From Lachnospiraceae bacterium (GTDB lineage Bacteria > Bacillota > Clostridia > Lachnospirales > Lachnospiraceae), in NCBI GenBank assembly GCA_024403455.1, contig JAKSRR010000004.1, positions 53,298-117,297 of the forward strand: 64,000 nucleotides of DNA, written 5' to 3'. This document shows, in pieces, positions 1 through 64,000 of the stretch (positions are counted from its first letter, which is position 1; each line of letters opens with the position of its first letter). A model generated the notes under the pieces. That model did not search any database. It was not told where the DNA came from and saw nothing but the letters and a program-made list of their open reading frames with translations. The translations under genes were made by a program, and so were the position numbers.

Positions 1-1397
1 TAATACATTTTCATTAAAGCAATCCGCAATTAGCTGAAGACCAATGGGCATTCCCTTTGAATCTGTGCCGCAGGGAACTGAAATACCAGGAAGACCAGCT
101 AAGTTCACTGCGATAGTATATATATCGCCTAAGTACATCTTCATTGGATCGGAAAGACTCTCTCCTAACTTTGGTGCAGTAGTAGGTGCCACCGGTCCTA
201 AAATAACATCATACTTTTCAAATGCTTTATCAAAGGCCTGCTTAATTAATGCCTTTACACGAAGTGCTTTTAAGTAGTAAGCATCATAGTAACCTGAAGA
301 AAGTACGAAGGAGCCTAACATAATACGACGTTTTACTTCCGGTCCAAAACCTTCGCTACGGGTCTTCTTATACATGTTATGAAGTCCCTGAAACTCTTCG
401 GTTCTGTAGCCATACTTAATACCATCAAATCGCTCCAGGTTAGAGGATGCCTCTGCATCTGCAATCGTATAATATGCAGGAATTGCATACTTTACATAGT
501 CTAAATCAAACTCTTCTACAATCGCACCCTTTGCCTTCAGTGCCTCAGCTGCCGCAAGTACTGCATCCTTTACTTCTGCATCCAGACCTTCGCCAAAATA
601 TGCCTTCGGAATACCAATCTTCATTCCAGCCACATCTTCTACTAGTGCTTTCGTGAAGTCCAAATCATTTCTAGGAATAGATGTGGAATCCTTCTGATCC
701 TGTCCACTGATAATGGATAACGTAATAGCTGCATCTTCTACTGTCTTACACAGAGGTCCAATCTGGTCTAAGGAAGAACCATAAGCAACTAGTCCATAGC
801 GGGATACCGTACCATAGGTAGGCTTAATACCTACCACACCACAATAGGATGCTGGCTGACGAATGGAGCCACCAGTATCACTTCCAAGAGCCATAAAGCA
901 TTCCTCTGCTGCTACAGCTGCAGCAGAACCACCAGAGGAACCTCCAGGTACATGTTCGGTATTTCTAGGGTTTCTGGTAACACCAAAGGCGGATGTTTCT
1001 GTCGTTGAACCCATAGCAAACTCATCCATATTGGTCTTACCAAGAACCACCACGCCAGCTTCCTCTAACTTCTTTACCGCTTCTGAGGAATAGGTAGGTA
1101 CAAAATTGCCAAGAATTTTAGATGCACAGGTGGTCAAAATACCTTCCGTACACATATTATCCTTTATGGCAACCGGTACACCGGCAAAGGGGCCAGTTAA
1201 TTCCCCAGCATCAATCTTCTTCTGTACCTCTTCTGCCTTTTTATATGCTTCTTCTCTGCAGATAGTGATGTAGGCATGTACAGATTCTTCTTTGGCGTCA
1301 ATATTCGCAAAGCAAGCATCTACTGCTTCCTTTACAGTTACCTCTCCGGCTTTAATCTTGTCGGAAAGCTCTTTTGCAGAATACTTTAATAAATCCA
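1..1397 (-). CDS. gatA: Glutamyl/aspartyl-tRNA amidotransferase subunit A (3' end outside window)
   Basis: GatA is the amidase subunit of GatCAB, which converts Glu-tRNA(Gln) and Asp-tRNA(Asn) into the correct amides. The reading frame opens at the ATG at 1395-1397 (MDLLKYSAKELSDKI) behind a GGAGGAAAG ribosome site and runs uninterrupted to the window edge, so the C-terminus is missing. The amidase signature is visible: the catalytic Lys in PVAIKDN, the Gly/Ser-rich GGSSGGSAAAVAAE stretch and the nucleophile Ser in DTGGSIRQPA. It lies directly downstream of gatC (14 nt gap) and aspS, so one transcript supplies synthetase and amidotransferase. gatB would be expected next, outside the window. 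The identification is firm; only the missing end is unseen. Confidence 0.96.
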
Positions 1398-1411
1398 TTT
1401 TGCTTTCCTCC

Positions 1412-1705
1412 TTAATCAAATGTTTTCGGTACGACAAAGGCACCCTCTTTTTCTTCGGGAGCATTCTTCAAAATATTCTCTCTATCATCCCCGTTGGTAA
1501 CTACATCTTCTCTGAAGAAATTGCAGGTAGGATGTACATGACTCATAGGTTCTACTGCGGAAGTATCCAGTTCGGAAAGCTCGTCAATATAATCTAGCAT
1601 TTCTGCCAGATCTTTCTTTGCCTGCTCCTTCTGGGCGTCATCTAACTCCAGCTTGGCAAGAATACCAACATACTCTATGGTTTCATCACTAATGACATTT
1701 GCCAT
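1412..1705 (-). CDS. gatC: Glutamyl/aspartyl-tRNA amidotransferase subunit C
   Basis: GatC is the small subunit that wraps GatA and stabilises the GatCAB complex. The protein is 97 aa if started at [21 protein letters not shown], the usual GatC N-terminus. This ATG has AAAGGAGCC just upstream, whereas the longer open frame (to 1768) adds 21 residues with no family character. The C-terminal half carries the conserved pattern around [19 protein letters not shown]. It sits between aspS and gatA in the same direction, consistent with one operon under the T-box leader. Confidence 0.95.
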
Positions 1706-1787
1706 TGTCGGCTCCTTTCTATTATCGCAAATCGCTTCCCACAGAACCCTGCAGGAAGCGTTATCCATTTACTTACCTCAAATTTAA

Positions 1788-3533
1788 TTAATCTCTTACC
1801 TTAATGTGTACTTCACGGAGCTGTAATTCCGTAACATCGTTAGGCGCACCGCACATGAGATCCTGCGCTGTACCACTCATAGGGAAGGGAATGATTTCAC
1901 GAATGTTTTCTTCATTGCGAAGAAGCATAATCATTCGGTCTACACCAGGTGCCATACCAGCATGAGGCGGTGCACCAAACTGGAATGCATTGTATAAAGC
2001 ACCGAATTTATTCTTCAATACTTCTTTATCGTAACCGGCAATTTCAAACGCCTTCTCCATAATCTTCATATCATGGTTACGAACAGCACCAGAGGAAAGT
2101 TCTACACCATTACATACAATGTCATACTGATATGCCAGGATGCTTAATGGATCTTCCTTCTCTAATGCATCTAAGCCACCCTGAGGCATAGAGAACGGAT
2201 TGTGTGTGAAACCAATCTGCTTCTCTTCTTCCTTGTACTCGTACATCGGGAAGTCATTGATATAGCAGAATCTGTAGGCATTCTTCTCAATCAGGTCAAG
2301 CTTAGTTCCCAGTTCTGTTCTAATCTGTCCTGCGTAAAGATTTGCTTTTTCTTCCTTATCTGCAATGAAGAAGATGGTATCACCGACTTCTAATCCTGCA
2401 AGTGTCTTTAATTCAACCTTCTTCTCATCCGGAATGAATTTATCAATGGGTCCCTTGTAAGAGCCATCTTCTAAAACTTCCAAATAGCCAAGACCACCCA
2501 TACCGATAGAGTTTGCAAACTTAAGGAGTTTCTCATGGAAGCCCTTACTCATTTCCGCATGTACCTTGATTGCACGAACAGTACGGCCAATAAACATCTT
2601 AAAGGTACACTGCTGGAAGAAATCGGTAAGATCAATAATCTCTAATGGATTACGAAGATCAGGCTTATCTGTACCGTACTTAAGCATTGCTTCCTTGTAA
2701 GGAATAATGGGGTAAGGAGCCTTTGTTACAGTGTATCCTTCCGGCGCAAACTTCTCAAAAGTAGCAGAAAGTACTTCTTCACCAACAGCAAACACATCTT
2801 CCTGGGTTGCAAAACTCATCTCAAAGTCAAGCTGATAGAATTCTCCCGGGCTGCGGTCTGCTCTGGCATCCTCGTCTCTAAAGCAAGGTGCAATCTGGAA
2901 ATATTTATCGAATCCAGAAACCATTAAAAGCTGCTTATACTGCTGCGGAGCCTGGGGAAGTGCATAGAACTTACCCTTATATCTTCTGGAAGGAACGATA
3001 TAGTCTCTTGCGCCCTCAGGAGAGGATGCACAAAGGATGGGGGTCTGGATTTCCATAAATCCCATCTCTGTCATCTTCTGGCGAAGGAAAGCAATAACAT
3101 TAGAACGGAATATCATATTGTCCTTAACCTTAGGATTACGAAGATCCAAATAACGATACTTCAGACGAAGATCCTCACGAATTTCCTTACTGGTCTGTAC
3201 CTCAAAAGGAAGCTGGGTATATACCTTTCCTAACAGGTTAATGGAATGTGCCTCCAACTCAATGGTACCGGAAGGAATCTTAGGATTATAGGTATCCTCA
3301 CTTCGCTTCTCCACCTTTCCTTCGATAGAAACACAATCTTCTTTGGTCAGTCCCTTTAATAAACCAGTGTCACGAAGTACTACCTGTACTACACCATACA
3401 TATCACGAAGATCGATAAAGGATACACCGCCGTGGTCACGGATGTTTTCAATCCAGCCTGCGATGCGAAGGTTTTTATCAATATCCGCTTCTGTCATCTG
3501 ATTTAAAGTAATGTCTCTGTAAATCGCGCTCAT
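1788..3533 (-). CDS. aspS: Aspartyl-tRNA synthetase (bacterial type)
   Basis: A class II aminoacyl-tRNA synthetase of 581 aa, the usual bacterial AspRS length. The order is an N-terminal OB-fold anticodon domain (IAGWIENIRDHGGVSFIDLRD, near residues 25-45), class II motif 2 (FRDEDARADRSPGEFYQLDFEM), the bacterial GAD insertion, and C-terminal motif 3 (GVDRMIMLL). The ATG follows AAAGGAGAG. It heads the aspS-gatC-gatA operon behind a T-box leader. The pairing with GatCAB, and the AAC triplet at the presumed specifier position of the leader, suggest that it may be a non-discriminating enzyme that also charges tRNA(Asn) with Asp. That is inference: no asnS or gatB can be seen from this window. 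Confidence 0.97.
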   Translation of the reverse strand: MSAIYRDITLNQMTEADIDKNLRIAGWIENIRDHGGVSFIDLRDMYGVVQVVLRDTGLLKGLTKEDCVSIEGKVEKRSEDTYNPKIPSGTIELEAHSINLLGKVYTQLPFEVQTSKEIREDLRLKYRYLDLRNPKVKDNMIFRSNVIAFLRQKMTEMGFMEIQTPILCASSPEGARDYIVPSRRYKGKFYALPQAPQQYKQLLMVSGFDKYFQIAPCFRDEDARADRSPGEFYQLDFEMSFATQEDVFAVGEEVLSATFEKFAPEGYTVTKAPYPIIPYKEAMLKYGTDKPDLRNPLEIIDLTDFFQQCTFKMFIGRTVRAIKVHAEMSKGFHEKLLKFANSIGMGGLGYLEVLEDGSYKGPIDKFIPDEKKVELKTLAGLEVGDTIFFIADKEEKANLYAGQIRTELGTKLDLIEKNAYRFCYINDFPMYEYKEEEKQIGFTHNPFSMPQGGLDALEKEDPLSILAYQYDIVCNGVELSSGAVRNHDMKIMEKAFEIAGYDKEVLKNKFGALYNAFQFGAPPHAGMAPGVDRMIMLLRNEENIREIIPFPMSGTAQDLMCGAPNDVTELQLREVHIKVRD

Positions 3534-3567
3534 GCTTTCTCTCCTTTAAATAATATGCTTTTAGAAA

Positions 3568-3856
3568 AACAAAAAAACGGGACACTTCTCTCGAAATATC
3601 CCGGGACGAATCATTGATCCGCGGTACCACCCGCATTGAAAACTAGTCTAGTTTTCCACTTTCTAACGTCTTTCACGGAACGACCCGAATAGCCCTACCC
3701 CGTTTCTCACTCTTTTGGCACTTTGCTTAAGAGGGATGGCTCAAACTACCAGCTCCAGAGCGTTCCCCTTTTCTCTCCTGCAAGTGGCGCTTTCAGCCCA
3801 TGACGCCGCCTCTCTTTTGCTCTCTAAGGAAAGGAGTCTCCTTCATCGCAATTCAT
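3568..3856 (-). promoter_or_regulatory. T-box riboswitch leader of aspS-gatCA, candidate Asn (AAC) specifier
   Basis: The minus strand carries the canonical T-box core GGGTGGTACCGCGG (about 3621-3634) followed by a terminator hairpin in GATTCGTCCCGGG...CCCG plus T run (3570-3606). The Stem I region has the usual AGAGAG on its 5' side and GGGGAACGCTCTGGAGC on its 3' side. In that layout the specifier triplet is AAC at 3762-3764 followed by a purine, that is Asn rather than Asp. The discriminator-pairing base is the U of UGGU, so a G73 tRNA would need wobble. Uncharged tRNA binding is expected to stabilise the antiterminator and switch on the operon. Confidence 0.9.
3570..3606 (-). terminator. 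T-box attenuator terminator
   Basis: A stem of about 10 bp (GGGATATTTC with GAAGTGTCCC, including G-U pairs) and a GAGA-type loop precede a run of seven T on the minus strand, 36 nt before the aspS start. It is the alternative to the T-box antiterminator. Confidence 0.88.
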
Positions 3857-3860
3857 AGGT

Positions 3861-3889
3861 ATTCTAACACAATACCACTATCTTTTCAA
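3861..3889 (-). promoter_or_regulatory. Sigma-A-type promoter of the aspS operon
   Basis: On the minus strand TTGAAA (3884-3889) and TAGAAT (3861-3866) are separated by exactly 17 nt. Transcription would start near 3854, just upstream of the T-box Stem I. Confidence 0.75.
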
Positions 3890-3905
3890 ACATTCCTAAT
3901 GACTT

Positions 3906-5999
3906 TTAAACAGGCTCTTCCACCTTCATCATCTTATCTTCTGGAATCCATTTCGCAAGCAGCGTTACTAAATCCTTCGGTTTGATGGGTTTTGCTGCAA
4001 AATCATCCAGGCCTTCCTTAAGAAGCATTTCTCTCGTACCATCTACCACATTGGCTGTTAATGCAATCACCGGGGTCTTTTCATACCCAGGCACTTCCTG
4101 TCTGATTCTATGGGTCGCTTCCACACCATCCATCTCCGGCATCATGTGATCCATAAGAATGATGTCATACTTCGTCTTACCAGCCATTTCGATTGCTTCT
4201 TTCCCGCTCATGGCTGTATCGATCTGCATCTTTAATGGTGCCAAAATCTTGGTGGTTACTAAAAGATTCACTTTGTTGTCATCCACCGCCAAAACAGAGA
4301 TTTCTGGCGCAATATAAGCGAACTGCGTCCTCGCTGTCCTTTGCGACCGTTTCTCAGAAGCTAATAGTCCAAATGCTTCCTGTAGAACTGCAGCATAAAC
4401 TGGTTTGCGAAGCATGGTTACATTCGGCAGATGAATCTTTCCTGCGTAATCAAACGGTACAAGTAGAAAGCACTGTATCTCCGCATGATTTTTTAAATAA
4501 AGCAATGCATTCTCATCAAAAAACTTTGCATCCATGATGCAATAGCCTTGCTCCATTGCAGACAGATCTTCCAGTTCCCGGTAAGTCACTTTGCCCTGCC
4601 CAATGGCTTCCAAATCCTTCGCCAATGCTTCCTGCGCAGTTTTGTTCTTTAACATAGAGCCAACGAAGATATTCTCTGGAAGGGGCTGTACCTCTGCTCT
4701 TCTCACAACAATCTTTTGTGGAACCGATACCGTAAAGGTTGTTCCCTCACCAAACTCACTTTGTACAGTAATCTTACCGCCCATCATCTCTACCAGATTC
4801 TTAGAGATGGCGAGCCCTAGTCCAGCACCTTCGTTTTGTCTGGATCTGCGAGCATCCAACTGTTGGAAGGACGTAAACAGCTTCTGCATATCACTAGCCT
4901 TGATACCAATACCCGTATCTGTCACTTCCACTTTCAAGAGTATCTTATCCTCAGCTAAAGCCTCATGATAAATCTTCATTCTCACTTGCCCTGCTGCCGT
5001 AAACTTCGCAGCATTACTCAGTAGATTCAAGAATATCTGCTGTAGCCGAACTTTATCTCCGCACAATTCCTTCGGTAAGTCCATGGAATAATCCACGATA
5101 AAATCAAGGCCTTTCTCATCCATCTTTCCAGCAATCAAGGGGATGAGTTCCTGCACAATCCTAGCAGGTTCATAGTTGATTTCGTTGATATTTAGCTTTC
5201 CGGATTCAATCTTAGATAAATCCAAAATATCGTCAATAATGACTAACAAATTTCTACCGGCAGCCTGAATCTGTTCCAAATATTCCCGCAGGGAATCCGA
5301 CATATTCTCTCTAAGCGCCACTTCCGACAATCCTAGAACAGCATTCATCGGTGTCCTGATTTCATGGCTCATATTTGCCAGAAAATCAGACTTCTGAACA
5401 GCCGCTTCCAAAGCTTTCCTACTAAGCTCCTTAGATAAAAATTCCTTATAAGCCATATCGGACATACTGGCTGCAAACTCATAGATAAATCTGGTAGCTC
5501 TGTCAATCTCCTCCTGCGGAACAATATGCGTCTGCATGGCGGCTTCCACAAAACTATCCTCATCGAGCTGTAATTCCCTGGCAATCTCCCGCATTTTCTC
5601 CGGATCAGGCTTTTCCGTCAGAACCTGGCCTCCAATGAACGAACCAAGCATTCGGTCCCCTAACATAATAGGAGCCGCAAAATCTACCATATTCGCATGG
5701 CAGAAATAGGAAATGGGTCCTTTCTTTTCTAAAGACATCTGTGCGCCTTTTCGGTCGCATTCCTCACAGCGTTTTAGACCCTTTTCACTTTTTCTACAGA
5801 AATCCATACAGAGACCCGAGAAATTGGTTCCTTTTGTGACTGGTATTCCCTCGGCATCCGTTATTAACGATGCCATCTGTGTCACTCCAGCGAAAGAATC
5901 CTGTAATTTCTGTAAAACATCTACAGAGATTAAGTCCGTTAACGTCAGATTATTTTTTAAGTCCTCGTCGATTTCTAAACGCAGATCATCAATGAGCAT
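3906..5999 (-). CDS. Hybrid sensor histidine kinase with PocR ligand-binding domain
   Basis: A 697-aa protein with no obvious membrane span, so probably cytoplasmic. Residues about 20-190 match the PocR-type sensory domain (Cys-rich SGLCMDFCRK, KRCEECDRKG and ISYFCHANMVDFAAPI, then GSFIGGQV), which in other proteins binds small ligands. A HisKA domain follows with phospho-acceptor His212 in SHEIRTPMN. Then come HATPase boxes (NAAKFT, DTGIGI, GAGLGLAIS), a degenerate receiver-like segment, and a C-terminal receiver with phospho-acceptor Asp617 in ILMDHMMPEMDG. No HPt domain or dedicated output regulator is adjacent, so signal output is unknown. The five clustered cysteines could be a metal or redox site, which is inference. 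Confidence 0.93.
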   Translation of the reverse strand: MLIDDLRLEIDEDLKNNLTLTDLISVDVLQKLQDSFAGVTQMASLITDAEGIPVTKGTNFSGLCMDFCRKSEKGLKRCEECDRKGAQMSLEKKGPISYFCHANMVDFAAPIMLGDRMLGSFIGGQVLTEKPDPEKMREIARELQLDEDSFVEAAMQTHIVPQEEIDRATRFIYEFAASMSDMAYKEFLSKELSRKALEAAVQKSDFLANMSHEIRTPMNAVLGLSEVALRENMSDSLREYLEQIQAAGRNLLVIIDDILDLSKIESGKLNINEINYEPARIVQELIPLIAGKMDEKGLDFIVDYSMDLPKELCGDKVRLQQIFLNLLSNAAKFTAAGQVRMKIYHEALAEDKILLKVEVTDTGIGIKASDMQKLFTSFQQLDARRSRQNEGAGLGLAISKNLVEMMGGKITVQSEFGEGTTFTVSVPQKIVVRRAEVQPLPENIFVGSMLKNKTAQEALAKDLEAIGQGKVTYRELEDLSAMEQGYCIMDAKFFDENALLYLKNHAEIQCFLLVPFDYAGKIHLPNVTMLRKPVYAAVLQEAFGLLASEKRSQRTARTQFAYIAPEISVLAVDDNKVNLLVTTKILAPLKMQIDTAMSGKEAIEMAGKTKYDIILMDHMMPEMDGVEATHRIRQEVPGYEKTPVIALTANVVDGTREMLLKEGLDDFAAKPIKPKDLVTLLAKWIPEDKMMKVEEPV

Positions 6000-6038
6000 T
6001 GTTTCTTACTTTCCCCCACCCCAAAGAATTATAAAAAA

Positions 6039-7112
6039 CTATAGCGCAGCATTCTGGCTGAGCATCAAATACGTAAAATATCCGGCGTAAGATAAAATCA
6101 TCAGTACACCACACCAGCGCTCTAATCGTTTTCGGTTATTCAGAACACCTATGAATAATAATACTGCCGCAAAAATGGCAACGCAGTTATCTACTAAGAA
6201 ATTGGTTGTCGCATTCTTATAAGGCAATGCCACAGGAGACACGATGGCAGTTAGTGCCATAACAAACAACAGGTTGAAAATATTGGAACCAACGATATTA
6301 CCAATCGCAATATCTGCTTTCTTCTTGGATGCCGCGATAATACTGGTCATCAGTTCCGGAAGTGATGTTCCGAATGCCACAATGGTAAGCCCTACCATCT
6401 TCTCACTCATACCAGCCTTCTTTGCAATGACCGTTGCTGCCGCAACCGTAATATCCGATCCAAATACAATGCAGGCACCGCCAATAAGTGCAAGCAAAAT
6501 AAGGAGCGGCACCTTATCATCTGCACTTGCCTCTTCTCCTTCTTCCACACTTCCCTGGCCCTTCTTCGCCATAATCAGAAGATAAACAATGAATCCCACC
6601 ATTAGGGTAAGTAAGATTGCACCATCTAGCTTCCCAATCTTTCCATCGGATAATCCCAGACCTAAGGTTAGCGCTGTAATAAAAATCACAAAAGGAATTT
6701 CTATTTTTCTGGTAGATTTCTGTACTGCCAAGGGACAGATAATACAGGTAATTCCTAAAATCACCAGAATATTCATAATATTACTTCCCAGAACATTACC
6801 GATAGCAATATCCACACTGCCGCCTCCCGCGGATCCAGCAGCTGCAGTAATGGATACAGCTGCTTCTGGTGCGCTGGTACCAAAGGCAACAATGGTTAAT
6901 CCTATAATCAGCTGGGATACGCCCAGTTTATCAGCGATTTTGCTGGCGCTTTCCACAAACCAGTCAGCCCCTTTAATGAGCATAAAGAAACCAAAGGCTA
7001 ACAGAATAATGTTCAGCCACAGCATGTCTGTATCAGGCATAGCAAACTTTATAGCAAGACCAACTCCTAAGATTACCAATTTAAAAATAAAACTAAGTGT
7101 CTGTTTTTTCAC
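6039..7112 (-). CDS. Calcium/sodium antiporter, CaCA superfamily (YrbG-like)
   Basis: A 357-aa inner-membrane cation antiporter with about 10 hydrophobic helices arranged as two inverted repeats. Each repeat has the alpha-repeat signature: GTSAPE (residues 78-83) plus GNVLGSNIMN in the first half, GTSLPE plus GNIVGSNIFN in the second. These acidic motifs line the Ca2+/Na+ site in the family. The start is GTG (7110-7112) with AGGAGG seven nt upstream. That ribosome site lies inside one copy of a tandem 32-bp duplication (7119-7202). Exact ion preference cannot be read from the sequence. Confidence 0.93.
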   Translation of the reverse strand: MKKQTLSFIFKLVILGVGLAIKFAMPDTDMLWLNIILLAFGFFMLIKGADWFVESASKIADKLGVSQLIIGLTIVAFGTSAPEAAVSITAAAGSAGGGSVDIAIGNVLGSNIMNILVILGITCIICPLAVQKSTRKIEIPFVIFITALTLGLGLSDGKIGKLDGAILLTLMVGFIVYLLIMAKKGQGSVEEGEEASADDKVPLLILLALIGGACIVFGSDITVAAATVIAKKAGMSEKMVGLTIVAFGTSLPELMTSIIAASKKKADIAIGNIVGSNIFNLLFVMALTAIVSPVALPYKNATTNFLVDNCVAIFAAVLLFIGVLNNRKRLERWCGVLMILSYAGYFTYLMLSQNAAL

Positions 7113-7118
7113 GTATAT

Positions 7119-7202
7119 ACCTCCTGTGTTTTCGAGGAAAACTATGGGCCCTCATGGCGAGGAGAGGTTAACCTCCTGTGTTTTCGGAGAAAACTACGGG
7201 CC
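7119..7202. repeat. Tandem duplication of a 32-bp hairpin/ribosome-site segment
   Basis: Two near-identical 32-bp copies (7119-7150 and 7171-7202), 52 bp apart, start ACCTCCTGTGTTTTCG and end GGGCC. On the minus strand each copy carries a small GTTTTC/GAAAAC hairpin followed by an AGGAGGT ribosome site. Only the 7119 copy is placed to serve the antiporter start codon. The second abuts the 3' end of the upstream gene. Confidence 0.85.
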
Positions 7203-7204
7203 GC

Positions 7205-7594
7205 TTACCACAACCTATCCTGGTCGCGTCCTTCTTCCAATACTTTAATAAAATGGTCCGGATCTCTTTTTAGACGAAGCATTTCTACAAAGGTTTCAAG
7301 GACCATGGCTTCCTTGTTGCAATCCGAAGTATTTTTCCCGTAATCACTGCGGATGTTAAAGTCCTTGAGGCGAACCACATATAAATCCGTTAATGAAAAA
7401 CCGTGACATTTATACTGGTCAAGCAGTTCGTGATGATCAATATAGTATAAAAACTCCGCAAACAGTGCTTCATCAAAGACCAGTTCGTCCCACAGGGCAT
7501 TCACATATGCCTCCGTCTTACCAGCATATACACCCCAGGCTTTCAATACTTCCAGTGCTTTAATTTTTCTTCCATCAAGAACAATGTTTGCCAT
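7205..7594 (-). CDS. Hypothetical protein, 129 aa
   Basis: I do not recognise this family. The product (MANIVLDGRKIKALEVLKAWG...) is soluble, rich in aromatic and acidic residues, largely helical by composition and without signal peptide or membrane span. The middle (DHHELLDQYKCHGFSLTDLYVVRL) and the tail (EMLRLKRDPDHFIKVLEEGRDQDRLW) have no motif I know. The stop lies 3 nt from the duplicated hairpin/ribosome-site segment, 93 nt before the antiporter gene, and the two could be cotranscribed. Coding is supported by a start with a GAGAG site upstream and no competing gene on the other strand. Confidence 0.75.
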   Translation of the reverse strand: MANIVLDGRKIKALEVLKAWGVYAGKTEAYVNALWDELVFDEALFAEFLYYIDHHELLDQYKCHGFSLTDLYVVRLKDFNIRSDYGKNTSDCNKEAMVLETFVEMLRLKRDPDHFIKVLEEGRDQDRLW

Positions 7595-7670
7595 ACAGCT
7601 GCTCTCTACCTATGCTTCATTTGAAGATTATTCTATCACAAAAATAATTCTTTTCATGTGCCATTTATAC

Positions 7671-9335
7671 TTACATGATTTCCATATTTTGTAATATTTT
7701 CTTTGTTCCGACTTTCCCACTGATTACTACAATAAGCAGCAAGGTTACAGCCAGTCCCACATGGAATATTAATCCATTCATCGACGTATGGTAGTACAGT
7801 AAGAATCCGCCTCCACACAGAATCATGGCAGTCACCATAACAATAGCCATATTAAAGAATGTATTCAAATTTCCACGAAGCGCACTGTACTCATCATCCC
7901 AAGCAGAGTGCGGTGCTGTAGAATCCAAAATCATACCCAGAATTGTCGTAAAAACAATCACTGCAAGCAGGATGACAAAATCAAACAAATACCAGTAGAT
8001 CGGTGCCCCCATAGATATACGAGCAATTACTGCTGCCATATATACTGGCACAAAGGAAATCATAATGGCCACATAAGCCTTCGCCTTCATCTGGGTTCTG
8101 TAATCTACCGGAATATATTTTACAAGACTAAGATGTGCCCCTTCTCTGGTAAAGGAGGTAGACGCCACTGAATTCATTGCCGATGCAATGAATCCCACAG
8201 CAGTTAAAATAACAGTATACAAAACGGCTGGCCAATCCTGCCCCTGTTGAAAACTATCCAAAATATGTGCAAATGTTCCTCCCTCTTTTCTGGTAAGAAA
8301 GAGTACTAGCACCGCTACTGGCCAAAGGAAATTCACCATCACACAGTTAATACGGTAAGCCTTGGTACGTATTAACACTCTCCACTCCTTCTTCACACAA
8401 GAGGCAAAGACGGAATCTGATTTTTTCTTTCCAAGAGCAGCTGCCTTCTTCTTTTTGCCGCCCCCTAAGCGTGCGACAGTAAATAAGCCTTCCTGATATA
8501 AGAAGTGACCTATACCAAGCATCAGTGCCACTAATGCTACATTACAAACTAAATAAAGCAGCAAATATAACACATTTCCTGCCTGTATACCTTTCATGAG
8601 AAGCGGTGATACAAAAAAGATTTTATTTAGGGTACGTACGAAGAGATTGCTTCCATCAGCAATGCTTCCCACAAAATTTTCTACCGTAATCTTTCCCATT
8701 CCTTTAAAAGAAAGCAGGAATAATCCCACAAACACTAGTAAAAGCAGTGTTGAAATCTGTCCAAATACCTTGGTAGACTTCACATTCTTGAGAATCGCCA
8801 TCAGGAGAATACTAAGGATTGCACAGTAGGTTAAAGGAATCAGCGGAATCACTACCGTACCGATGAGCCCCGAGATAATGGACATGGGCGCTGGACCATC
8901 TGCAATTACAAAGCCCACAAACATAGATAAAAGCACCATGAATTCCATAACACTTTCCGCAAAGAAGGCATAGAAAAACTTGGCTGCCAGTATTTCCTCC
9001 GCCTTTAACGGTAGCGGAACCAAATGCTCTCTATCTGAAGAAAAGAACAATACATTAAAAATAACCAGAATACCAAAGATCATGGAAAATGCAGACATAA
9101 TGTGCACTTCCGCCAGGAGTCCGCCTGTGACATCACCGCCTGTCAGCTGCAAAGACTTCGTCATCATATAACTGATGTAGCCTACTACAAAACAGCAGGG
9201 GAGCATGATACAAGCCACAGCAATAACACCTAAAGCCGTATAAAACGTCTTGCGATTTCCTTCCTGTGGAAGACGCATTTCTGCATTATGAAGAAGTACT
9301 TTAATAAGTGTGAAAACGCCTTTGGATTTCTTCAT
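7671..9335 (-). CDS. ABC transporter permease, putative exporter (ABC-2-like)
   Basis: A 554-aa polytopic membrane protein with about 12 hydrophobic segments in two halves, joined by a lysine-rich cytoplasmic loop (GGGKKKKAAALGKKKSDS). The start ATG follows GGAGGCATAA and lies 1 nt after the end of the ATPase gene, so the two are translationally coupled. Size and layout match fused ABC exporter permeases of Clostridia. Substrate is unknown; lipid, peptide or drug export are all possible. Confidence 0.88.
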   Translation of the reverse strand: MKKSKGVFTLIKVLLHNAEMRLPQEGNRKTFYTALGVIAVACIMLPCCFVVGYISYMMTKSLQLTGGDVTGGLLAEVHIMSAFSMIFGILVIFNVLFFSSDREHLVPLPLKAEEILAAKFFYAFFAESVMEFMVLLSMFVGFVIADGPAPMSIISGLIGTVVIPLIPLTYCAILSILLMAILKNVKSTKVFGQISTLLLLVFVGLFLLSFKGMGKITVENFVGSIADGSNLFVRTLNKIFFVSPLLMKGIQAGNVLYLLLYLVCNVALVALMLGIGHFLYQEGLFTVARLGGGKKKKAAALGKKKSDSVFASCVKKEWRVLIRTKAYRINCVMVNFLWPVAVLVLFLTRKEGGTFAHILDSFQQGQDWPAVLYTVILTAVGFIASAMNSVASTSFTREGAHLSLVKYIPVDYRTQMKAKAYVAIMISFVPVYMAAVIARISMGAPIYWYLFDFVILLAVIVFTTILGMILDSTAPHSAWDDEYSALRGNLNTFFNMAIVMVTAMILCGGGFLLYYHTSMNGLIFHVGLAVTLLLIVVISGKVGTKKILQNMEIM

Positions 9336-10070
9336 TTATGCCTCCGTCTTTTTGTAGCTAATCATATCCAGGAAAATCTTCTCCAAATCTTCACCCGGAT
9401 GTTGCTCCGTCAGTCCTTCCAAAGTTCCCTGATACAATTCCTTACCATGGTTGATAATGAGAATCTGATCACAGAGTTTTTCTGCAACTTCTAGTACATG
9501 GGTAGAAAACAAAACAGCATTCCCTTTCGCTGCATGTTCTCTCATCATTTGTTTTAATTCATAAGCTGCTGCTGGATCTAATCCAGTCATGGGCTCATCT
9601 AGAATCCATGCTGGAGGATTATGAATCAGCGCTGCAATAATCATTAACTTCTGGCGCATACCATGAGAATATTCTCGCATGGGCTTATTTAATGCTTCCG
9701 TAATGGCAAAGCGTTCTGCCATCTCCTTAATTCGCTCCTCTCGTTCCTCGTTCGGAACCTTATATACATCCGCAATAAAATGAATGTATTCTAAGCCCGT
9801 GAGCTGCAGTAAGATATCGGGATCATCTGCCACATAAGCAATGGATGATTTTGCCTTTAGTGCTTCCTTTCGGATATCGAATCCGTTGATAACAGCACTT
9901 CCCTCTGTAGGTTTTAAAATACCGGTAAGCATCTTAATTACCGTGGTTTTTCCGGCACCATTCGGCCCCACGAATCCCACAATCTGCCCCTTCTCAATAT
10001 GAAAGGAAAGATGGTCTACTGCAAGGAAATCACTACCATATACCATTGTCAAATCTGTTGTTTGAATCAT
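9336..10070 (-). CDS. ABC transporter ATP-binding protein
   Basis: A 244-aa nucleotide-binding subunit with Walker A GPNGAGKTT (near residue 36), a Q-loop region at YVADDPDILLQLTG, ABC signature YSHGMRQKLMIIAAL, Walker B PAWILDEPMTGLDP and switch His in LFSTHVLEVAEKL. The YSHGMRQ signature is typical of the DrrA/CcmA-like ATPases that drive ABC-2 exporters. AAAGGAG precedes the ATG. It forms a two-gene transporter with the following permease. Confidence 0.96.
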   Translation of the reverse strand: MIQTTDLTMVYGSDFLAVDHLSFHIEKGQIVGFVGPNGAGKTTVIKMLTGILKPTEGSAVINGFDIRKEALKAKSSIAYVADDPDILLQLTGLEYIHFIADVYKVPNEEREERIKEMAERFAITEALNKPMREYSHGMRQKLMIIAALIHNPPAWILDEPMTGLDPAAAYELKQMMREHAAKGNAVLFSTHVLEVAEKLCDQILIINHGKELYQGTLEGLTEQHPGEDLEKIFLDMISYKKTEA

Positions 10071-10092
10071 GCAATTCTCCTTTGTTCTCCCC

Positions 10093-10791
10093 TTACTTTT
10101 TCAAAAAATCCAACTCCGGCTCTTCCTCTCCAAAGATGGATACATACTGCTCCGGTTCTTTCTTCTCCTCCTTTGCCGGTTCTTTTTCACCAGCAAGGAA
10201 TTCCAAGCTCTCCTGTGTCTCCTCTTCTGCCGGCATCACCTTTCTAGGTTGCCTAATGACTGGATGATATCCAAAACACTGTCTGGCATTTCGCAAAAAG
10301 AGTAATGCTAGCGGAAACTGTAATACCATCTGTACAATATACAAAATCCTATGCTGCACCGGATGCGGCATCAGCGTCTGCGGAAGCTTATATAAACTAT
10401 AGGCAGCCAGTCCGCAGAGGCCAAGCAGTACTAACGCTAGTATCAAATACGCCAAACCTACATTTCTGCAGTGCTTGATACGAAGCACCTCATTCACCGG
10501 TTTCTCTGGTCTTCGATCTGTATAGTATTTTCTGGCAATGATAAGATTACCGCTCTTTCCAAGGTATTCCCAATCCTGCTCTGACAGGTAAAACATGTGA
10601 TCTCCCTGGTTTGGTTGAATGGCATCAACCATGTAGCAGCATTTTCCACCCTTTTTCTTATCAAATTCATAGAAAAACAGACCGCCCTGCTTTATATACT
10701 GAAGCCCATAGCCGTCCCGTGCCAGATTCTCCAGATATTCTTCCATATCCTTAGGCACCGGATACCGAAGCGATACAAACCATTTTTTCAT
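10093..10791 (-). CDS. DUF2812 domain membrane protein
   Basis: A 232-aa protein. Residues about 1-110 match the DUF2812 pattern: an N-terminal MEEYLENLARDGYGLQYIKQGGLFFYEF block followed by a second repeat-like part (DWEYLGKSGNLIIARKYY). Two transmembrane helices follow (about 118-138 and 150-168), then an acidic Lys/Glu-rich cytoplasmic tail (EEETQESLEFLAGEKEPAKEEKKEPE). The gene overlaps the rhomboid gene by 4 nt (ATGA), so it belongs to that operon. DUF2812 has no established biochemical role. In other Firmicutes it often accompanies PadR-type regulators, but none is present here. Confidence 0.85.
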   Translation of the reverse strand: MKKWFVSLRYPVPKDMEEYLENLARDGYGLQYIKQGGLFFYEFDKKKGGKCCYMVDAIQPNQGDHMFYLSEQDWEYLGKSGNLIIARKYYTDRRPEKPVNEVLRIKHCRNVGLAYLILALVLLGLCGLAAYSLYKLPQTLMPHPVQHRILYIVQMVLQFPLALLFLRNARQCFGYHPVIRQPRKVMPAEEETQESLEFLAGEKEPAKEEKKEPEQYVSIFGEEEPELDFLKK

Positions 10792-11414
10792 TCCTTATCC
10801 CCTTTTTTTCGAAGCAGTAATCCAAAAACTGCACCCAAAACACCACCAATAATGTGGGTAAGCTGCGAAATATTGTCGTTAGACGTAACACCTTCCACTA
10901 CCTGCTGTCCAATGTACAAAATAATAACCAAAATCAGCGTAATAGGAATCGTTCCCTTCTTGCTGCCGGTGACACTGCACATAACAATCATCATAAATAC
11001 AACACCGCTCGCCCCCAACAGTCTAGTAAATGGAAAGATCCATATATTAACAAGTCCCGTAACCACTGCCGTTATTAGAATCGCTTCCAAAATAACTTTA
11101 CTGCCATACTTTTCTTCCAGCATTGGTCCGACTAAGAGAAGCAGCGTCATATTTCCAATATAATGGCTCCAGGAAGCATGCCCTAACACGTGACCAATTA
11201 ACCTGACAAACCATAGGGGTGTTACAAAACCACGATACACAGAAAAGCAGGCTCTTGTGGACAAACCAGCCGTTACATAATGCAGAATAAGAACCGCTAA
11301 TGAAAGAAATACAAAAGTTAAAATGACCGGCGAGTTATAGTCTAGTTTCAAGCTGATTTTCTTTTTCTTTTTTTCTTCTGCTTCTATCCCGTAAAGATTA
11401 TCACTCTTCTTCAC
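10788..11414 (-). CDS. Rhomboid-family intramembrane serine protease
   Basis: A 208-aa polytopic protein with about six helices. Rhomboid landmarks are present in order: HYIGN (the HxxxN motif of TM2, after FVRLIGHVLGHASW), GASG with the presumed catalytic Ser in TM4, and the catalytic His in LTHIIGGVLGAVFG in TM6. Bacterial rhomboids cleave transmembrane segments of substrate proteins. It overlaps the SGNH-like gene upstream by 14 nt and the DUF2812 gene downstream by 4 nt, so it is embedded in a surface acylation operon. Its substrate might be one of those membrane partners, which is inference only. Confidence 0.9.
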   Translation of the reverse strand: MKKSDNLYGIEAEEKKKKKISLKLDYNSPVILTFVFLSLAVLILHYVTAGLSTRACFSVYRGFVTPLWFVRLIGHVLGHASWSHYIGNMTLLLLVGPMLEEKYGSKVILEAILITAVVTGLVNIWIFPFTRLLGASGVVFMMIVMCSVTGSKKGTIPITLILVIILYIGQQVVEGVTSNDNISQLTHIIGGVLGAVFGLLLRKKGDKE

Positions 11415-12453
11415 GCTTCTGTTCCTCCTCCCACGCTGCCTCTTTGGCTATTCTGTCTGCTTCATAGAAAGCAATCTTCTCTTCCCAAATGCGGCTTAGT
11501 TCTTCCTCACCTCGGCGATCTGGAATGCCATGTTCCTCCTGCAATATCCTACCAAAGTATCTGGCTACCTTTTCTGCACCAGTTAAATTCATGTGAAGAC
11601 CTTCATCAAAGGTATCCACCTGATAATCGATTCCAATTTCATCAGCCACATAGTAAAGGTTATAGTAAGAAAGTCCGTGCTCTGCGGCATACTGCACAAT
11701 GTTTTCGTCCCACTCGTCATACCAATGAGGATATACACTCGGTGCTTTTACAAGGATAAGTTCTACCCCCTTCGCCTCACAAGTCTCTCTGATCTTATCT
11801 AAATATAACCAGGCATTCTCACCAAAAGAATAGTCTCCTAGGGGCTTTGCCGTTGGAATATAATCCACCGGACGAATATCCACGCGCATAAGATAACCAT
11901 TATGCACAACTTTGTCTGACTTCAGATAGTATTCAAAATCTTCCTCTGTCAGTTCCCAGATTCGCTCATGATAACGAAGCATCGGGAAAACATAACTGAT
12001 GAAAGTTTCATTTTTCATCATGGATGCCTTAATGGTATCTACCTTCGTTTTCGACCATCGCATCCCCTCCAATGTCATGCGGTTATAGGCCTCACTCTGG
12101 GGCTCATTAAAACGCATAGACATCACGTTCACAACCACCGCTTTCGGCGTTTCGTATTTTAAGGTATCTTCCAAAACTCCGTAGGTCTGCCACATACACT
12201 GCTGAGAGGTACCTCTGAGATAGCTATTGATCCCATACTCCTCCCACATCGTAATAGGCGAATAGTTCTCATAGATTTCACAATCCCCGATGAAGATTAC
12301 ATCGTGATCCATCCGTTCCTCATCATAGTATTCCGAAATCATGCTGCCTTCCGGAAGGTCTGTGACGTACTTTGGCACCAGCAGCTCCTGCAAGAAAAAC
12401 AGGGTCATCAGTACAACTATGGTAGAGAGGAAATATTTCAGAAACTTTTTCAT
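11401..12453 (-). CDS. SGNH-hydrolase-like membrane-anchored protein, MBOAT partner (DltD/AlgJ-like role)
   Basis: A 350-aa protein with one N-terminal membrane anchor (FLSTIVVLMTLFFLQELLV) and an extracytoplasmic domain. The block-I region reads VIFIGDCEIYENYSP, where SGNH esterases and acyltransferases carry Ser after Gly-Asp. Later YQVDTFDEGLHMNLTGAEKVARYFG resembles the Asp-x-x-His block V with catalytic Asp/His. It lies 14 nt downstream of an MBOAT acyltransferase, the pairing seen for DltB/DltD and AlgI/AlgJ. It may pass or transfer acyl groups to an exported glycopolymer. The Ser-to-Cys change at the nucleophile position is the odd point. The start has GGGAGGGAG upstream. Confidence 0.85.
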   Translation of the reverse strand: MKKFLKYFLSTIVVLMTLFFLQELLVPKYVTDLPEGSMISEYYDEERMDHDVIFIGDCEIYENYSPITMWEEYGINSYLRGTSQQCMWQTYGVLEDTLKYETPKAVVVNVMSMRFNEPQSEAYNRMTLEGMRWSKTKVDTIKASMMKNETFISYVFPMLRYHERIWELTEEDFEYYLKSDKVVHNGYLMRVDIRPVDYIPTAKPLGDYSFGENAWLYLDKIRETCEAKGVELILVKAPSVYPHWYDEWDENIVQYAAEHGLSYYNLYYVADEIGIDYQVDTFDEGLHMNLTGAEKVARYFGRILQEEHGIPDRRGEEELSRIWEEKIAFYEADRIAKEAAWEEEQKREEE

Positions 12454-12467
12454 GTCTTTCTCCCTCC

Positions 12468-13991
12468 CTAGAACCTATTGTAAATAAACTGGCTGGCATC
12501 ATAGCCAATGCCATAGATACCAAATAAAATGATACTTACTAGAAGTGACAAGAATATGATAAACCGCAAAATATACGGAATTTTTAACATTTTTTCGCGA
12601 ACACTGCCAGTTCGTTGCAGAAGGGAAACGACAAACAGCATGATGAATCCCACCAGTAAAATAATATAGTCATGGAACTGTAGGCCTAGTTCCAGTAATC
12701 CTCCATTAAACACTTCCTTATATCCAGCACCGGTAAAGATACTTCCCCACAGCGTAAATGCTGTTTTTGCATCAGAGAAGCTCAGCAGTGACATAATGAA
12801 ACTAATGACAAAGGAGGTACGAAGCATACGAAAAAACTGAAACCCCTTCGTCTTTGCAAGTCCGCAGTTTTCCTGGAATTTCTTCGTCATCGGTCTCGTA
12901 ATTGCTCCCAAAAGAAGAACCGCCAGATTTAATAATCCCCATACAATAAAATTGAATCCTGCGCCATGCCAGAGTCCCGTAGCCAGCCAAACAATAATCA
13001 TATTTCGATAGAACACAAAATTCTTTTTTGCTTTCGTGGCTGCACTTCTTCCATCTCCACCTAAGGGGATATAGATATAATCCCTGAAAAATGCTCCCAT
13101 GGTCGCATGCCATCTCTTCCAAAACTCTGATGCCGATTTTGAAAAGAAAGGTCTTTTAAAGTTTTCTACTACTGGAATTCCAAATATATCACTGACCCCC
13201 AGTGCAATATCCATTCCACCAGAAAAGTCCGCATACAATTCAAACATGAAGAGGAAGATATACACAAGCGCATATCCTCCACGGTATGTCTCCAAATCAG
13301 AAACGATTGCTTTTACGGCAATGCCTGCACGATCCGCTATGACCAGCTTCTTAAAAAATCCCCAAAGTATTCTCTGCACTCCAAACCAAAAAGTCTTCTC
13401 CGAAGCACCCTTTCCACTAAATAAAGGCTCCGACAGATCTTTGTATCTGGTAATGGGTCCCTGAATAACCGTAGGAAAGAACGAAATATACAGGAAAAAT
13501 TTTAAGGGATTTTTTTCTGCTACAATCTTGCCCTGATAACAATCCGCAAGATATGCTACGGTACGGAAGGTATAGAAAGATACGCCGAGGGGAACAAGAA
13601 TCGCCGGCGGGGTAAGTGGTTCCGCTCCCTTTCGAAACAGATTCACTATTTCTACGGCAAAGCCGGTGTATTTGGTAACCAGCAGTACACCTAAATCCGC
13701 CAGAAGAATAAGAACAAAGAAAACCTTACTCCCCTTCTTTCTCTGACCCGTTCCTACAACATCTTTCTCTTGACTATTATGGTCAATACCATTTCCTGTA
13801 ATATACAGACTACCAGCATAAGTGACTACCGTCGTTCCCACCATGAACAAAAGGGCTCGCCAGTCCGAGGCAATATAAAAAAGGCAACTGGCAAGCAAAA
13901 GCTCTATCCAGCGCACTTTCTTCGGAAGTATGTAAAACAGTACTACCGCCGCGATTAAAAATAGTACAAAATTTGAAGATGTAAATACCAT
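12468..13991 (-). CDS. MBOAT family O-acyltransferase (AlgI/DltB type)
   Basis: A 507-aa polytopic membrane protein starting MVFTSSNFVLFL, typical of AlgI-like proteins. The MBOAT core is clear: FWKRWHATMGAFFRDYIYIPLGG, then the catalytic His in TGLWHGAGFNFIVWG. Family members move acyl groups from a cytoplasmic donor across the membrane to cell-wall or exopolysaccharide targets, together with an SGNH-like partner, which is the next gene. The ATG sits only about 10 nt after the T run of a strong hairpin, with a weak AGGG site, so expression may depend on readthrough from the purine gene upstream. The acceptor polymer is not identifiable. Confidence 0.94.
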   Translation of the reverse strand: MVFTSSNFVLFLIAAVVLFYILPKKVRWIELLLASCLFYIASDWRALLFMVGTTVVTYAGSLYITGNGIDHNSQEKDVVGTGQRKKGSKVFFVLILLADLGVLLVTKYTGFAVEIVNLFRKGAEPLTPPAILVPLGVSFYTFRTVAYLADCYQGKIVAEKNPLKFFLYISFFPTVIQGPITRYKDLSEPLFSGKGASEKTFWFGVQRILWGFFKKLVIADRAGIAVKAIVSDLETYRGGYALVYIFLFMFELYADFSGGMDIALGVSDIFGIPVVENFKRPFFSKSASEFWKRWHATMGAFFRDYIYIPLGGDGRSAATKAKKNFVFYRNMIIVWLATGLWHGAGFNFIVWGLLNLAVLLLGAITRPMTKKFQENCGLAKTKGFQFFRMLRTSFVISFIMSLLSFSDAKTAFTLWGSIFTGAGYKEVFNGGLLELGLQFHDYIILLVGFIMLFVVSLLQRTGSVREKMLKIPYILRFIIFLSLLVSIILFGIYGIGYDASQFIYNRF

Positions 13992-14001
13992 AATACCCTA
14001 T

Positions 14002-14033
14002 AAAAAACCCGGGAGCCTAGTAGTGGCTCCCGG
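14002..14033 (-). terminator. Terminator after the purine formyltransferase gene, abutting the MBOAT start
   Basis: CCGGGAGCC and GGCTCCCGG form a perfect 9-bp stem with a 7-nt loop, followed on the minus strand by GTTTTTT. It lies 12 nt past the formyltransferase stop and about 10 nt before the MBOAT ATG. Confidence 0.9.
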
Positions 14034-14044
14034 AAAATAAATTC

Positions 14045-15223
14045 TTAGTGATGGAACAAACGAATACCGGTAAATGCCATAGCCATACCGTACTTGTTGC
14101 AGCATTCAATAACAGCATCATCACGAACAGAACCGCCGGGCTGTGCAATGTACTTTACACCGCTCTTCTTTGCTCTTTCAATGTTATCACTGAAGGGGAA
14201 GAATGCGTCAGAACCAAGGGCAACATCGGTAGACTGATCAAGCCATGCACGCTTTTCTTCTGCCGTAAATACCTCCGGCTTCGTCTTAAATACCTTCTGC
14301 CATGCACCTTCAGAAAGAACATCCATGTACTCTTCACCAATATAGTTATCGATGGCATTGTCACGATCTGCTCTCTTAATGGTATCTACAAAAGGAAGTT
14401 CTAATACCTTCGGGCACTGACGAAGCAGCCAGTTATCTGCCTTGGAACCTGCCAGACGAGTACAGTGTACTCGGGACTGCTGGCCTGCACCGATACCAAT
14501 TGCCTGTCCACCCTTTACATAGCATACAGAATTGGACTGGGTATACTTTAAGGTGATTAAGGAAATCATAAGGTCAATCTGCGCACTGTCAGGAATCTCT
14601 TTATTATCTGTTACAACATTGGAAAGAAGTTCTCTGTTAATCTCTAATTCGTTGCGTCCCTGCTCAAAGGTAATACCAAATACATCCTTGTGTTCAATGG
14701 GTTCCGGCTTATAGGAAGGATCAATCTTGATAATATTATAATTACCATTCTTCTTTTCCTTCAAAATCTCTAAAGCTTCTGCAGAATAGCCAGGTGCAAT
14801 GACACCATCAGAAACTTCTCTCTTAATCAATTTTGCAGTATCAACATCACACTCGTCAGAAAGAGAAATGAAGTCACCAAAAGAACTCATACGATCTGCG
14901 CCTCTTGCTCTTGCGTAAGCACATGCTAAAGGAGACAATTCACCTAAATCATCCACCCAGTAAATCTTCTTTAATACGTCGCTCATGGGCAGACCTACCG
15001 CTGCACCTGCAGGAGAAACATGCTTAAAGCTTGCTGCTGCAGGAAGACCAGTTGCCTTCTTTAATTCACTCACTAACTGCCATCCGTTGAAGGCATCCAT
15101 AAAGTTAATGTATCCGGGACGACCGCAAAGTACCTCAATAGGAAGGTCACTTCCGTTGTTTACAAAGATTTTTGCAGGTTTCTGGTTGGGATTGCAACCA
15201 TACTTCAGTTCAAGTTCTTTCAT
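14045..15223 (-). CDS. purH: AICAR formyltransferase (PurH formyltransferase domain only)
   Basis: A protein of about 392 aa catalysing transfer of a formyl group from 10-formyl-THF to AICAR, the penultimate step of IMP synthesis. Motifs of the AICARFT family are present: KYGCNPNQKPA at the N-terminus, ASFKHVSPAGAAVG (catalytic Lys-His), and GIGAGQQSRVHCTRLAGSKAD. Bacterial PurH is normally bifunctional (about 510-530 aa). Here the N-terminal IMP cyclohydrolase half is absent, and a separate PurO-type cyclohydrolase lies immediately upstream. The start is chosen at MKELELKYG because GGAGG lies just before it; the open frame extends 11 codons further without support. A terminator follows the stop. 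Confidence 0.93.
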   Translation of the reverse strand: MKELELKYGCNPNQKPAKIFVNNGSDLPIEVLCGRPGYINFMDAFNGWQLVSELKKATGLPAAASFKHVSPAGAAVGLPMSDVLKKIYWVDDLGELSPLACAYARARGADRMSSFGDFISLSDECDVDTAKLIKREVSDGVIAPGYSAEALEILKEKKNGNYNIIKIDPSYKPEPIEHKDVFGITFEQGRNELEINRELLSNVVTDNKEIPDSAQIDLMISLITLKYTQSNSVCYVKGGQAIGIGAGQQSRVHCTRLAGSKADNWLLRQCPKVLELPFVDTIKRADRDNAIDNYIGEEYMDVLSEGAWQKVFKTKPEVFTAEEKRAWLDQSTDVALGSDAFFPFSDNIERAKKSGVKYIAQPGGSVRDDAVIECCNKYGMAMAFTGIRLFHH

Positions 15224-15258
15224 AGGTTCCTCCATTTTTCGTTGTGTCTGTTGCACAC

Positions 15259-15978
15259 TTATTTAGTATTCTTGTTAACAATACGGGTTTCATAGGTTCC
15301 CGTAGCAATATCGATATAACGAACAAAAAGAGACACTTTGTTATCTTCGTTTAAGTTCTCCCATACTGTCTTTGTAAAGGCATCAATATCCTCATCAGGC
15401 ATTGCAACCCACTTCGGTTCGCCTTCAAAAGACGGCAGCGGATTCACATCCTGTGCATAGGTATGAATAAAATGACCTTCTCCGGCTACAGGATTTTCGT
15501 AGGAGAAAGTATAGCGATTGGTAGCCTCAGGATTACCATTGTTACTCTTTAAAATGCTCATAGAATAATCGTATTTGCCATTTTCCACTTCCATAATTCC
15601 GGAAATACGAGGAGTGAAGTTCGGACCATCATCTTCAAATTCTCTAGAACGTAAGGACTGCTCAAAGGTAAGGGCCTTGTCCATGCCATCATAAATGGTA
15701 TCTGTCTGATCACCATTCGTTACGATGGTCTTATTTCCTAATACACGAACCGGTGCGTAGATAATTAAGTGGGGATCGGTAAGCTTAGAAGGATCAAATG
15801 CCTCTGTACGAATACCTTCGCCTTCTGTTACAAAAACACGATTACGACTATTCACACTTCTTCCCATGATGAAATAAGCCGTAATTGCTTTGGTTCCATC
15901 AACACTCTTACCGATGATAATGCCACGGCCGGGATAGGTATTTCCAGCCAATTCTTTTGCAATGTCTAATTTTTCCAT
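15259..15978 (-). CDS. purO: IMP cyclohydrolase, PurO type
   Basis: A 239-aa protein matching the PurO-type IMP cyclohydrolase first known from archaea (TYPGRGIIIGKSVDGTKAITAYFIMGRSVNSRNRVF at the N-terminus). It would close the FAICAR ring to IMP, the last step of purine synthesis. It sits directly upstream of the formyltransferase-only PurH in the same direction, so the two together replace bifunctional PurH. The conserved start region and length fit the family. The unrelated fold compared with the usual PurH cyclohydrolase domain is the notable point. Confidence 0.9.
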   Translation of the reverse strand: MEKLDIAKELAGNTYPGRGIIIGKSVDGTKAITAYFIMGRSVNSRNRVFVTEGEGIRTEAFDPSKLTDPHLIIYAPVRVLGNKTIVTNGDQTDTIYDGMDKALTFEQSLRSREFEDDGPNFTPRISGIMEVENGKYDYSMSILKSNNGNPEATNRYTFSYENPVAGEGHFIHTYAQDVNPLPSFEGEPKWVAMPDEDIDAFTKTVWENLNEDNKVSLFVRYIDIATGTYETRIVNKNTK

Positions 15979-16014
15979 GTTCTTTTATACTCCTTTGTTT
16001 TCCCTTGCGATCCT

Positions 16015-16278
16015 TTATCCCTGCAAGCCTCTAGACTGACGATCCATGTCCTCTACAACAATATCGTAGATTTCTCCAAGGCTGCGACAATACTCCAGTA
16101 CTTTCCAGGGCTCATTGGTATGATAGTGAATCTTGATGAGTTCCTCATCGCCTACCGCCAGAAGGCAATCTCCCTTAAAGTTTTCAGTGAAGTAATCATT
16201 GATGGCATCCTCATCTAGGTTCTCTCCCTCGATGAGAAGCTGGGTGTCATAACGAAATTCAATGGACTGTTCTTCCAT
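16015..16278 (-). CDS. Small stand-alone protein resembling the FakA/DAK2-protein C-terminal segment
   Basis: An 87-aa protein (MEEQSIEFRYDTQLLIEGENLDEDAINDYFTEN...). The region GDCLLAVGDEELIKIHYHTNEPWKVLEYCRSLGEIYDIVVEDMDRQ strongly resembles the middle/C-terminal segment of fatty-acid kinase FakA and related DAK2-domain proteins, where the equivalent reads roughly KVHVHTnxPgxvLeya..GeL..ikIENM. No kinase domain accompanies it, so it cannot be a kinase by itself. It lies 36 nt upstream of purO. It could be a regulatory or scaffold relic, or a conserved small protein. Function is not assignable. Confidence 0.78.
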   Translation of the reverse strand: MEEQSIEFRYDTQLLIEGENLDEDAINDYFTENFKGDCLLAVGDEELIKIHYHTNEPWKVLEYCRSLGEIYDIVVEDMDRQSRGLQG

Positions 16279-16329
16279 GTCTGATGCTCCTTTTCTTATG
16301 ATGCAAACGCTATTACTGTTTGAACCTGC

Positions 16330-17865
16330 TTATTCCTCATTCTTGGTGAATGCTACTGCATCATCAAACAGCTGCTGTACTTCCTTGGAAGGTGCCTTGG
16401 TCACTAAGGTAACAATTACGCAAACAAGGAAACCGATAATAAATCCAGGGAATAATTCGTAAACTCCACCGAAACCGCCAAAGGCTTCATTAGGAACCAC
16501 AAACAACCATAATACATCTACGGTAAAGCCGGTAATGATACCAGCAACTGCACCAATATAGTTGAAACGCTTCCAGTACAAGGAAAGAATGATGGTGGGA
16601 CCAAACGCAGCTCCAAAGAATCCCCATGCGTTAGATACCAAATCCATAATACCGCCTGAGTTCGGGTTAATCGCAATTAGAAGTGCTGCAATCGCAATCA
16701 GAATGACTACGAAACGTCCTGCCCAAAGCATTTCCTTATCACTAGCATTCTTTCTGAAGATTGGCTTGTAAACGTCACTAGCAAATGCGGAAGAAGATGC
16801 AAGAAGCTGGGAATCTGCCGTACTCATGGATGCTGCCAAAATAGCAGAAAGCAGAATACCGGATAACAATGCAGGGAACAAGCTACGTACTAACTCGATA
16901 AAGATTTCAGAACGACGATCTCCCCCGTCTTCCATCACAACGAGAAGCGCATCACCAATATACTTTCTACCAACAATTGCTACAACAGAGGTCGCTGCCA
17001 GAATTAAAATGGTCCATGCAGAACCAATCACTCTGGATCGCTTCATCTCCTTCTTAGAACGAATGGACATATAACGAATCAGAATGTGCGGCATACCAAA
17101 GTAACCAAAGCCCCATGCAATACCAGATAAAATATCGATGAGACTGGCCTTATCAAAGGAACCACTGCTTAAAATATTAAAGTAATTCTCGCCCATGTTT
17201 ACTTCGGACATAGGTACAAAACCTTCTGCCTTAATTGCAAACATACCTACGATAGGTGCTGCCATCAGTGCAGCCAGCATCAATAATCCCTGGAAGAAGT
17301 CCGTCCAGCAAACAGCATTAAATCCACCTAGGAAGGTATAGATAATAATAATAGCTGCCGCAATGATCATAGGAAGCAGCGGATTTTCAATATGGAATAC
17401 CGTGGTGAAAAGGTTACCACAGGCAGAGATACTGGATGCTGCATAAACGGTATAAGCCACAATAAATACTACCGCACATACAACCTGCAGAATCTTATTT
17501 TTACTTTTAAAACGATTGGTTAAGAACTGGGGGATCGTAATGGAATCGTTGGCCTTCATAGAAAAAGTACGAAGACGAGGTGCCACAAAAATCCATGCAA
17601 GTACCGTACCAATAGCAAGACCGATACTAATCCAAAGCTGACCAAGTCCCAAGGCATAGATTGCACCGGGAAGGCCCATGAGAACCCAGGCACTCATGTC
17701 AGATGCACCGGCGGAAAGGGCTGCTACTGGACCGGACATATTACGTCCGCCAAGGAAGTACTCTTTTTCACCACCATTTTTGCGGGATTTCATAAAGAAA
17801 AATACACCGACACCAATGACTAGTGCAAAGTACACAATAAATGCTGCTAGTTCATATCCATTCAT
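16330..17865 (-). CDS. putP: Sodium/proline symporter
   Basis: A sodium:solute symporter of about 511 aa with about 13 membrane helices. PutP-type features include the N-terminal EYFLGGRNMSGPVAALSAGASDMSAWVLMGLPGAIYALG block (Na+ site), GGFNAVCWTDFFQG, and ILAASMSTADSQLLASSSAFASDVYK in TM8. ATG at 17865 (MNGYELAAF) is chosen because GAGGAG sits seven nt before it. The longer frame would start inside that ribosome site. An AraC-type regulator gene ends 69 nt upstream in the same direction and may control it. Confidence 0.95.
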   Translation of the reverse strand: MNGYELAAFIVYFALVIGVGVFFFMKSRKNGGEKEYFLGGRNMSGPVAALSAGASDMSAWVLMGLPGAIYALGLGQLWISIGLAIGTVLAWIFVAPRLRTFSMKANDSITIPQFLTNRFKSKNKILQVVCAVVFIVAYTVYAASSISACGNLFTTVFHIENPLLPMIIAAAIIIIYTFLGGFNAVCWTDFFQGLLMLAALMAAPIVGMFAIKAEGFVPMSEVNMGENYFNILSSGSFDKASLIDILSGIAWGFGYFGMPHILIRYMSIRSKKEMKRSRVIGSAWTILILAATSVVAIVGRKYIGDALLVVMEDGGDRRSEIFIELVRSLFPALLSGILLSAILAASMSTADSQLLASSSAFASDVYKPIFRKNASDKEMLWAGRFVVILIAIAALLIAINPNSGGIMDLVSNAWGFFGAAFGPTIILSLYWKRFNYIGAVAGIITGFTVDVLWLFVVPNEAFGGFGGVYELFPGFIIGFLVCVIVTLVTKAPSKEVQQLFDDAVAFTKNEE

Positions 17866-17933
17866 AAATTTTCTCCTCATGTTTTTTGGGCAAAGCCCTA
17901 AGGCTATATTTTATCATACTTTAAGGGAACTTT

Positions 17934-18842
17934 CTATTTCTTTATCCCCTGCTTACGAAAGGCAAGCGGCGTCATATTCTTATATTTTCGAAAGGTTTCC
18001 GTAAAATAACTTCCTCCAGCAAAACCGCAACGTTTTCCGATTTCCTTAGCATCTAAGTCTGTGGTCAGTAGCATATCCATTGCCTTTGCCAATCGAACCT
18101 CCGTAATATATACATTTGGCGATACCTGAAAATACTCTTTAAAATATTCACAGCAGCGGCTTCTGCAGGTTTCTCCTGCTGCTGCCAGAATCTCTAAGGT
18201 AATTTTTTCTGCATAATGCGTCTGGATATACCCCACCATCGCATGAAGACTCTTTTCCTTGGGATCTTCCTCTATCTCCGTCTGGGATTCCATCATATAC
18301 TCATACAATGCCCCAAAAAGTTCATAGATGCTTCCCACAAAGCCAAGGGCATAGCCCTCCTTTTTGCGAAGAATATGCTGAAAGGCATTTTCTGCCTTTT
18401 CGGTTAGCTTCATCTGTCTGGGACTAGTAGGACTAAGCAGCAGAAAATCTCCCATAGTTCCTGCTTTCATTTTTTCCTCATACTCCGCAAGGAAAGGATT
18501 CGCAAAAAGAAGCTGGGGATGCACCCCTAAATAAACGTAGGAAGCCTCATTTTCTTCCCCATATATGAGACGATGCATTCTTCCTGCATTTACAAACAGC
18601 ACCTGGCCCTCCTTTAAGGAAAAGGACTGGCCTTCCACTTCATACATCATCTCTCCCATACGCATAATGATAATTTCGTATTCTTCATGAAAGTGTCGAA
18701 TACTTTCTGTTGCTGGCAATTTTCGATTTCCAAAAATGCCAGCACGAACCGGAAGCGTGCCGACGTTATACTGCATTGTACTGCCTTCCATACCAATCAC
18801 CATTTCCCTTTCCCCGCAGTAAAGCACATCATCTTTCTGCAT
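17934..18842 (-). CDS. AraC-family transcriptional regulator with cupin sensor domain
   Basis: A 302-aa regulator. The N-terminal half is a cupin-like ligand pocket (IRHFHEEYEIIIMRMGEMMYEVEGQSFSLKEGQVLFVNAGRMHRL). The C-terminal 100 residues form the double helix-turn-helix, ending with the AraC signature GKRCGFAGGSYFTETFRKYKNMTPLAFRKQ. It is encoded immediately upstream of putP on the same strand and is a candidate regulator of the symporter. The inducer is unknown. The start could also be the internal Met at codon 17 or 22 (MEGSTMQYNVG). Confidence 0.92.
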   Translation of the reverse strand: MQKDDVLYCGEREMVIGMEGSTMQYNVGTLPVRAGIFGNRKLPATESIRHFHEEYEIIIMRMGEMMYEVEGQSFSLKEGQVLFVNAGRMHRLIYGEENEASYVYLGVHPQLLFANPFLAEYEEKMKAGTMGDFLLLSPTSPRQMKLTEKAENAFQHILRKKEGYALGFVGSIYELFGALYEYMMESQTEIEEDPKEKSLHAMVGYIQTHYAEKITLEILAAAGETCRSRCCEYFKEYFQVSPNVYITEVRLAKAMDMLLTTDLDAKEIGKRCGFAGGSYFTETFRKYKNMTPLAFRKQGIKK

Positions 18843-18846
18843 CTAT

Positions 18847-18887
18847 AAAAAAACCAGAGAATATAACAAAAGTATATCCTCTGGTTT
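18847..18887 (-). terminator. Rho-independent terminator after the CobW-family gene
   Basis: AAACCAGAG and CTCTGGTTT form a long AT-rich-centred hairpin followed by a T run on the minus strand, 36 nt after the stop of the GTPase gene. It insulates that gene from the AraC regulator downstream. Confidence 0.88.
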
Positions 18888-18922
18888 CATTTTATAAGAT
18901 ACCACCTATGATTGCCAAGATA

Positions 18923-19861
18923 TCATTTTGAAAATAATGCTGAAATCTGCTCTTTGCAGAGGTTCTCTCCTATCACAACAAGCACTTCCTGCCCATCCCG
19001 CATAGTGTCCACTGCTTCTTCGTTTCTTGTAAAGTTGTAGCTTTGATAGAAGGAATCGTTACCTTTCACAAGCCCCTTCACGCGAAGCACATTGCCAAAG
19101 GCTGGTTCTGCAAATAGGTGCTTAGCAACTTCCTTCACCTCGCCAAGCTGCATTCCCAGCTCCAAAAACGCGAGGGATCCAAACTGTTTTTGCTGATCCA
19201 TCCACACCTTCCCATAATCTGCAGTCTTATATCCTGCCTGAAACAGGTTCTGGAAATCCTCTGCTGTAAGCGTCTTCCAGTCCTTTGCTAAATAGTCCTC
19301 CTCCCGAAGAATACGAGAACATTTATACATAGCTAGCACATCTTTTATACTATCTTTCGTGCGAAGCAAATCCTCTGCCGATGTATCCTGGCACTTGCTA
19401 AATACAATCTTTCCAGCATGAGCAATCTGGCTAGTCATCATATAGGCAGATTCCTTCGAAATCGTCTCTGGAAAATGTGCATCTACAATTGCAATCACAT
19501 TGGCAAGCTCATACCAATTGCAAACCGGCTCATCATACAGCGTATCTAAGAATGCATCCATATCAAAGATGCCGGACGGTTCTATGATGATTCTTTGAAA
19601 TCCCTGCATCGACATAGCAATGAGCTTTGCTTTCAGTCGTCTTTTATAGGTTACCGGATCCCCATCGGAAAGAATCTGCTCTGAAACGCAAAGGGGATTC
19701 TGTAAATCCTTTAATAGAAGCATATCAACATTGACACCGCCAAAGTCATTTTCAATAATGCCAACCTTTTTTCCCTGTGCATTCATAGCACGCGTATATT
19801 CTTTTATAAAAGTAGTTTTACCGGCTCCTAGGAAGCCGGTAATCAAATCAATCTGTATCAT
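18923..19861 (-). CDS. CobW/COG0523-family GTP-binding protein (metal-chaperone-like)
   Basis: A G3E-family GTPase of about 312 aa. Walker A is GFLGAGKTTFIKEY at the very N-terminus. Then come ENDFGGVNVD and the Walker-B-like IIIEPSGIFD. The start is placed at MIQIDLITGF, since the 24 preceding codons add a poor leader that overlaps the upstream gene. Two departures from the classical metallochaperone are visible: no CxCC metal-binding motif (the region reads NPLCVSEQILSDG), and the guanine-specificity motif reads SKCQ instead of NKxD. The target metalloenzyme is unknown. Confidence 0.88.
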   Translation of the reverse strand: MIQIDLITGFLGAGKTTFIKEYTRAMNAQGKKVGIIENDFGGVNVDMLLLKDLQNPLCVSEQILSDGDPVTYKRRLKAKLIAMSMQGFQRIIIEPSGIFDMDAFLDTLYDEPVCNWYELANVIAIVDAHFPETISKESAYMMTSQIAHAGKIVFSKCQDTSAEDLLRTKDSIKDVLAMYKCSRILREEDYLAKDWKTLTAEDFQNLFQAGYKTADYGKVWMDQQKQFGSLAFLELGMQLGEVKEVAKHLFAEPAFGNVLRVKGLVKGNDSFYQSYNFTRNEEAVDTMRDGQEVLVVIGENLCKEQISALFSK

Positions 19862-19886
19862 AAGCCTTTCATTTCTGACACATTTG

Positions 19887-20672
19887 TCAATAACAATCCG
19901 TCCTACTAACGAGGTTCCACAAGACGCCATCATAGAGTAATGTCACTGCAACCTCATCCCCAATGCCCATACTATCCACATAATCTGGCGGACATACTAC
20001 GCCTTCTAAAATGGCACCAGGATAAACCAATTCATCCTCTTCTCCATCAAGCTCACTAATCTGTAGCGTTAATTCGTCTCCATCCACCGCTAAAACCTGG
20101 GCCTGGACATCATACCAAAACATCTCGGAAGGCGCGCAGTCTGATTCCTCACAGTCTTCTTTCTCACTCTCCATAACTGCCCCTTCTGTTATAGACGCTT
20201 CCTCAGAAACAGCATTCGTTTCTGTGCACACAGCATCCCCTGCATCATAGTCTGCTTCCATCATATCATCCATAGCAGACTCTGCTACATCCTTCGAATC
20301 CCAGTAAGCGCCTCCTGCAATCGACTCATAAGTAGAAGTCGTGGATTCAGCCATCATATCAGTCGTAGCCGTTTCCATACTCTTTCTTCCACCATTACGG
20401 GATACCAGCAAAATGGTTGGAACAGCAATAACTAAAGCTGCTGCCGCTACCACTACGCCACCATAACGCTTCATAAAAGTCTTCGTCTGTGGCTTTTTCT
20501 TTCCAGCAGTCATCGGAATGACATTCTCTGGCATCTTTGTCACAGCTTCTTCCTGTACATGCATCGCCTGCTCCGCCTCATAAGCATCAATGCGTGCAGA
20601 AATCCTTCCCCACAGATCTGGAGCAGAAGATTCTATGCTATTAATATATGCTTCTTCTAAATTTTTACTCAT
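19887..20672 (-). CDS. Membrane-anchored protein following an ECF sigma factor (anti-sigma-like)
   Basis: A protein of about 261 aa with a cytoplasmic N-terminus, one membrane helix (VVVAAAALVIAVPTILLVS, near residue 85) and an extracytoplasmic domain rich in acidic and Thr/Ser residues, ending in a beta-rich region (VQAQVLAVDGDELTLQISELDGEEDELVYPG). The ATG overlaps the sigma-factor stop (ATGAGTAA), so the genes are translationally coupled, the usual arrangement for a sigma/anti-sigma pair. No zinc anti-sigma motif (HxxxCxxC) is present. The anti-sigma role is therefore inferred from context and topology only. Confidence 0.8.
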   Translation of the reverse strand: MSKNLEEAYINSIESSAPDLWGRISARIDAYEAEQAMHVQEEAVTKMPENVIPMTAGKKKPQTKTFMKRYGGVVVAAAALVIAVPTILLVSRNGGRKSMETATTDMMAESTTSTYESIAGGAYWDSKDVAESAMDDMMEADYDAGDAVCTETNAVSEEASITEGAVMESEKEDCEESDCAPSEMFWYDVQAQVLAVDGDELTLQISELDGEEDELVYPGAILEGVVCPPDYVDSMGIGDEVAVTLLYDGVLWNLVSRTDCY

Positions 20673-21204
20673 AGCCACACCTTTTCAGTCTGTTAATTCC
20701 TTCTCGATACCACCAAGTGACCGTACCTAGTGGTTTCCCCAGTTCATCTGCGATTTCCTGGAATGTCATTTCAGACAGCACCTTCATACTGACAACCTGC
20801 CGCTCCGCCGGTTTTAGCTTGGATAGCATATCCTCCAATCGGATATCCGCGGCTTCCTCTTCGGCCCTTGTCGGTGGCCGCTGTTCTTCCTCTGCCAGTT
20901 CCGCATCCGTGAATTCATCCCGAAGCACTTCCCTTTTGTGCTTTCGTAGGAAGTCTAGAGCCATATTTCTTGCAATGGTTGCCAGATACCCCTTATGTCC
21001 TTTTCCTTCCTTATACTGCTCAGCAACTTGCCAAAGTTTCATGAAAAAGTCCACCGATACATCTTCCGCATTCTCTCGCTGGTTCAGTACACCGTAGATT
21101 GTTCGAAAGATATAGGCGTTATATTCCACGTAAATTTCATTCAGGGCATTCTTGTCTTTTTCCCTGATTCTCTGCATGCAGGCATTAAACTGCTCGTCTG
21201 TCAT
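20665..21204 (-). CDS. ECF-type RNA polymerase sigma factor
   Basis: A 179-aa sigma-70 family protein. Region 2 covers about residues 15-85 (NEIYVEYNAYIFRTIYGVLNQRENAEDVSVDFFMKLW, then ARNMALDFLRKHKRE). Region 4 covers about 125-175 (LKPAERQVVSMKVLSEMTFQEIADELGKPLGTVTWWYREGINRLKR). It lacks regions 1 and 3, as ECF factors do. The following overlapping gene encodes a single-pass membrane protein that probably controls it. The regulon cannot be read here. Confidence 0.93.
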   Translation of the reverse strand: MTDEQFNACMQRIREKDKNALNEIYVEYNAYIFRTIYGVLNQRENAEDVSVDFFMKLWQVAEQYKEGKGHKGYLATIARNMALDFLRKHKREVLRDEFTDAELAEEEQRPPTRAEEEAADIRLEDMLSKLKPAERQVVSMKVLSEMTFQEIADELGKPLGTVTWWYREGINRLKRCGYE

Positions 21205-21239
21205 TTGGCACCTCTATTATTGATACGTTTTTTATTTTG

Positions 21240-22241
21240 CTATTTATGGATTTTTTTCGTAAAAAAAGTCATGAGCACAGCAAGAACATCCATCCCCAGG
21301 CAGGCAATGCCCATCCCAAGGTAACAGGACCTATACCAGTCTCCATGTCGTTGAATCAAATATTCTGTAATTCCTACGCCCGCAATACAGGCAAGAAAGA
21401 ACACGGAACAGAGAATTGCTGGGACACTCCATCCATTTTTGCGGACGCAGCGAATCACAATCAGAACAAATGCGGCTAACGCACTGACTGCTGATAAAAT
21501 CTGTACCAGACTCACAAATCCATTAAAAGGCATGAAACAAGAATCATATCTGGTGGAATCCAAAATCATTTCCACCGATCCAATCATCACTACCGCCAGG
21601 TAATAAACAGCACCCGTCCTAGGAAATTTCTTCTTACTATACTTCTTACTATAATGCAATCGGATAAATAAAAACAACAAAACCACAAACAGTAGGAAAA
21701 ATAAGATTGCCTCCAGCATAAAGGTTGCCAGGCGATATTCTGTCTCTCCCAAGGCATTGGTTATAGTTGCGGCTAGCGGCAAGTGTCTATTATTTTCCGT
21801 TAACACTTCTATCTTACCACGACAAGTCTCATTAAAAAGTGCGGAGAGGCGGAGCACACCAAAGGTAAATGCTAAAGACGGCCCCACAGCGTCTAAAATT
21901 CTTAAGGTCTTTTTTTCCAACGTCGTAAGTCTGGTAAGCAGTGCAGCCAAAAGCGTTCCCACAAGCACCCCCGTCATGCAATAGCCCGGGGTCAATGCCT
22001 GCGCAAAAGCACCAGCAATACCCGCAAACTGCTCCTGATGACAAAACCAATACAAAAGACGGCTACAGAGGAAAGAAAGCCCTACAGCAAGGGGAATATA
22101 CAATAGTAGCACCCGTCTCTTCCCACCGCCACTTACATAAAGCGTATAGAAAAGGAATGCAAATAAAACCATGGCCAGAACCATAACTACGTTATCCCAA
22201 TACAATATGGTGTTGTTTTTTAGAAAAAATATGGTTCGCAC
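21240..22241 (-). CDS. Lgt-like polytopic membrane protein
   Basis: A 333-aa protein with about 8-9 hydrophobic helices. The segment LTPGYCMTGVLVGTLLAALL followed by LDAVGPSLAFTFGVLRLSALFNETCRGK matches the layout of prolipoprotein diacylglyceryl transferase (Lgt), where the equivalent region ends in an essential GRxGxFxNxExxG-type motif. Here the motif is degenerate (only Arg and FNE/CRG remain), so ordinary Lgt activity is doubtful. The start is GTG, coupled to the preceding gene whose stop overlaps the ribosome site (GAGGAATAG). It lies between an ECF sigma operon and a phosphodiester-glycosidase-like gene. Confidence 0.75.
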   Translation of the reverse strand: MRTIFFLKNNTILYWDNVVMVLAMVLFAFLFYTLYVSGGGKRRVLLLYIPLAVGLSFLCSRLLYWFCHQEQFAGIAGAFAQALTPGYCMTGVLVGTLLAALLTRLTTLEKKTLRILDAVGPSLAFTFGVLRLSALFNETCRGKIEVLTENNRHLPLAATITNALGETEYRLATFMLEAILFFLLFVVLLFLFIRLHYSKKYSKKKFPRTGAVYYLAVVMIGSVEMILDSTRYDSCFMPFNGFVSLVQILSAVSALAAFVLIVIRCVRKNGWSVPAILCSVFFLACIAGVGITEYLIQRHGDWYRSCYLGMGIACLGMDVLAVLMTFFTKKIHK

Positions 22242-22244
22242 GTT

Positions 22245-23912
22245 CTATTCCTCTTCACTTGGCAGCGCCGTCGAAAAGTAAATGATATCACTCATCAGTC
22301 GTTCCGCATTAAAATCAACGCAGTTATACAAAGTGTCATTGATAATCATGGTAGAAGTCTGTCCGCCATCTAAGGCATAGGCCATCTGTACACCCTTCTC
22401 ATAGATAAACCTGGCGGATTGCTGAATGGTAGCCGCACGGGTTACGCCTTCATAGTTGATGCACATCAGCAAATAATGCAGATGATCCTTTTGTGCAAAT
22501 GTAGTACGGGAATAGGTTTCGTTCACTTCCCCAATAGGATAGCTTTTAATCTCTCTCAGCTGTCCGTGGTCTACCAAAATCGGCCCAAAGGCAACCGCAA
22601 AGGTAATATCATTATCATCGACAAACTGCTGGGCCTCTTCTATAGTGGCCGGCTCTCCCGCGTAGGTAAACATCATATCTCCCCCTGCCGTAAAGTAGCA
22701 GGTATCAATGGTCTGGGGTGCAAAACGGTAAACCTTTCTATCATATACAGTGATGCCTAATGGTCGAAATGCATAAAAATCTCCAGATAACGCCAAAACA
22801 GCATTGGACTCTCTTGCCATGGTCGTGGGTAGCAGCTGGATGGAGGAACCGTACTCTCCACCAGCAATGGTTCTTCTTAGCTGGCTGCCATCGGCAATCT
22901 TAATCTCAGCCATGGCACAGCATTTGCCTTCTATAATCTCTTTCCAGCAAATGACTAAAAGCGTTTCATCTAGATAATACTTAATCACAGACCGTGGGGC
23001 GAAATCCGCATTTGGATTCCATGCAAGTTCCTGCCCTTCTAACAGTTCCTCAGCAGCTGCTATGACGGCATCAATATCTTCTGGATTCGTCGTTTGCCCA
23101 TAGGCTGCCTGGTTCTCTGCTGGTGCCATAGCATGCTCTGGAATGGTGTAGATTTTCCGAACATAGGTAAGATTCTGCAAACTGTCTGCCCGAAGCGCCG
23201 TCATTACAGAGGCAAAATCATTTTCCGGTTCCTGCAGCGCTATTCCTAAAATAGCCTTTTCTAATCCCTTCGCTTCTGTGATAATCCACTTTCCGCCCGT
23301 ATAGGAGAGGTGCACATCTATATCCATGGAGGACAAATACGCAGAGATATCCTCGTTGCACCGGTCTTCTATTGCCAGTGTATAGGCTTCTTCAATCACA
23401 GAAGGCAGATAGTTTCTGTCTGCATCGTAAACATCCTGCACATCCCGCTCGTCCACAAATCTCGCAAGGATTGCCTGCACATCTTCTGACAGATCTGCTG
23501 CCATCTTGGAAACCTGATAAAAATTAACGCGAATCGTCTGCGTTGCCTCTAAATCCTCTACCTGGCATTCACTAATGGTCTCATAGGTAAACCCGTCTTC
23601 CAGATGATCTGCTATGATAGCCCCTACTACACCATCTTCCTCCCGAAGCGCCTGGGAATTAGCAGAGGTATAACGAATCTTTCCATTGGTACATGCTGCC
23701 GCTTCTTCATACTCTGCCAAAACAACATGCTCCATAAAAGTACGCACCGTTTCCCCTGGATCTCCTGCCGGCAACAGCTTTACCGGTCCATGCTTTACGC
23801 CCCAACCAATGCACGCAAAAACAGTCCCTGCCAGCAGCAGGGTAAGGATGGTTGATGGAATCTTCCACTTCTTTTTCCGCTTTTTGCTTGTTTTATTGAC
23901 TGCTTCGGTCAT
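22245..23912 (-). CDS. Membrane-anchored phosphodiester glycosidase family protein (NAGPA/DUF2233-like)
   Basis: A 555-aa protein with a lysine-rich N-terminus and a membrane anchor (ILTLLLAGTVFACIGWGV, about 22-40). The middle region (60-250) resembles a small extracytoplasmic domain of unknown role. The C-terminal 220 residues match the phosphodiester glycosidase domain: SNAVLALSGDFYAFRPLGITVYDRKVYR, AFGPILVDHG, and AYALDGGQTSTMIINDTLYN. In the known family this domain removes GlcNAc from phosphodiester-linked sugars. In Firmicutes it is thought to act on wall or capsule polymers. It is coupled to the Lgt-like gene. Confidence 0.88.
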   Translation of the reverse strand: MTEAVNKTSKKRKKKWKIPSTILTLLLAGTVFACIGWGVKHGPVKLLPAGDPGETVRTFMEHVVLAEYEEAAACTNGKIRYTSANSQALREEDGVVGAIIADHLEDGFTYETISECQVEDLEATQTIRVNFYQVSKMAADLSEDVQAILARFVDERDVQDVYDADRNYLPSVIEEAYTLAIEDRCNEDISAYLSSMDIDVHLSYTGGKWIITEAKGLEKAILGIALQEPENDFASVMTALRADSLQNLTYVRKIYTIPEHAMAPAENQAAYGQTTNPEDIDAVIAAAEELLEGQELAWNPNADFAPRSVIKYYLDETLLVICWKEIIEGKCCAMAEIKIADGSQLRRTIAGGEYGSSIQLLPTTMARESNAVLALSGDFYAFRPLGITVYDRKVYRFAPQTIDTCYFTAGGDMMFTYAGEPATIEEAQQFVDDNDITFAVAFGPILVDHGQLREIKSYPIGEVNETYSRTTFAQKDHLHYLLMCINYEGVTRAATIQQSARFIYEKGVQMAYALDGGQTSTMIINDTLYNCVDFNAERLMSDIIYFSTALPSEEE

Positions 23913-23928
23913 TTTCTATTATGTCACC

Positions 23929-25215
23929 TTACTTGTTTCCCCGCTTTGCCAGAAAGCACTTTCTTATATCACCCAGATAGGACAACGACCCAAAAGCAAT
24001 AATAGGACAAATCCTTCCTGATAACAACTCGGCAATTTCCACCGCTTCTTCGATGCTTCCCGCTTCTGTCACATTTAGATTATATTTTCTAACCAGTTCT
24101 GCCAAATCGTGGGATGCCATGGCTCTCGACGGATTATTCGTAGTGATGGTAATGATCTGCGCTGCCAGTGGAGCCATAATCTCTGCCACCCGTTCACAAT
24201 CCTTATCTTTAAACATTCCCATGATAAAAACTAATGGCTTCTCACCCGTAAGTTCGATTAACGCATCCTTCAGCCGAAGGGCTGCATCCTCATTGTGGGC
24301 ACCATCCAAAATAATGAGAGGCTTTTCACTGATGATTTCCATTCGTCCCGGCCAGAAAACCTCTGACAGTCCTTGCCTAATTGCCTTTTCCGTAATGCTA
24401 ATTCCCTGGTCCTGTAGCGCACGAACTGTTTCCAAAACGGTAACCGCATTTCCTGCCTGATGTCTTCCTAGCAGGGCTACCTCCAAATTCCGGTACTGCT
24501 CGTAGGAAAACTGTGTCTTTGTTTTATAGCATTTTGCAGAATAAGGCTTGTTTTCATAGAGAGGGCATTCCATCTGCGCTGCCTTGCTGCGCAGCACCGC
24601 CTCTCCTTCTGCTGACTGCATCCCCAGAATGACAGGACAGCCCTTTCGCATGATTCCTGCTTTTACAGATGCTATCTCCGAGATAGTCCGTCCCAAGATC
24701 GCCATGTGATCCAAGGATATGGTTGCAAAAACGGCTGCTAGGTTCTTTTCACAAATATTGGTCGCATCATCCCTCCCGCCCATGCCGGTTTCCAGAATGA
24801 CGTAATCTACCTTCTTTTCCTGAAAGTACCAGAAAGCCATCGCCGTCTGTACCTCAAACAGAGTGGGAACCACCTCCCCTGCTGCCTCCATGGCATCGGT
24901 CACTTCCTGCATCCTCTCATGGTATAAGAGATAGTCTTTGGAAGATATATTTTTTCCATTAATCCTAATGATTTCTCTTTCCTCAAAAACTGCTGGCGAG
25001 GAATAGGTTCCTACTTTATATCCAGCTGCTTTTAGGATGGCTGAAAGCATAGCAAGAATACTGCCTTTTCCATTGGTTCCAGCAATCTGGATAACTGAAA
25101 GATTCCTCTCTGGATTGCCCAGACGCTGCATAAGCTTTCTCATAGAGTCTAGTCCCAGGACACTTCCTCGGATTGCCAATTTTTGGGTATATTCTATCCT
25201 TTGCTTTTCAGTCAT
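23929..25215 (-). CDS. folC: Folylpolyglutamate synthase / dihydrofolate synthase
   Basis: A 428-aa Mur-ligase-fold enzyme that adds glutamate to folates. The P-loop is VIQIAGTNGKGSILAMLSAIL (near residue 46). Further family blocks are ETGMGGRDDATN, ATISLDHMAILGRTISEIASVKAGIMR, FWPGRMEI and ILDGAHNEDA. Length is normal. The ATG follows AAGGAAAG. It is in the same direction as the glycosidase-like gene 16 nt downstream. It supplies the folate cofactor used by the formyltransferase encoded elsewhere in the window. Confidence 0.95.
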   Translation of the reverse strand: MTEKQRIEYTQKLAIRGSVLGLDSMRKLMQRLGNPERNLSVIQIAGTNGKGSILAMLSAILKAAGYKVGTYSSPAVFEEREIIRINGKNISSKDYLLYHERMQEVTDAMEAAGEVVPTLFEVQTAMAFWYFQEKKVDYVILETGMGGRDDATNICEKNLAAVFATISLDHMAILGRTISEIASVKAGIMRKGCPVILGMQSAEGEAVLRSKAAQMECPLYENKPYSAKCYKTKTQFSYEQYRNLEVALLGRHQAGNAVTVLETVRALQDQGISITEKAIRQGLSEVFWPGRMEIISEKPLIILDGAHNEDAALRLKDALIELTGEKPLVFIMGMFKDKDCERVAEIMAPLAAQIITITTNNPSRAMASHDLAELVRKYNLNVTEAGSIEEAVEIAELLSGRICPIIAFGSLSYLGDIRKCFLAKRGNK

Positions 25216-25303
25216 AATCTTTCCTTGATGTTTTCTGTTTCTACACGTTTATTGCAACCCTGTTCCCTTCGGGCCACGCTGTCACCCGCTGTTATTTTCC
25301 ATG

Positions 25304-25335
25304 AAAATATGCCATCCGCAACCGAATGGCATATT
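25304..25335 (-). terminator. Terminator after the PH-domain gene
   Basis: AATATGCCAT and ATGGCATATT form a 10-bp stem with a short loop, followed by a modest T stretch on the minus strand, 19 nt after the stop at 25354. Confidence 0.7.
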
Positions 25336-25353
25336 GTTTACAGTCTCATTCCT

Positions 25354-25746
25354 TTAGTTATCGAGTTCAACGTCCATCTGAATGCCACCATCACCAATAT
25401 CCATGGTGTTAATGGTTCTATGCTTGAGTCTCTCTGATTCGGACTGCGTTAGGATATAATCCTTCACCTGCTTTGCATGCTTAATATGGGAAAGACGCAG
25501 TTCAGGATGGGTTGTATCACCGGTATAGCAGATAACTGTTCCTAATTTAAACATTCTTTCCCCTAAGGTAGACTCTAACTTAACATCCTTGATTTTGTAC
25601 ATGTAACAATCATCTTCCGTCTTGGTGAAGAAGCCTTTATCAATCGTTACAAACTCATCGCTGATATGATACACCGTAAAAGTCCAGGGAATTCCAAAGA
25701 ATACCCATCTTTTTCTTTCCTTAAACATCTCTGTTCCTTTTGCCAC
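25354..25746 (-). CDS. Bacterial PH-domain (bPH2-like) protein
   Basis: A 130-aa protein whose body matches the short bacterial pleckstrin-homology fold: WVFFGIPWTFTVYHISDEFVTIDKGFFTKTEDDCYMYKIKDVKLESTLGERMFKLGTVICYTGD, with alternating beta strands and the KxDV element. Such domains occur in small membrane-associated or cytoplasmic proteins of unknown ligand. The start is GTG at 25744-25746 with GAGG upstream; an ATG six codons later is an alternative. It may be cotranscribed with the PilZ gene that ends 26 nt upstream. Confidence 0.8.
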   Translation of the reverse strand: MAKGTEMFKERKRWVFFGIPWTFTVYHISDEFVTIDKGFFTKTEDDCYMYKIKDVKLESTLGERMFKLGTVICYTGDTTHPELRLSHIKHAKQVKDYILTQSESERLKHRTINTMDIGDGGIQMDVELDN

Positions 25747-25772
25747 TTTCTGCCTCTCTTTCTGGGATTCCC

Positions 25773-26435
25773 CTACTCTTCTACAATATCATCAAACTGC
25801 ACATCGGTTAGTGTATTTTTAGCTTCCAAATACTTCACGTATTTATCTAATTCCTCATCCTTATCTTCCAGTCTGCACCCATAAATCATGTACTGTTCCA
25901 GCCATTCCTTTCGTACAATAACACCTCGGACTCTGACCTCTGTACCCTCATGATTTCTAAAGGATAAGGTAAACTTTTTACCTTCTCTGATGCCCTTTGT
26001 CTTATCGTGCCGAAGCACAAAGGCAACACCATCAAAGCCCAGATCCCTAAGTTTCGTAAAGAATGGATTATCAATACCATCAATGGAGACTGTACAACTC
26101 TCCCCAATAAAGAATCGTCTTCCACCACGACGGTTTTCAATACTGTTTTTCATAGAGGACTCTATCTTGTGATAAACGAGTCCGTCCTTTTTTACGCGGG
26201 TAATGCGGCAGCCTTTGAAATTATGCAGAACGCCTTCACTATTTCGCAGTTCCAACACAATCCTGGTTTTATCACCATCAAAAAGAATCTGTTTATTCTT
26301 ATGTCGAAACGGAATACAAAGAAGAGCATCCCCGGTATTACGAACCACCTGGCTCATAAATCGGGCCTGCATATCGGAACCGTTGGTCACCGCTATAATC
26401 ACTTTTGTTCTTGGTAAAATCTCACTAATGTTCAT
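25773..26435 (-). CDS. PilZ-domain protein (YcgR-like c-di-GMP receptor)
   Basis: A 220-aa protein with a YcgR-like N-terminal domain (residues about 10-95) and a C-terminal PilZ domain. The c-di-GMP-binding motif RxxxR is at ENRRGGRRFFIG. The second motif, usually D/NxSxxG, reads DLGFDGVAF, with Gly at the Ser position. Binding is therefore plausible but may be altered. A diguanylate cyclase with an intact GGEEF is encoded about 5 kb away (31416-33071). The context is compatible with c-di-GMP control of surface functions. Confidence 0.82.
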   Translation of the reverse strand: MNISEILPRTKVIIAVTNGSDMQARFMSQVVRNTGDALLCIPFRHKNKQILFDGDKTRIVLELRNSEGVLHNFKGCRITRVKKDGLVYHKIESSMKNSIENRRGGRRFFIGESCTVSIDGIDNPFFTKLRDLGFDGVAFVLRHDKTKGIREGKKFTLSFRNHEGTEVRVRGVIVRKEWLEQYMIYGCRLEDKDEELDKYVKYLEAKNTLTDVQFDDIVEE

Positions 26436-26444
26436 AACCTGTAG

Positions 26445-27206
26445 CTACTTATCGTAATTAATGGTGACTCTCCCCACCTTCACATTGTCCCACAAGTTGG
26501 TATCAATCGCAATCACATGCTTTTCCTTCATCTGCTCGTAGAGGTCTCCGCCCACATCCAGTTCCAGGAAAATAGCCTGCAGCATTCCCTCATCACTGCC
26601 AGAGGCAAGCTTTACCATATACTGGTGTGCCGTCTCTTCTTTTTCCATAATTAACGCAAACTGTTCCGCTGTAAGCTGCGTCATCTCCCGCTGCCTGATA
26701 GACATCGTTTCATACGCATGCTGGGCTTCATACCGAATCCCTTCCATTGCCTCCTGGGATAATGCAAAACCGCTCTGCACAGCTTCTTTGTAATAAATAT
26801 TATCTCGGATACAATAGTCCATGACCGCATTCTTGGCAAGGTCTGATACATAGCCAGACTCATACCCTTCCGCTGTCTGCTGGTTTAAGTACACATTCCA
26901 GTATGCCTTTGGATTCTGACTGTCATAAAGCCGTGCCGTCTGATCCACATCAGCTTCTAACTTCATAATGTAGTAGGAAATTTCCTGCAAGCTGATATTG
27001 GTTTCATCCACAGAAAGTACAATTTCCGGCAAGCTTTCCACAAAGTCGAAACGAGTACGATGCTTTAATACTCCAAGGAAAATGCAAACTGCTACAATCA
27101 GAAGCACAAAAACCAGAACGCCCTTTACTTCTTTCTTAAGTCGCAACTTGCGTTTTTTCTTTTTGGTTCCTGCCACGTTTTTTTTCGCGTTCTTCTCTTC
27201 GGCCAT
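26445..27206 (-). CDS. Membrane-anchored SurA-like chaperone domain protein, no PPIase domain
   Basis: A protein of about 253 aa with a Lys-rich cytoplasmic N-terminus, a single membrane helix (VKGVLVFVLLIVAVCIFLGVL) and an external helical region (VDETNISLQEISYYIMKLEADVDQTARLY... through AVMDYCIRDNIYYKEAVQSGFALSQE). This matches the N-terminal chaperone part of SurA/PrsA-type foldases. No parvulin PPIase domain follows. The start is placed at MAEEKNAKK, with GGAAAGAGA upstream. This ATG lies just beyond the stop of the GH9 cellulase, so the two are cotranscribed. A role in folding or holding the exported cellulase is an inference. Confidence 0.75.
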   Translation of the reverse strand: MAEEKNAKKNVAGTKKKKRKLRLKKEVKGVLVFVLLIVAVCIFLGVLKHRTRFDFVESLPEIVLSVDETNISLQEISYYIMKLEADVDQTARLYDSQNPKAYWNVYLNQQTAEGYESGYVSDLAKNAVMDYCIRDNIYYKEAVQSGFALSQEAMEGIRYEAQHAYETMSIRQREMTQLTAEQFALIMEKEETAHQYMVKLASGSDEGMLQAIFLELDVGGDLYEQMKEKHVIAIDTNLWDNVKVGRVTINYDK

Positions 27207-27207
27207 C

Positions 27208-29919
27208 CTATGGTCTCTTTCCAAAAATAATCTTTCCGCCACTGGTAATAACAATATGCTCTGCATCCTGCACGGAATAGTCATTGCTGGTCGTAAAGTT
27301 CGACCAATCTGCATGATTGATGCAGAAATTCACAGTAATAGTGCCCTTTTCAGGTACCACTATACCATCCGTAAAGGTAATGGTACACTTCTGATCCGTA
27401 TCCTCGCCCTTTGCCGTAGCAAACACACCTTTACATCCATTTACACCAGTATAGCTTCCATCTGCCCCATTGACTGCTGCATGATAACATGCAAAGTTAA
27501 GTCCCTGGTCGCTATCCTTCGTAAAATAGAATTCGATGCCTAAATCGGATAGTTTAAGCGTTCCATCCGATTCATTTTTAATAGTCATGGTTCCGGAAAT
27601 AGAAGATGCCGTAGAACCCATGTTGTCATAATTTACGGTTACAGAAACGTTCTCATTCGTTGCTGTCTTACTTCCAACAGGCGATCCACCAGCGGAACCC
27701 TGTCCAGGCTGCGCTCCAGCGCCATCATTTGCCCCCGGAACAAGGGTAATGACATTGCCTTTTCCGTCTCCGCTAGGTGGTTCTATACCATATACCAAAG
27801 TTTCTCCCGTATACAGCGCCATACCCGTCTGGTCTGAAACAGAACCATTTTGCATATTCACAAAAGAAGGATCATTGGTATTGTCCCAAACTCCACCAGC
27901 ATTTCGAAGGCGGGCCTGCACCTCATGCTTGTAATGCTCCTGACCGCCGGGATACAACGAATTATCATCAAAGGTGATCGATAAGTAATAAATATGATTC
28001 TCTTCATCCCAACACTTTAATCCCTGGGCGGTTGCCCCCTGGACATAATTGGTCGTAATCTCAATCCCCTCTGCGGTTCCACCAGCAGCATAGATTTCAG
28101 AAAGATCCACATAGTAACGCAATTCCAGATTGTCCGGAATACGTGCAGGCCATGCCGTCATGTTATAAACATAAGCCTTCAGTTCAATGAAGTCCTGTCC
28201 CTCAACATTAATGCCTCCTTCAACATATAACTCTTTTCCAGGAGTCTCCACGGCGCCAAAATCTTTTAATGTCTCTCCTTTATAACGAGAGTACATTCTA
28301 GCCAGCGCCCCCGTGTATCCGGCATTATAATCGCAGGCAACCTCATTGGTATTGTAATTGCTGACCGTATCTATATATCCATCCGATGCATCGGGTCCAC
28401 CAACCAAAGCACCATATAGAGTATGTCTGGCTTCAGCTGGTTCATTCATGTTATTACAGTAGGAGCCTTGTGCAGTACGATGATGAGGATTATGCGGATA
28501 ATCCTTTCCCATACCAATCTGATAACAAAAGCCGGTATCACCTAAAATGTAGTTCACCTGGGACTCTGCAAAATCCCAGTATGCTTTACTTCTGGCTGCA
28601 TCACAAACCGGCAAATCCGCATATACGCTAGCCACAAAAGCAGCCGTAGAAGCATAGCGAAGGCTTCCCCAGCTATCTAACCATGCCAGCCCCTGGGGTG
28701 TATAAGTAATATGATCCGAAGCATTATACGCTGACCACCAGTCAATATGTTTCTCAACAGCATCCGTATAGGTGCTCTTTTCTGTGATTTCAGAGAGAAG
28801 CAACGCCGCACCAATATGTACATCATCCCAGCACAGAGCCCAATCATAATCCTGTCCTGCCTGGCTATAATAATCCTCCGCCTTCTTCAGGTAAGTTTCC
28901 TCACCCGTAGCCAGATAAATCCATGCACCTGCCCAGGACAATTCATCGTAGAATCCAGACCAAGAGTTATAAAATCCGTTGGCTGCCGTGTAACCTGCAT
29001 CGGATTTTGTATTCTCCGCAAATCGGTATAAGCTGATGGCATGTTCCAAACATTTCGTTGCAAAAGCTGGATCTTCTTTTTCAAATACAATGGCTGCTGA
29101 GGCTAGAGCTGCTGCCGTCTCACCACAAACTGCACTTCCTGGCGCATCCTTCGTAACCTTAAAAGAGGGTCTTGCCGTCGCAACATCCACTAGTTCCGCA
29201 GGTCCCCACCAGGTATGATCCGCATTACCATCTCCCACCTGATAGTAATATACTTCATCCGCTGGATGACATTTTATAAAGTACTCGCATGCCCAGCGAA
29301 TATCTCCCAAAATATATTCCTTCTGTCCGCTTTCCTGATAGACCTCTGGATCTTTGTACAAGGAATACGCTAATAAAGTAGAGGAATAGGACATGGGAAG
29401 ATTGAACTTTACATTATCTCCTGCGTCGTACCATCCACCAGACAAGTCAACATTATTATCACTGCCATCTGTCAGGCATGAATCTCCACGCCAGTTGCAT
29501 CTAGTCTGTTCCGGAAGGTCACCGCTACGCTGTAATTCATAGAACAGAAGGGACTTCTGCAATGCTTCCCCATAGTTGTATTTACCAGTTCCCTTGGTTC
29601 CCTCGTATCCACTGCCAGTCGCCGACAAATTCCCTGTATTTACGGTTCCGCCCGCATGCGAAGCCATTTCCACAGTATCTATCACATTGCCTTCCGCGTC
29701 GACAGTTTCAACCCTCGTAGTTCCATCCGCTTCTACTGTGGTAATCACCGTATTCCCGTCTGCATCCACCTGGGTTGTCACCTGCGCCGACTGTGCGCTA
29801 TCTTCTGCAGTACCTGTTTTCTTCCCATGATTACTGATTCCAACAGCAGCCAGAACACCACCAGTGACAAGAACCGCACCTACCGCGGGAAGGATAACTT
29901 TTAATTTTGCTTTACTCAT
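27208..29919 (-). CDS. GH9 endoglucanase (cellulase) with two carbohydrate-binding regions, membrane-anchored
   Basis: A 903-aa exported enzyme. The N-terminal hydrophobic segment (LKVILPAVGAVLVTGGVLAAVGI) looks more like an anchor than a cleaved signal. A Thr/Val-rich spacer follows. The GH9 catalytic domain spans about 110-560: it opens with YNYGEALQKSLLFYELQRSG, has catalytic Asp residues in GGWYDAGDNVKFNLPM, HNPHHRTAQGS, and the acid Glu in NTNEVACDYNAGYTGAL. A CBM3c-like module (about 565-715, EGQDFIELKAYVYNMTAWPARIPDNLELRYYVDLSE) is next, then a Gly/Ala/Gln linker and a second CBM3-like module (about 770-903, VTVNYDNMGSTASSISGTMTIKN). It should cleave beta-1,4-glucan processively. No dockerin is seen. 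Confidence 0.94.
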   Translation of the reverse strand: MSKAKLKVILPAVGAVLVTGGVLAAVGISNHGKKTGTAEDSAQSAQVTTQVDADGNTVITTVEADGTTRVETVDAEGNVIDTVEMASHAGGTVNTGNLSATGSGYEGTKGTGKYNYGEALQKSLLFYELQRSGDLPEQTRCNWRGDSCLTDGSDNNVDLSGGWYDAGDNVKFNLPMSYSSTLLAYSLYKDPEVYQESGQKEYILGDIRWACEYFIKCHPADEVYYYQVGDGNADHTWWGPAELVDVATARPSFKVTKDAPGSAVCGETAAALASAAIVFEKEDPAFATKCLEHAISLYRFAENTKSDAGYTAANGFYNSWSGFYDELSWAGAWIYLATGEETYLKKAEDYYSQAGQDYDWALCWDDVHIGAALLLSEITEKSTYTDAVEKHIDWWSAYNASDHITYTPQGLAWLDSWGSLRYASTAAFVASVYADLPVCDAARSKAYWDFAESQVNYILGDTGFCYQIGMGKDYPHNPHHRTAQGSYCNNMNEPAEARHTLYGALVGGPDASDGYIDTVSNYNTNEVACDYNAGYTGALARMYSRYKGETLKDFGAVETPGKELYVEGGINVEGQDFIELKAYVYNMTAWPARIPDNLELRYYVDLSEIYAAGGTAEGIEITTNYVQGATAQGLKCWDEENHIYYLSITFDDNSLYPGGQEHYKHEVQARLRNAGGVWDNTNDPSFVNMQNGSVSDQTGMALYTGETLVYGIEPPSGDGKGNVITLVPGANDGAGAQPGQGSAGGSPVGSKTATNENVSVTVNYDNMGSTASSISGTMTIKNESDGTLKLSDLGIEFYFTKDSDQGLNFACYHAAVNGADGSYTGVNGCKGVFATAKGEDTDQKCTITFTDGIVVPEKGTITVNFCINHADWSNFTTSNDYSVQDAEHIVITSGGKIIFGKRP

Positions 29920-29936
29920 TTCTGCTCCTATCTTAC

Positions 29937-31379
29937 TTAAGGATTATCAGCCACCTGGGAAATAACATTTTTATTAATACGAACAAGGAAAATAACATTC
30001 ATCAGTAAACTCATTAACTCTGCAATGGGGAAACACCACCAAATAGCAGGCAGACCAAAATTCTTTCCTAAAACATAAGCCACCGGAAGTAATACCACTA
30101 ACTGTCTGGAAACGGAAACCATCATACTATAGAAACCATTGCCTAATGCCTGGTATACAGAACCACCAACAATACAGAACCATGCAATCAAATAATGGAT
30201 TCCTATGATACGCAGGGCCGGCTTTCCTAAGATAATAAGGGACGGATCCCCAGTATCAAAGATACGAAGCAGTGGTTCCGGAATCACTTCAAAGGCTATG
30301 AAACCTAGCACCATCAGCAGTAGTCCTACCACCATACTCTTCTTGATAACCTCGTACATACGACTTCTCTTCTGTGCGCCAAAGTTATAAGCAAGAATCG
30401 GTACCAAACCATTATTTAAGCCAAAGAGCGGCATAAAGAAGAAACTCTGCAATTTAAAATACACAGTAAATACGGCTACAGATGCGGGATTAATACCATT
30501 TAACAGTTTATTCATCAGATAGGTCATTACCGATCCAATGGACTGCATAATGATAGTGGGAATACCTACTGCATAAATCCGTCCAATCATTCTACCGTCA
30601 GGACGGAACCCATGGAAGTCAATCTTTATGTCTGGATTCATCTTGAGGTTAAAGATAATTGCCAGAACCCCCGCTACGCACTGTCCAATAACCGTTGCGT
30701 AAGCGGCACCAGCAACTCCCATTTTGAATACAAAAATGAAAATGGGATCCAGAATAATATTAATCAAAGCACCAACAGACTGGGTAACCATGGTAAGAAT
30801 GGTTCGACCGGTTGCCTGCAAGAGACGTTCAAAAATGAACTGGGTATATAAGCCAAAGGAAAATACGCAAACAATTCTTAAATACTGGGTTCCATATAAA
30901 AGGGTAAGCCCTTCCCCACCCTGGGATTTAATTAACACGCCTGGCAAAAACAGTCCAATCAACAAGAATAGAACATAGCTGCAGGCACTTAAAAAGATAC
31001 CATTAGCAGTAGCTTTATTGACAGTATGTGTATCCTTCTCCCCCAGTGCTTTACTGAGAACCGCATTGACACCAACACATGTACCCGCACCAAAGGCAAT
31101 CAGCAATGTCTGGAATGGAAATGCCATACCAAGCGCCGAAATCGCAGCGGTACCAGCATTTTCTCCCACCGATGGATCTGTGATTTTAGCTACAAACACA
31201 CTATCCACAACATTGTAGCAAGCCTGCACCAGCATGGAAATCATCATGGGAAGCGACATGTTTAGCAGTAATTTCCCAATGGGCATCACGCCCATTTTAT
31301 TTTCTTTTTTATCCTCTGACTGTCCGTTTAATACCACCCCTTCCATAGTGGTTTCTTCTTCATATACATCCGTGCTCAT
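29937..31379 (-). CDS. MATE family efflux transporter
   Basis: A 480-aa membrane protein with about 12 helices in two related halves. MATE character is clear from PIGKLLLNMSLPMMISMLVQACYNVVDSVFVAKI, AGVNAVLS-type loops (CVGVNAVLSKALGEKD) and the matching second-half block FGLNNGLVPILAYNFGAQKRSRM. It probably exports drugs or other organic cations using Na+ or H+. The ATG follows GAGGAAGAA. It is 17 nt upstream of the GH9 gene in the same direction. The substrate cannot be inferred. Confidence 0.94.
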   Translation of the reverse strand: MSTDVYEEETTMEGVVLNGQSEDKKENKMGVMPIGKLLLNMSLPMMISMLVQACYNVVDSVFVAKITDPSVGENAGTAAISALGMAFPFQTLLIAFGAGTCVGVNAVLSKALGEKDTHTVNKATANGIFLSACSYVLFLLIGLFLPGVLIKSQGGEGLTLLYGTQYLRIVCVFSFGLYTQFIFERLLQATGRTILTMVTQSVGALINIILDPIFIFVFKMGVAGAAYATVIGQCVAGVLAIIFNLKMNPDIKIDFHGFRPDGRMIGRIYAVGIPTIIMQSIGSVMTYLMNKLLNGINPASVAVFTVYFKLQSFFFMPLFGLNNGLVPILAYNFGAQKRSRMYEVIKKSMVVGLLLMVLGFIAFEVIPEPLLRIFDTGDPSLIILGKPALRIIGIHYLIAWFCIVGGSVYQALGNGFYSMMVSVSRQLVVLLPVAYVLGKNFGLPAIWWCFPIAELMSLLMNVIFLVRINKNVISQVADNP

Positions 31380-31415
31380 AATTCTTCCTCGTATTCCTGC
31401 ATCTTTCGCAGTTTA

Positions 31416-33071
31416 TTAATCATCATTTTCACTAATCTCTTTTAGCAGCGTATCCCCTATTCGCTGAATAATCTGCTCAATCAGTTCGCTCTGGTTAAAG
31501 AGATTCTTGTCCATATCATGTTCTTTTGCCATTTTACCTGCAAGTTCTGCGGATGGAATCAGATTCTCTACATCCGGGTCTTCCTTGGTGCTGGCTGTAT
31601 TTTTCTCTGTACCTTCCATCATGTTTTCATCGCCAGGTTCTGCGTCTGCAACCAGTGCTTCCACTTTCTTCGCAGCCCTAGCCACTTCATCAACCTGATG
31701 GCTTTCCAAAACCGCCTTCGCATTTTCTTCCTTGGCTTTTTTCTCCTCTGCCATTGCCTTTAAGATCTCACTGGAAGTAGAAACTACCTGGTTACGTCCA
31801 TTTTGCTTACCATAATAGAGACGAGCATCTGCTTCATTTAAGAGCGGGCCATAGTCTGTGTAGGGACCACCATCGGCCACACCAAAGGACATGGTAACGC
31901 GAATCGTCTGTGCTCCATAATGCACTTCGGCTGCTCTAATTTGGTCAAGAATTTCTTCCAAATACGCTGCGGCCTGATCCTGTCCTACCTTATTAAAAGC
32001 AAGTAGGAATTCCTCGCCACCCCATCTGGCAACAAAGCCCTTTCCAGTCATTCCTCGGGTCAGAATCGAGGCTACACGCTTCAATACCTCATCACCGGCA
32101 TCATGGCCATAGGTATCATTTACTTTCTTAAAGAAGTCAATATCGCAGATACATACAGCGCAGCTGGTACCGTACTTCTCTTTCTGCTGCATCATTTTAC
32201 GTAAGCGGGCTCCACCGTAACGACGATTATATAATCCTGTCAGTGGATCACGTTCTACCAAAACACGGATTGCCGCCTGCATATCATTTAAATCTTTACC
32301 AATCTCACCCATTTCATCAGAACGCTTTAATAACGGCGCCGGAAGTTCATTGGACAGTTCTCCCCCCATCATTCCGTGAAGGAATTTCTTCATAGAACGA
32401 ACGTCTCCCAAAAGTCCCGATGTATAGGTCACACTGATAATACTTGCCAAAAGCATACATAGAATTGTAATTAACAAAATAGGAAACAGCGCCGCATTTC
32501 GCTCACTCTTCATATCACGCACAGACTTCGCCGCCGCTACCATACCTACATAAACATCATTATTGTAAATGGGAATATAACAGACGTAGTAGGCATTCCC
32601 TTCAATCTCAACCTCATGGAAGATAGCTGCTTTGTTCTTCTCCATATCGCTGACGATGGCTGGATTCACACCAGAATTAATATAGCGCTCGCCGTGAGAG
32701 TTATTCAGTGTAGTAAGAACACGAACATTCCCAAAAATAACAGAAACCTCCGTTTCGCTTTCTTTCGCCACCGCGTCAATCAGGGCATAATTACCAGTAA
32801 TCTCTGTGTCACCTTTTAAGATTTTATAGGGTTCTGTATCACCAGTGGTCTGGTAAAGTCCCGGCACCATCGTCTCATAAGATGCTGCAACACTTTTCGC
32901 TACACCCTTTAAGGCTTCCTCCAGTTCCTTAACCAGGAATCTCTGATAAGCACTGATGGCTGCAATAGCAAAAATCGCCCCCATCAAAAGCATCGGAACC
33001 AGTGTACGCACAAGTATGCTGGTACGAAGACTTCCTTTTCTCTTTTTCTGATTCGTAACCTTTTTTTCCAT
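31416..33071 (-). CDS. Membrane diguanylate cyclase with Cache-like sensor, HAMP and GGDEF
   Basis: A 551-aa enzyme producing c-di-GMP. Two membrane helices (about 20-42 and 195-218) flank an extracytoplasmic sensor resembling a single Cache domain. A HAMP-like region follows, then the GGDEF domain (about 265-435): RDPLTGLYNRR, CDIDFFKKVNDTYGHDAGDEVL and active-site RWGGEEF. The inhibitory I-site RxxD is missing (TGKG at that position). After the cyclase comes an unusual acidic, alanine-rich tail of more than 100 residues. AAGGGG precedes the ATG. Confidence 0.93.
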   Translation of the reverse strand: MEKKVTNQKKRKGSLRTSILVRTLVPMLLMGAIFAIAAISAYQRFLVKELEEALKGVAKSVAASYETMVPGLYQTTGDTEPYKILKGDTEITGNYALIDAVAKESETEVSVIFGNVRVLTTLNNSHGERYINSGVNPAIVSDMEKNKAAIFHEVEIEGNAYYVCYIPIYNNDVYVGMVAAAKSVRDMKSERNAALFPILLITILCMLLASIISVTYTSGLLGDVRSMKKFLHGMMGGELSNELPAPLLKRSDEMGEIGKDLNDMQAAIRVLVERDPLTGLYNRRYGGARLRKMMQQKEKYGTSCAVCICDIDFFKKVNDTYGHDAGDEVLKRVASILTRGMTGKGFVARWGGEEFLLAFNKVGQDQAAAYLEEILDQIRAAEVHYGAQTIRVTMSFGVADGGPYTDYGPLLNEADARLYYGKQNGRNQVVSTSSEILKAMAEEKKAKEENAKAVLESHQVDEVARAAKKVEALVADAEPGDENMMEGTEKNTASTKEDPDVENLIPSAELAGKMAKEHDMDKNLFNQSELIEQIIQRIGDTLLKEISENDD

Positions 33072-33089
33072 GTCTGTAACCCCTTATCT

Positions 33090-34655
33090 TTAAAGATAAA
33101 TATATTTGGGTGATTCCCCTCTTTTCACCACGTCACTGGTGATAATCACTTCTACTAGGTTTTCTTCCCCGGGCGCAAAGAATAATGGTTCCTGCAGGAT
33201 ATCATGTAAAACCGCATTTAGGCCTCTGGCCCCGATGTCCATGCCATCTACTTTCTCGACGATTTCATCAAGGGCCTCGTCCGTAAAGGATAATCGAAGG
33301 TCATCCTCCACTTTAAATTCATTTTTGTACTTCTCCAAAATACTTTCTTTTGGCTCTGTTAGCACTCTTCGAAGCGCCGCCTTGTCCAGCTTATGCAAAA
33401 CCGCCATATTGGATAATCGCCCCGCAAGCTCTGTCTTCATACCATATTCCATCAGATGCTTCATTTTCAGATTATCCTTGGATAGTTCCACATCCTTGTT
33501 CTTCAAGGTCGACAAGCCAAAGGAATCTCCCGCTGTGTTTCTGTCCTTTCGAACAATCTCTTCTAACCCCTCAAAAGCGCCGGCGCAGATAAACAAAATG
33601 TTTTCTGTACTCATTGTGATCATTTCCCTGCCGTGCTCCTTGAGCTGACAAGGCACATCCACTAGCGTCCCTTCAAACATGCCTAAGAGCTGCCCCTGCA
33701 GTTCATCATTGATGTCAGAACCACGACTGCTCTTCCTGGAGGGAATAATTTTGTCAAATTCATCTAAGAAGACAATCCCGCACTCTGCCATATCAATATT
33801 ACGATTGGCTTTCAGGAAAAGGTTTAACAATGCCTCTTCCTTATTACGTCCTTTCCAAGGGGTTGCCACAATACCGCTGAAATCACAGGTTGCTACAGGA
33901 ACCGTCACTAAATCACTGATTCTGCGAATTAACTCCGTCTTTCCACACCCCGATGGTCCTATCATAACCACATTGTTTTTCAAAATCTTATGGTCCGGAT
34001 ACAGCAGACGCAGATAATGATTATAAACAGCAAGGCTCAGCGTTTCCTTCGCTTCATCTTGCCCTATGACATATTCATCTAAATAGGATTTAATTTTTTC
34101 TGGTGTATATTCTTCCAGGAATTTATGGATTTTTTCATCCTCTCCAGAAAGCTGTACGGGACGTCCCTTATGCTTTTTCTTTCCAGAAGAGAATGCTATC
34201 TTCTTCGGACGATTATGAATATACCGAATCCGGCAATAGGTAAGATGTCCTAACATCTTCTCCTGCTCCTGCGGGTCATCTACGTCCATGATGGACCATT
34301 CCATAAAAGCAAAAAAGTCCTCTAAATCCGCATTGGTAAAGATATGTTCCAAATTTCTGCCATCCTGAAAAATTACATCTTCCTGATGCGACATGCTATA
34401 GCGGTAAATAATGGACCAAAAGGGGGATCGAAATCCTGGCTCTTTAAAAGTTGCTCCTGCCAGTTTCATAATGCTGTACAGCGTATGTTCATGCTCCGGT
34501 CTAGCCACCATAATATAGTGCACCAGAAGTCCCGTGTACGCCAAAAGCACCTCCTTGTTTCCAAGGTGCATCTGCTCCTGCTCACATTTTTCCAGGCAGT
34601 GCAAAATATAATCATATCTGTTGTCCGCATTCGTATACTTAAAAACTTCCTTCAT
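33090..34655 (-). CDS. ClpX-like AAA+ ATPase, no zinc finger, IGF loop missing (paralogue 1)
   Basis: A 521-aa protein. Residues 1-190 form a helical N-terminal region of unknown role; no Cys4 zinc finger is present. The AAA+ core matches ClpX: DEYVIGQDEAKETLSLAVYNHYLRL, Walker A MIGPSGCGKTE, Walker B GIVFLDEFDK, then a C-terminal small domain with sensor-2 GARGLNAVL. Pore loop 1 reads TPWKGRN where ClpX has AGYVGED. The ClpP-docking IGF tripeptide is replaced by SFG. It therefore probably remodels or unfolds proteins without ClpP. The gene starts inside the 3' end of paralogue 2 (17-nt overlap), implying coupled translation and perhaps a joint complex. Confidence 0.9.
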   Translation of the reverse strand: MKEVFKYTNADNRYDYILHCLEKCEQEQMHLGNKEVLLAYTGLLVHYIMVARPEHEHTLYSIMKLAGATFKEPGFRSPFWSIIYRYSMSHQEDVIFQDGRNLEHIFTNADLEDFFAFMEWSIMDVDDPQEQEKMLGHLTYCRIRYIHNRPKKIAFSSGKKKHKGRPVQLSGEDEKIHKFLEEYTPEKIKSYLDEYVIGQDEAKETLSLAVYNHYLRLLYPDHKILKNNVVMIGPSGCGKTELIRRISDLVTVPVATCDFSGIVATPWKGRNKEEALLNLFLKANRNIDMAECGIVFLDEFDKIIPSRKSSRGSDINDELQGQLLGMFEGTLVDVPCQLKEHGREMITMSTENILFICAGAFEGLEEIVRKDRNTAGDSFGLSTLKNKDVELSKDNLKMKHLMEYGMKTELAGRLSNMAVLHKLDKAALRRVLTEPKESILEKYKNEFKVEDDLRLSFTDEALDEIVEKVDGMDIGARGLNAVLHDILQEPLFFAPGEENLVEVIITSDVVKRGESPKYIYL

Positions 34656-36141
34656 ACGACCTGCCTTCTTCCTCCTCTATGCAGTAGCAGCCTGCTTCCT
34701 TTTTGCCCCAGACTACATCCTCATCAATCACCACTTCTGAAAGTTTCCCTTTCATGGATGGCGCCTTATATAGCACAGGCTTCATGATTTCCTGCACTTT
34801 TGCAAAGAGGGCACGAGCACCTGTTTTTTCTTTAATGGTCTCTTTTGCAATGGCCTTTAACGCGCCTTCTGTAAAGGTGAGGGATGCGCCACTCCCTAGT
34901 TCCAACTCTACCCCATAACGTTCCACCAGATTGTCTTCTGGCTCGGTTAGGATGCGTAAAAGATCTTCTTCTGTCATGGCATTTAATACTGCAATACTGC
35001 CAATACGTCCGGCAAGTTCGCGCTTCATACCATATGCCATTAGCACTTCATGGGTAATATGCTCCTTAATCACGGAAGCATCCATCTCCTTTTTAGGTAC
35101 CCCAAGAAAGCCAATATTACCAGCGACTTTTCCCTGCTTCATCTGGTCTGCACGAATATAATCTTCAATATCCTGAAATGCTCCCGCTAGTACGAACAGC
35201 ATTCGCGAAGTATTTAATGTCAGGGTATTGTGTCCATCCTTAATTTCCACATCGCCGCCTTCTAACATTGTTAAGAGCTGAGACTGCACATCATCATGCA
35301 TATCCACGCCTCGCTCAGAAATGGCAGGCAACAGCACCTTATCAAACTCGTCCATGAAAATGATACCTTTTTCAGCCAGATCCTTCTTTCCTTCGGCGGC
35401 ATCAAATAATTCAAGCAAAATATCACTCTTATGGCGCCCTCTGAACTGTTCAGCGCCCAAATTAGATACATCCGTAAATACCATAGGAAGTCCCGTAAGT
35501 TCCTTAATCCGGCGCATAATCTCTGTTTTTCCACAGCCGGAAGGGCCAATTAACAGAACAACATCTCCAGCAAAAGGCACTTCGGGATGATGAATCCGCT
35601 TCATATGCCCATAGACTGCTGTACTGATTGCTTTCTTTGCATCGTCCTGTCCAATAATAAAACGGTCAAGATATTCCTTAATAGCCGTAGGTTTTTGTAA
35701 CTCCTGGCTTGCTGCCGCCTTCCTGCGTCTTAATCTGGTATTTCGAATACGATGAATACGACCAATTGCCTTTTGTGCATTCTCGTTTTCAGAGGTATCC
35801 AATGCTTCAGAAAGAATATCCGCTTCTAGAAAGCCAAGCACAAAAAGAGCACGGGTGCCAAAGACATCCGGCTGCTGCGTTACATCCTCTTCCAACTTAT
35901 CTAACAGATGCAGGATGGTTCTTTCTTCCGGCAAAATCATTGGATCTTCCAATACTCTCTCATAGAGAAATACCAGATACTGAATCGCATCCACGTCATC
36001 TTCGTACAGATTCTGGCATACAGCCATAATCCGTTTCATCACATAGGGAAAGACTGGGGACTCTATGCCCGCCTCACTAAACTTTTCTGCTAGAAGCTCA
36101 TCCTTTTCCTGAAGAGCATCCTTCTCAAATATATGGAGCAA
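34639..36141 (-). CDS. ClpX-like AAA+ ATPase, no zinc finger, IGF present (paralogue 2)
   Basis: A 500-aa protein with a helical N-terminus (about 1-160) in place of the ClpX zinc finger. The AAA+ module is DRFIIGQDDAKKAISTAVYGHMKR, Walker A LIGPSGCGKTE, Walker B GIIFMDEFDK, arginine-finger region ELAGRIGSIAVL and sensor-2 TGARALF. Pore loop 1 is EQFRGRH instead of AGYVGED. A candidate ClpP-docking loop is kept (VAGNIGFLG). The start is TTG with AGGAG seven nt upstream. Walker A shares the unusual Cys (GPSGCGKTE) with paralogue 1, suggesting the two are sisters. It is probably a substrate-specialised unfoldase, with ClpP partnership possible but unproven. Confidence 0.9.
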   Translation of the reverse strand: MLHIFEKDALQEKDELLAEKFSEAGIESPVFPYVMKRIMAVCQNLYEDDVDAIQYLVFLYERVLEDPMILPEERTILHLLDKLEEDVTQQPDVFGTRALFVLGFLEADILSEALDTSENENAQKAIGRIHRIRNTRLRRRKAAASQELQKPTAIKEYLDRFIIGQDDAKKAISTAVYGHMKRIHHPEVPFAGDVVLLIGPSGCGKTEIMRRIKELTGLPMVFTDVSNLGAEQFRGRHKSDILLELFDAAEGKKDLAEKGIIFMDEFDKVLLPAISERGVDMHDDVQSQLLTMLEGGDVEIKDGHNTLTLNTSRMLFVLAGAFQDIEDYIRADQMKQGKVAGNIGFLGVPKKEMDASVIKEHITHEVLMAYGMKRELAGRIGSIAVLNAMTEEDLLRILTEPEDNLVERYGVELELGSGASLTFTEGALKAIAKETIKEKTGARALFAKVQEIMKPVLYKAPSMKGKLSEVVIDEDVVWGKKEAGCYCIEEEEGRSYEGSF

Positions 36142-37297
36142 GCGCTTTCTCCTTACAAAAATCCTTCTTATTTATTTTATCACATTTCCACGGTTCTAAA
36201 AATGTTTTCAATGTGTCCTCTGGTTAACCGTAAAATTCTTTCGTTGACTGCTCTAGAATAGGCATTTTTCTAGCAGGATTCTACTTTCTGTCTCTTCTCT
36301 ATAATTATGTTATGTAAACCACATATGTAGCAATCTAGAAACAGGAGATAATTCAAGAAATTGCGTGTTTGTAAATCTATATTTGATTTTTCGCACTGTT
36401 TTTGGCGTCTTGTTGCGTCGCCACTTAAAAATCGGATTATTCATGAAAATGACTGTTTTAGTCATACACTCCTATTATTTAATTTATCGCATTTTCTACC
36501 ACTCTATACTTCCGATTACTCTGCTCTGTTATTCATCTCCAGCAGCACGAAAATTCGTCTTATACAATGTCATGATACTTCCTGATCATATTCAGAAAAA
36601 TCAAATTATTCCGTCTCGCTACCTTATCCTAAAAATACGATTTGGTTTACATAATATTAAAAAAACTGTAGTTATCCACAATTTATGTGAAACTATCCAC
36701 CTGCAATTTGGTTTACATAATATAATTTTCTTCATTTTTCAATTTGGTTTACATAATATTTTATTCCAATTTTAGTTTACATAATATCTAGAAAATACTC
36801 TGGAAATAATTATTGACTATGGAGATATTGATATTTTCGTTTTTGATCTATTGGGGGCCAGTTTTACCCCCTGCATGTTTATCCGTCATTTCTGTCAATT
36901 TATTAGTTCAATTTTCTTTCAATTCTTATGCTGCGATTATCCCACTCATTTTTCCATTTTTTTCGTGTAATTTAAGCATTGACAATAATTTTGTCACACC
37001 ATTCGTCATTATTTTTTCGTTTTCTTATCATTTCGACATACTTTCTATAAACAAAACGCATTTTTGCGAAATGATGGAAATCCTTCACGAAACAGTCCGT
37101 TATATATTCGTATTAAATTTGAATTGTTATTGTTAACATAATATTTTTCATTATTTTAACCACGCCTATATGTTGTATAAATTGTCTATATTTTTCATCA
37201 ATTTATTTTGGTTTACATAATGTCATATTTTGTAATACTTTATTTTTAGTGTGGATACTGTGGAAAACTCTCAAAAAAAAGGGAGAAAGAGGGAAAT
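36142..37297. other. AT-rich non-coding region with repeats and DnaA-box-like sites
   Basis: No convincing gene lies in these 1,156 nt on either strand. Base composition is much richer in A and T than neighbouring genes. Contents: the promoter region of the AAA+ pair on the minus strand; a TATAAT on the plus strand at 36300-36305; one inverted and five direct GGTTTACATAAT-type repeats; a perfect TTATCCACA at 36672-36680 with related sites nearby and at 37250-37268; a GGGGG/CCCCC hairpin at 36852-36872. Open frames such as 36365-36775 are largely translations of the repeats. Confidence 0.75.
36307..37223. repeat. Dispersed TTTGGTTTACATAATAT repeats (six copies)
   Basis: Direct copies lie at 36641-36657, 36707-36723, 36743-36759, 36771-36787 (one mismatch) and 37207-37223. 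One inverted copy is at 36307-36323 (ATGTTATGTAAACCACA). Spacing is irregular (66, 36, 28, 436 nt), unlike CRISPR or plasmid iterons. The outermost copies are inverted relative to each other, as the ends of a small mobile element would be. Related TTTACATAA sequences occur at 49085 (malQ promoter) and 43190. Confidence 0.85.
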
Positions 37298-37477
37298 ATG
37301 AAATTTATTACAGAAAAAAGCAGCAAAAAAAGAGAGGAAAGAAATAAAAGCAATGAAAAATCTTATAAAAAAAGTAGGAAGATCAATGTTGCACAGAAAT
37401 ATGATTATTTTGATGAGTCTTTATTCTCACAGAAATTATCTCCAGATGAAAGTTTTCAAAAGGATTCTGGCATATAA
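37298..37477 (+). CDS. Small lysine-rich ORF, 59 aa
   Basis: ATG at 37298 follows an AGAGGG site five nt upstream and opens 59 codons (MKFITEKSSKKREERNKSNEKSYKKSRKINV...), ending KDSGI-stop at 37475-37477. The N-terminal half is strongly basic (Lys/Arg/Ser). The C-terminal half is acidic and aromatic (YDYFDESLFSQKLSPDE). A hairpin with a T tail follows at once. The product is unlike any family I know and could be a small nucleic-acid- or protein-binding peptide. It is opposite in direction to its neighbours and lies just after the repeat region. Coding status is uncertain. Confidence 0.5.
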   Translation: MKFITEKSSKKREERNKSNEKSYKKSRKINVAQKYDYFDESLFSQKLSPDESFQKDSGI

Positions 37478-37516
37478 AAAAGGCACTCAGAAACTTCTGA
37501 ATGCCTCTCGTTTTAT
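37475..37516. terminator. Bidirectional terminator between clpX and the small ORF
   Basis: AGGCA(C)TCAGAA and TTCTGA(A)TGCCT form a 10-11-bp stem (37481-37506). On the minus strand it ends in TTTTTTAT and can stop clpX transcription about 110 nt after its stop codon. On the plus strand it is followed by CTCGTTTTATT and can stop the 59-aa ORF. Confidence 0.85.
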
Positions 37517-37614
37517 TACTTTCTCATGTTTTGCGGGTCATGAAGTCATTTGCAGGTTCTTATGAACAAGTTCATCAAGCCTTCAGGGCTTTAGCCCCTA
37601 ACATCACCAAATCT

Positions 37615-39162
37615 TTATCCTCTCATCTCAATAACCGGCCCACCTGAGCCTTCAATGTAGGCTTTTGTAATCGTCACGGTGCCGATATTCTTATCTTTGG
37701 GGATTTCATACATAATATCCAGCATAAATTTGTCTATGATTGCTCTCAAAGCTCTTGCTCCCGTCTCCTCTTGGCTGGCTTTTTCTGCAATCGCTTCTAA
37801 ACAATCCTCCGAAAATACCAATCTTACTTCATCTAACTCGAGAAGCTTCTGATATTGCTTCAGAATTGCATTTTTAGGCTCCGAAAGGATCTGTACATAC
37901 ATATCCTTTGTAAGAGACTCTAGCGTAATCACCATAGGAAGTCGGCCAATAAACTCTGGAATCATACCAAATTTGCGAATATCCTCCGTTTTGACCTGTG
38001 CCAAAACATTCTCTTTATCAAATTTATCTTTGAGTTCTGCCGCGAAGCCAATGGTATTTTGTTTATTAAGTCTCTTTTTAATTATTTCATCAAGTCCAGC
38101 AAATGCACCGGCGCAGATAAACAAAATATTGCTTGTATTCACGATTGTTGTGGGCACCATAGCATTTTTAGATGAGGAACCAATAGGCACTTCTATGTCC
38201 GCTCCTTCTAGTAGTTTTAACATTCCCTGCTGAACCGATTCACCACTGACATCGCGAGTATTGCTATTTGCCTTCTTGGCTAACTTGTCTATCTCATCAA
38301 TGAAGATAATACCCTGCTCTGCTTTATTAACATCATTATCTGCTGCTGCCAGAAGTTTTGATACAACACTTTCGATATCATCACCAATATAACCAGCTTC
38401 CGTCAGGCTGGTGGCATCTGTAATCGCCAAGGGCACATTCAAAATCTTTGCCAATGTACGCACCAGATAGGTCTTTCCGGAACCCGTAGGTCCTATCATC
38501 AGCATATTAGACTTTTCGATTTCGATATCTTCCTGCGTACCAGTAGCCACACGCTTATAATGATTATATACCGCAACAGAAATCGCCTTTTTAGCCATGT
38601 CCTGTCCAATGACATATTCATCCAACTTGGCTCTGATTTCATGGGGTGCCGGAATATCTTTCAGCTCAATCAGGGGCTTATACTCCCCTTTCTTCTTTTT
38701 CTTAACCTTACGGCTGCCGGAAAAACCGCCACCTAATAAATCATTCATGTTTAGGAAGCTAAAGCGAGGCATGCCACCCATGACATTTTTCACATTGTCA
38801 TCTTTAGACTTGTCATCATCCTTCTTATCTTCTTTTGTGGGCTGATCTTCTGAATCTGTGTCGCCGCTCTCTACAACGCTATCTGCGTCCTTTTTTTCTT
38901 CCGTCTGGCTTGCCTCTGGCTTAGGCTGTCCTGGCATAGCAAACCCAAAAGGCATTCCAAAACCTCCCATAGGAGGCATCTCACCATTCATATAGGGGCC
39001 TAAATCCATGGCATTCACCATGTCCATTGTCTTCTGCATACAGTCATTGCAAATCCAAGTATTCCCTGGCATCTTTAACATTTTACCAGCAACAGATTCT
39101 GATCTTCTGCATACAGAACAGATACTTTCATATCCATTGTCATTCTGATTGTAATCTTCCAT
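37615..39162 (-). CDS. clpX: ATP-dependent Clp protease ATP-binding subunit ClpX with extended acidic linker
   Basis: A 515-aa AAA+ unfoldase, about 90 residues longer than usual ClpX. The N-terminal zinc finger uses C15, C18, C38, C41 (ICSVC...WICNDC). It is followed by a Gly/Met/Pro-rich then acidic Asp/Lys/Glu-rich insertion (about 60-150). The ATPase core is canonical: DEYVIGQDMAKKAISVAVYNHYKR, Walker A IGPTGSGKTYL, pore loop 1 EAGYIGDDIE, Walker B GIIFIDEIDK, TRDVSGESVQQGMLKLLEG, the ClpP-docking TIGF, EFIGRLP and TGARALR. No clpP or tig is adjacent, so this may be a second, non-housekeeping ClpX. Two divergent paralogues lie 1.5 kb downstream in the same direction. Confidence 0.93.
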   Translation of the reverse strand: MEDYNQNDNGYESICSVCRRSESVAGKMLKMPGNTWICNDCMQKTMDMVNAMDLGPYMNGEMPPMGGFGMPFGFAMPGQPKPEASQTEEKKDADSVVESGDTDSEDQPTKEDKKDDDKSKDDNVKNVMGGMPRFSFLNMNDLLGGGFSGSRKVKKKKKGEYKPLIELKDIPAPHEIRAKLDEYVIGQDMAKKAISVAVYNHYKRVATGTQEDIEIEKSNMLMIGPTGSGKTYLVRTLAKILNVPLAITDATSLTEAGYIGDDIESVVSKLLAAADNDVNKAEQGIIFIDEIDKLAKKANSNTRDVSGESVQQGMLKLLEGADIEVPIGSSSKNAMVPTTIVNTSNILFICAGAFAGLDEIIKKRLNKQNTIGFAAELKDKFDKENVLAQVKTEDIRKFGMIPEFIGRLPMVITLESLTKDMYVQILSEPKNAILKQYQKLLELDEVRLVFSEDCLEAIAEKASQEETGARALRAIIDKFMLDIMYEIPKDKNIGTVTITKAYIEGSGGPVIEMRG

Positions 39163-39243
39163 ACATTTCTTTGGCGTTTTATAGTCATCGTAATTCCTTT
39201 ATATACGCCATTCTCCATTCATTATTTATTTTGCATTTTATAT

Positions 39244-40269
39244 CTATTTGCATTTTAATTTTTCTTTCTCTGCCCACTCATCTTCCTTTTGGCTTCTTCC
39301 ATAACCATATGCTGGATTAATGTGAACCTCACTTCCAACGCCCTTTTTAAAAAAGATTGGATTCGATGTACACTTTGCAATCAACCACTTGGGAAGTTTT
39401 TTGTAATGCTTGCCCAGGAAAAATCCAATGTACTTATAAGCACACGTTACATAGAATCCTGGGATCTGCTTTTTCTTTCCTACTTTCTTAAGGTGTTCTA
39501 CAGTAGCTTTTACTAGTCTTTTTCCCTCTTTTGTTGCCGGGACTTTCGCAAAAACATCCGGATGCATTGCTTGTGAGACACCATTATCAAAATTTCGACG
39601 TAGCTGCGTAAGATTATTATACTTATGGTAATGTCTTACCTTTGCATCAGCAGCATAGGCAACTTGGTATCCTGCATCCATCGCTTTTGCAGCAAATAGC
39701 ATATCTTCGTTAAATATCGCGCGTTTCACAAATCCATCCAACAAATTATAGACCTGTCGATTATACATAGCGCAAACATCAGAGCAGAAATATGTTTTAA
39801 TCCCAAGCTCTGGCAAATCCTTTAGCGACTTCACCCTAGACTCTAATGGGTAATTAAACTTCCTAGAGAATCTTTCTATCTCACCACACTTTTTAGGAAC
39901 ACACTGCCTTGCATAACTCACTGCCACCATAGGCTCTGCATGGTGTTTGAGAAGATTTTCAATCAGTGTCTCATTAAGTGGAACTGCATCGTCTGTCATA
40001 CAGACAAAATAGTCTGCTGTTGATAATTCCACGCCCATACGCCTTGTAGCGCCGTGGTCAAACTCATATTTTGAAATATGACGCACTACAATATTCTTGT
40101 ACTGCTCCAGAAAACCTGTGCTATAAAAGAAATGATCAAAGTACTTCTGTTCTGTATTGATCAAAATAATCTTTTGTACAGGGTGGGTCTGCTGCTCTAA
40201 AAGCGTTATGATTTTTTTTAGTTTTTCATTCGGCTTATAGGTCGGAATGATTACATCAACAGTCTGCAT
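39244..40269 (-). CDS. Family 2 glycosyltransferase, rhamnosyltransferase-like
   Basis: A GT-A fold enzyme of about 341 aa. The N-terminus VDVIIPTYKPNEKLKKIITLLEQQ is the nucleotide-sugar-binding strand. FVCMTDDAVPLNETLIENLL carries the acidic metal-binding motif, and AIFNEDMLFAAKAMDAGYQVAYAADAKVRHYHKYN is the GT2 acceptor-side block typical of rhamnosyltransferases. The start is set at MQTVDVII, since GAGG lies just before it; the open frame extends 14 codons upstream. It belongs with the LCP and sugar-transferase genes in a surface polysaccharide cluster, but an LCP terminator and its own promoter separate it from them. Confidence 0.9.
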   Translation of the reverse strand: MQTVDVIIPTYKPNEKLKKIITLLEQQTHPVQKIILINTEQKYFDHFFYSTGFLEQYKNIVVRHISKYEFDHGATRRMGVELSTADYFVCMTDDAVPLNETLIENLLKHHAEPMVAVSYARQCVPKKCGEIERFSRKFNYPLESRVKSLKDLPELGIKTYFCSDVCAMYNRQVYNLLDGFVKRAIFNEDMLFAAKAMDAGYQVAYAADAKVRHYHKYNNLTQLRRNFDNGVSQAMHPDVFAKVPATKEGKRLVKATVEHLKKVGKKKQIPGFYVTCAYKYIGFFLGKHYKKLPKWLIAKCTSNPIFFKKGVGSEVHINPAYGYGRSQKEDEWAEKEKLKCK

Positions 40270-40323
40270 TCTATCCTCATTTAGGGACAATCTCCCTACG
40301 TGTTTTTTCACAAAGCAATGCTT

Positions 40324-40332
40324 ATTATACCA
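40324..40332 (-). promoter_or_regulatory. Extended -10 promoter of the GT2 gene
   Basis: On the minus strand TGGTATAAT (TATAAT at 40324-40329 preceded by TG) lies about 55 nt before the chosen start. No good -35 is seen at 17 nt, as is common for extended -10 promoters. Confidence 0.6.
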
Positions 40333-40430
40333 TACCAGGGACCGATTTCCTACCTGGCACCAGTGACCGTTTCCAAACTAACCAATTACATTTTACCTTT
40401 ATTTTGTGTCCAATTCGTAGTCTTCTCACG

Positions 40431-40460
40431 AAAAAAGGGTCAGTACAATACTGACCCCTT
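40431..40460 (-). terminator. Rho-independent terminator after the LCP gene
   Basis: GGGTCAGTA and TACTGACCC form a perfect 9-bp stem with a 3-nt loop, followed by TTTTTTC on the minus strand, 22 nt after the LCP stop codon. Confidence 0.93.
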
Positions 40461-40481
40461 CTAATAACATATCATTTTTCC

Positions 40482-41669
40482 TTACCGACCAAGATAAGGC
40501 GCTGTATCCGCCTGAATCTGATTACTGCATTCAATAACAGTCTGTGATGGCTGATAATCCTCCGTTCCATACAGGAAACGATGAAGTTCCTTAACATTAT
40601 CTACTAGATTCAAGGGAACTACACAGCTTCCCTTAGCTCCAATCATACCACCTGTACGATACTCATCAAACGGGAAGTGGTAAGACTCTTCCAAGATGTT
40701 ATAGGATGAAACATTCTTTGCAAGTTCCAAAATCTCGTCTAATCCCAAGGATGTTGAGATATTGCTCATAGAATCCGTTACAATGCTAGTTACACTAGCA
40801 GGATTCATTCCCTTTGCCTTATTGATGATCTGCGTGATTACCGTACGCTGTCTCTGGGTACGCATAAAATCATTACCCACATAACGAATACGACAGTATG
40901 CCGTTGCCTGGAGACCATTTAATGTCTGCACGCCCTCACGTTCCACGGGAATATAATCCGTACCAGCATTTGCAAAGAAATGCTCACCATCTTCCGTAGT
41001 ACCTACCATCGAGATCTGATAGTTATTTAAATGTTCAATCTCGCTAGAAAGGACATTGATATCGATACCACCAACAGCATCAACTAAGGAAGTCACCCCG
41101 GTAAAGCCAATCGTAACATAGTCGGTAATATTTAAATCCAAGTTCGTATTTAACATGTTGATGGCCTGTACCGGTCCACCCACGGCATAAGCCGCATTAC
41201 ACTTATTATAAGAGCCATTAGTTAGGTTCAAATAGCAGTCTCTAAGTACAGAGACCATCCTAACTTCTCCTGTGTCCAAATTAATGGCTGCAATAATAAT
41301 GGTGTCTGTACGAGTGTTGCTGGATAATTGTTTTTCACGGGAATCCACACCAAAAAGTGCAATCGTTCTATATCCCTTACCTACAATCGTATTTCCGTTC
41401 TCATCAACCGTTGTCTTTTGCTGTTCAAAGTAGTCATTTACACCAGAATTCACAGCAAGATTTTCTTTTTCAATGTCGATATGCTCCATACCACTGCCAT
41501 CGCCATCACCAGTCTTCAGGCCTTTCATGACCATCCACACAACAAAACCTACAGCGAGCAGTAGCAGTACTTCAACAACAATCAGTACAATAGCACGAGT
41601 CTTTTTTGCCTTACTCCTCTTTTTGCTGCTTCCCTTCTTCTTACTGCTGCCCTTTTTACTTGTTGCCAT
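40482..41669 (-). CDS. LytR-CpsA-Psr (LCP) family cell-wall polymer ligase
   Basis: A 395-aa membrane protein with a long Lys/Ser-rich cytoplasmic N-terminus and one helix (IVLIVVEVLLLLAVGFVVWMV, about 28-50). The LCP domain follows: FGVDSR (near residue 105), RTDTIIIAAINLDTGEVRMVSVLRDCYL, GGPVQAINMLNTNLDLNITDYVTIGF, VDAVGGIDI and the Arg-rich RIRYVGNDFMRTQRQRTV that contacts the lipid pyrophosphate. Such enzymes attach teichoic acid or capsule polymers from undecaprenyl carriers to peptidoglycan. It lies next to the initiating sugar transferase, consistent with attachment of that cluster's polysaccharide. Confidence 0.95.
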   Translation of the reverse strand: MATSKKGSSKKKGSSKKRSKAKKTRAIVLIVVEVLLLLAVGFVVWMVMKGLKTGDGDGSGMEHIDIEKENLAVNSGVNDYFEQQKTTVDENGNTIVGKGYRTIALFGVDSREKQLSSNTRTDTIIIAAINLDTGEVRMVSVLRDCYLNLTNGSYNKCNAAYAVGGPVQAINMLNTNLDLNITDYVTIGFTGVTSLVDAVGGIDINVLSSEIEHLNNYQISMVGTTEDGEHFFANAGTDYIPVEREGVQTLNGLQATAYCRIRYVGNDFMRTQRQRTVITQIINKAKGMNPASVTSIVTDSMSNISTSLGLDEILELAKNVSSYNILEESYHFPFDEYRTGGMIGAKGSCVVPLNLVDNVKELHRFLYGTEDYQPSQTVIECSNQIQADTAPYLGR

Positions 41670-41715
41670 TTTTTCCTCTTTCTAATAGATTTGCCAATCT
41701 GCGGCAAATCCCCGT

Positions 41716-43122
41716 TTAATAAGCATTTTTATTTATGAAACCTTTAAATACCGTCAAAAATGCAATCTTGATGTCAAATCCAACGGTCCAGTTTTCAATG
41801 TAATACAAGTCATGATCAATACGTTTACGAATAGAAGTATTCCCACGAAAGCCATTGATCTGTGCCCATCCAGTAATACCTGGACGCACCTGATGCTTAA
41901 TCATATAACCAGGAATCTCTTCCTTATATTTCTCAACGAACTGCGGTCTTTCTGGTCTAGGCCCCACTAGGGACATGTCTCCCTTTAAGACATTAAACAT
42001 CTGAGGAATCTCGTCTAAACTAGTAGAACGCAGGAACTTTCCAATCCCCGTCACTCTGGGATCGCCCTTCACGGTCCATCCAGCCTTCTCCTCATCTTCC
42101 GTCTGTTCACGCATTGTGCGGAACTTATACATCTTAAAAGTTTTATTGTGACGACCAACTCGTTCCTGACAGAAAATAACCTTACCGCCGTCGCAGCATT
42201 TAATCATTATAGCACTAATCAGCATAATCGGGCTAAAGAATATAATGCATAACAGCGACCCTATAATATCTGCCAACCGTTTCACAAACATATTCCAAGT
42301 ATTGGACAGGGGCACATAGCGAATATTTACTACGGCTAGTCCCGACAATTCCTCAATATAAGGCTTTGTAGGAATGACACTATTATAATCCGGAATAAAC
42401 TTCGTATGCACACCGGACTTCTCACAGATGGTTACTAGCTCTTCCAATCGCTCGTAGTCCTTTAGCGCCAAAGTAATAGCAATTTCATCTAGCTTATTTT
42501 CCGGTAAGATAATGTGAATATTATCAATCTTTCCTAGAACTTTAACCCCCTTATACACAGTACCAGCCGGAATATGATCATCTAAAATTCCGCGTACTAC
42601 ATAGCCCCACTGGGGATTCTCATCAATTCTTCTAATGTAAGTTTCTGCTGCTCTGGAGTACCCTACTAGCAGAACATACTTCACATTGTATCCTTTTCTT
42701 CTTATGCTCCGCAAAATCGCACGAATCATAAGTCTAGAAAGAATTTCCAGACCAATGGAGAACCCAAAGAACATACCAATCATAGTTCGGGAAATATCTG
42801 TAATCTTAAGTACATACAGCGCTGCCGCAAACAAAAGAAGTCCAAAACTACAGCCCCTTATGATATTAAAAATCTCCCGAATCGTTGTTGCCTGACGCTT
42901 GGCCATGTACATGCCACAGCGATAAAAAATCACAAGATAAATCGGCAAGATAATGCTTAAGAGCTGAAAATAGTCCTCTTTCGGCAAAACACCGACCATT
43001 GGCGTATTGTTATCCAGAATCTTAAACTTAATTACCCATGCAGCAAGATAAGCTGTCACAATCATGACAGCATCCATAAGCACATGAATTCTATTAAGTA
43101 CCCTCTGGTTATCCTTAATCAT
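41716..43122 (-). CDS. Polyprenyl-phosphate sugar phosphotransferase (exopolysaccharide initiation)
   Basis: A protein of about 468 aa of the WbaP/CpsE type. Four to five N-terminal helices are followed by a CoA-binding-like domain (YVLLVGYSRAAETYIRRI), a fifth helix (ADIIGSLLCIIFFSPIMLISAIMI) and the catalytic domain with KMYKFRTM, DEIPQMFNVLKGDMSLVGPRPERP and QVRPGITGWAQINGFRG. It transfers a sugar-1-phosphate to undecaprenyl phosphate, the first step of polysaccharide assembly. The start MIKDNQ is preferred because GGAG precedes it. Flanking GT2 and LCP genes complete the pathway, but no flippase or polymerase is seen. Confidence 0.93.
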   Translation of the reverse strand: MIKDNQRVLNRIHVLMDAVMIVTAYLAAWVIKFKILDNNTPMVGVLPKEDYFQLLSIILPIYLVIFYRCGMYMAKRQATTIREIFNIIRGCSFGLLLFAAALYVLKITDISRTMIGMFFGFSIGLEILSRLMIRAILRSIRRKGYNVKYVLLVGYSRAAETYIRRIDENPQWGYVVRGILDDHIPAGTVYKGVKVLGKIDNIHIILPENKLDEIAITLALKDYERLEELVTICEKSGVHTKFIPDYNSVIPTKPYIEELSGLAVVNIRYVPLSNTWNMFVKRLADIIGSLLCIIFFSPIMLISAIMIKCCDGGKVIFCQERVGRHNKTFKMYKFRTMREQTEDEEKAGWTVKGDPRVTGIGKFLRSTSLDEIPQMFNVLKGDMSLVGPRPERPQFVEKYKEEIPGYMIKHQVRPGITGWAQINGFRGNTSIRKRIDHDLYYIENWTVGFDIKIAFLTVFKGFINKNAY

Positions 43123-43252
43123 GCGAATCTCCAACAAACAAATGAGCTTCACTATACCGCGAAATCACAATGGCTAATGCAATGAGATTTACATAACACG
43201 CCATATTAATTTTACACAATTAACCCGTTTTTTTCAAATTATAGGGCATATT

Positions 43253-44218
43253 TTACCCACAAATCCTGCGAATGGTCCAATAATACAATTCCACTTGCAC
43301 CTTTAGTACATTGCGAATCGGCACCTTATGGAAATCAACCTTCTTATCTCTGTGTTCTTTGGTGAGTTTCATCCCCTCCCAAAGTCCTGCCAAATACTCT
43401 TTACCAAGTCCCTTTTTAATATAGAAGATACTCTTGATAAAAAAGCCCAGGAAAATCCACTGTCCATTTAATAGAAGCTGCCAAAGAGGCATATTCTTCC
43501 AGAGGAAATAAAAGTTATTACGTCCAGAATATCTTGCTTTAAATGCATTATATCTAGAGCCTGAACTTGCACTGCCTGCGTGATATACAACCGCTGCTGG
43601 AACCGAGATATTCACATATCCCTGCAGTTTTGCGCGGTATCCCAAATCTACATCTTCAAAATACGCAAAATGCACTTCATCTAAACCACCCAAAGCAAGG
43701 TACACATCCTTTCTGTAGATGGCTGCACCGCCACAGGCACTGAAAATATGTTTTTTCTTCCGTAGCCGTTCTGCGGGCTTATCCTTCCCGGGAGCAAATG
43801 CCCATCCCATAATGGTTAGGCCGTCTCCAGCATCATCAAGTACCTCTGGATTCTGCATAGAAACCATCTTCGCTTGGGCGGAAAAAATCTTAGGACTTCT
43901 TCGAATCGCCTTATATAATGCCTTCGCAAAGTCTTTGTGGCAGGTTGTGTCATTATTTAACAAAATAACATAGGGTGCCTTTGCAGCTTTCACACCATCA
44001 TTACAGGACTTGCAAAAGCCACCATTCGTTTCATGAAACAAAAAGCGTACGGCAGGATATCGTTCCTCCAATGCTTTTGCACTGTCATCCTCAGAAGCAT
44101 CATCCACAACGATAATTTCCATCCCAGGCATGGTCTGTTGCCCAAGACTTAATAGACAATTTTCCAGATACTCTGCCCCATTATAATTGGGAATTACAAC
44201 ACTAACTCTCGGCTTCAT
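43253..44218 (-). CDS. Family 2 glycosyltransferase
   Basis: A 321-aa GT2 enzyme. RVSVVIPNYNGAEYLENCLLSL opens the fold, VVDDASEDDS is the sugar-nucleotide loop, VILLNNDTTCHKDF carries the NxD metal motif, and GGLDEVHFAYFEDVDLGYRAKLQGY is the catalytic ED block typical of rhamnosyltransferases such as WbbL. The gene begins within the last 17 nt of the GT2 gene upstream, so the two are coupled. A C-terminal hydrophobic stretch (QLLLNGQWIFLGFFIKSIFYI) suggests membrane association. Confidence 0.92.
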   Translation of the reverse strand: MKPRVSVVIPNYNGAEYLENCLLSLGQQTMPGMEIIVVDDASEDDSAKALEERYPAVRFLFHETNGGFCKSCNDGVKAAKAPYVILLNNDTTCHKDFAKALYKAIRRSPKIFSAQAKMVSMQNPEVLDDAGDGLTIMGWAFAPGKDKPAERLRKKKHIFSACGGAAIYRKDVYLALGGLDEVHFAYFEDVDLGYRAKLQGYVNISVPAAVVYHAGSASSGSRYNAFKARYSGRNNFYFLWKNMPLWQLLLNGQWIFLGFFIKSIFYIKKGLGKEYLAGLWEGMKLTKEHRDKKVDFHKVPIRNVLKVQVELYYWTIRRICG

Positions 44219-45608
44219 TTGTCTCTACTTTCTCTGAAGGGTCATATATTATTTCAACGCCCATTTCCCGTAGTTTATTGCAAAATTTAATGCTTTTCTT
44301 GATAAATACTTCCTCTTTTTCGGGCTTTCCGGTATAGGCCATTTCTTCCTCTGATAAAGGATAAGATGTCCCCGTTATTTTTTCAAAAAGCGGAATCAAA
44401 TCCTCTCTGAGTTCCATGCATCTAATATCACCGCAGCCAATTCTCTGCTGCAGACTGGCGCGATGCAAATAACCACTATATCCTTTTCGCAGCCCACCAT
44501 ATACTGTCTTTCCACTGGTGTTAATTGCACCCATACAAAGTTTCCCTTTTGCATAGGCCGGCCTTACAATAACGCCTACCTTCGGCCGACTTTCAAAAAG
44601 ATTATCATATTCCACCTGGTAGAATCCGAGATGCTTCTTCGCTACCACAGTAGCTTTCCATCCCTTCACCAAAAGAAAAGACTCTATCGCTCTTCCGCCG
44701 GCTTCGTAAGCATATCCTTTTGCATCTGTGTTTTCTGCAGTGGAGCCTTCTGAACTTCTCCAGTGGTATAAAACCTTGGGGACATGCAGAATATAATCTT
44801 TCACTTTATCCTCGCCAACCTGCTGCTCCGTCACCAAAACCGTTCGTAGAATTAGGTCAAAATCCTGCGCACCATCATACTCCTTTCTTAGTTCCAAAGC
44901 CTGCAAAATATCTCTGCGGAACATAGAAAGATGGCATATATAGTTATTTGTTAAAAGTAAATCTAAGTTATATGCAGGTTTAAGATTTGGCGCAAAATAC
45001 GAATCTAAATAGGTATTGCACTTATCTTCATCTGAATATACCAGTGCAGGGCCTTTAGAATACTCCTCTACCCCTAAGGATTCCATTTTCTTTTGAAGAG
45101 CCACCACCATTTGATAGAGAGCATCTGTCGTCAGTACATCGTCGTGGTCAAGAAGCGCTATATAGTCTCCCTTTGCCTCCCTCAAAATGGCATTTGTATT
45201 TTCAGAGATTCCGCCATTCTCCTCCAGACGAATATAACGAATTTTCCCGTACTGCTCCGAAAATTCTTCAACCAGTCCTTTTAAGTGATCATCATCTGAC
45301 GCATCCCCCAGAATGAGTTCAAAATGCTGATAGCTCTGGTCCATCACCGACAGAATCAAATCTTCCAGAAATACACTCTTTGTATTATAAAGTGGCACCA
45401 AAATGCTAACGAGAGGCGGATTCACCATTGCCTTCGTTGCTTCCTGTTGTTTCACCAGTTCGGCAGGCGTAGGCTCTGTATAGACATAACGTCCTTTCCG
45501 CTTGGTACGGATTTTTTCTTCCAAGCGCTCTCTAGCTGCCAAATAGGTGTCTTTGACGCCATTACGTTTCATATATCGAATAGTTTTCTGGATATCGGAT
45601 ATATTCAT
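44202..45608 (-). CDS. Family 2 glycosyltransferase with long C-terminal region
   Basis: A protein of about 468 aa. The GT2 domain begins near residue 65 (PLVSILVPLYNTKSVFLEDLILSVMDQSYQHFELILGDASDDD) and has GDYIALLDHDDVLTTDALYQMV and YDGAQDFDLILRTVLV as metal and catalytic blocks. The C-terminal 170 residues (KGWKATVVAKKHLGFYQVEYD onward) are family-specific and unassigned. ATG at MNISDIQ is preferred, with GGAG seven nt before it. The gene overlaps the following GT2 gene by 17 nt. Confidence 0.9.
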   Translation of the reverse strand: MNISDIQKTIRYMKRNGVKDTYLAARERLEEKIRTKRKGRYVYTEPTPAELVKQQEATKAMVNPPLVSILVPLYNTKSVFLEDLILSVMDQSYQHFELILGDASDDDHLKGLVEEFSEQYGKIRYIRLEENGGISENTNAILREAKGDYIALLDHDDVLTTDALYQMVVALQKKMESLGVEEYSKGPALVYSDEDKCNTYLDSYFAPNLKPAYNLDLLLTNNYICHLSMFRRDILQALELRKEYDGAQDFDLILRTVLVTEQQVGEDKVKDYILHVPKVLYHWRSSEGSTAENTDAKGYAYEAGGRAIESFLLVKGWKATVVAKKHLGFYQVEYDNLFESRPKVGVIVRPAYAKGKLCMGAINTSGKTVYGGLRKGYSGYLHRASLQQRIGCGDIRCMELREDLIPLFEKITGTSYPLSEEEMAYTGKPEKEEVFIKKSIKFCNKLREMGVEIIYDPSEKVETNEAES

Positions 45609-45631
45609 GGTTGTCTCCATTTTGCAAATAA

Positions 45632-45655
45632 GACCATACCCCGCAGGGTATGGTC
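45632..45655 (-). terminator. Terminator between the phosphohexomutase and GT2 genes
   Basis: GACCATACC and GGTATGGTC form a perfect 9-bp stem followed by TTATTTG on the minus strand. It lies 35 nt after the mutase stop and 24 nt before the GT2 start. Confidence 0.8.
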
Positions 45656-45689
45656 TAAAAATACTAATTACTCATATTCTGGATACATA

Positions 45690-47411
45690 TTACAGCTGTG
45701 CCTGTAATGCTTCGGTTAATGCCTTTACTTTCTCATCTGCATCTGCAAGGCTGGTACCCTTCACACCCATATAGAATTTAATCTTAGGCTCTGTTCCAGA
45801 AGGACGAGCACAGCACCATGCGTCATTCTCTAACTCAAAGTAAAGAACATTAGAAGAAGGTAAACCAGTTTCGCTCGTTGCACCGGTTTCGTTATCTACA
45901 ATAACGTTCTTCTTATAATCGCGGAACTTCAAAACCTTTAACTCACCAAGAGCCTTGGGAGGATTGTTACGAAGCTTCTCCATCATCTGTGCGATTTCTT
46001 CCAGGCCTTCCTTACCCTTCTTTGTGATAGCAACCTGGGTCTCCTTATAGAAGCCGTACTTTTCGTACATTTCCATCATCATATCCCAAAGAGTGATGCC
46101 CTGCTTCTTGCAATATGCTGCAACTTCGCATAAGCACATAACAGCAACAACTGCATCCTTATCTCTTGCATGGGTACCTGCAAGACATCCATAGGACTCT
46201 TCCAAACCAAAGACATAGTTATTGGAGCCGGTCTGTTCAAAGAGTTTAATCTGCTCACCGATAAACTTAAAGCCGGTTAATACTTCGATTTCCTTAATGC
46301 CATAAGCCTTAGTGATAGCCTGTGCCATATTGGTCGTAACAATGGTAGTTACCAGAGCAGGATTTGCAGGCATGGTGCCCGTTGCTACTCTCTCTCGAAG
46401 AATATACTCCGCAATCAGCATACCGGACATATTACCGGTGAAAGGTACATACTCTCCGCTCTTTGTATCAAGGCAGTAAATACCAAGACGGTCTGCATCG
46501 GGATCTGTTGCCATAACTACATCTGCATTCTTTTCCTTAGCAAGCTTTAATGCAAGCTCAAATGCCTTAGGATCTTCCGGGTTCGGATATGCCAAGGTGG
46601 TAAAGTTAGGATCTGGCATTTCCTGTTCAGGAACAACATATACATTCTTAAATCCAAGTTCAGAAAGAATTCTTCTAACAGGAATATTACCAGTTCCATT
46701 GAAAGGAGAATATACAATCTTAATATCATCAGCAACAGCCTTGATTACTTCAGGATGGATAATCTGCTTCTTAAGTTCTTCCATATAAGAATCATCAATA
46801 TCCTTGGAGATGATTTCATATAATCCCTGTTCCATAGCGGCTGCCTTATCCATGGTCTTTACAGCATGGTAGTCGGTAACAGCCTTTACTTCATCAATGA
46901 TTTCCTTATCCTTTGGTGCGGTTACCTGTGCGCCGTCTTCCCAGTAGCACTTGTATCCATTGTACTCCGGAGGATTGTGAGATGCAGTAACCACAATACC
47001 AGAGATACAACCTAACTGACGAAGTGCATAAGAAAGCATAGGCGTAGGTCTTAAAGATTCAAATACATATGCCTTAATGCCATTTGCTGCAAGGCAAAGT
47101 GCTGCCTCATCTGCAAACTCAGGACTCATTCTACGGGAATCGTATGCAATAGCAACACCCTTCTTTTCTCCGCCCTGCTTCTTAATATAATTTGCAAGAC
47201 CCTGGGTTGCCTTACGTACGGTATAAATGTTCATTCTATTGGTACCTGCACCAATGACGCCACGAAGACCACCTGTACCAAACTCAAGTTCCTTATAGAA
47301 ACGGTCTTCTACTTCCTTCTCGTCATTACGAATAGCAAGTAATTCATCCTTGGTTGCCTGGTCAAAATAGTCATCGTTTAACCAGAAATTAAAATCATCC
47401 ATGTAACTCAT
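45690..47411 (-). CDS. Phosphoglucomutase/phosphomannomutase
   Basis: An alpha-D-phosphohexomutase of about 573 aa, the long form found in Firmicutes. Landmarks are LEFGTGGLRGVIGAGTNRMN, the phospho-Ser loop VVTASHNPPEYNGYK, the Mg2+ loop ATDPDADRLG, the sugar loop GLEESYGC and the phosphate loop CARPSGTEPKIKFY. It interconverts hexose 6- and 1-phosphates, feeding nucleotide sugars to the adjacent polysaccharide cluster and handling glucose 1-phosphate from glycogen or maltodextrin use. The start MSYMDDFNFW is chosen, with AAAGGA upstream; the open frame has 24 unsupported extra codons. Confidence 0.95.
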   Translation of the reverse strand: MSYMDDFNFWLNDDYFDQATKDELLAIRNDEKEVEDRFYKELEFGTGGLRGVIGAGTNRMNIYTVRKATQGLANYIKKQGGEKKGVAIAYDSRRMSPEFADEAALCLAANGIKAYVFESLRPTPMLSYALRQLGCISGIVVTASHNPPEYNGYKCYWEDGAQVTAPKDKEIIDEVKAVTDYHAVKTMDKAAAMEQGLYEIISKDIDDSYMEELKKQIIHPEVIKAVADDIKIVYSPFNGTGNIPVRRILSELGFKNVYVVPEQEMPDPNFTTLAYPNPEDPKAFELALKLAKEKNADVVMATDPDADRLGIYCLDTKSGEYVPFTGNMSGMLIAEYILRERVATGTMPANPALVTTIVTTNMAQAITKAYGIKEIEVLTGFKFIGEQIKLFEQTGSNNYVFGLEESYGCLAGTHARDKDAVVAVMCLCEVAAYCKKQGITLWDMMMEMYEKYGFYKETQVAITKKGKEGLEEIAQMMEKLRNNPPKALGELKVLKFRDYKKNVIVDNETGATSETGLPSSNVLYFELENDAWCCARPSGTEPKIKFYMGVKGTSLADADEKVKALTEALQAQL

Positions 47412-47545
47412 TGTACGGGATCCTTTCTGCTTCTTAATTTTATAAAACCACAGTATCTTGTGTCCCTCTGGGGAGAAAAACACACTTAGTTGTTATTTTA
47501 CACGTTTAACCGTTTTTTTTCAATAACACAGCTAAATCCAGCTTC

Positions 47546-49063
47546 CTATTTTTTCTCTTCCTTCTGCGGCATTCTTCCATAGGTCTCTGCAAGTCCTCTA
47601 ATAGATCCTGCCAAAGCATCGGACAGGAAGTTGGGCTGCAATCTCCACTCCCAGTTGCCATCCATAGTACCAGGCATGTTAATACGAGCTTCTTTTCCCT
47701 TTACTAAATAGTCCTGCAAAGGCACAATACAGAGAAAAGCCGGAGAATGATAAGCCTCCCTAATCATATCCCACACAAAGCCGCCAAAATCAGAATTCAT
47801 GGAGTTAATATACCTTCTGGCAAATCCTCTATCACCTTCGTTAATTTCCTGAGCCCATGCCATCAGCGTAGTATTATCATGGGTTCCTGTATAAACGACA
47901 GAATTCTTCTCATGACGATGGGTCATATACTTGCTGTCCCAACTGGTAAACGCATACTGCAATACATTCATACCAGGAATACCACTATCCTTCAGAAGTG
48001 CCTCATTTTCCTTTGTGACCGTACCAAGGTCTTCGGCAATCATTTTCACTTCGCCCATAGCAGCTTTTAGTGCATTAAAGAAATCCATACCTGGTCCTTT
48101 TTCCTGCTTGCCTTCCTTCGCGTTCTTTGCGCCATAGGGCACTGCATAATATTCCGCAAAGCCGTGGAAATGATCGATACGGATAACATCAAAAAGCTCG
48201 TAGTTTCGCTGCATACGCTTTACCCACCACTCGTATCCGTTTTTCTTCATGCTCTTCCAATCATAAATGGGATTGCCCCACATCTGACCCTCTGCCGAAA
48301 ATGCATCGGGAGGGCAACCTGCAACTACCTTCGGAACAAGTTCCTTATCTAACTGAAAGACTTCCGGATGCTGCCATACATCAGCACTATCCAAAGAAAC
48401 ATAAAATGGCATATCTCCAATGATCTTTACATTCTTTTTCTTTGCATATTCATGTAAGGCTTCCCAGTGCTGCGCAAACATAAACTGTCTGAAATAGATA
48501 AATCCAATATGCTCTGCTCTTTCCGACTTAACCTTCTCAAGAGCTGCTGTTTTTCTAGTTTTTAATTCTGCCGGCCACTCATACCAAGCTTTTCCTTCCT
48601 CCATAGCCTTGATGGTATGATAAAGCGCAAAATCTTCAATCCATTCCACGTGTTTTGCTAGGAAATCGTCATACTTCTTTGCAAGCGTTTTATCAGCTGC
48701 CTTTTTTTCTAAAAATCTTTCATAAGCTTTATGAAGCAGAGGGGAACGATTCTCATAGATTTTCCCATAATCTACGCGTTCTACATTCCCGCCAAAATCA
48801 CAAGCATTACACTCATCGTAAGTAAGATATCCTTCCTCTACCAACTTTACTGGATCAATAAAATAAGGGTTCCCTGCAAAAGCTGATACTGGCTGATAAG
48901 GAGAGTTCCCAAATCCCGTAGGGCCTAAAGGCAGTACCTGCCAAAATCCCTGCCCAGACTTTTCCAGAAAATCCACAAACTGGTATGCCTCTTTTCCCAG
49001 TGCCCCGATTCCATAAGGGGAAGGGATGGAAAAAATTGGCATCAATATTCCACTTTCTCTCAT
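47546..49063 (-). CDS. malQ: 4-alpha-glucanotransferase
   Basis: A GH77 amylomaltase of about 505 aa. It starts MRESGILMPIFSIPSPYGIGALGKEAY, the usual N-terminus, with AAGGAG upstream. Conserved parts are GFWQVLPLGPTGFGNSPYQPVSAFAGNPYFID, nucleophile Asp in VIRIDHFHGFAEYYAVP, acid/base Glu in MIAEDLGTVT and the stabilising Asp in YTGTHDNTTLMAW. It disproportionates maltodextrins during glycogen or starch metabolism. It lies upstream of the phosphohexomutase in the same direction, a plausible two-gene carbon unit. The 30 extra codons of the open frame fall in a repeat-bearing intergenic stretch. Confidence 0.96.
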   Translation of the reverse strand: MRESGILMPIFSIPSPYGIGALGKEAYQFVDFLEKSGQGFWQVLPLGPTGFGNSPYQPVSAFAGNPYFIDPVKLVEEGYLTYDECNACDFGGNVERVDYGKIYENRSPLLHKAYERFLEKKAADKTLAKKYDDFLAKHVEWIEDFALYHTIKAMEEGKAWYEWPAELKTRKTAALEKVKSERAEHIGFIYFRQFMFAQHWEALHEYAKKKNVKIIGDMPFYVSLDSADVWQHPEVFQLDKELVPKVVAGCPPDAFSAEGQMWGNPIYDWKSMKKNGYEWWVKRMQRNYELFDVIRIDHFHGFAEYYAVPYGAKNAKEGKQEKGPGMDFFNALKAAMGEVKMIAEDLGTVTKENEALLKDSGIPGMNVLQYAFTSWDSKYMTHRHEKNSVVYTGTHDNTTLMAWAQEINEGDRGFARRYINSMNSDFGGFVWDMIREAYHSPAFLCIVPLQDYLVKGKEARINMPGTMDGNWEWRLQPNFLSDALAGSIRGLAETYGRMPQKEEKK

Positions 49064-49084
49064 TTTTATGTGCTCCTTAATATA

Positions 49085-49102
49085 GTTTACATAATTATAC
49101 CA
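49085..49102 (-). promoter_or_regulatory. Extended -10 promoter of malQ carrying a TATGTAAAC element
   Basis: On the minus strand TGTGGTATAAT (TATAAT at 49094-49099, TG extension) is followed at once by TATGTAAACTATA, the same word as in the 36.3-37.2 kb repeats. The transcript start would fall inside that word. Confidence 0.6.
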
Positions 49103-49134
49103 CACTTGCCCCGGGGACGGTCCTTTTGTGCAAT

Positions 49135-49168
49135 GGTGTGTCCCTCTGGGCATAGGTGTGTCCCTCTG
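49135..49168. repeat. Tandem GGTGTGTCCCTCTG repeat
   Basis: Two exact 14-bp copies (49135-49148 and 49155-49168) with a 20-bp period. A related GTGTCCCTCTGGGG is at 47459-47472, and a GGGGACGGTCC word lies beside them at 49113. Confidence 0.8.
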
Positions 49169-49173
49169 AATAA

Positions 49174-49196
49174 CCCTGTTCCTCTATGTCACAGGG
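49174..49196 (-). terminator. Possible terminator after thiN
   Basis: CCCTGT and ACAGGG form a 6-bp stem 15 nt after the thiN stop on the minus strand; the following T tract is poor (TTATTC). Confidence 0.4.
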
Positions 49197-49210
49197 ATTC
49201 CGCCTTGTCC

Positions 49211-49867
49211 CTACTCTTCCTCACAAACAATTAGCAACGCTCCCTCTTCCACAGAAACACTGGCGCTTTTTCCCACAAAGTGATTGCTAACTCCCAAGGC
49301 ATAATCATTATGCAATTCCCCTTCATATTCATAAAACAATCCTTTAATCCTTACCCCTTTTGCCACATCTGTTAAGGAAAAGACCGACAGGTGTCCTTGC
49401 TGCGTCTCTGGGAAATCCATCGTTCCATTCACCAGAACGCTGCATGCTGTCTGTTCACACACCATGATAATTTTCATTCCCTGCCCAGCAAACTTTTGCA
49501 TCAGCTGTACATTGGCAAAGCTATGGGAAATCCTATCGCCTCCAAGACCGCCAAAAATCCAGGCTTCCCGAATTCCTCGAGTAAACGCCTCTTGCAGCGC
49601 TAAAGCCATGTCTGTATCATCTTTCACAACAGGTACAACTTTCGTTTCTACCCCAACAGTATATGAAGTATCTGCAGCCTCTTTTGTAGAGTCCATATCT
49701 CCCACATAATAATCCGGTGTGCACTGCAGTGAAGTAAACATATGAATACCGCCGTCTACTGCAATTTTATAGACATCCTCCCTTAATAGCGCCTCGAGTT
49801 TTGCCATCTCCTTACCAACAGGCGCTGCCCCCACTAAGACCGCTATTTTTCTAACATCATTTTTCAT
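49211..49867 (-). CDS. thiN: Thiamine pyrophosphokinase
   Basis: A protein of about 218 aa converting thiamine and ATP to thiamine diphosphate. Family blocks are visible: YKIAVDGGIHMFTSLQCTPDYYVGDMDST, VKDDTDMALALQEAFTRG and IFGGLGGDRISHSFANVQLM, with C-terminal beta region GALLIVCEE. The start is placed at MKNDVRKIAVLVG. The site before it is weak (AAGAG), so the longer form starting ten codons upstream cannot be excluded. No TPP riboswitch was recognised upstream. It appears to be a stand-alone gene. Confidence 0.92.
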   Translation of the reverse strand: MKNDVRKIAVLVGAAPVGKEMAKLEALLREDVYKIAVDGGIHMFTSLQCTPDYYVGDMDSTKEAADTSYTVGVETKVVPVVKDDTDMALALQEAFTRGIREAWIFGGLGGDRISHSFANVQLMQKFAGQGMKIIMVCEQTACSVLVNGTMDFPETQQGHLSVFSLTDVAKGVRIKGLFYEYEGELHNDYALGVSNHFVGKSASVSVEEGALLIVCEEE

Positions 49868-49935
49868 CTTCAAAACTCTTATTTTTCTAAAATACAACTA
49901 TTACAAAGCAAAATCTTCTTGTCTGCTTTAACATC

Positions 49936-49965
49936 AAAACACCGGCAGGGAATCCTCTGCCGGTG
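49936..49965 (-). terminator. Terminator after the hotdog-like gene
   Basis: CACCGGCAG and CTGCCGGTG form a 9-bp stem followed by TTTTGATGT on the minus strand, 24 nt after the stop at 49990. Confidence 0.85.
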
Positions 49966-49989
49966 CATTACATAACCTTTTTCTATTTT

Positions 49990-50529
49990 TTATTTCTTAA
50001 TAATACGTGCCTTCCAAAGAAGTTCACCATTTCTCACCATTCCATAGCTGGTAGCACTATCTCTGCAAAGCGTTAACTCTTCATCGCCAAATGCAGGAGC
50101 TGTTAATCTAATATCTACCATATTTTCTTTTAAAGTAGAAGGCTCATTCTCATTTAACCACTGTAAGAAAAACTCTGCCATCTCTAATCCGGGCACAATG
50201 GGATGTTCTCCTCTATGAATGGTATTAGGATCATTCATGGATTCAACAAACGCAATGATCTCCTGCGGGTTAAATGAAACCTTTGCAAGTTCTTCTGCAA
50301 ATGTAACCGTCTTTGCTGGAGCAGCTGTGGGATCCCCCGTAGGCTTTAATAATGTAATCTCTGCAAGCATGCCTTCTCTTCTTACTTCCACTTTTGTAAA
50401 GAGCTGGTTCTTTGTAGTTACTTCTACGCCTTCCTCTTTATCCGTTTCCGTAAACATCAGCTTACCAATCATACTGCCATCCTCAAAAGGCATGGTTGTA
50501 AACAGGGAAAATAATTTTCTGTAATCCAT
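49990..50529 (-). CDS. Hypothetical protein with MaoC/FabZ-like hotdog features
   Basis: A 179-aa soluble protein. The segment SMNDPNTIHRGEHPIVPGLEMAEFFLQWL resembles the hydratase signature of MaoC-like hotdog enzymes (N-x-I-H ... I/V-x-G on the central helix), followed by strands (NMVDIRLTAPAFGDEELTLCRDSATSYGMVRNGELLWKARI) as in the hotdog fold. I cannot name a substrate. Its position 15 nt after bioY suggests a link to biotin, fatty acid or acyl-CoA metabolism, but this is inference. The ATG has AAAGGATAAAAAG upstream. The N-terminal 90 residues are unassigned. Confidence 0.72.
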   Translation of the reverse strand: MDYRKLFSLFTTMPFEDGSMIGKLMFTETDKEEGVEVTTKNQLFTKVEVRREGMLAEITLLKPTGDPTAAPAKTVTFAEELAKVSFNPQEIIAFVESMNDPNTIHRGEHPIVPGLEMAEFFLQWLNENEPSTLKENMVDIRLTAPAFGDEELTLCRDSATSYGMVRNGELLWKARIIKK

Positions 50530-50544
50530 CTTTTTATCCTTTAC

Positions 50545-51105
50545 TTATTTTAATAAATTTGCTTTTACCAGCTGTCGGCGAACAGGTATACCAATTGCAG
50601 AAGCAACCGCAAGTTTAGCACAGTCTACTCCAACAAATGGATATACGCATGCTGCTAAAGCAGATTGAAGTTCCATATGGCTTACAAACATAAACCAGAT
50701 AGTTCCTATTAAGTATACCACGAGAAGTCCTAATATTTGTCCTAAAAAGACAAGGGGAATCTTTTTGATAAACTTCTGCGCAAAAAGTCCACCAACAAAA
50801 GCATGGAAAATCCCACCTACCAAATAACCGCCAGTGGGTCCTACGATTTTTGCCAAACCTGCGCCGCCACCAGAAAATACAGGAAGGCCGACCATACCCA
50901 GCAGTAGATATACAACTACACAAAGTGGTGCCATCCACCTCCCTAAAATTACAGAACATAAAGACAATGCAAACGTAAATAAGGTAATCGGAACTGGTCC
51001 AATGGGAATCGTTTGGGGGCCGCAGATACACAGAATCGCTGCCATCAGCGCAGTTTCTGTAAGATATACAATAGAATGATGTTTTTTCATAGAAGTTGTC
51101 TCCAT
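50545..51105 (-). CDS. bioY: Biotin transporter BioY (ECF S-component)
   Basis: A protein of about 187 aa with six helices. BioY blocks are GPQTIPIGPVPITLFTFALSLCSVILGRWMA, YLLLGMVGLPVFSGGGAGLAKIVGPTGGYLVGGIFHAFVGG and the Asp/Lys-bearing VDCAKLAVASAIGIPVRRQL. It binds biotin and works with shared EcfAAT energising subunits encoded elsewhere. The start could be METTSMKK (AAAGGA upstream, 51105) or the Met five codons later (GGAG upstream). A sigma-A-type promoter lies directly upstream. The hotdog-like gene follows in the same transcript. Confidence 0.94.
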   Translation of the reverse strand: METTSMKKHHSIVYLTETALMAAILCICGPQTIPIGPVPITLFTFALSLCSVILGRWMAPLCVVVYLLLGMVGLPVFSGGGAGLAKIVGPTGGYLVGGIFHAFVGGLFAQKFIKKIPLVFLGQILGLLVVYLIGTIWFMFVSHMELQSALAACVYPFVGVDCAKLAVASAIGIPVRRQLVKANLLK

Positions 51106-51134
51106 TCGAAATGAATCCTTTAAATTCCTTATGT

Positions 51135-51163
51135 ATAATACCTTCCCTTCCCCCAATTATCAA
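51135..51163 (-). promoter_or_regulatory. Sigma-A-type promoter of bioY
   Basis: On the minus strand TTGATA (51158-51163) and TATTAT (51135-51140) are separated by 17 nt, placing the start about 25-30 nt before the bioY ATG. A nearby GTTGAT direct repeat is seen, but no clear BirA operator. Confidence 0.7.
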
Positions 51164-51225
51164 CCTCCAATCAACAAATTAGCCATTCCTTTTCAATATT
51201 CCATCAGCGATGCACCTCCCCGTGA

Positions 51226-51231
51226 TATAAT
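51226..51231 (+). promoter_or_regulatory. Extended -10 of the zinc-ribbon gene
   Basis: TGATATAAT (TATAAT at 51226-51231) lies 54 nt before the ATG at 51286. It is divergent from the bioY promoter. Confidence 0.6.
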
Positions 51232-51285
51232 AAGAAAGTTGAATCTTACACAACAAATATTTCATTTTATTATGGAGGAAACAAT

Positions 51286-52083
51286 ATGAACTGTCCCAGC
51301 TGTGGATCACCAATTAGTGATGACGCAAAATTCTGTACCATCTGTGGAGCATCTATTCCTGCAGGCACTGCGGCACCTGTGAATAATGCAATGCCCGCCA
51401 ACAATGGTACTCCCATGATGCAACCTATGAATAACGGCATGCCCATGATGCAGCAGAACCAGGGCTACAATCCCGGTATGAATCAAAGCTTCCAGCAGAA
51501 TGCGCCTATGAACAATGGCATGGACAACATGGCCATGGGCTTCAATGGTTCCTGGAACAACAATTCCTATGCAGGTACCACGGGAAGCTTTATCAACGAG
51601 GGCGAAGTTGTCGTTGCTTCCATGCGTAATGGCATTGGCTCTAATATTTTATCCGGTGAAGGCATTATGAACGAGGACTGTATCCTCACCAACGAGAGAA
51701 TTTATTACAATGCACGTCGCGGCATTGTTTCTGTTACCTCTGTGAATGAACGTGTAGATATCAAAGATGTGACTGGCACCAAGATTGTTACCTTTGCTAA
51801 CTGGTGGTTTGTGATCTTGTCCGTTATCTTCTTTATTGCAGGTCTTGCTTTAATCGGTCCTATGGATGGATGGTCCTGTGCGGTTTTCCTACCTATCGCA
51901 CTCATTGAACTTATTGTTTTCTTCTTAACCAAAAAGAAGCATATCTTTATTGAATATGCCGGCGGCAATATGCACTTTAGCGTTAAGAAATTTTCCTTTG
52001 CCAATGTTCAAAACTTCCAGAGTGAAATTTATCGTCAGAAGACTAAGTTAGAAAAAGCAGCAAAAGAAAACAAAGATAAATAA
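51286..52083 (+). CDS. Zinc-ribbon membrane protein with low-complexity Asn/Met linker and PH-like domain
   Basis: A 265-aa protein. Residues 1-24 are a zinc ribbon (CPSCGSP...FCTICGAS). Residues 25-100 form a striking Asn/Met/Gly/Gln-Pro low-complexity linker (repeated MNNGMPMMQ, PMNNGM). Residues 105-165 (EGEVVVASMRNGIGSNILSGEGIMNEDCILTNERIYYNARRG) look like the first half of a bacterial PH/GRAM-type domain. It is interrupted by two membrane helices (FVILSVIFFIAGLALIG and SCAVFLPIALIELIVFFL). The domain resumes with IFIEYAGGNMHFSVKKFSFANVQNFQ. GGAGGAAAC precedes the ATG. Function is unknown. A terminator follows. Confidence 0.88.
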   Translation: MNCPSCGSPISDDAKFCTICGASIPAGTAAPVNNAMPANNGTPMMQPMNNGMPMMQQNQGYNPGMNQSFQQNAPMNNGMDNMAMGFNGSWNNNSYAGTTGSFINEGEVVVASMRNGIGSNILSGEGIMNEDCILTNERIYYNARRGIVSVTSVNERVDIKDVTGTKIVTFANWWFVILSVIFFIAGLALIGPMDGWSCAVFLPIALIELIVFFLTKKKHIFIEYAGGNMHFSVKKFSFANVQNFQSEIYRQKTKLEKAAKENKDK

Positions 52084-52095
52084 AAAGCAAAATTA

Positions 52096-52125
52096 GGGGC
52101 TGCACACAGCAGCCCCTTTTTCTTT
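52096..52125 (+). terminator. Terminator after the zinc-ribbon gene
   Basis: GGGGCTG and CAGCCCC form a 7-bp GC stem followed by TTTTTCTTT on the plus strand, 13 nt after the stop. Confidence 0.9.
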
Positions 52126-52209
52126 CTAATTCACAGACGAATTCGCCTATTCTATATTTTCAATTCCTACAATAATTATCCTAATCTCCTACCAAATAGA
52201 AACAAAGAA

Positions 52210-53463
52210 TTAATCCTGCATAAACACATCTTCTACTGCATTCTCATGGAACATTCTACGCATTGCATAATAATGCTCATTTGCTCTCCATCCCTGATCG
52301 ATGGATCCTTCTCCTTCGCTTACAATAATGGTATTCGGATAGGCAGCGCGAAGTGCCGACACCTGTGATGCTGGAATGTAGGTATGCTCCATCCACAAGC
52401 GCACCAGCCGTGGGTGGTTATAAAGTGGTCCTGCATCATAGATTGGATTATAACTAATATTTAAATCCATGAGTTTAGGCATATTATTTAAAAAGCTAAT
52501 ATCAGAAACCGCATTGCTAAAGAATTCCAGATAACGCATTTCCGTCAAATTACTGAGGACAGACAAATCATCTAGGTGGTGTAGTGAACCATCAGGTCTT
52601 TTATAAACCACATTGTCTACTAGAATAAGTACGCGAAGGTTCGTAAGCTTTTCTAAGAAGCTCAGATCATTGACATAATTATGCCCTAAATCGAGAGCCA
52701 ATAAATCCTTGCAGTATTTCAAATATTTTGCATCCTCATTCTGCATATAGAAATCATCTGCACAGGTTTTATCAGAGGTAAAAGCAACAATATCCGTACG
52801 AAAATCCCAATGTTCCAGATGCACTTCCCAAATAATACGCAGATCCTCATGGCGATCACAGATGGCCGCCATCTCATCATTGGTATATCCACAGTTACAC
52901 ATCTCTATGCTTTCCAAATTAGGAAACAACGATATAAATGTATCAAAATCAAATCCGTCCATTTCAGCAAGAGGCATCTCACTTACCATAATCTCTGCTG
53001 TATCGCAAGGAATCACCAATTCCCCTAAAGGTACGTTATATAAAAATGAAACATCCTGTCCCTGTGTCAGTTGCAAAATGTCCGCTATTTCCTCATAGGT
53101 TAGCGCGTGGCCCATCAAATCCACCTCTGCACCTTCCGGCTGCCCACCAATATACGCAAGCACTTCTCCATAGGTCTGATCAATGGGACGTCCTTTTACA
53201 GGCATCGCTCTAGATAAATCGCATGCAGACGCCTCTGCATCTATCATAATATGCGGTTCTTCAGGCTCTGTTTCCTGCTCAGGTTCTACTTCGTTTTCCG
53301 AGACAATACCCTCGGTGACCTCTTGTTCCTGACCTTCCATGTTGTCTGCAGTCTCAGGAGATTTTCCCCCAAAAGAGCAGCCTGCTAACCCCAGAAAACA
53401 AAGGGCACTCCCCAGGGAGATGCTCCATTTATTTTTTATTTTCTTACACATTCTACTTTTCAT
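52210..53463 (-). CDS. Leucine-rich-repeat lipoprotein
   Basis: A 417-aa exported lipoprotein. A lysine-rich n-region, hydrophobic core and lipobox LAGC (Cys at about residue 29) mark signal peptidase II processing. An acidic low-complexity stretch (EQEVTEGIVSENEVEPEQETEPEEP) follows as a surface linker. The body has LRR-like units: LLALDLGHNYVNDLSFLEKLTNLRVLILVDN, LSVLSNLTEMRYLEFFSNAVSDISFLNNMPKLMDLNISYNPIYDAGPLYNHPRLVRLWMEHT. Such proteins usually mediate binding at the cell surface. The ligand is unknown. It is divergent from queT. Confidence 0.9.
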   Translation of the reverse strand: MKSRMCKKIKNKWSISLGSALCFLGLAGCSFGGKSPETADNMEGQEQEVTEGIVSENEVEPEQETEPEEPHIMIDAEASACDLSRAMPVKGRPIDQTYGEVLAYIGGQPEGAEVDLMGHALTYEEIADILQLTQGQDVSFLYNVPLGELVIPCDTAEIMVSEMPLAEMDGFDFDTFISLFPNLESIEMCNCGYTNDEMAAICDRHEDLRIIWEVHLEHWDFRTDIVAFTSDKTCADDFYMQNEDAKYLKYCKDLLALDLGHNYVNDLSFLEKLTNLRVLILVDNVVYKRPDGSLHHLDDLSVLSNLTEMRYLEFFSNAVSDISFLNNMPKLMDLNISYNPIYDAGPLYNHPRLVRLWMEHTYIPASQVSALRAAYPNTIIVSEGEGSIDQGWRANEHYYAMRRMFHENAVEDVFMQD

Positions 53464-53489
53464 TCAATCTACACTCTTACAAATTCAGC

Positions 53490-53517
53490 TTGCATTCTGC
53501 AAAACTTATGTTATAAT
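53490..53517 (+). promoter_or_regulatory. Promoter of queT
   Basis: TTGCAT (53490-53495) and TATAAT (53512-53517) are 16 nt apart. The leader of about 65 nt contains a GTCTGA/TCAGAC hairpin and a second TGTCTG/CCAGACA pairing before AGGAGG. No match to known preQ1 riboswitch consensus was recognised. Confidence 0.7.
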
Positions 53518-53589
53518 CCCTATGTCTGAACATCAGACTGTCTGTTCGAAAATCCATCCAGACATTAAACAAATACTAGGAGGAAAAAT

Positions 53590-54102
53590 ATGAATACAAA
53601 GTCAAAAGCCCTGGCAATCGCTCAGGCCGGCATTATCGCCGCACTCTACGTCGCACTCACCTTTTTAGCAAACGCATTTGGTTTAGCTAACTATGCTATT
53701 CAAATTCGCTTTTCCGAAGCACTGACCATTCTGCCAATTTTTACACCAGCAGCCATTCCTGGTCTCTTCATCGGTTGTCTGCTTAGCAACATTTTAACTG
53801 GATGCATTCTTTTAGATGTCATCTGTGGTTCACTAACCACTCTGATTGCTGCTGTGTTCACTTATCTTATCGGCAGAACCGCTTTTAAGTATAAGCACTT
53901 CCTTGCACCCCTGCCACCTATCATTGGAAACACCATCGTCGTTCCCTTAGTACTTGCCTTTGGCAACAAGTTAGAAGGAGCCATCTGGTACTTCGCACTG
54001 ACGGTATGTGCTGGTGAAATCATTTCCTGCGGCATTCTTGGTGTTCTCTTATATCTTGCACTCCGCAAAAAAGCCTACAAGATTTTTGGCACAAAACAGT
54101 AG
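53590..54102 (+). CDS. queT: QueT-type ECF S-component (queuosine precursor transporter)
   Basis: A 170-aa integral membrane protein with about 5-6 helices. It matches QueT: AQAGIIAALYVALTFLANAFGLANYAIQIRFSEALTILPIFTPAAIPGLFIGCLLSNILTGCILLDVICGSLTTLIAA. The conserved RFSEAL and SNILTG elements are present. It would bind preQ1/preQ0-type precursors and be energised by the shared ECF module. AGGAGG lies seven nt before the ATG. A strong hairpin follows the gene. Identification rests on motif memory but is consistent along the whole length. Confidence 0.88.
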   Translation: MNTKSKALAIAQAGIIAALYVALTFLANAFGLANYAIQIRFSEALTILPIFTPAAIPGLFIGCLLSNILTGCILLDVICGSLTTLIAAVFTYLIGRTAFKYKHFLAPLPPIIGNTIVVPLVLAFGNKLEGAIWYFALTVCAGEIISCGILGVLLYLALRKKAYKIFGTKQ

Positions 54103-54131
54103 AACCTTTCCCCAGAGGTTATCATAGAGTA

Positions 54132-54176
54132 GGGACGGGCAACGGTAGCTTTTCGCTCCGTTGTCCGTCCCTCATT
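54132..54176. terminator. Long GGGACGG/CCGTCCC hairpin between queT and the 68-aa gene
   Basis: GGGACGGGCAACGGTAGC pairs with GCTCCGTTGTCCGTCCC, about 15-17 bp with small mismatches and a TTTTC loop. On the plus strand CTCATTTTAT follows. It can terminate queT, and lies within 10 nt of the convergent gene's stop. The GGGACGG ends resemble a word also seen at 49113. Confidence 0.8.
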
Positions 54177-54383
54177 TTATGGAATCGAATCTTCTGTAGC
54201 ATCCTGTCCCCAATAATCATACAAACCAGTTTCCTCCGGCGAAGCATACTTCGGTTCCAGGCTTTCTTCCATCTCTCGTTCAATCTTCTCGTAAGCCTTT
54301 GAGAGATTTCCCAAAGCCGCAAAAGGCGCAAACTGCTTTGCTCTAGACTCCATGCTCATCTTATGGGCCGGTCGCTTAGGCAT
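54177..54383 (-). CDS. Conserved small protein, 68 aa
   Basis: A 68-aa protein (MPKRPAHKMSMESRAKQFAPFAALGNLSKAYEKIEREMEESL...). The RAKQFAPFAALGNLSKAYEK core resembles a small conserved protein that I recall from clostridia next to Y-family DNA polymerase genes; no polymerase is present here. GGGAAGGATAG precedes the ATG. The protein is soluble and helical, with a Glu-rich tail. Function is unknown. Confidence 0.75.
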   Translation of the reverse strand: MPKRPAHKMSMESRAKQFAPFAALGNLSKAYEKIEREMEESLEPKYASPEETGLYDYWGQDATEDSIP

Positions 54384-54423
54384 ACTTCTATCCTTCCCTC
54401 TGCATTTACTATCAGGATACTAT

Positions 54424-54855
54424 CTACATAGTTTCAGAGTTTTTCTCATCACAATACTTACAACGATATACTTCCTTCTTCGCATCTGCTAAATAAAAGA
54501 TATGAGGAAGTTCCTGCTCAATGGATGTAATGCAGCGAGGATTCTTGCACTTCATAATACCTGTAATTTCCTGTGGAAGCACCAATTCCTTCTTTGCTAC
54601 AATCTCTCCATTCTGAATCATGTTTACAGTAATGGTATGATCAATAACTGCCAACACGTCCATATCCATTTCTTCAATGGCGCATTCAACCTTAATAATA
54701 TCTTTCTTGCCAAGCTTATTGCTTTTTGCATTTTTGATAATAGCTACGGTGCAGTCCTTTTTGCCAAGTCCTAAATGATAATAGATTGACATACTCTTTC
54801 CTGCGGGAATATGGTCAAGCACGTAGCCTTCTTCAATTTGTCCAACGTTTAACAT
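54424..54855 (-). CDS. pyrI: Aspartate carbamoyltransferase regulatory subunit
   Basis: A 143-aa subunit that binds nucleotides and confers allostery on ATCase. The N-terminal allosteric domain (EEGYVLDHIPAGKSMSIYYHLGLGKKDCTVAIIKNAKSNKLGKKDIIKVE) precedes the zinc domain, with four cysteines in CKNPRCITSIEQELPHIF...YRCKYC. Length is typical. AAGGAGAA precedes the ATG. It lies 14 nt after pyrB, giving a pyrBI operon; presence of PyrI implies a B-type, CTP/ATP-regulated ATCase. Confidence 0.96.
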   Translation of the reverse strand: MLNVGQIEEGYVLDHIPAGKSMSIYYHLGLGKKDCTVAIIKNAKSNKLGKKDIIKVECAIEEMDMDVLAVIDHTITVNMIQNGEIVAKKELVLPQEITGIMKCKNPRCITSIEQELPHIFYLADAKKEVYRCKYCDEKNSETM

Positions 54856-54869
54856 GTAATTCTCCTTTT

Positions 54870-55784
54870 CTATGCCAGCTCAAGTAGGGTTAGGATAAGT
54901 GCCATTCTTACATAACGGCCATACAGAACCTGCTTGAAGTAAACCGCTCTAGGATCTTCATCCACTTCAACCGAAATCTCATTAACGCGAGGAAGGGGAT
55001 GCAATACCAGCATATCTTCCTTTGCCAGTGCCATCTTTTCCTTGTTCAAAATATAGAAATCTTTCAAACGTACATAGTCTTCCTCATTAAAGAAACGTTC
55101 TCTCTGTACGCGAGTCATATAAAGCAAATCCAGCGATGGCATAGCATCTTCCAAACTGGTAACCTCTTCAAAACTTGCGCCTTCCTCTACCAACTTTTCT
55201 CGAATATAGCTGGGAAGTTTTAATTCCTCTGGTGAGATAAAGATAAACTTAACACCTTCATAACGAAGCAATGCGTTGATTAAAGAATGTACGGTTCTAC
55301 CAAATTTTAAATCTCCACAGAGACCAATGGTAAAGTTACCAAGACGTCCTTTTAAGGAGCGGATGGTTAACAAATCCGTTAGGGTCTGGGTAGGATGCTG
55401 ATGACCGCCATCACCGGCGTTGATTACCGGTACAGAAGCCTTCGTTGACGCAACCATAGGTGCACCCTCTTTAGGATGACGCATTGCACAAATATCTGCA
55501 TACGCACTAATCATACGAATGGTATCAGACACACTCTCACCTTTTGCTGCAGAAGATGATTTCGCATCAGAAAAACCAAGCACCTTTCCGCCAAGCTTAA
55601 TCATGGCACTTTCAAAAGAAAGTCTGGTTCTTGTACTAGGCTCATAGAAACAGGTTGCTAAAATCTTGCCATCACATTTATGGGCATAGGCGGCCTCCTT
55701 CCTTTCAATCTCTCCAGCCAAATCAAACAGCTTATCCAGCTCTTCCACCGTGAAATCCAGCGGGCTCATCAGATGTCGTAACAT
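54870..55784 (-). CDS. pyrB: Aspartate carbamoyltransferase catalytic subunit
   Basis: A 304-aa enzyme joining carbamoyl phosphate and aspartate in pyrimidine synthesis. Conserved sites: carbamoyl-phosphate loop [16 protein letters not shown], the lysine loop [47 protein letters not shown], and [10 protein letters not shown] plus [11 protein letters not shown] for aspartate. AAAGGGAG precedes the ATG. A terminator-like hairpin ends 32 nt upstream. It belongs to the nitroreductase transcript but could also act as an attenuator on readthrough into pyrBI. Confidence 0.97.
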
Positions 55785-55815
55785 GTTTTACTCCCTTTCT
55801 CTTTGAAAACTTCTC

Positions 55816-55843
55816 AAAAAAAGTGGGGAGAATACTCTCCCCA
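55816..55843 (-). terminator. Terminator between the nitroreductase gene and pyrB
   Basis: TGGGGAGA and TCTCCCCA form an 8-bp stem, followed by a C and a run of seven T on the minus strand. It lies 6 nt after the nitroreductase stop and about 30 nt before the pyrB start. Confidence 0.9.
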
Positions 55844-55848
55844 GAAAA

Positions 55849-56385
55849 TTAAATAATAGTTAGCAGGTCTTCCACTGCTTTTCTCTTTGGTGCAACTGGT
55901 TCTTCATCTGGATAACCAATAGGCACTACTGCAATAAGTTCGCGATCTTCAGGAAGATTAAGAACATCTCCTGCGTCAGGATCAACAAGCCCCATGATTA
56001 CAGTTCCAAGGCCATGTTCATAAGCTGCAAGACAGAATGTCTGGGTTGCTACACCAGCATCAAACATGGTCCAACGATCTTCACGAACAGTACTGAAAGA
56101 ACCATCTCTTTCATAACCACTACGATTCTTCATAGCGACTACACAACAAACAGCAGGCGCACTCTTCATAATCTCACCATTACCTGCCCAAAGCTTAGTA
56201 TGAGCAGCGAGTTCTGCTTTCTTTGCCTCATCCTTGATAATATAGTAACGGGCAATCTGGGAATGCTTCCAGCTAGGTGCATAGGACGCTTCCAAAACGA
56301 TCTCACGAAGTACATCATCACTAACAGCATCGCTCTTAAACTTGCGGATACTACGTCTTCCCATAATACACTCTTTTGCGTTCAT
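55849..56385 (-). CDS. Nitroreductase family protein
   Basis: An FMN-dependent oxidoreductase of about 178 aa. It begins MNAKECIMGRRSIRKFKSDAV, with the FMN-phosphate-binding RRSIRKF. ASYAPSWKHSQIARYYII and the C-terminal GLGTVIMGLVDPDAGDVLNLPEDRELIAVVPIGYPDE are standard family blocks. The start is set at this ATG, with GGAGGG upstream; the 13-codon extension is unsupported. Physiological substrate is unknown. Confidence 0.93.
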   Translation of the reverse strand: MNAKECIMGRRSIRKFKSDAVSDDVLREIVLEASYAPSWKHSQIARYYIIKDEAKKAELAAHTKLWAGNGEIMKSAPAVCCVVAMKNRSGYERDGSFSTVREDRWTMFDAGVATQTFCLAAYEHGLGTVIMGLVDPDAGDVLNLPEDRELIAVVPIGYPDEEPVAPKRKAVEDLLTII

Positions 56386-56534
56386 GTGATTACCCTCCAA
56401 ATCTAATATTTTCAAACATTTCAACCACTATATATGGTGGATTTTCGCCTTTCTTATGATACCACAGCACGGGGTATGCCGCAAGGAAAAAGCGCCCTCC
56501 TTCTCTCCCCTTTTTAAGGTGGTATAATGAAGTT

Positions 56535-57509
56535 ATGATGCAGATACCTATTTTATCGTTAGCCCCCATGGAGGGCATTACAACCTATATCTTTCGAAAC
56601 GCGCTGCAGAAGTACTATGGCGGCGTAGATGAGTATTTCAGTCCCTTTATTTCCGCCCACAAGAATAAAAATTTGAGCAATAAAGAACTGCGTGATATTC
56701 TCCCAGAGAACAATGCGACGCTTACACTCATTCCACAAATTCTCTGTGGAAACGCAGAGGACTTTTTAAATACTGCTTCTCAGATAGCTATGCTAGGTTA
56801 TCAGCATATCAACTTAAACTTTGGTTGCCCCTCCGGCACCGTAACCAGCAAAGGAAAAGGGTCCGGAATTCTGCAGGATCCCCATGCAATGGAGCAAATA
56901 TTAGATAAAATTTTCTCTTCCACAAATCTTTCCATCTCTATCAAAACAAGACTTGGATTTGACTTCTACGAGGAGTGGGAGGATCTCCTTGCCGTCTACA
57001 AAAAGTTTCCTTTAAAGGAACTTATCATTCACGCCAGAGTCCGAGAAGACTATTACAAAGGAACCGCAAAATATATCTATGTCAAAGAGACACTGGACGG
57101 AGCTCAGGACTTATTCCCAATTACTTACAACGGAGACATCTTTTCAGCAGGAGATGCATTCCACTTTATAGAGGAACTTCCTGGTATTCACGGCCTCATG
57201 ATGGGACGAGGATTTATTACGAACCCTGCTCTTGCAAAAGAAATCAGAAATCACTCTTCCAGTGCAGATGCTAGCACATTCTGCCATAGTCTTGAAACCT
57301 TTAAAGCGTTCCACCACGAAATTGTCGAAAACTACATGGCATTTCTGAAGGACGATCGCAATACCTTATTTAAAATCAAAGAGCTTTGGCCTTATATGGC
57401 AACATTGTTCCCCGATTCCCAGAAACTGTTAAAACAGATTGTTAAATGCGGAACAGTAAGAGAATATCTAGGTATTCTAAATAGTCTTCCTCCTTTTCAG
57501 AACCAATGA
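56535..57509 (+). CDS. dus: tRNA-dihydrouridine synthase
   Basis: A 324-aa flavoenzyme reducing uridines in tRNA D-loops. It opens LSLAPMEGITTYIFRNAL, the usual FMN-barrel start, so the ATG at 56535 or 56538 must be correct. The catalytic Cys is in INLNFGCPSGTVTSKGKGSGIL. SISIKTRLGF, LIIHARVREDYYKGTAKY, ITYNGDIFS and HGLMMGRGFITNPAL are further family blocks. TATAAT (56523-56528) is only 6 nt from the ATG, so the transcript may be leaderless. The alternative ribosome site, AAGGTGG, is 12 nt away. Confidence 0.94.
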   Translation: MMQIPILSLAPMEGITTYIFRNALQKYYGGVDEYFSPFISAHKNKNLSNKELRDILPENNATLTLIPQILCGNAEDFLNTASQIAMLGYQHINLNFGCPSGTVTSKGKGSGILQDPHAMEQILDKIFSSTNLSISIKTRLGFDFYEEWEDLLAVYKKFPLKELIIHARVREDYYKGTAKYIYVKETLDGAQDLFPITYNGDIFSAGDAFHFIEELPGIHGLMMGRGFITNPALAKEIRNHSSSADASTFCHSLETFKAFHHEIVENYMAFLKDDRNTLFKIKELWPYMATLFPDSQKLLKQIVKCGTVREYLGILNSLPPFQNQ

Positions 57510-57533
57510 TATCTGTTGGATTAGCATGCTAGC

Positions 57534-60299
57534 TCATACCAGAATAAAAGCAAAGCTTCCTCCGCTCTTTTCCTTCTTAACAATAACCTGCGTATCAATC
57601 TTATTCTTTAGTTCTGCCACATGTGAAATAATACCCACAAGTCGATTTCCTTCTGTAAGGCTTGCAAGTGCCTTGTATGCCTGGTCCAAAGAATCTGAGT
57701 CAAGCGACCCAAAACCCTCATCAACAAACATCGTATCAATATGAATGCCACCAGCAGATGACTGCACTTCATCCGATAAACCAAGCGCAAGTGATAACGA
57801 TGCCATGAAAGATTCACCACCTGACAATGTCTTTACGCTACGCTCGGTTCCGTTGTAATGATCAATAACACTAAGTTCCAGACCGCTTTGGCTTTTTGCA
57901 CTCACTGCTTCCAGTTGTCTTTTTAATTCATATTGACCGCCTGACATTTTCATAAAGCGAAGGTTCGCCCGATTAATGATTCTGTCAAAATAGGTAGTCT
58001 GAATATATGTCTCCAGCATGATCTTCTCTTTTCCGCGGAGCTTACCATTCGCAGTATCCGCAAGCGCTGTCATCCACTGTAGCTGTTTCTCAGTTTCTGC
58101 TATTTTTCCAGCTTGACTTCTAATATTTTCTAGAACATCCTCGTTTCTATCGATACGTGAACCTACAATTCTGAGTGTTTCTATAACTTCGGCCTGTTTC
58201 TCCTCACACTCAGTCTTTCTACTTTTCTCTGCTTCTACATCGACCGCCTGCACACTTTCCAAGGTCTTTTTGCTGCTTTCAATTGCAGCCTTATAGGTAG
58301 CAATCTTCGTGCTAATCTCTTTTAATTCTTCATCAGCTTTGTCATAGTTTTCCTGAAGCACTTTGACTGACTGCTGCAGCTGTTCTCTCTGACCTTCCGC
58401 TTCTGTCTTATCAGAAATAGTGAGTGCTTTATGAAGCTCATCCATCTGCTTTTTATTCTCCGAAACAGCAGACTTTTTCCCAGACAACTGCTCTTTTATC
58501 AATGTAATTGCATTTTCTATCTCTTTTATTTTTTTATCCATTTCTGGAATTAATTTTTCTAACTTTTCTTTTCTAACAGCTCTCTCTTTTTCCTTTTTTA
58601 ATTGTTTTTCGATTTCTTTTTCTTTTAATAGTATTTCATTTTTGCACAGCAAAATATTCTCATCGATGCTAACAATGTCATCGGATGCCAATAATTTCTT
58701 AGCCAACTTCTTTACTTCTTCCGTTTTTATATCAACAGACTTCTTTATACTTGCAGCCTCTGTACTACTGTCATTGGCATCCTTTCTTGCCTTCTCTGCA
58801 TTTTTCTTTGCGATCTCAAGTTCCTTCTCACTGGGAACTTCAGCTGCGCGTTGTGCTTTCTCCGGATGCGACGTAGATCCACACACAGGGCACTTCTGAC
58901 CTTCCACTAAGGAAGAAGCAAGTATCCCCGCCTGTCCATCTCGAAATGCCTGTTCTTTTGCTTCATAGATGTGCTGCAGTCCCAAAAACAAGGCATTCTT
59001 TTCAGCATACTCTTTCTGCTTTTTTTCTAATGCCTCTTCTTCCGCCTTACGACCGTTATTTGCCGAAGCAAGATCTTCCAATGATTCTTTGATTTCATTA
59101 TTCTTACCAAACTCATGGTTCAGTTTTTCTATTGTTGCTCCAACATCTTGTATAGAAGCATGTTCTTCTTTGCTTTCTTGCAGTTTTCTTTCTTCCGAAT
59201 TTTTTTCTGCTTCTTTATCTGAAAGAAGAGCTGTTTGCCTTTCTATCTCCTCTTCCCCCAAAGCAATAGCATGCTGTAAATTTTCAACCTTCACACACTT
59301 GTCTATTTCTTCATCCAGCGCTGCAATTCTCTTTGTTAACTCATCCTTTTTCTCAAGTTCCTTCTTCGCTTCGTCAAAGCTAGCCTTTATTCTTTTTTCC
59401 TCTGGGACTGCCTGCTTCAGTTTTTCCTCTGCTGCCTCTAGAGTCTCCTTTGCTTTGTTTGCAGTTTCAGCCGCACCAATTCCTGCATTGATATTTTCAA
59501 GGTCCTGATTTATCCTTGCTAATTCTGCAGCTTCCTTTTCACGAATGTCCTTATCCTGACAGATGATTTCTTCTATCAGCACAAGAATATCCTCTGTGAT
59601 AAATTCACCTTTTTTTGCCTTCTCAACAGATAAAGCAAGAACATCATTCTCATCCACGCTAATATCATTAATATATTGACTTACACTTTTCTTTCCATCT
59701 TCAACCTTACTTCCTATCTCTTTTCTTTTCACTTCAAGAGAGTTCTGCAATTTCTGATAATAGGAGGTTTTAAAAAGATCCCTGAATATTTCCTGACGCT
59801 GTTTTGTATCTGCAAGTAAAAGTTTCTTAAAATCTCCTTGGGCTATCATGGCAATCTGAGAGAACTGGTCACGATTCACGCCGAGAAGATTCTCTACAGC
59901 AGTGGTAACATCTTTTAGCTTCGTTATCGGTTTACCATCCGGAAGATACAAACAAGCATTCGCTACCTGTTTGGTAAATCCTTCTCCTCGCTTTGCCGGT
60001 CTTTCATATTCAGGATTCCTTACTACACGATATTCTTTCCCATTATGCAAAAATGTCAGGTCAATTTCTGTTGGCGTATCCGCAGAAGCATATTTCGACC
60101 GAAGCATAGAACTATCTCTGCTTTCGCCACTGGGTTCGCCAAATAGCGCATAGCAAATAGCATCAAATATAGTGGTCTTCCCAGCCCCCGTATCTCCGGT
60201 AATCAAATATAAGCCCTTTGTTCCAAGGCTAGCCATAGGAATCACAGTTTCACCCGCATAAGGGCCAAATGCAGATATTCTTAAAGTCAATGGTCTCAT
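57534..60299 (-). CDS. sbcC: DNA repair exonuclease SbcCD, ATPase subunit SbcC
   Basis: A 921-aa SMC-like ATPase. N-terminal Walker A ITGDTGAGKTTIFDAICYALFG is followed by RDSSMLRSKYA and the Q-loop region. Long heptad coiled coils (about 180-440 and 490-740) flank the zinc hook EGQKCPVCGSTSHPE near the middle. The C-terminal half has the signature KTLSGGESFMASLSLALGLSDEVQ, Walker B DTMFVDEGFGSLD and the final switch region VGIISHVAELKN. With SbcD it opens hairpins and trims protein-blocked DNA ends. It starts 4 nt after sbcD, with GGGAGG upstream. Confidence 0.96.
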   Translation of the reverse strand: MRPLTLRISAFGPYAGETVIPMASLGTKGLYLITGDTGAGKTTIFDAICYALFGEPSGESRDSSMLRSKYASADTPTEIDLTFLHNGKEYRVVRNPEYERPAKRGEGFTKQVANACLYLPDGKPITKLKDVTTAVENLLGVNRDQFSQIAMIAQGDFKKLLLADTKQRQEIFRDLFKTSYYQKLQNSLEVKRKEIGSKVEDGKKSVSQYINDISVDENDVLALSVEKAKKGEFITEDILVLIEEIICQDKDIREKEAAELARINQDLENINAGIGAAETANKAKETLEAAEEKLKQAVPEEKRIKASFDEAKKELEKKDELTKRIAALDEEIDKCVKVENLQHAIALGEEEIERQTALLSDKEAEKNSEERKLQESKEEHASIQDVGATIEKLNHEFGKNNEIKESLEDLASANNGRKAEEEALEKKQKEYAEKNALFLGLQHIYEAKEQAFRDGQAGILASSLVEGQKCPVCGSTSHPEKAQRAAEVPSEKELEIAKKNAEKARKDANDSSTEAASIKKSVDIKTEEVKKLAKKLLASDDIVSIDENILLCKNEILLKEKEIEKQLKKEKERAVRKEKLEKLIPEMDKKIKEIENAITLIKEQLSGKKSAVSENKKQMDELHKALTISDKTEAEGQREQLQQSVKVLQENYDKADEELKEISTKIATYKAAIESSKKTLESVQAVDVEAEKSRKTECEEKQAEVIETLRIVGSRIDRNEDVLENIRSQAGKIAETEKQLQWMTALADTANGKLRGKEKIMLETYIQTTYFDRIINRANLRFMKMSGGQYELKRQLEAVSAKSQSGLELSVIDHYNGTERSVKTLSGGESFMASLSLALGLSDEVQSSAGGIHIDTMFVDEGFGSLDSDSLDQAYKALASLTEGNRLVGIISHVAELKNKIDTQVIVKKEKSGGSFAFILV

Positions 60300-60303
60300 C
60301 TAC

Positions 60304-61434
60304 CTACACCTCCCATATAGAATCTATTAGTTCCACCGTGTAATTTTTCTGTTCGTCACTCATTTTCTGATTGTTCTGTAGTTCATAGAATTCTTCAAAT
60401 AATTCTATCGGTGTTTTCTTCTCAACATCTTCCACATCAGAAATCACTTTGTTTTCGCGAGTTCGTTTATTATCATAGCTGAGTTTCATAATGTTCTTAT
60501 AAATGACACGAAGTTTTCCGATAGCATCAGGAATGTCTTCTTCATCGGTAAGTATTATATGAAGATAATCATCAACAGCAGTCCCCTCATAATTCTTCTT
60601 GCTGGTCACCTCATCATAGGTCCCCCTTATCTCCCGCAAATCATGCTGTGGGACTAATGGGCACTCTCTGATGACCACGTCTCCTTTTTTACCGAACTCC
60701 ACAACCGTTACCGACTTATTATGATTCTTCTCCGAGAAAGAATACTTTAGTGGCGTACCTGAATATCTTACACTTTCCCGTCCAATCGACTGTTTTCCAT
60801 GAATATGACCAAGTGCCACATAATCAAAGCAATCAAATACAGAAGCCGAAACATTATCTAGACCTCCCACAGTATGCTCTTCAGATTCACATGTGCTTGC
60901 ACCCAAAACAAACTGGTGTGCGACAAGAATGTTCCTCTCCTTCTCATCCACTTTCATCTGCTTTATAGCAACTCTGCATGCATCTGTATAATCTTCAATT
61001 TTTTCCTCTGAGAAGAACTGTTTTACATGCACTGGTTTAATAAATGGAAGCAAATAAATATTCAGTTTTCCTTCACTATCTTCCAATGTAATCGGTTTAA
61101 CCTCACCTTCATACACTGGAGACAAATAGATCCCTGCATTTTCAACCAGTTTATTGTGGCTTGAAAAACGCACCGCAGAGTCATGATTTCCACTAATTGC
61201 AAATACCGGTATTTTTCTCTTCGATAATTTAATCAAAAATTCATCCCATAACTGCATCGCTTCTTCTGACGGAACAGATCTGTCGTATACATCTCCCGCA
61301 ACAAGAACACCCTCTGGCTTTTCTTCATCAACAATATTTATTATTTTGGTTAAAATATATCTCTGATCTTCGATCATCGAAAACTCATTCACCCTTTTCC
61401 CAAGATGAAGATCTGATAAATGGATAAATTTCAT
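60304..61434 (-). CDS. sbcD: DNA repair exonuclease SbcCD, nuclease subunit SbcD
   Basis: A calcineurin-like phosphoesterase of about 376 aa. Metal-binding motifs are in order: MKFIHLSDLHLGKR (D, H), VLVAGDVYDRSVPSE (D), ISGNHDSAVRF (N, H), NILVAHQFV (H) and VALGHIHGKQ (H, H). The start is set at MKFIHLSD with GGGAGG five nt upstream. The C-terminal region (GTYDEVTSKKNYEGTAVDDYLHIILTDEEDIPDAIGKLR) binds SbcC. The sbcDC order and tight spacing indicate one operon. Confidence 0.96.
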   Translation of the reverse strand: MKFIHLSDLHLGKRVNEFSMIEDQRYILTKIINIVDEEKPEGVLVAGDVYDRSVPSEEAMQLWDEFLIKLSKRKIPVFAISGNHDSAVRFSSHNKLVENAGIYLSPVYEGEVKPITLEDSEGKLNIYLLPFIKPVHVKQFFSEEKIEDYTDACRVAIKQMKVDEKERNILVAHQFVLGASTCESEEHTVGGLDNVSASVFDCFDYVALGHIHGKQSIGRESVRYSGTPLKYSFSEKNHNKSVTVVEFGKKGDVVIRECPLVPQHDLREIRGTYDEVTSKKNYEGTAVDDYLHIILTDEEDIPDAIGKLRVIYKNIMKLSYDNKRTRENKVISDVEDVEKKTPIELFEEFYELQNNQKMSDEQKNYTVELIDSIWEV

Positions 61435-61535
61435 AAGAACCTCCCACTTCAATCACAACTAACTTTTCATCATTATATCCCTCAGCGCTTTCATTAGAGG
61501 GACTTATTTAGTACACTAACCCCCAATCCTCTTTT

Positions 61536-62174
61536 TCACAGAAGATGTCCATCTGCTTCCAAAGCTTCCCTTACATATTTTTGAAAAACACAATCGATTT
61601 CATTCCAGTCCGTACATCTAATAAAACTGTCGTTAGGAAGCAGCACATTCTTATTCCATGGTCTTGAAAATACCGCTATTCTACATTTTTCAAAATGCAT
61701 TACATGTTCAAATGCAGCCGGTGAATCTTCAATCGCAAAGTCAAAATTCATCTGATAGAGTTGTTCCAATGTCATACTATACGTGCAGTTCTGATTAAAT
61801 GTTTCGCGACCATATTTGTCAACGCAAAATAATGGAATCCTAGCCAATCCATGTTCATCAAGCCACCTTCTCGACGGCTCATATGAATCATATGGTCTTC
61901 CGGTAACAACCGATACCTCATGACCTTCTGAAGCCCACTGATTGATTATTTTTGACGCCCCTATCGTTTCTTCGTAAGAAAGCAAATTCTCCGGATAATG
62001 TCCAACCCGCATCAGCTTGTCATATTGTTCATCCGTAATGTCAAAGGACTTCTTAAGGTTGAAAAATTGCACTTCACTATAGGGGACATCAATCCCAAAC
62101 AGCTCCTTTGCAATCTTTGTAAAGAATAAGGCTGTTTCACAAATTACATCATCAAAATCAATATATATTTTCAT
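61536..62174 (-). CDS. HAD-superfamily hydrolase, 5'(3')-deoxyribonucleotidase-like
   Basis: A 212-aa protein. HAD motif I is IYIDFDDVICETALFF (nucleophile and acid Asp), motif II VVTGRPYDSYEPSRRWL, Lys region VDKYGRETFNQ, and motif III/IV FAIEDSPAAFEHV. The DFDDV start and overall length match the NT5C-type nucleotidase family. It probably dephosphorylates a nucleotide or another small phosphate ester. AAAGGAATA precedes the ATG. It lies about 50 nt after the HipA-type pair in the same direction. Confidence 0.88.
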   Translation of the reverse strand: MKIYIDFDDVICETALFFTKIAKELFGIDVPYSEVQFFNLKKSFDITDEQYDKLMRVGHYPENLLSYEETIGASKIINQWASEGHEVSVVTGRPYDSYEPSRRWLDEHGLARIPLFCVDKYGRETFNQNCTYSMTLEQLYQMNFDFAIEDSPAAFEHVMHFEKCRIAVFSRPWNKNVLLPNDSFIRCTDWNEIDCVFQKYVREALEADGHLL

Positions 62175-62222
62175 TTTTATTCCTTTACCTAGAGTGATTT
62201 GTTATCTACCAAGTTCAAATTT

Positions 62223-62588
62223 CTACATTTCACATACTTCGGCAAATGACTTTGCACCAAAGTCCTCAAATTTTACCCAGTAATTATCCAAATGATTATT
62301 TCCATTCTTTAATTTGATATACTCATCAAAATTAAACTTCTCCATTCCGATGGCCTTTAAATGTTCACGGTAAAACATACACCCTTCTTTCATGGTTCGG
62401 CGTTCAAAGAATTCATTGAGATTACCATAGTTAATGCCATACACTGCGAGTTCCGGAGGAAATAATTTCCCGCCGCTAAGGCTCTTCGCTTTCACTAGCT
62501 GGCGTTCTCTAATTTCAAAATCCAGAAGAGGCGTGTCCAAATAATATAAAATTCCTTTTAAATTCTGAATCCATCTTACTTCTGCCAT
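62223..62588 (-). CDS. Small partner protein of the HipA-like kinase, resembling a detached N-terminal domain
   Basis: A protein of about 121 aa (MAEVRWIQNLKGILYYLDTPLLDFEIRE...). The start lies inside the last 13 nt of the kinase gene, so translation is coupled. The pattern LLDFEI...FPPELAVYGINYGNLNEFFERRTMKEGCMFYREHLKAIGM...NNHLDNYWVKF looks like the domain that precedes the kinase in single-chain Firmicute HipA-like proteins (LLP.L...L..WL..R.xPxNR..., then SLxDxYWxK). Split N-terminal pieces act as antitoxins in HipBST systems. The analogous role here is inference. Confidence 0.72.
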   Translation of the reverse strand: MAEVRWIQNLKGILYYLDTPLLDFEIRERQLVKAKSLSGGKLFPPELAVYGINYGNLNEFFERRTMKEGCMFYREHLKAIGMEKFNFDEYIKLKNGNNHLDNYWVKFEDFGAKSFAEVCEM

Positions 62589-63871
62589 ATAGATAACATC
62601 CTTTCTATATATTCCATCGCAAAGGGAGTCATCCACTCACTCTGAATTTTAAGCGTCTTTAAACCAGGATATATTTCCAACAAGTGAAACTCTTTTTCTA
62701 ACATCTGTATCATGTCAAAAGGATCCTCCCCATAAGGAGATACATAAACCGTCATCATGGCTTCATCAAATGTTTCATAGGTATTCTTATATCCATCGTG
62801 TTCAAATAATCCCATTCCATTATCAAATAGTAACGGAATTTCATACTTTCCTTCTATTGAGTTATAAAATAAGCCAAAATTCTTTGTATGTCTGTCTACA
62901 TTTCCAACCAGGCAATCCGCGAGTGCAAGATTTAACATATACCGCTGCGTTTCTTCATAAGGAATGTCTCCGGCATCTGATAATTTTTGCGCACACCATT
63001 TTAATTTCTGCATCGCATCAAGTTTTATAAACTCTTTATCTCTGGAGGATAAGCCCATTCTTTCCAGCAATCGCTCAAACGATATGAAACAATAGCCGTC
63101 TAGTTCAAAATTTTTCGAATATACCGCATTAAACAACTTGCCAGCATAGGCGAACTGACATCGTTTCTGCTTAACATGTGGAATTCCTATATGTTCACAA
63201 ATATCCGATGCTATTATTTCCACCGCCCAGTCATCCATATACACACCAGAAATCATGGACTGCGACTTCACAAAATATCTTCTATCCCTAGAAAGCGCTT
63301 TCATCTGAAATCCATCTGTATCTGTTCTAGCATATAGAAGTTCTTTCTTTGTAAACTGAAACACCGGAAGTTCTAAAGAATCATCCTCCCCTTGGAATTT
63401 TAAACTTGTATTTTTCCGCTCTAGAATATCCCTAGCTAAAAATTCTTTCGTAGGGCTATCTTGTATCAAAAACTGTCTATATCCTGATTCTCCATCTATT
63501 CCCTTTGCCTTAAAATATTCCATTTCCAACAAATGGCAAAAATCATCCCATGAGGGTTTCTCGTCGAAACCAAATGGAAGTAGGGATAGTTTAGCTGCAT
63601 AATTAAAAATACGCACTGTTTCTGTTTTCACATCCGCTTCTATATGCGTGACACAAATATTATCAACCACATAGTCCAAAGATATCGTCTGTTCTATATT
63701 ACGATCTCTTACTCGTTTATAAATTGCCTGCCGCGAAATACCATATTCTATGGCGAGTTTTGATACAGTTTCTCCATTGGAAATCCGAGTCAAGATTTCT
63801 TCAAACTGTTTCTCAGAGATTTTCGATTTTCTTCCCGCTCCACGCTCATTTCTCAATGGAATGCCCTCCAT
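62576..63871 (-). CDS. HTH - HipA-like kinase fusion protein
   Basis: A 431-aa protein. Residues 10-60 form a resolvase-type helix-turn-helix (KISEKQFEEILTRISNGETVSKLAIEYGISRQAIYKRVRDR). The rest resembles HipA/CtkA-like Ser/Thr kinases: a putative ATP-binding Lys in RRYFVKSQ, Glu in WAVEIIASDICEHIGI, the catalytic loop LADCLVGNVDRHTKNFGLFYN and the DFG-like LLFDNGMGLF. No HipA N-terminal subdomain is attached; the next gene may supply it. It could be an autoregulated toxin kinase. The start is uncertain: ATG at 63871 would be leaderless, whereas TTG at 63856 has GGAGGG seven nt upstream. Confidence 0.85.
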   Translation of the reverse strand: MEGIPLRNERGAGRKSKISEKQFEEILTRISNGETVSKLAIEYGISRQAIYKRVRDRNIEQTISLDYVVDNICVTHIEADVKTETVRIFNYAAKLSLLPFGFDEKPSWDDFCHLLEMEYFKAKGIDGESGYRQFLIQDSPTKEFLARDILERKNTSLKFQGEDDSLELPVFQFTKKELLYARTDTDGFQMKALSRDRRYFVKSQSMISGVYMDDWAVEIIASDICEHIGIPHVKQKRCQFAYAGKLFNAVYSKNFELDGYCFISFERLLERMGLSSRDKEFIKLDAMQKLKWCAQKLSDAGDIPYEETQRYMLNLALADCLVGNVDRHTKNFGLFYNSIEGKYEIPLLFDNGMGLFEHDGYKNTYETFDEAMMTVYVSPYGEDPFDMIQMLEKEFHLLEIYPGLKTLKIQSEWMTPFAMEYIERMLSIWQK

Positions 63872-63874
63872 ATT

Positions 63875-63906
63875 TACTAGTATAAGTTAATTGCATCACA
63901 TGTCAA
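63875..63906 (-). promoter_or_regulatory. Strong promoter with palindromic -10 for the HipA-like operon
   Basis: On the minus strand TTGACA (63901-63906) and TATACT (63879-63884) are 16 nt apart. An 8-bp perfect palindrome TACTAGTA (63875-63882) overlaps the -10 and could be an operator for the fused HTH. Predicted transcription start is at or next to the first ATG. Confidence 0.75.
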
Positions 63907-63952
63907 CTTTTTAATTTATTTACACCATGATATGCCGAGAACTTTAGCATAA

Positions 63953-64000
63953 AAACCTGCTAAGAAAAATCAAGTACTAAATTGATTTTCTTGCAGGTTT
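63953..64000 (-). terminator. Terminator of a gene beyond the right edge
   Basis: AAACCTGC-AAGAAAATCAA and its complement form a stem of about 18 bp with one mismatch region. On the minus strand it is followed by TTTTTATG. It would end a minus-strand gene to the right of the window and separate it from the HipA-like operon. Confidence 0.75.

Follow-up and report, generated by a model that had tools for sequence, protein, structure and literature searches.

A pair of ClpX-derived AAA+ genes, often near a surface-protein gene, suggests a dedicated two-part unfolding machine in Lachnospiraceae

ClpX, the partner of ClpP, is in the usual view one housekeeping motor, built as a homohexamer. What, then, is the role of three ClpX-type genes lying close together in one stretch of 64,000 nucleotides from a Lachnospiraceae genome ("the window"), two of which overlap and lack a zinc finger? 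These two are here called A and B, and the third, zinc-finger-bearing gene is called ClpX2 (Table 1). The first-pass annotation had read the pair as a specialised remodelling or proteolysis module, perhaps forming mixed hexamers. Comparisons of sequence, gene order and modelled structure support such a module, and the pair, frequently found near a surface-protein gene, suggests a dedicated two-part unfolding machine. In the reading that we favour, with a probability of about 45%, A and B would belong together as the subunits of a single dedicated unfoldase of the ClpX type, in all likelihood a mixed hexamer.

Table 1. Features of the window that bear on the A/B pair (positions count from the first letter of the window).
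Feature	Position	Strand	Basis and remarks
A, ClpX-like AAA+ ATPase, 500 aa	34639..36141	-	ORF, motifs; TTG start; without zinc finger
A N-terminal helical domain, residues 1-146	35704..36141	-	AlphaFold2 model
B, ClpX-like AAA+ ATPase, 521 aa	33090..34655	-	ORF, motifs; without zinc finger
B N-terminal helical domain, residues 1-182	34110..34655	-	AlphaFold2 model
ClpX2, ClpX paralogue	37615..39162	-	Zinc finger, acidic insert, GYIG pore loop, IGF loop; without RKH
GGDEF diguanylate cyclase with sCache domain, constant downstream neighbour	31416..33071	-	Pfam
MATE-like transporter gene, further neighbour	29937..31379	-	Named by reading the sequence, without family scan
AT-rich gap, place of the surface-protein gene in most relatives	36142..37614	.	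Holds TTATGTAAACC motif array

The three open reading frames described at first pass were found again in the sequence, together with the 17-nt overlap of A and B (34639-34655) and the GPSGCGKTE box common to both. In an alignment, the TTG start of A coincides with residue one of its orthologues, and AAGGAG lies just 5' of it. AAA_2 and ClpB_D2-small are assigned by Pfam to all three proteins, zf-C4_ClpX to ClpX2 only (E 4.2e-8), in which the long acidic insertion reported earlier is seen as well. ClpX2 scores 537.3 bits and lies above the 359-bit cut-off of the ClpX equivalog family (NCBIfam NF003745 / TIGR00382), while A (233.5 bits) and B (282.4 bits) fall below it. Over the AAA+ core, A and B are 40% identical to each other and 34-35% identical to ClpX2. 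Walker A and B, arginine finger and sensor 2 are complete in 32/32 A and 32/32 full-length B, these and the loop counts below excluding the interrupted B of locus L101 as well as the A of locus L083. Core fold and motor motifs are thus common to ClpX and the pair, and A additionally keeps an IGF-type docking loop; in contrast to ClpX, both proteins lie below the equivalog cut-off, lack the zinc finger, GYVG and RKH, carry new N-domains and come as a pair. A and B belong to the ClpX kind, but they are not ClpX proper.

The genome from which the window derives (82% complete, 35 contigs) has four ClpX-type genes, namely A, B, ClpX2 and a housekeeping clpX. The latter, with zinc finger and RKH present, is located on contig C5, where it adjoins clpP and tig (tig being named from its own sequence). 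ClpX2 was therefore rejected as the housekeeping copy; it is an additional paralogue without the RKH loop, a point absent from the first-pass annotation. Among the 20 full-length ClpX2 of the genus, including that of the window, zinc finger and GYVG/GYIG are found in 20/20 and RKH in 0/20. In one order-wide draw, 21/21 other genomes of the same family also contain a second match of ClpX type, whose frame is 463-547 aa long. When the stretches around 20 such second copies were read, an EpsE-like gene resembling that of the window was present in eight, and the surface protein discussed below in none. ClpX2 of the window clusters in the tree with this group of long zinc-finger ClpX of the same family, whereas A and B, from which the zinc finger and GYIG loop of this group are missing, form a separate clade.

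AlphaFold2 models of A and B display a helical N-domain followed by a ClpX-like core (mean pLDDT 81.8 for A and 82.2 for B), with N-domain lengths of about 146 and 182 residues, close to the 160-190 residues of individual helical N-terminus claimed at first pass. The best 50 PDB fold matches listed for each model are ClpX chains throughout, and among the PDB sequence matches listed for the B profile, all begin at residue 173 or beyond. Upon profile comparison, the cores of A and B match at a probability of 100%; no kinship was found between their N-domains (probability 1.3%, E 0.04). As judged by these comparisons, the N-domains are new, and each protein has its own. Profiles of the N-domains, built without loci L074 and L092 and with E-values scaled to ten sequences, recover them in remote loci as well: that of A reaches L178 (2.6e-10), L074 (1.5e-6), L092 (1.9e-5) and L175 (1.6e-4), but not L174 (0.065), and that of B reaches L074 (6.2e-21), L092 (8e-13), L178 (2e-4) and L174 (0.0012), but not the B of L175 (0.073), while weakly touching the A of L175 (0.0037) and of L092 (0.0084).

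By motif count, with an E. coli ClpX alignment for the loops, zinc finger, GYVG and RKH were each found in 0/32 A and 0/32 B. In the place of GYVG, the pore-1 loop reads Q[FY]RGR in 30/35 A and P[WYF][KR]GR in 33/35 B. The docking loop [IMLF]G[FY] is present in 35/35 A and in 29/35 B, the six B without it being that of the window itself and those of L074, L092, L174, L175 and L178. With its IGF-type loop, A has the docking feature expected of a ClpP-dependent unfoldase and is predicted to bind ClpP.

Within its genus the pair is widespread: a search with A finds matches in 31 of 35 genomes, all at E 1e-57 or better. In a one-per-genus draw of the family, in which the window's genome and one genus-mate were the only matches, A/B was found in 0/297 genomes outside the genus. 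Two genomes, G204 and G208, each have a second pair, and that of G204 adjoins a tyrosine recombinase. Gene order was read in 32 loci from 30 relatives. It is kept across the genus loci; its absence from all relatives had been named by the first-pass annotation as evidence against a module. The spacing between A and B is -89 to +26 nt in 30 of the 31 genus loci in which both were called, the remaining one being L101 with a B interrupted in the assembly; at L083, A was missed by ORF calling, though the genome search shows it there. ClpX2 is present in 20 of the 32 stretches.

When two A-type peptide patterns were run against 84,980 species genomes, 48 loci were obtained. Thirty-five of these, at 38% identity or more, are titled Lachnospiraceae (one of them Butyrivibrio) and once only Bacillota; many are from the rumen, and the isolates NK4A179, XPB1003 and AB2028 are included, while the remaining 13, at 25-34% identity, were not counted as A. 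Distant pairs account for three of the 35 (L174, with the order B-A, L175 and L178); A and B are adjacent in all of them, with neighbours that differ from the genus loci and comprise Sel1/TPR and unassigned genes. A class-wide search with B matched 143/391 genomes at a threshold that was too loose, and among the matches listed, with three candidates scored per genome, no B-like protein was found outside the window's genome: the matches start at residue 165 of B or later and lie in frames of 405-473 aa, so that none looks like B. The best ClpX matches across the class are 39-41% identical to B, about as much as A is.

The history of the pair was addressed with three trees. A quick tree, comprising 12 of 30 ClpX loci since the Walker A pattern missed the rest, supports B at only 65%; both later trees inherit this set. 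An outgroup-free tree without the long rows supports A at 100/99 and B at 98/96; it and the quick tree held 14 A and 14 B rows before drops. E. coli HslU was taken as outgroup for a rooted tree, since in-order HslU was found in 0/31 genomes at E 1e-100. There, A and B together form one clade (100/99) with A at 100/99 and B at 88/87, a rooting that rests on a single long-branch outgroup, and the tree program cautions that joins of this kind can be spurious. Long-branch rows were removed (L092 from the outgroup-free and rooted trees, L074 from the outgroup-free tree), and five ClpX2 rows were thinned from the rooted one. Each distant pair splits in the rooted tree, with one member in the A clade and the other in the B clade, and ClpX2 of the window clusters with long ClpX of other genera. 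The trees of A and B are largely parallel, and by this phylogeny the two stem from an old duplication.

Pairwise dN/dS values are 0.041-0.100 for A (the closest 14 of 18 pairs) and 0.051-0.118 for B (the closest 14 of 15), indicating that both are under purifying selection. Neutral decay, which together with disrupted ATPase sites had been raised at first pass as the observation that would speak against the module, is ruled out by these low values and the intact ATPase motifs. A viral origin was rejected on a scan with the B alignment: among the viral loci listed, at least 80 in number, none matches the N-domain of B, and identity to B is at most 38%, except for one 38-residue piece at 49%. 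PADLOC matches A and B to DolB at 40 and 45 bits, and ClpX2 to it at 34 bits; a defence reading was rejected, since the matches overlap the AAA+ core only and extend to ClpX2.

A further constituent of the locus, missed by the first-pass annotation and absent from the window, is a gene for a membrane surface protein, which in 21 of 32 loci is the next gene upstream of A. Its product is 599-1280 aa long (one is cut to 232 at a contig end) and has a conserved end segment. Among 20 surface proteins examined, a hydrophobic segment lies some 95-113 residues from the end in 19, and one is located near the start in 15; the protein is thus predicted to be single-pass, its outer part being followed by a ~75-residue cytosolic tail. 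Flg_new (Listeria-Bacteroides repeat) matches were obtained in 6/7 proteins scanned, one of them over the Pfam cut-off. The tail is found in 28/35 genus genomes, that is, in 27/31 with A/B and 1/4 without (Fisher p 0.019, a value that ignores shared descent). Five pair genomes have it some 9-15 kb upstream of the pair on the same strand and one has it on another contig, and it is missing from 4/31, including the window's own genome at 82% completeness. Moreover, it occurs in 16/297 family genomes of other genera; in 15 such loci read, ClpX2 is within the stretch in two and A/B is near the tail in none, and in two that were part-scanned the neighbours are aminotransferase, methyltransferase, Hsp33, NAD synthase or small exporter genes. 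The link between surface protein and pair is therefore suggestive and not exclusive. In genome G198, without A/B, the order is ClpX2, surface protein, GGDEF and MATE; given its presence there without the pair, the surface protein has probably been resident in the locus for longer.

The same genome bears on the cyclase, from whose region the first-pass annotation had drawn a candidate substrate or control. The GGDEF gene is a true neighbour, co-directional with B and no more than 185 nt behind it in 28/30 loci; since it also stands at the G198 locus, it is a component of the locus and not of the pair. A homologue of the MATE-like gene occurs in 18/32 neighbourhoods (counted by eye). The TTATGTAAACC motif array recurs in 15/21 loci, and no remnant of the surface gene was found in the window's gap. 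An origin-like nature of this gap, which has one TTATCCACA, was rejected, as such boxes number 0 in 33.5 kb of the relatives' intervals versus 8 in 350 kb outside. A promoter and terminator scan gave no signal above shuffles. The 59-aa ORF, likewise proposed as substrate or control, had to be abandoned: no credible homologue is present in the fetched loci, its matches being confined to copies of the window, apart from four 24-residue matches at E 0.27-0.34.

How might the pair work? Co-occurrence, parallel trees and the loss of the docking loop only from B suggest that A and B would assemble into one mixed ring, whose two N-domains would select a small set of clients. Through the IGF-type loop of A, this ring would dock onto the housekeeping ClpP, which is present, and the clients would be unfolded and mostly degraded. 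Retention of the docking loop in every A and its loss from six B suits a ring docked through A; an obligate A/B unfoldase, forming one mixed ring that docks on ClpP, is what these sequences probably encode. In most species, the ring may be active at the membrane, where it would work on the surface protein's cytosolic tail or by way of it, as the neighbourhood would indicate; the genomes in which the surface gene is absent, distant or without A/B speak against such recruitment, as do the other neighbours of the distant pairs.

A rather doubtful, though serious, alternative is that A/B acts without ClpP, as a remodelling chaperone by which an envelope protein is extracted or rearranged. The loss of RKH and GYVG from both proteins, the altered docking loop of some B and the linkage to a membrane protein would fit it, whereas the IGF-type loop kept in all A argues for a partnership with ClpP. 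We consider it unlikely that A and B assemble apart from each other into two homohexameric ClpX-like unfoldases, transcribed together for dosage and each with its own N-domain and clients: complete active sites would allow each to form its own ring, their N-domains are unrelated, and B is about as similar to the best ClpX of the class as it is to A, but the loci read show the two as inseparable and next to each other, and in six pairs it is B only that has lost the docking loop. Acquired cargo with accidental neighbours, e.g., a stress- or phage-related pair settled in the locus, is improbable, for despite the patchy occurrence outside the genus, the recombinase beside the second pair of G204, the different surroundings of the distant pairs, the A/B-free locus of G198 and the DolB scores, which ClpX2 shares in part, place and order are stable across the genus under purifying selection and the N-domain of B is unmatched among the viral loci listed for B.

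Compared with known systems, the mixed ring proposed for A and B has partial precedents. Myxococcus xanthus ClpX3 is reported to be an extra ClpX without the zinc-finger N-domain and RKH motif (PMC11423568), and it resembles A and B in missing the zinc finger and RKH; it differs as a lone gene that is simply without N-domain, while A and B are two genes with a new N-domain each. In a title-level literature search, several ClpX copies in one bacterium were encountered only in M. xanthus (PMC11423568). No report of an obligate ClpX-derived pair is among the titles listed. Pex1 and Pex6 are eukaryotic and have two AAA+ domains per chain, unlike the bacterial A and B. They are paralogous AAA+ subunits of one ring, which the membrane-anchored Pex15 recruits by binding the N-domains (PMC5762779). 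To that extent, Pex1/Pex6-Pex15 is a works-like model only for A/B and the surface protein, both the A/B ring and its recruitment being predicted. Extended along these lines, A would supply ClpP docking in a ClpX-derived heteromeric ring, A and B would contribute two client-recognition domains, and recruitment by the surface-protein tail would couple an outside signal to unfolding and proteolysis beside an exopolysaccharide locus, a bacterial counterpart in logic of Pex1/Pex6-Pex15 that we offer as a long shot.

A selected pair that is without zinc finger, GYVG and RKH and has gained new N-domains offers a natural experiment in the way an unfoldase comes to take other clients, and it bears on the question of mixed rings of the ClpX type. 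In the linked surface protein there is a concrete candidate for an anchor or client, and since A and B are present in the three sequenced isolates named above, the pair is open to experiment.

Between ClpX2, the additional zinc-finger ClpX paralogue, and A, which with B forms the overlapping pair of zinc-finger-less ClpX-like ATPase genes, lies an array of the 11-bp motif TTATGTAAACC, and relatives carry this array in the interval from ClpX2 to A or to the surface gene, a membrane protein gene usually found directly upstream of A. Across 21 loci (at most one mismatch), 35.0 kb of these intervals contain 43 same-strand and 13 opposite copies, mostly running in the direction of the genes, and 368.8 kb outside them contain 8; the reversed motif, serving as control, gave 0 and 3, respectively. 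The motif is present at 15 of the 21 loci, its flanks showed no conservation when compared, and a longer form occurs in the own genome in 19 copies at up to two mismatches versus 0 for the control. The motif is akin to the XerD half of dif sites or to a regulator site.

Coordinates of the motif array and of features at other loci
Feature	Locus	Positions	Detection
Motif array	window	36307-37223	motif scan, one mismatch allowed
A-like ATPase, ~30% identity to A	L180	5932-7116	
A-like ATPase, ~30% identity to A	L181	2550-3557	
A-like ATPase, ~30% identity to A	L182	1061-2356	
A-like ATPase, ~30% identity to A	L183	5920-7047	
A-like ATPase, ~30% identity to A	L184	3-1142	
A-like ATPase, ~30% identity to A	L185	4990-6858	
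Surface-protein family member	L073	5749-8100	
Surface-protein family member	L081	4646-7798	
Surface-protein family member	L098	169-2115	
Clostripain-family (C11) peptidase gene directly upstream of A, with the ion-channel gene before it	L090	11831-15053	
Second A/B pair of G204	L092	9684-12477	
Distant A/B pair	L175	8981-12542	
Distant A/B pair	L178	8794-12394	
Second ClpP-type gene	L010	1495-2058	

One genus genome (G204) possesses a second, diverged A/B pair, directly preceded by a phage-integrase-type recombinase gene. The distant pairs at L175 and L178 are followed by genes for proteins without Pfam match and for Sel1-repeat proteins, not by the diguanylate cyclase (GGDEF) and MATE-like transporter genes. 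None of the six lone A-like ATPases, which stem from Clostridia and Lachnospiraceae records, has an adjacent B; APSG[CS]GKTE and GFKG-type pore loops are found in the two whose sequences were inspected.

The own genome encodes a second ClpP-type protein (187 aa, contig C8); the adjoining gene looks from its sequence like a DnaB/RecA-type ATPase, and the region is possibly a mobile element. At L090, an ion-channel protein gene precedes the clostripain-family peptidase gene.

Probable single-pass surface proteins from the three tabulated loci and further ones form a family with a conserved tail of ~75 residues, which no Pfam model covers among the surface proteins scanned; beyond the genus, it occurs in 16 of 297 Lachnospiraceae genomes of other genera.
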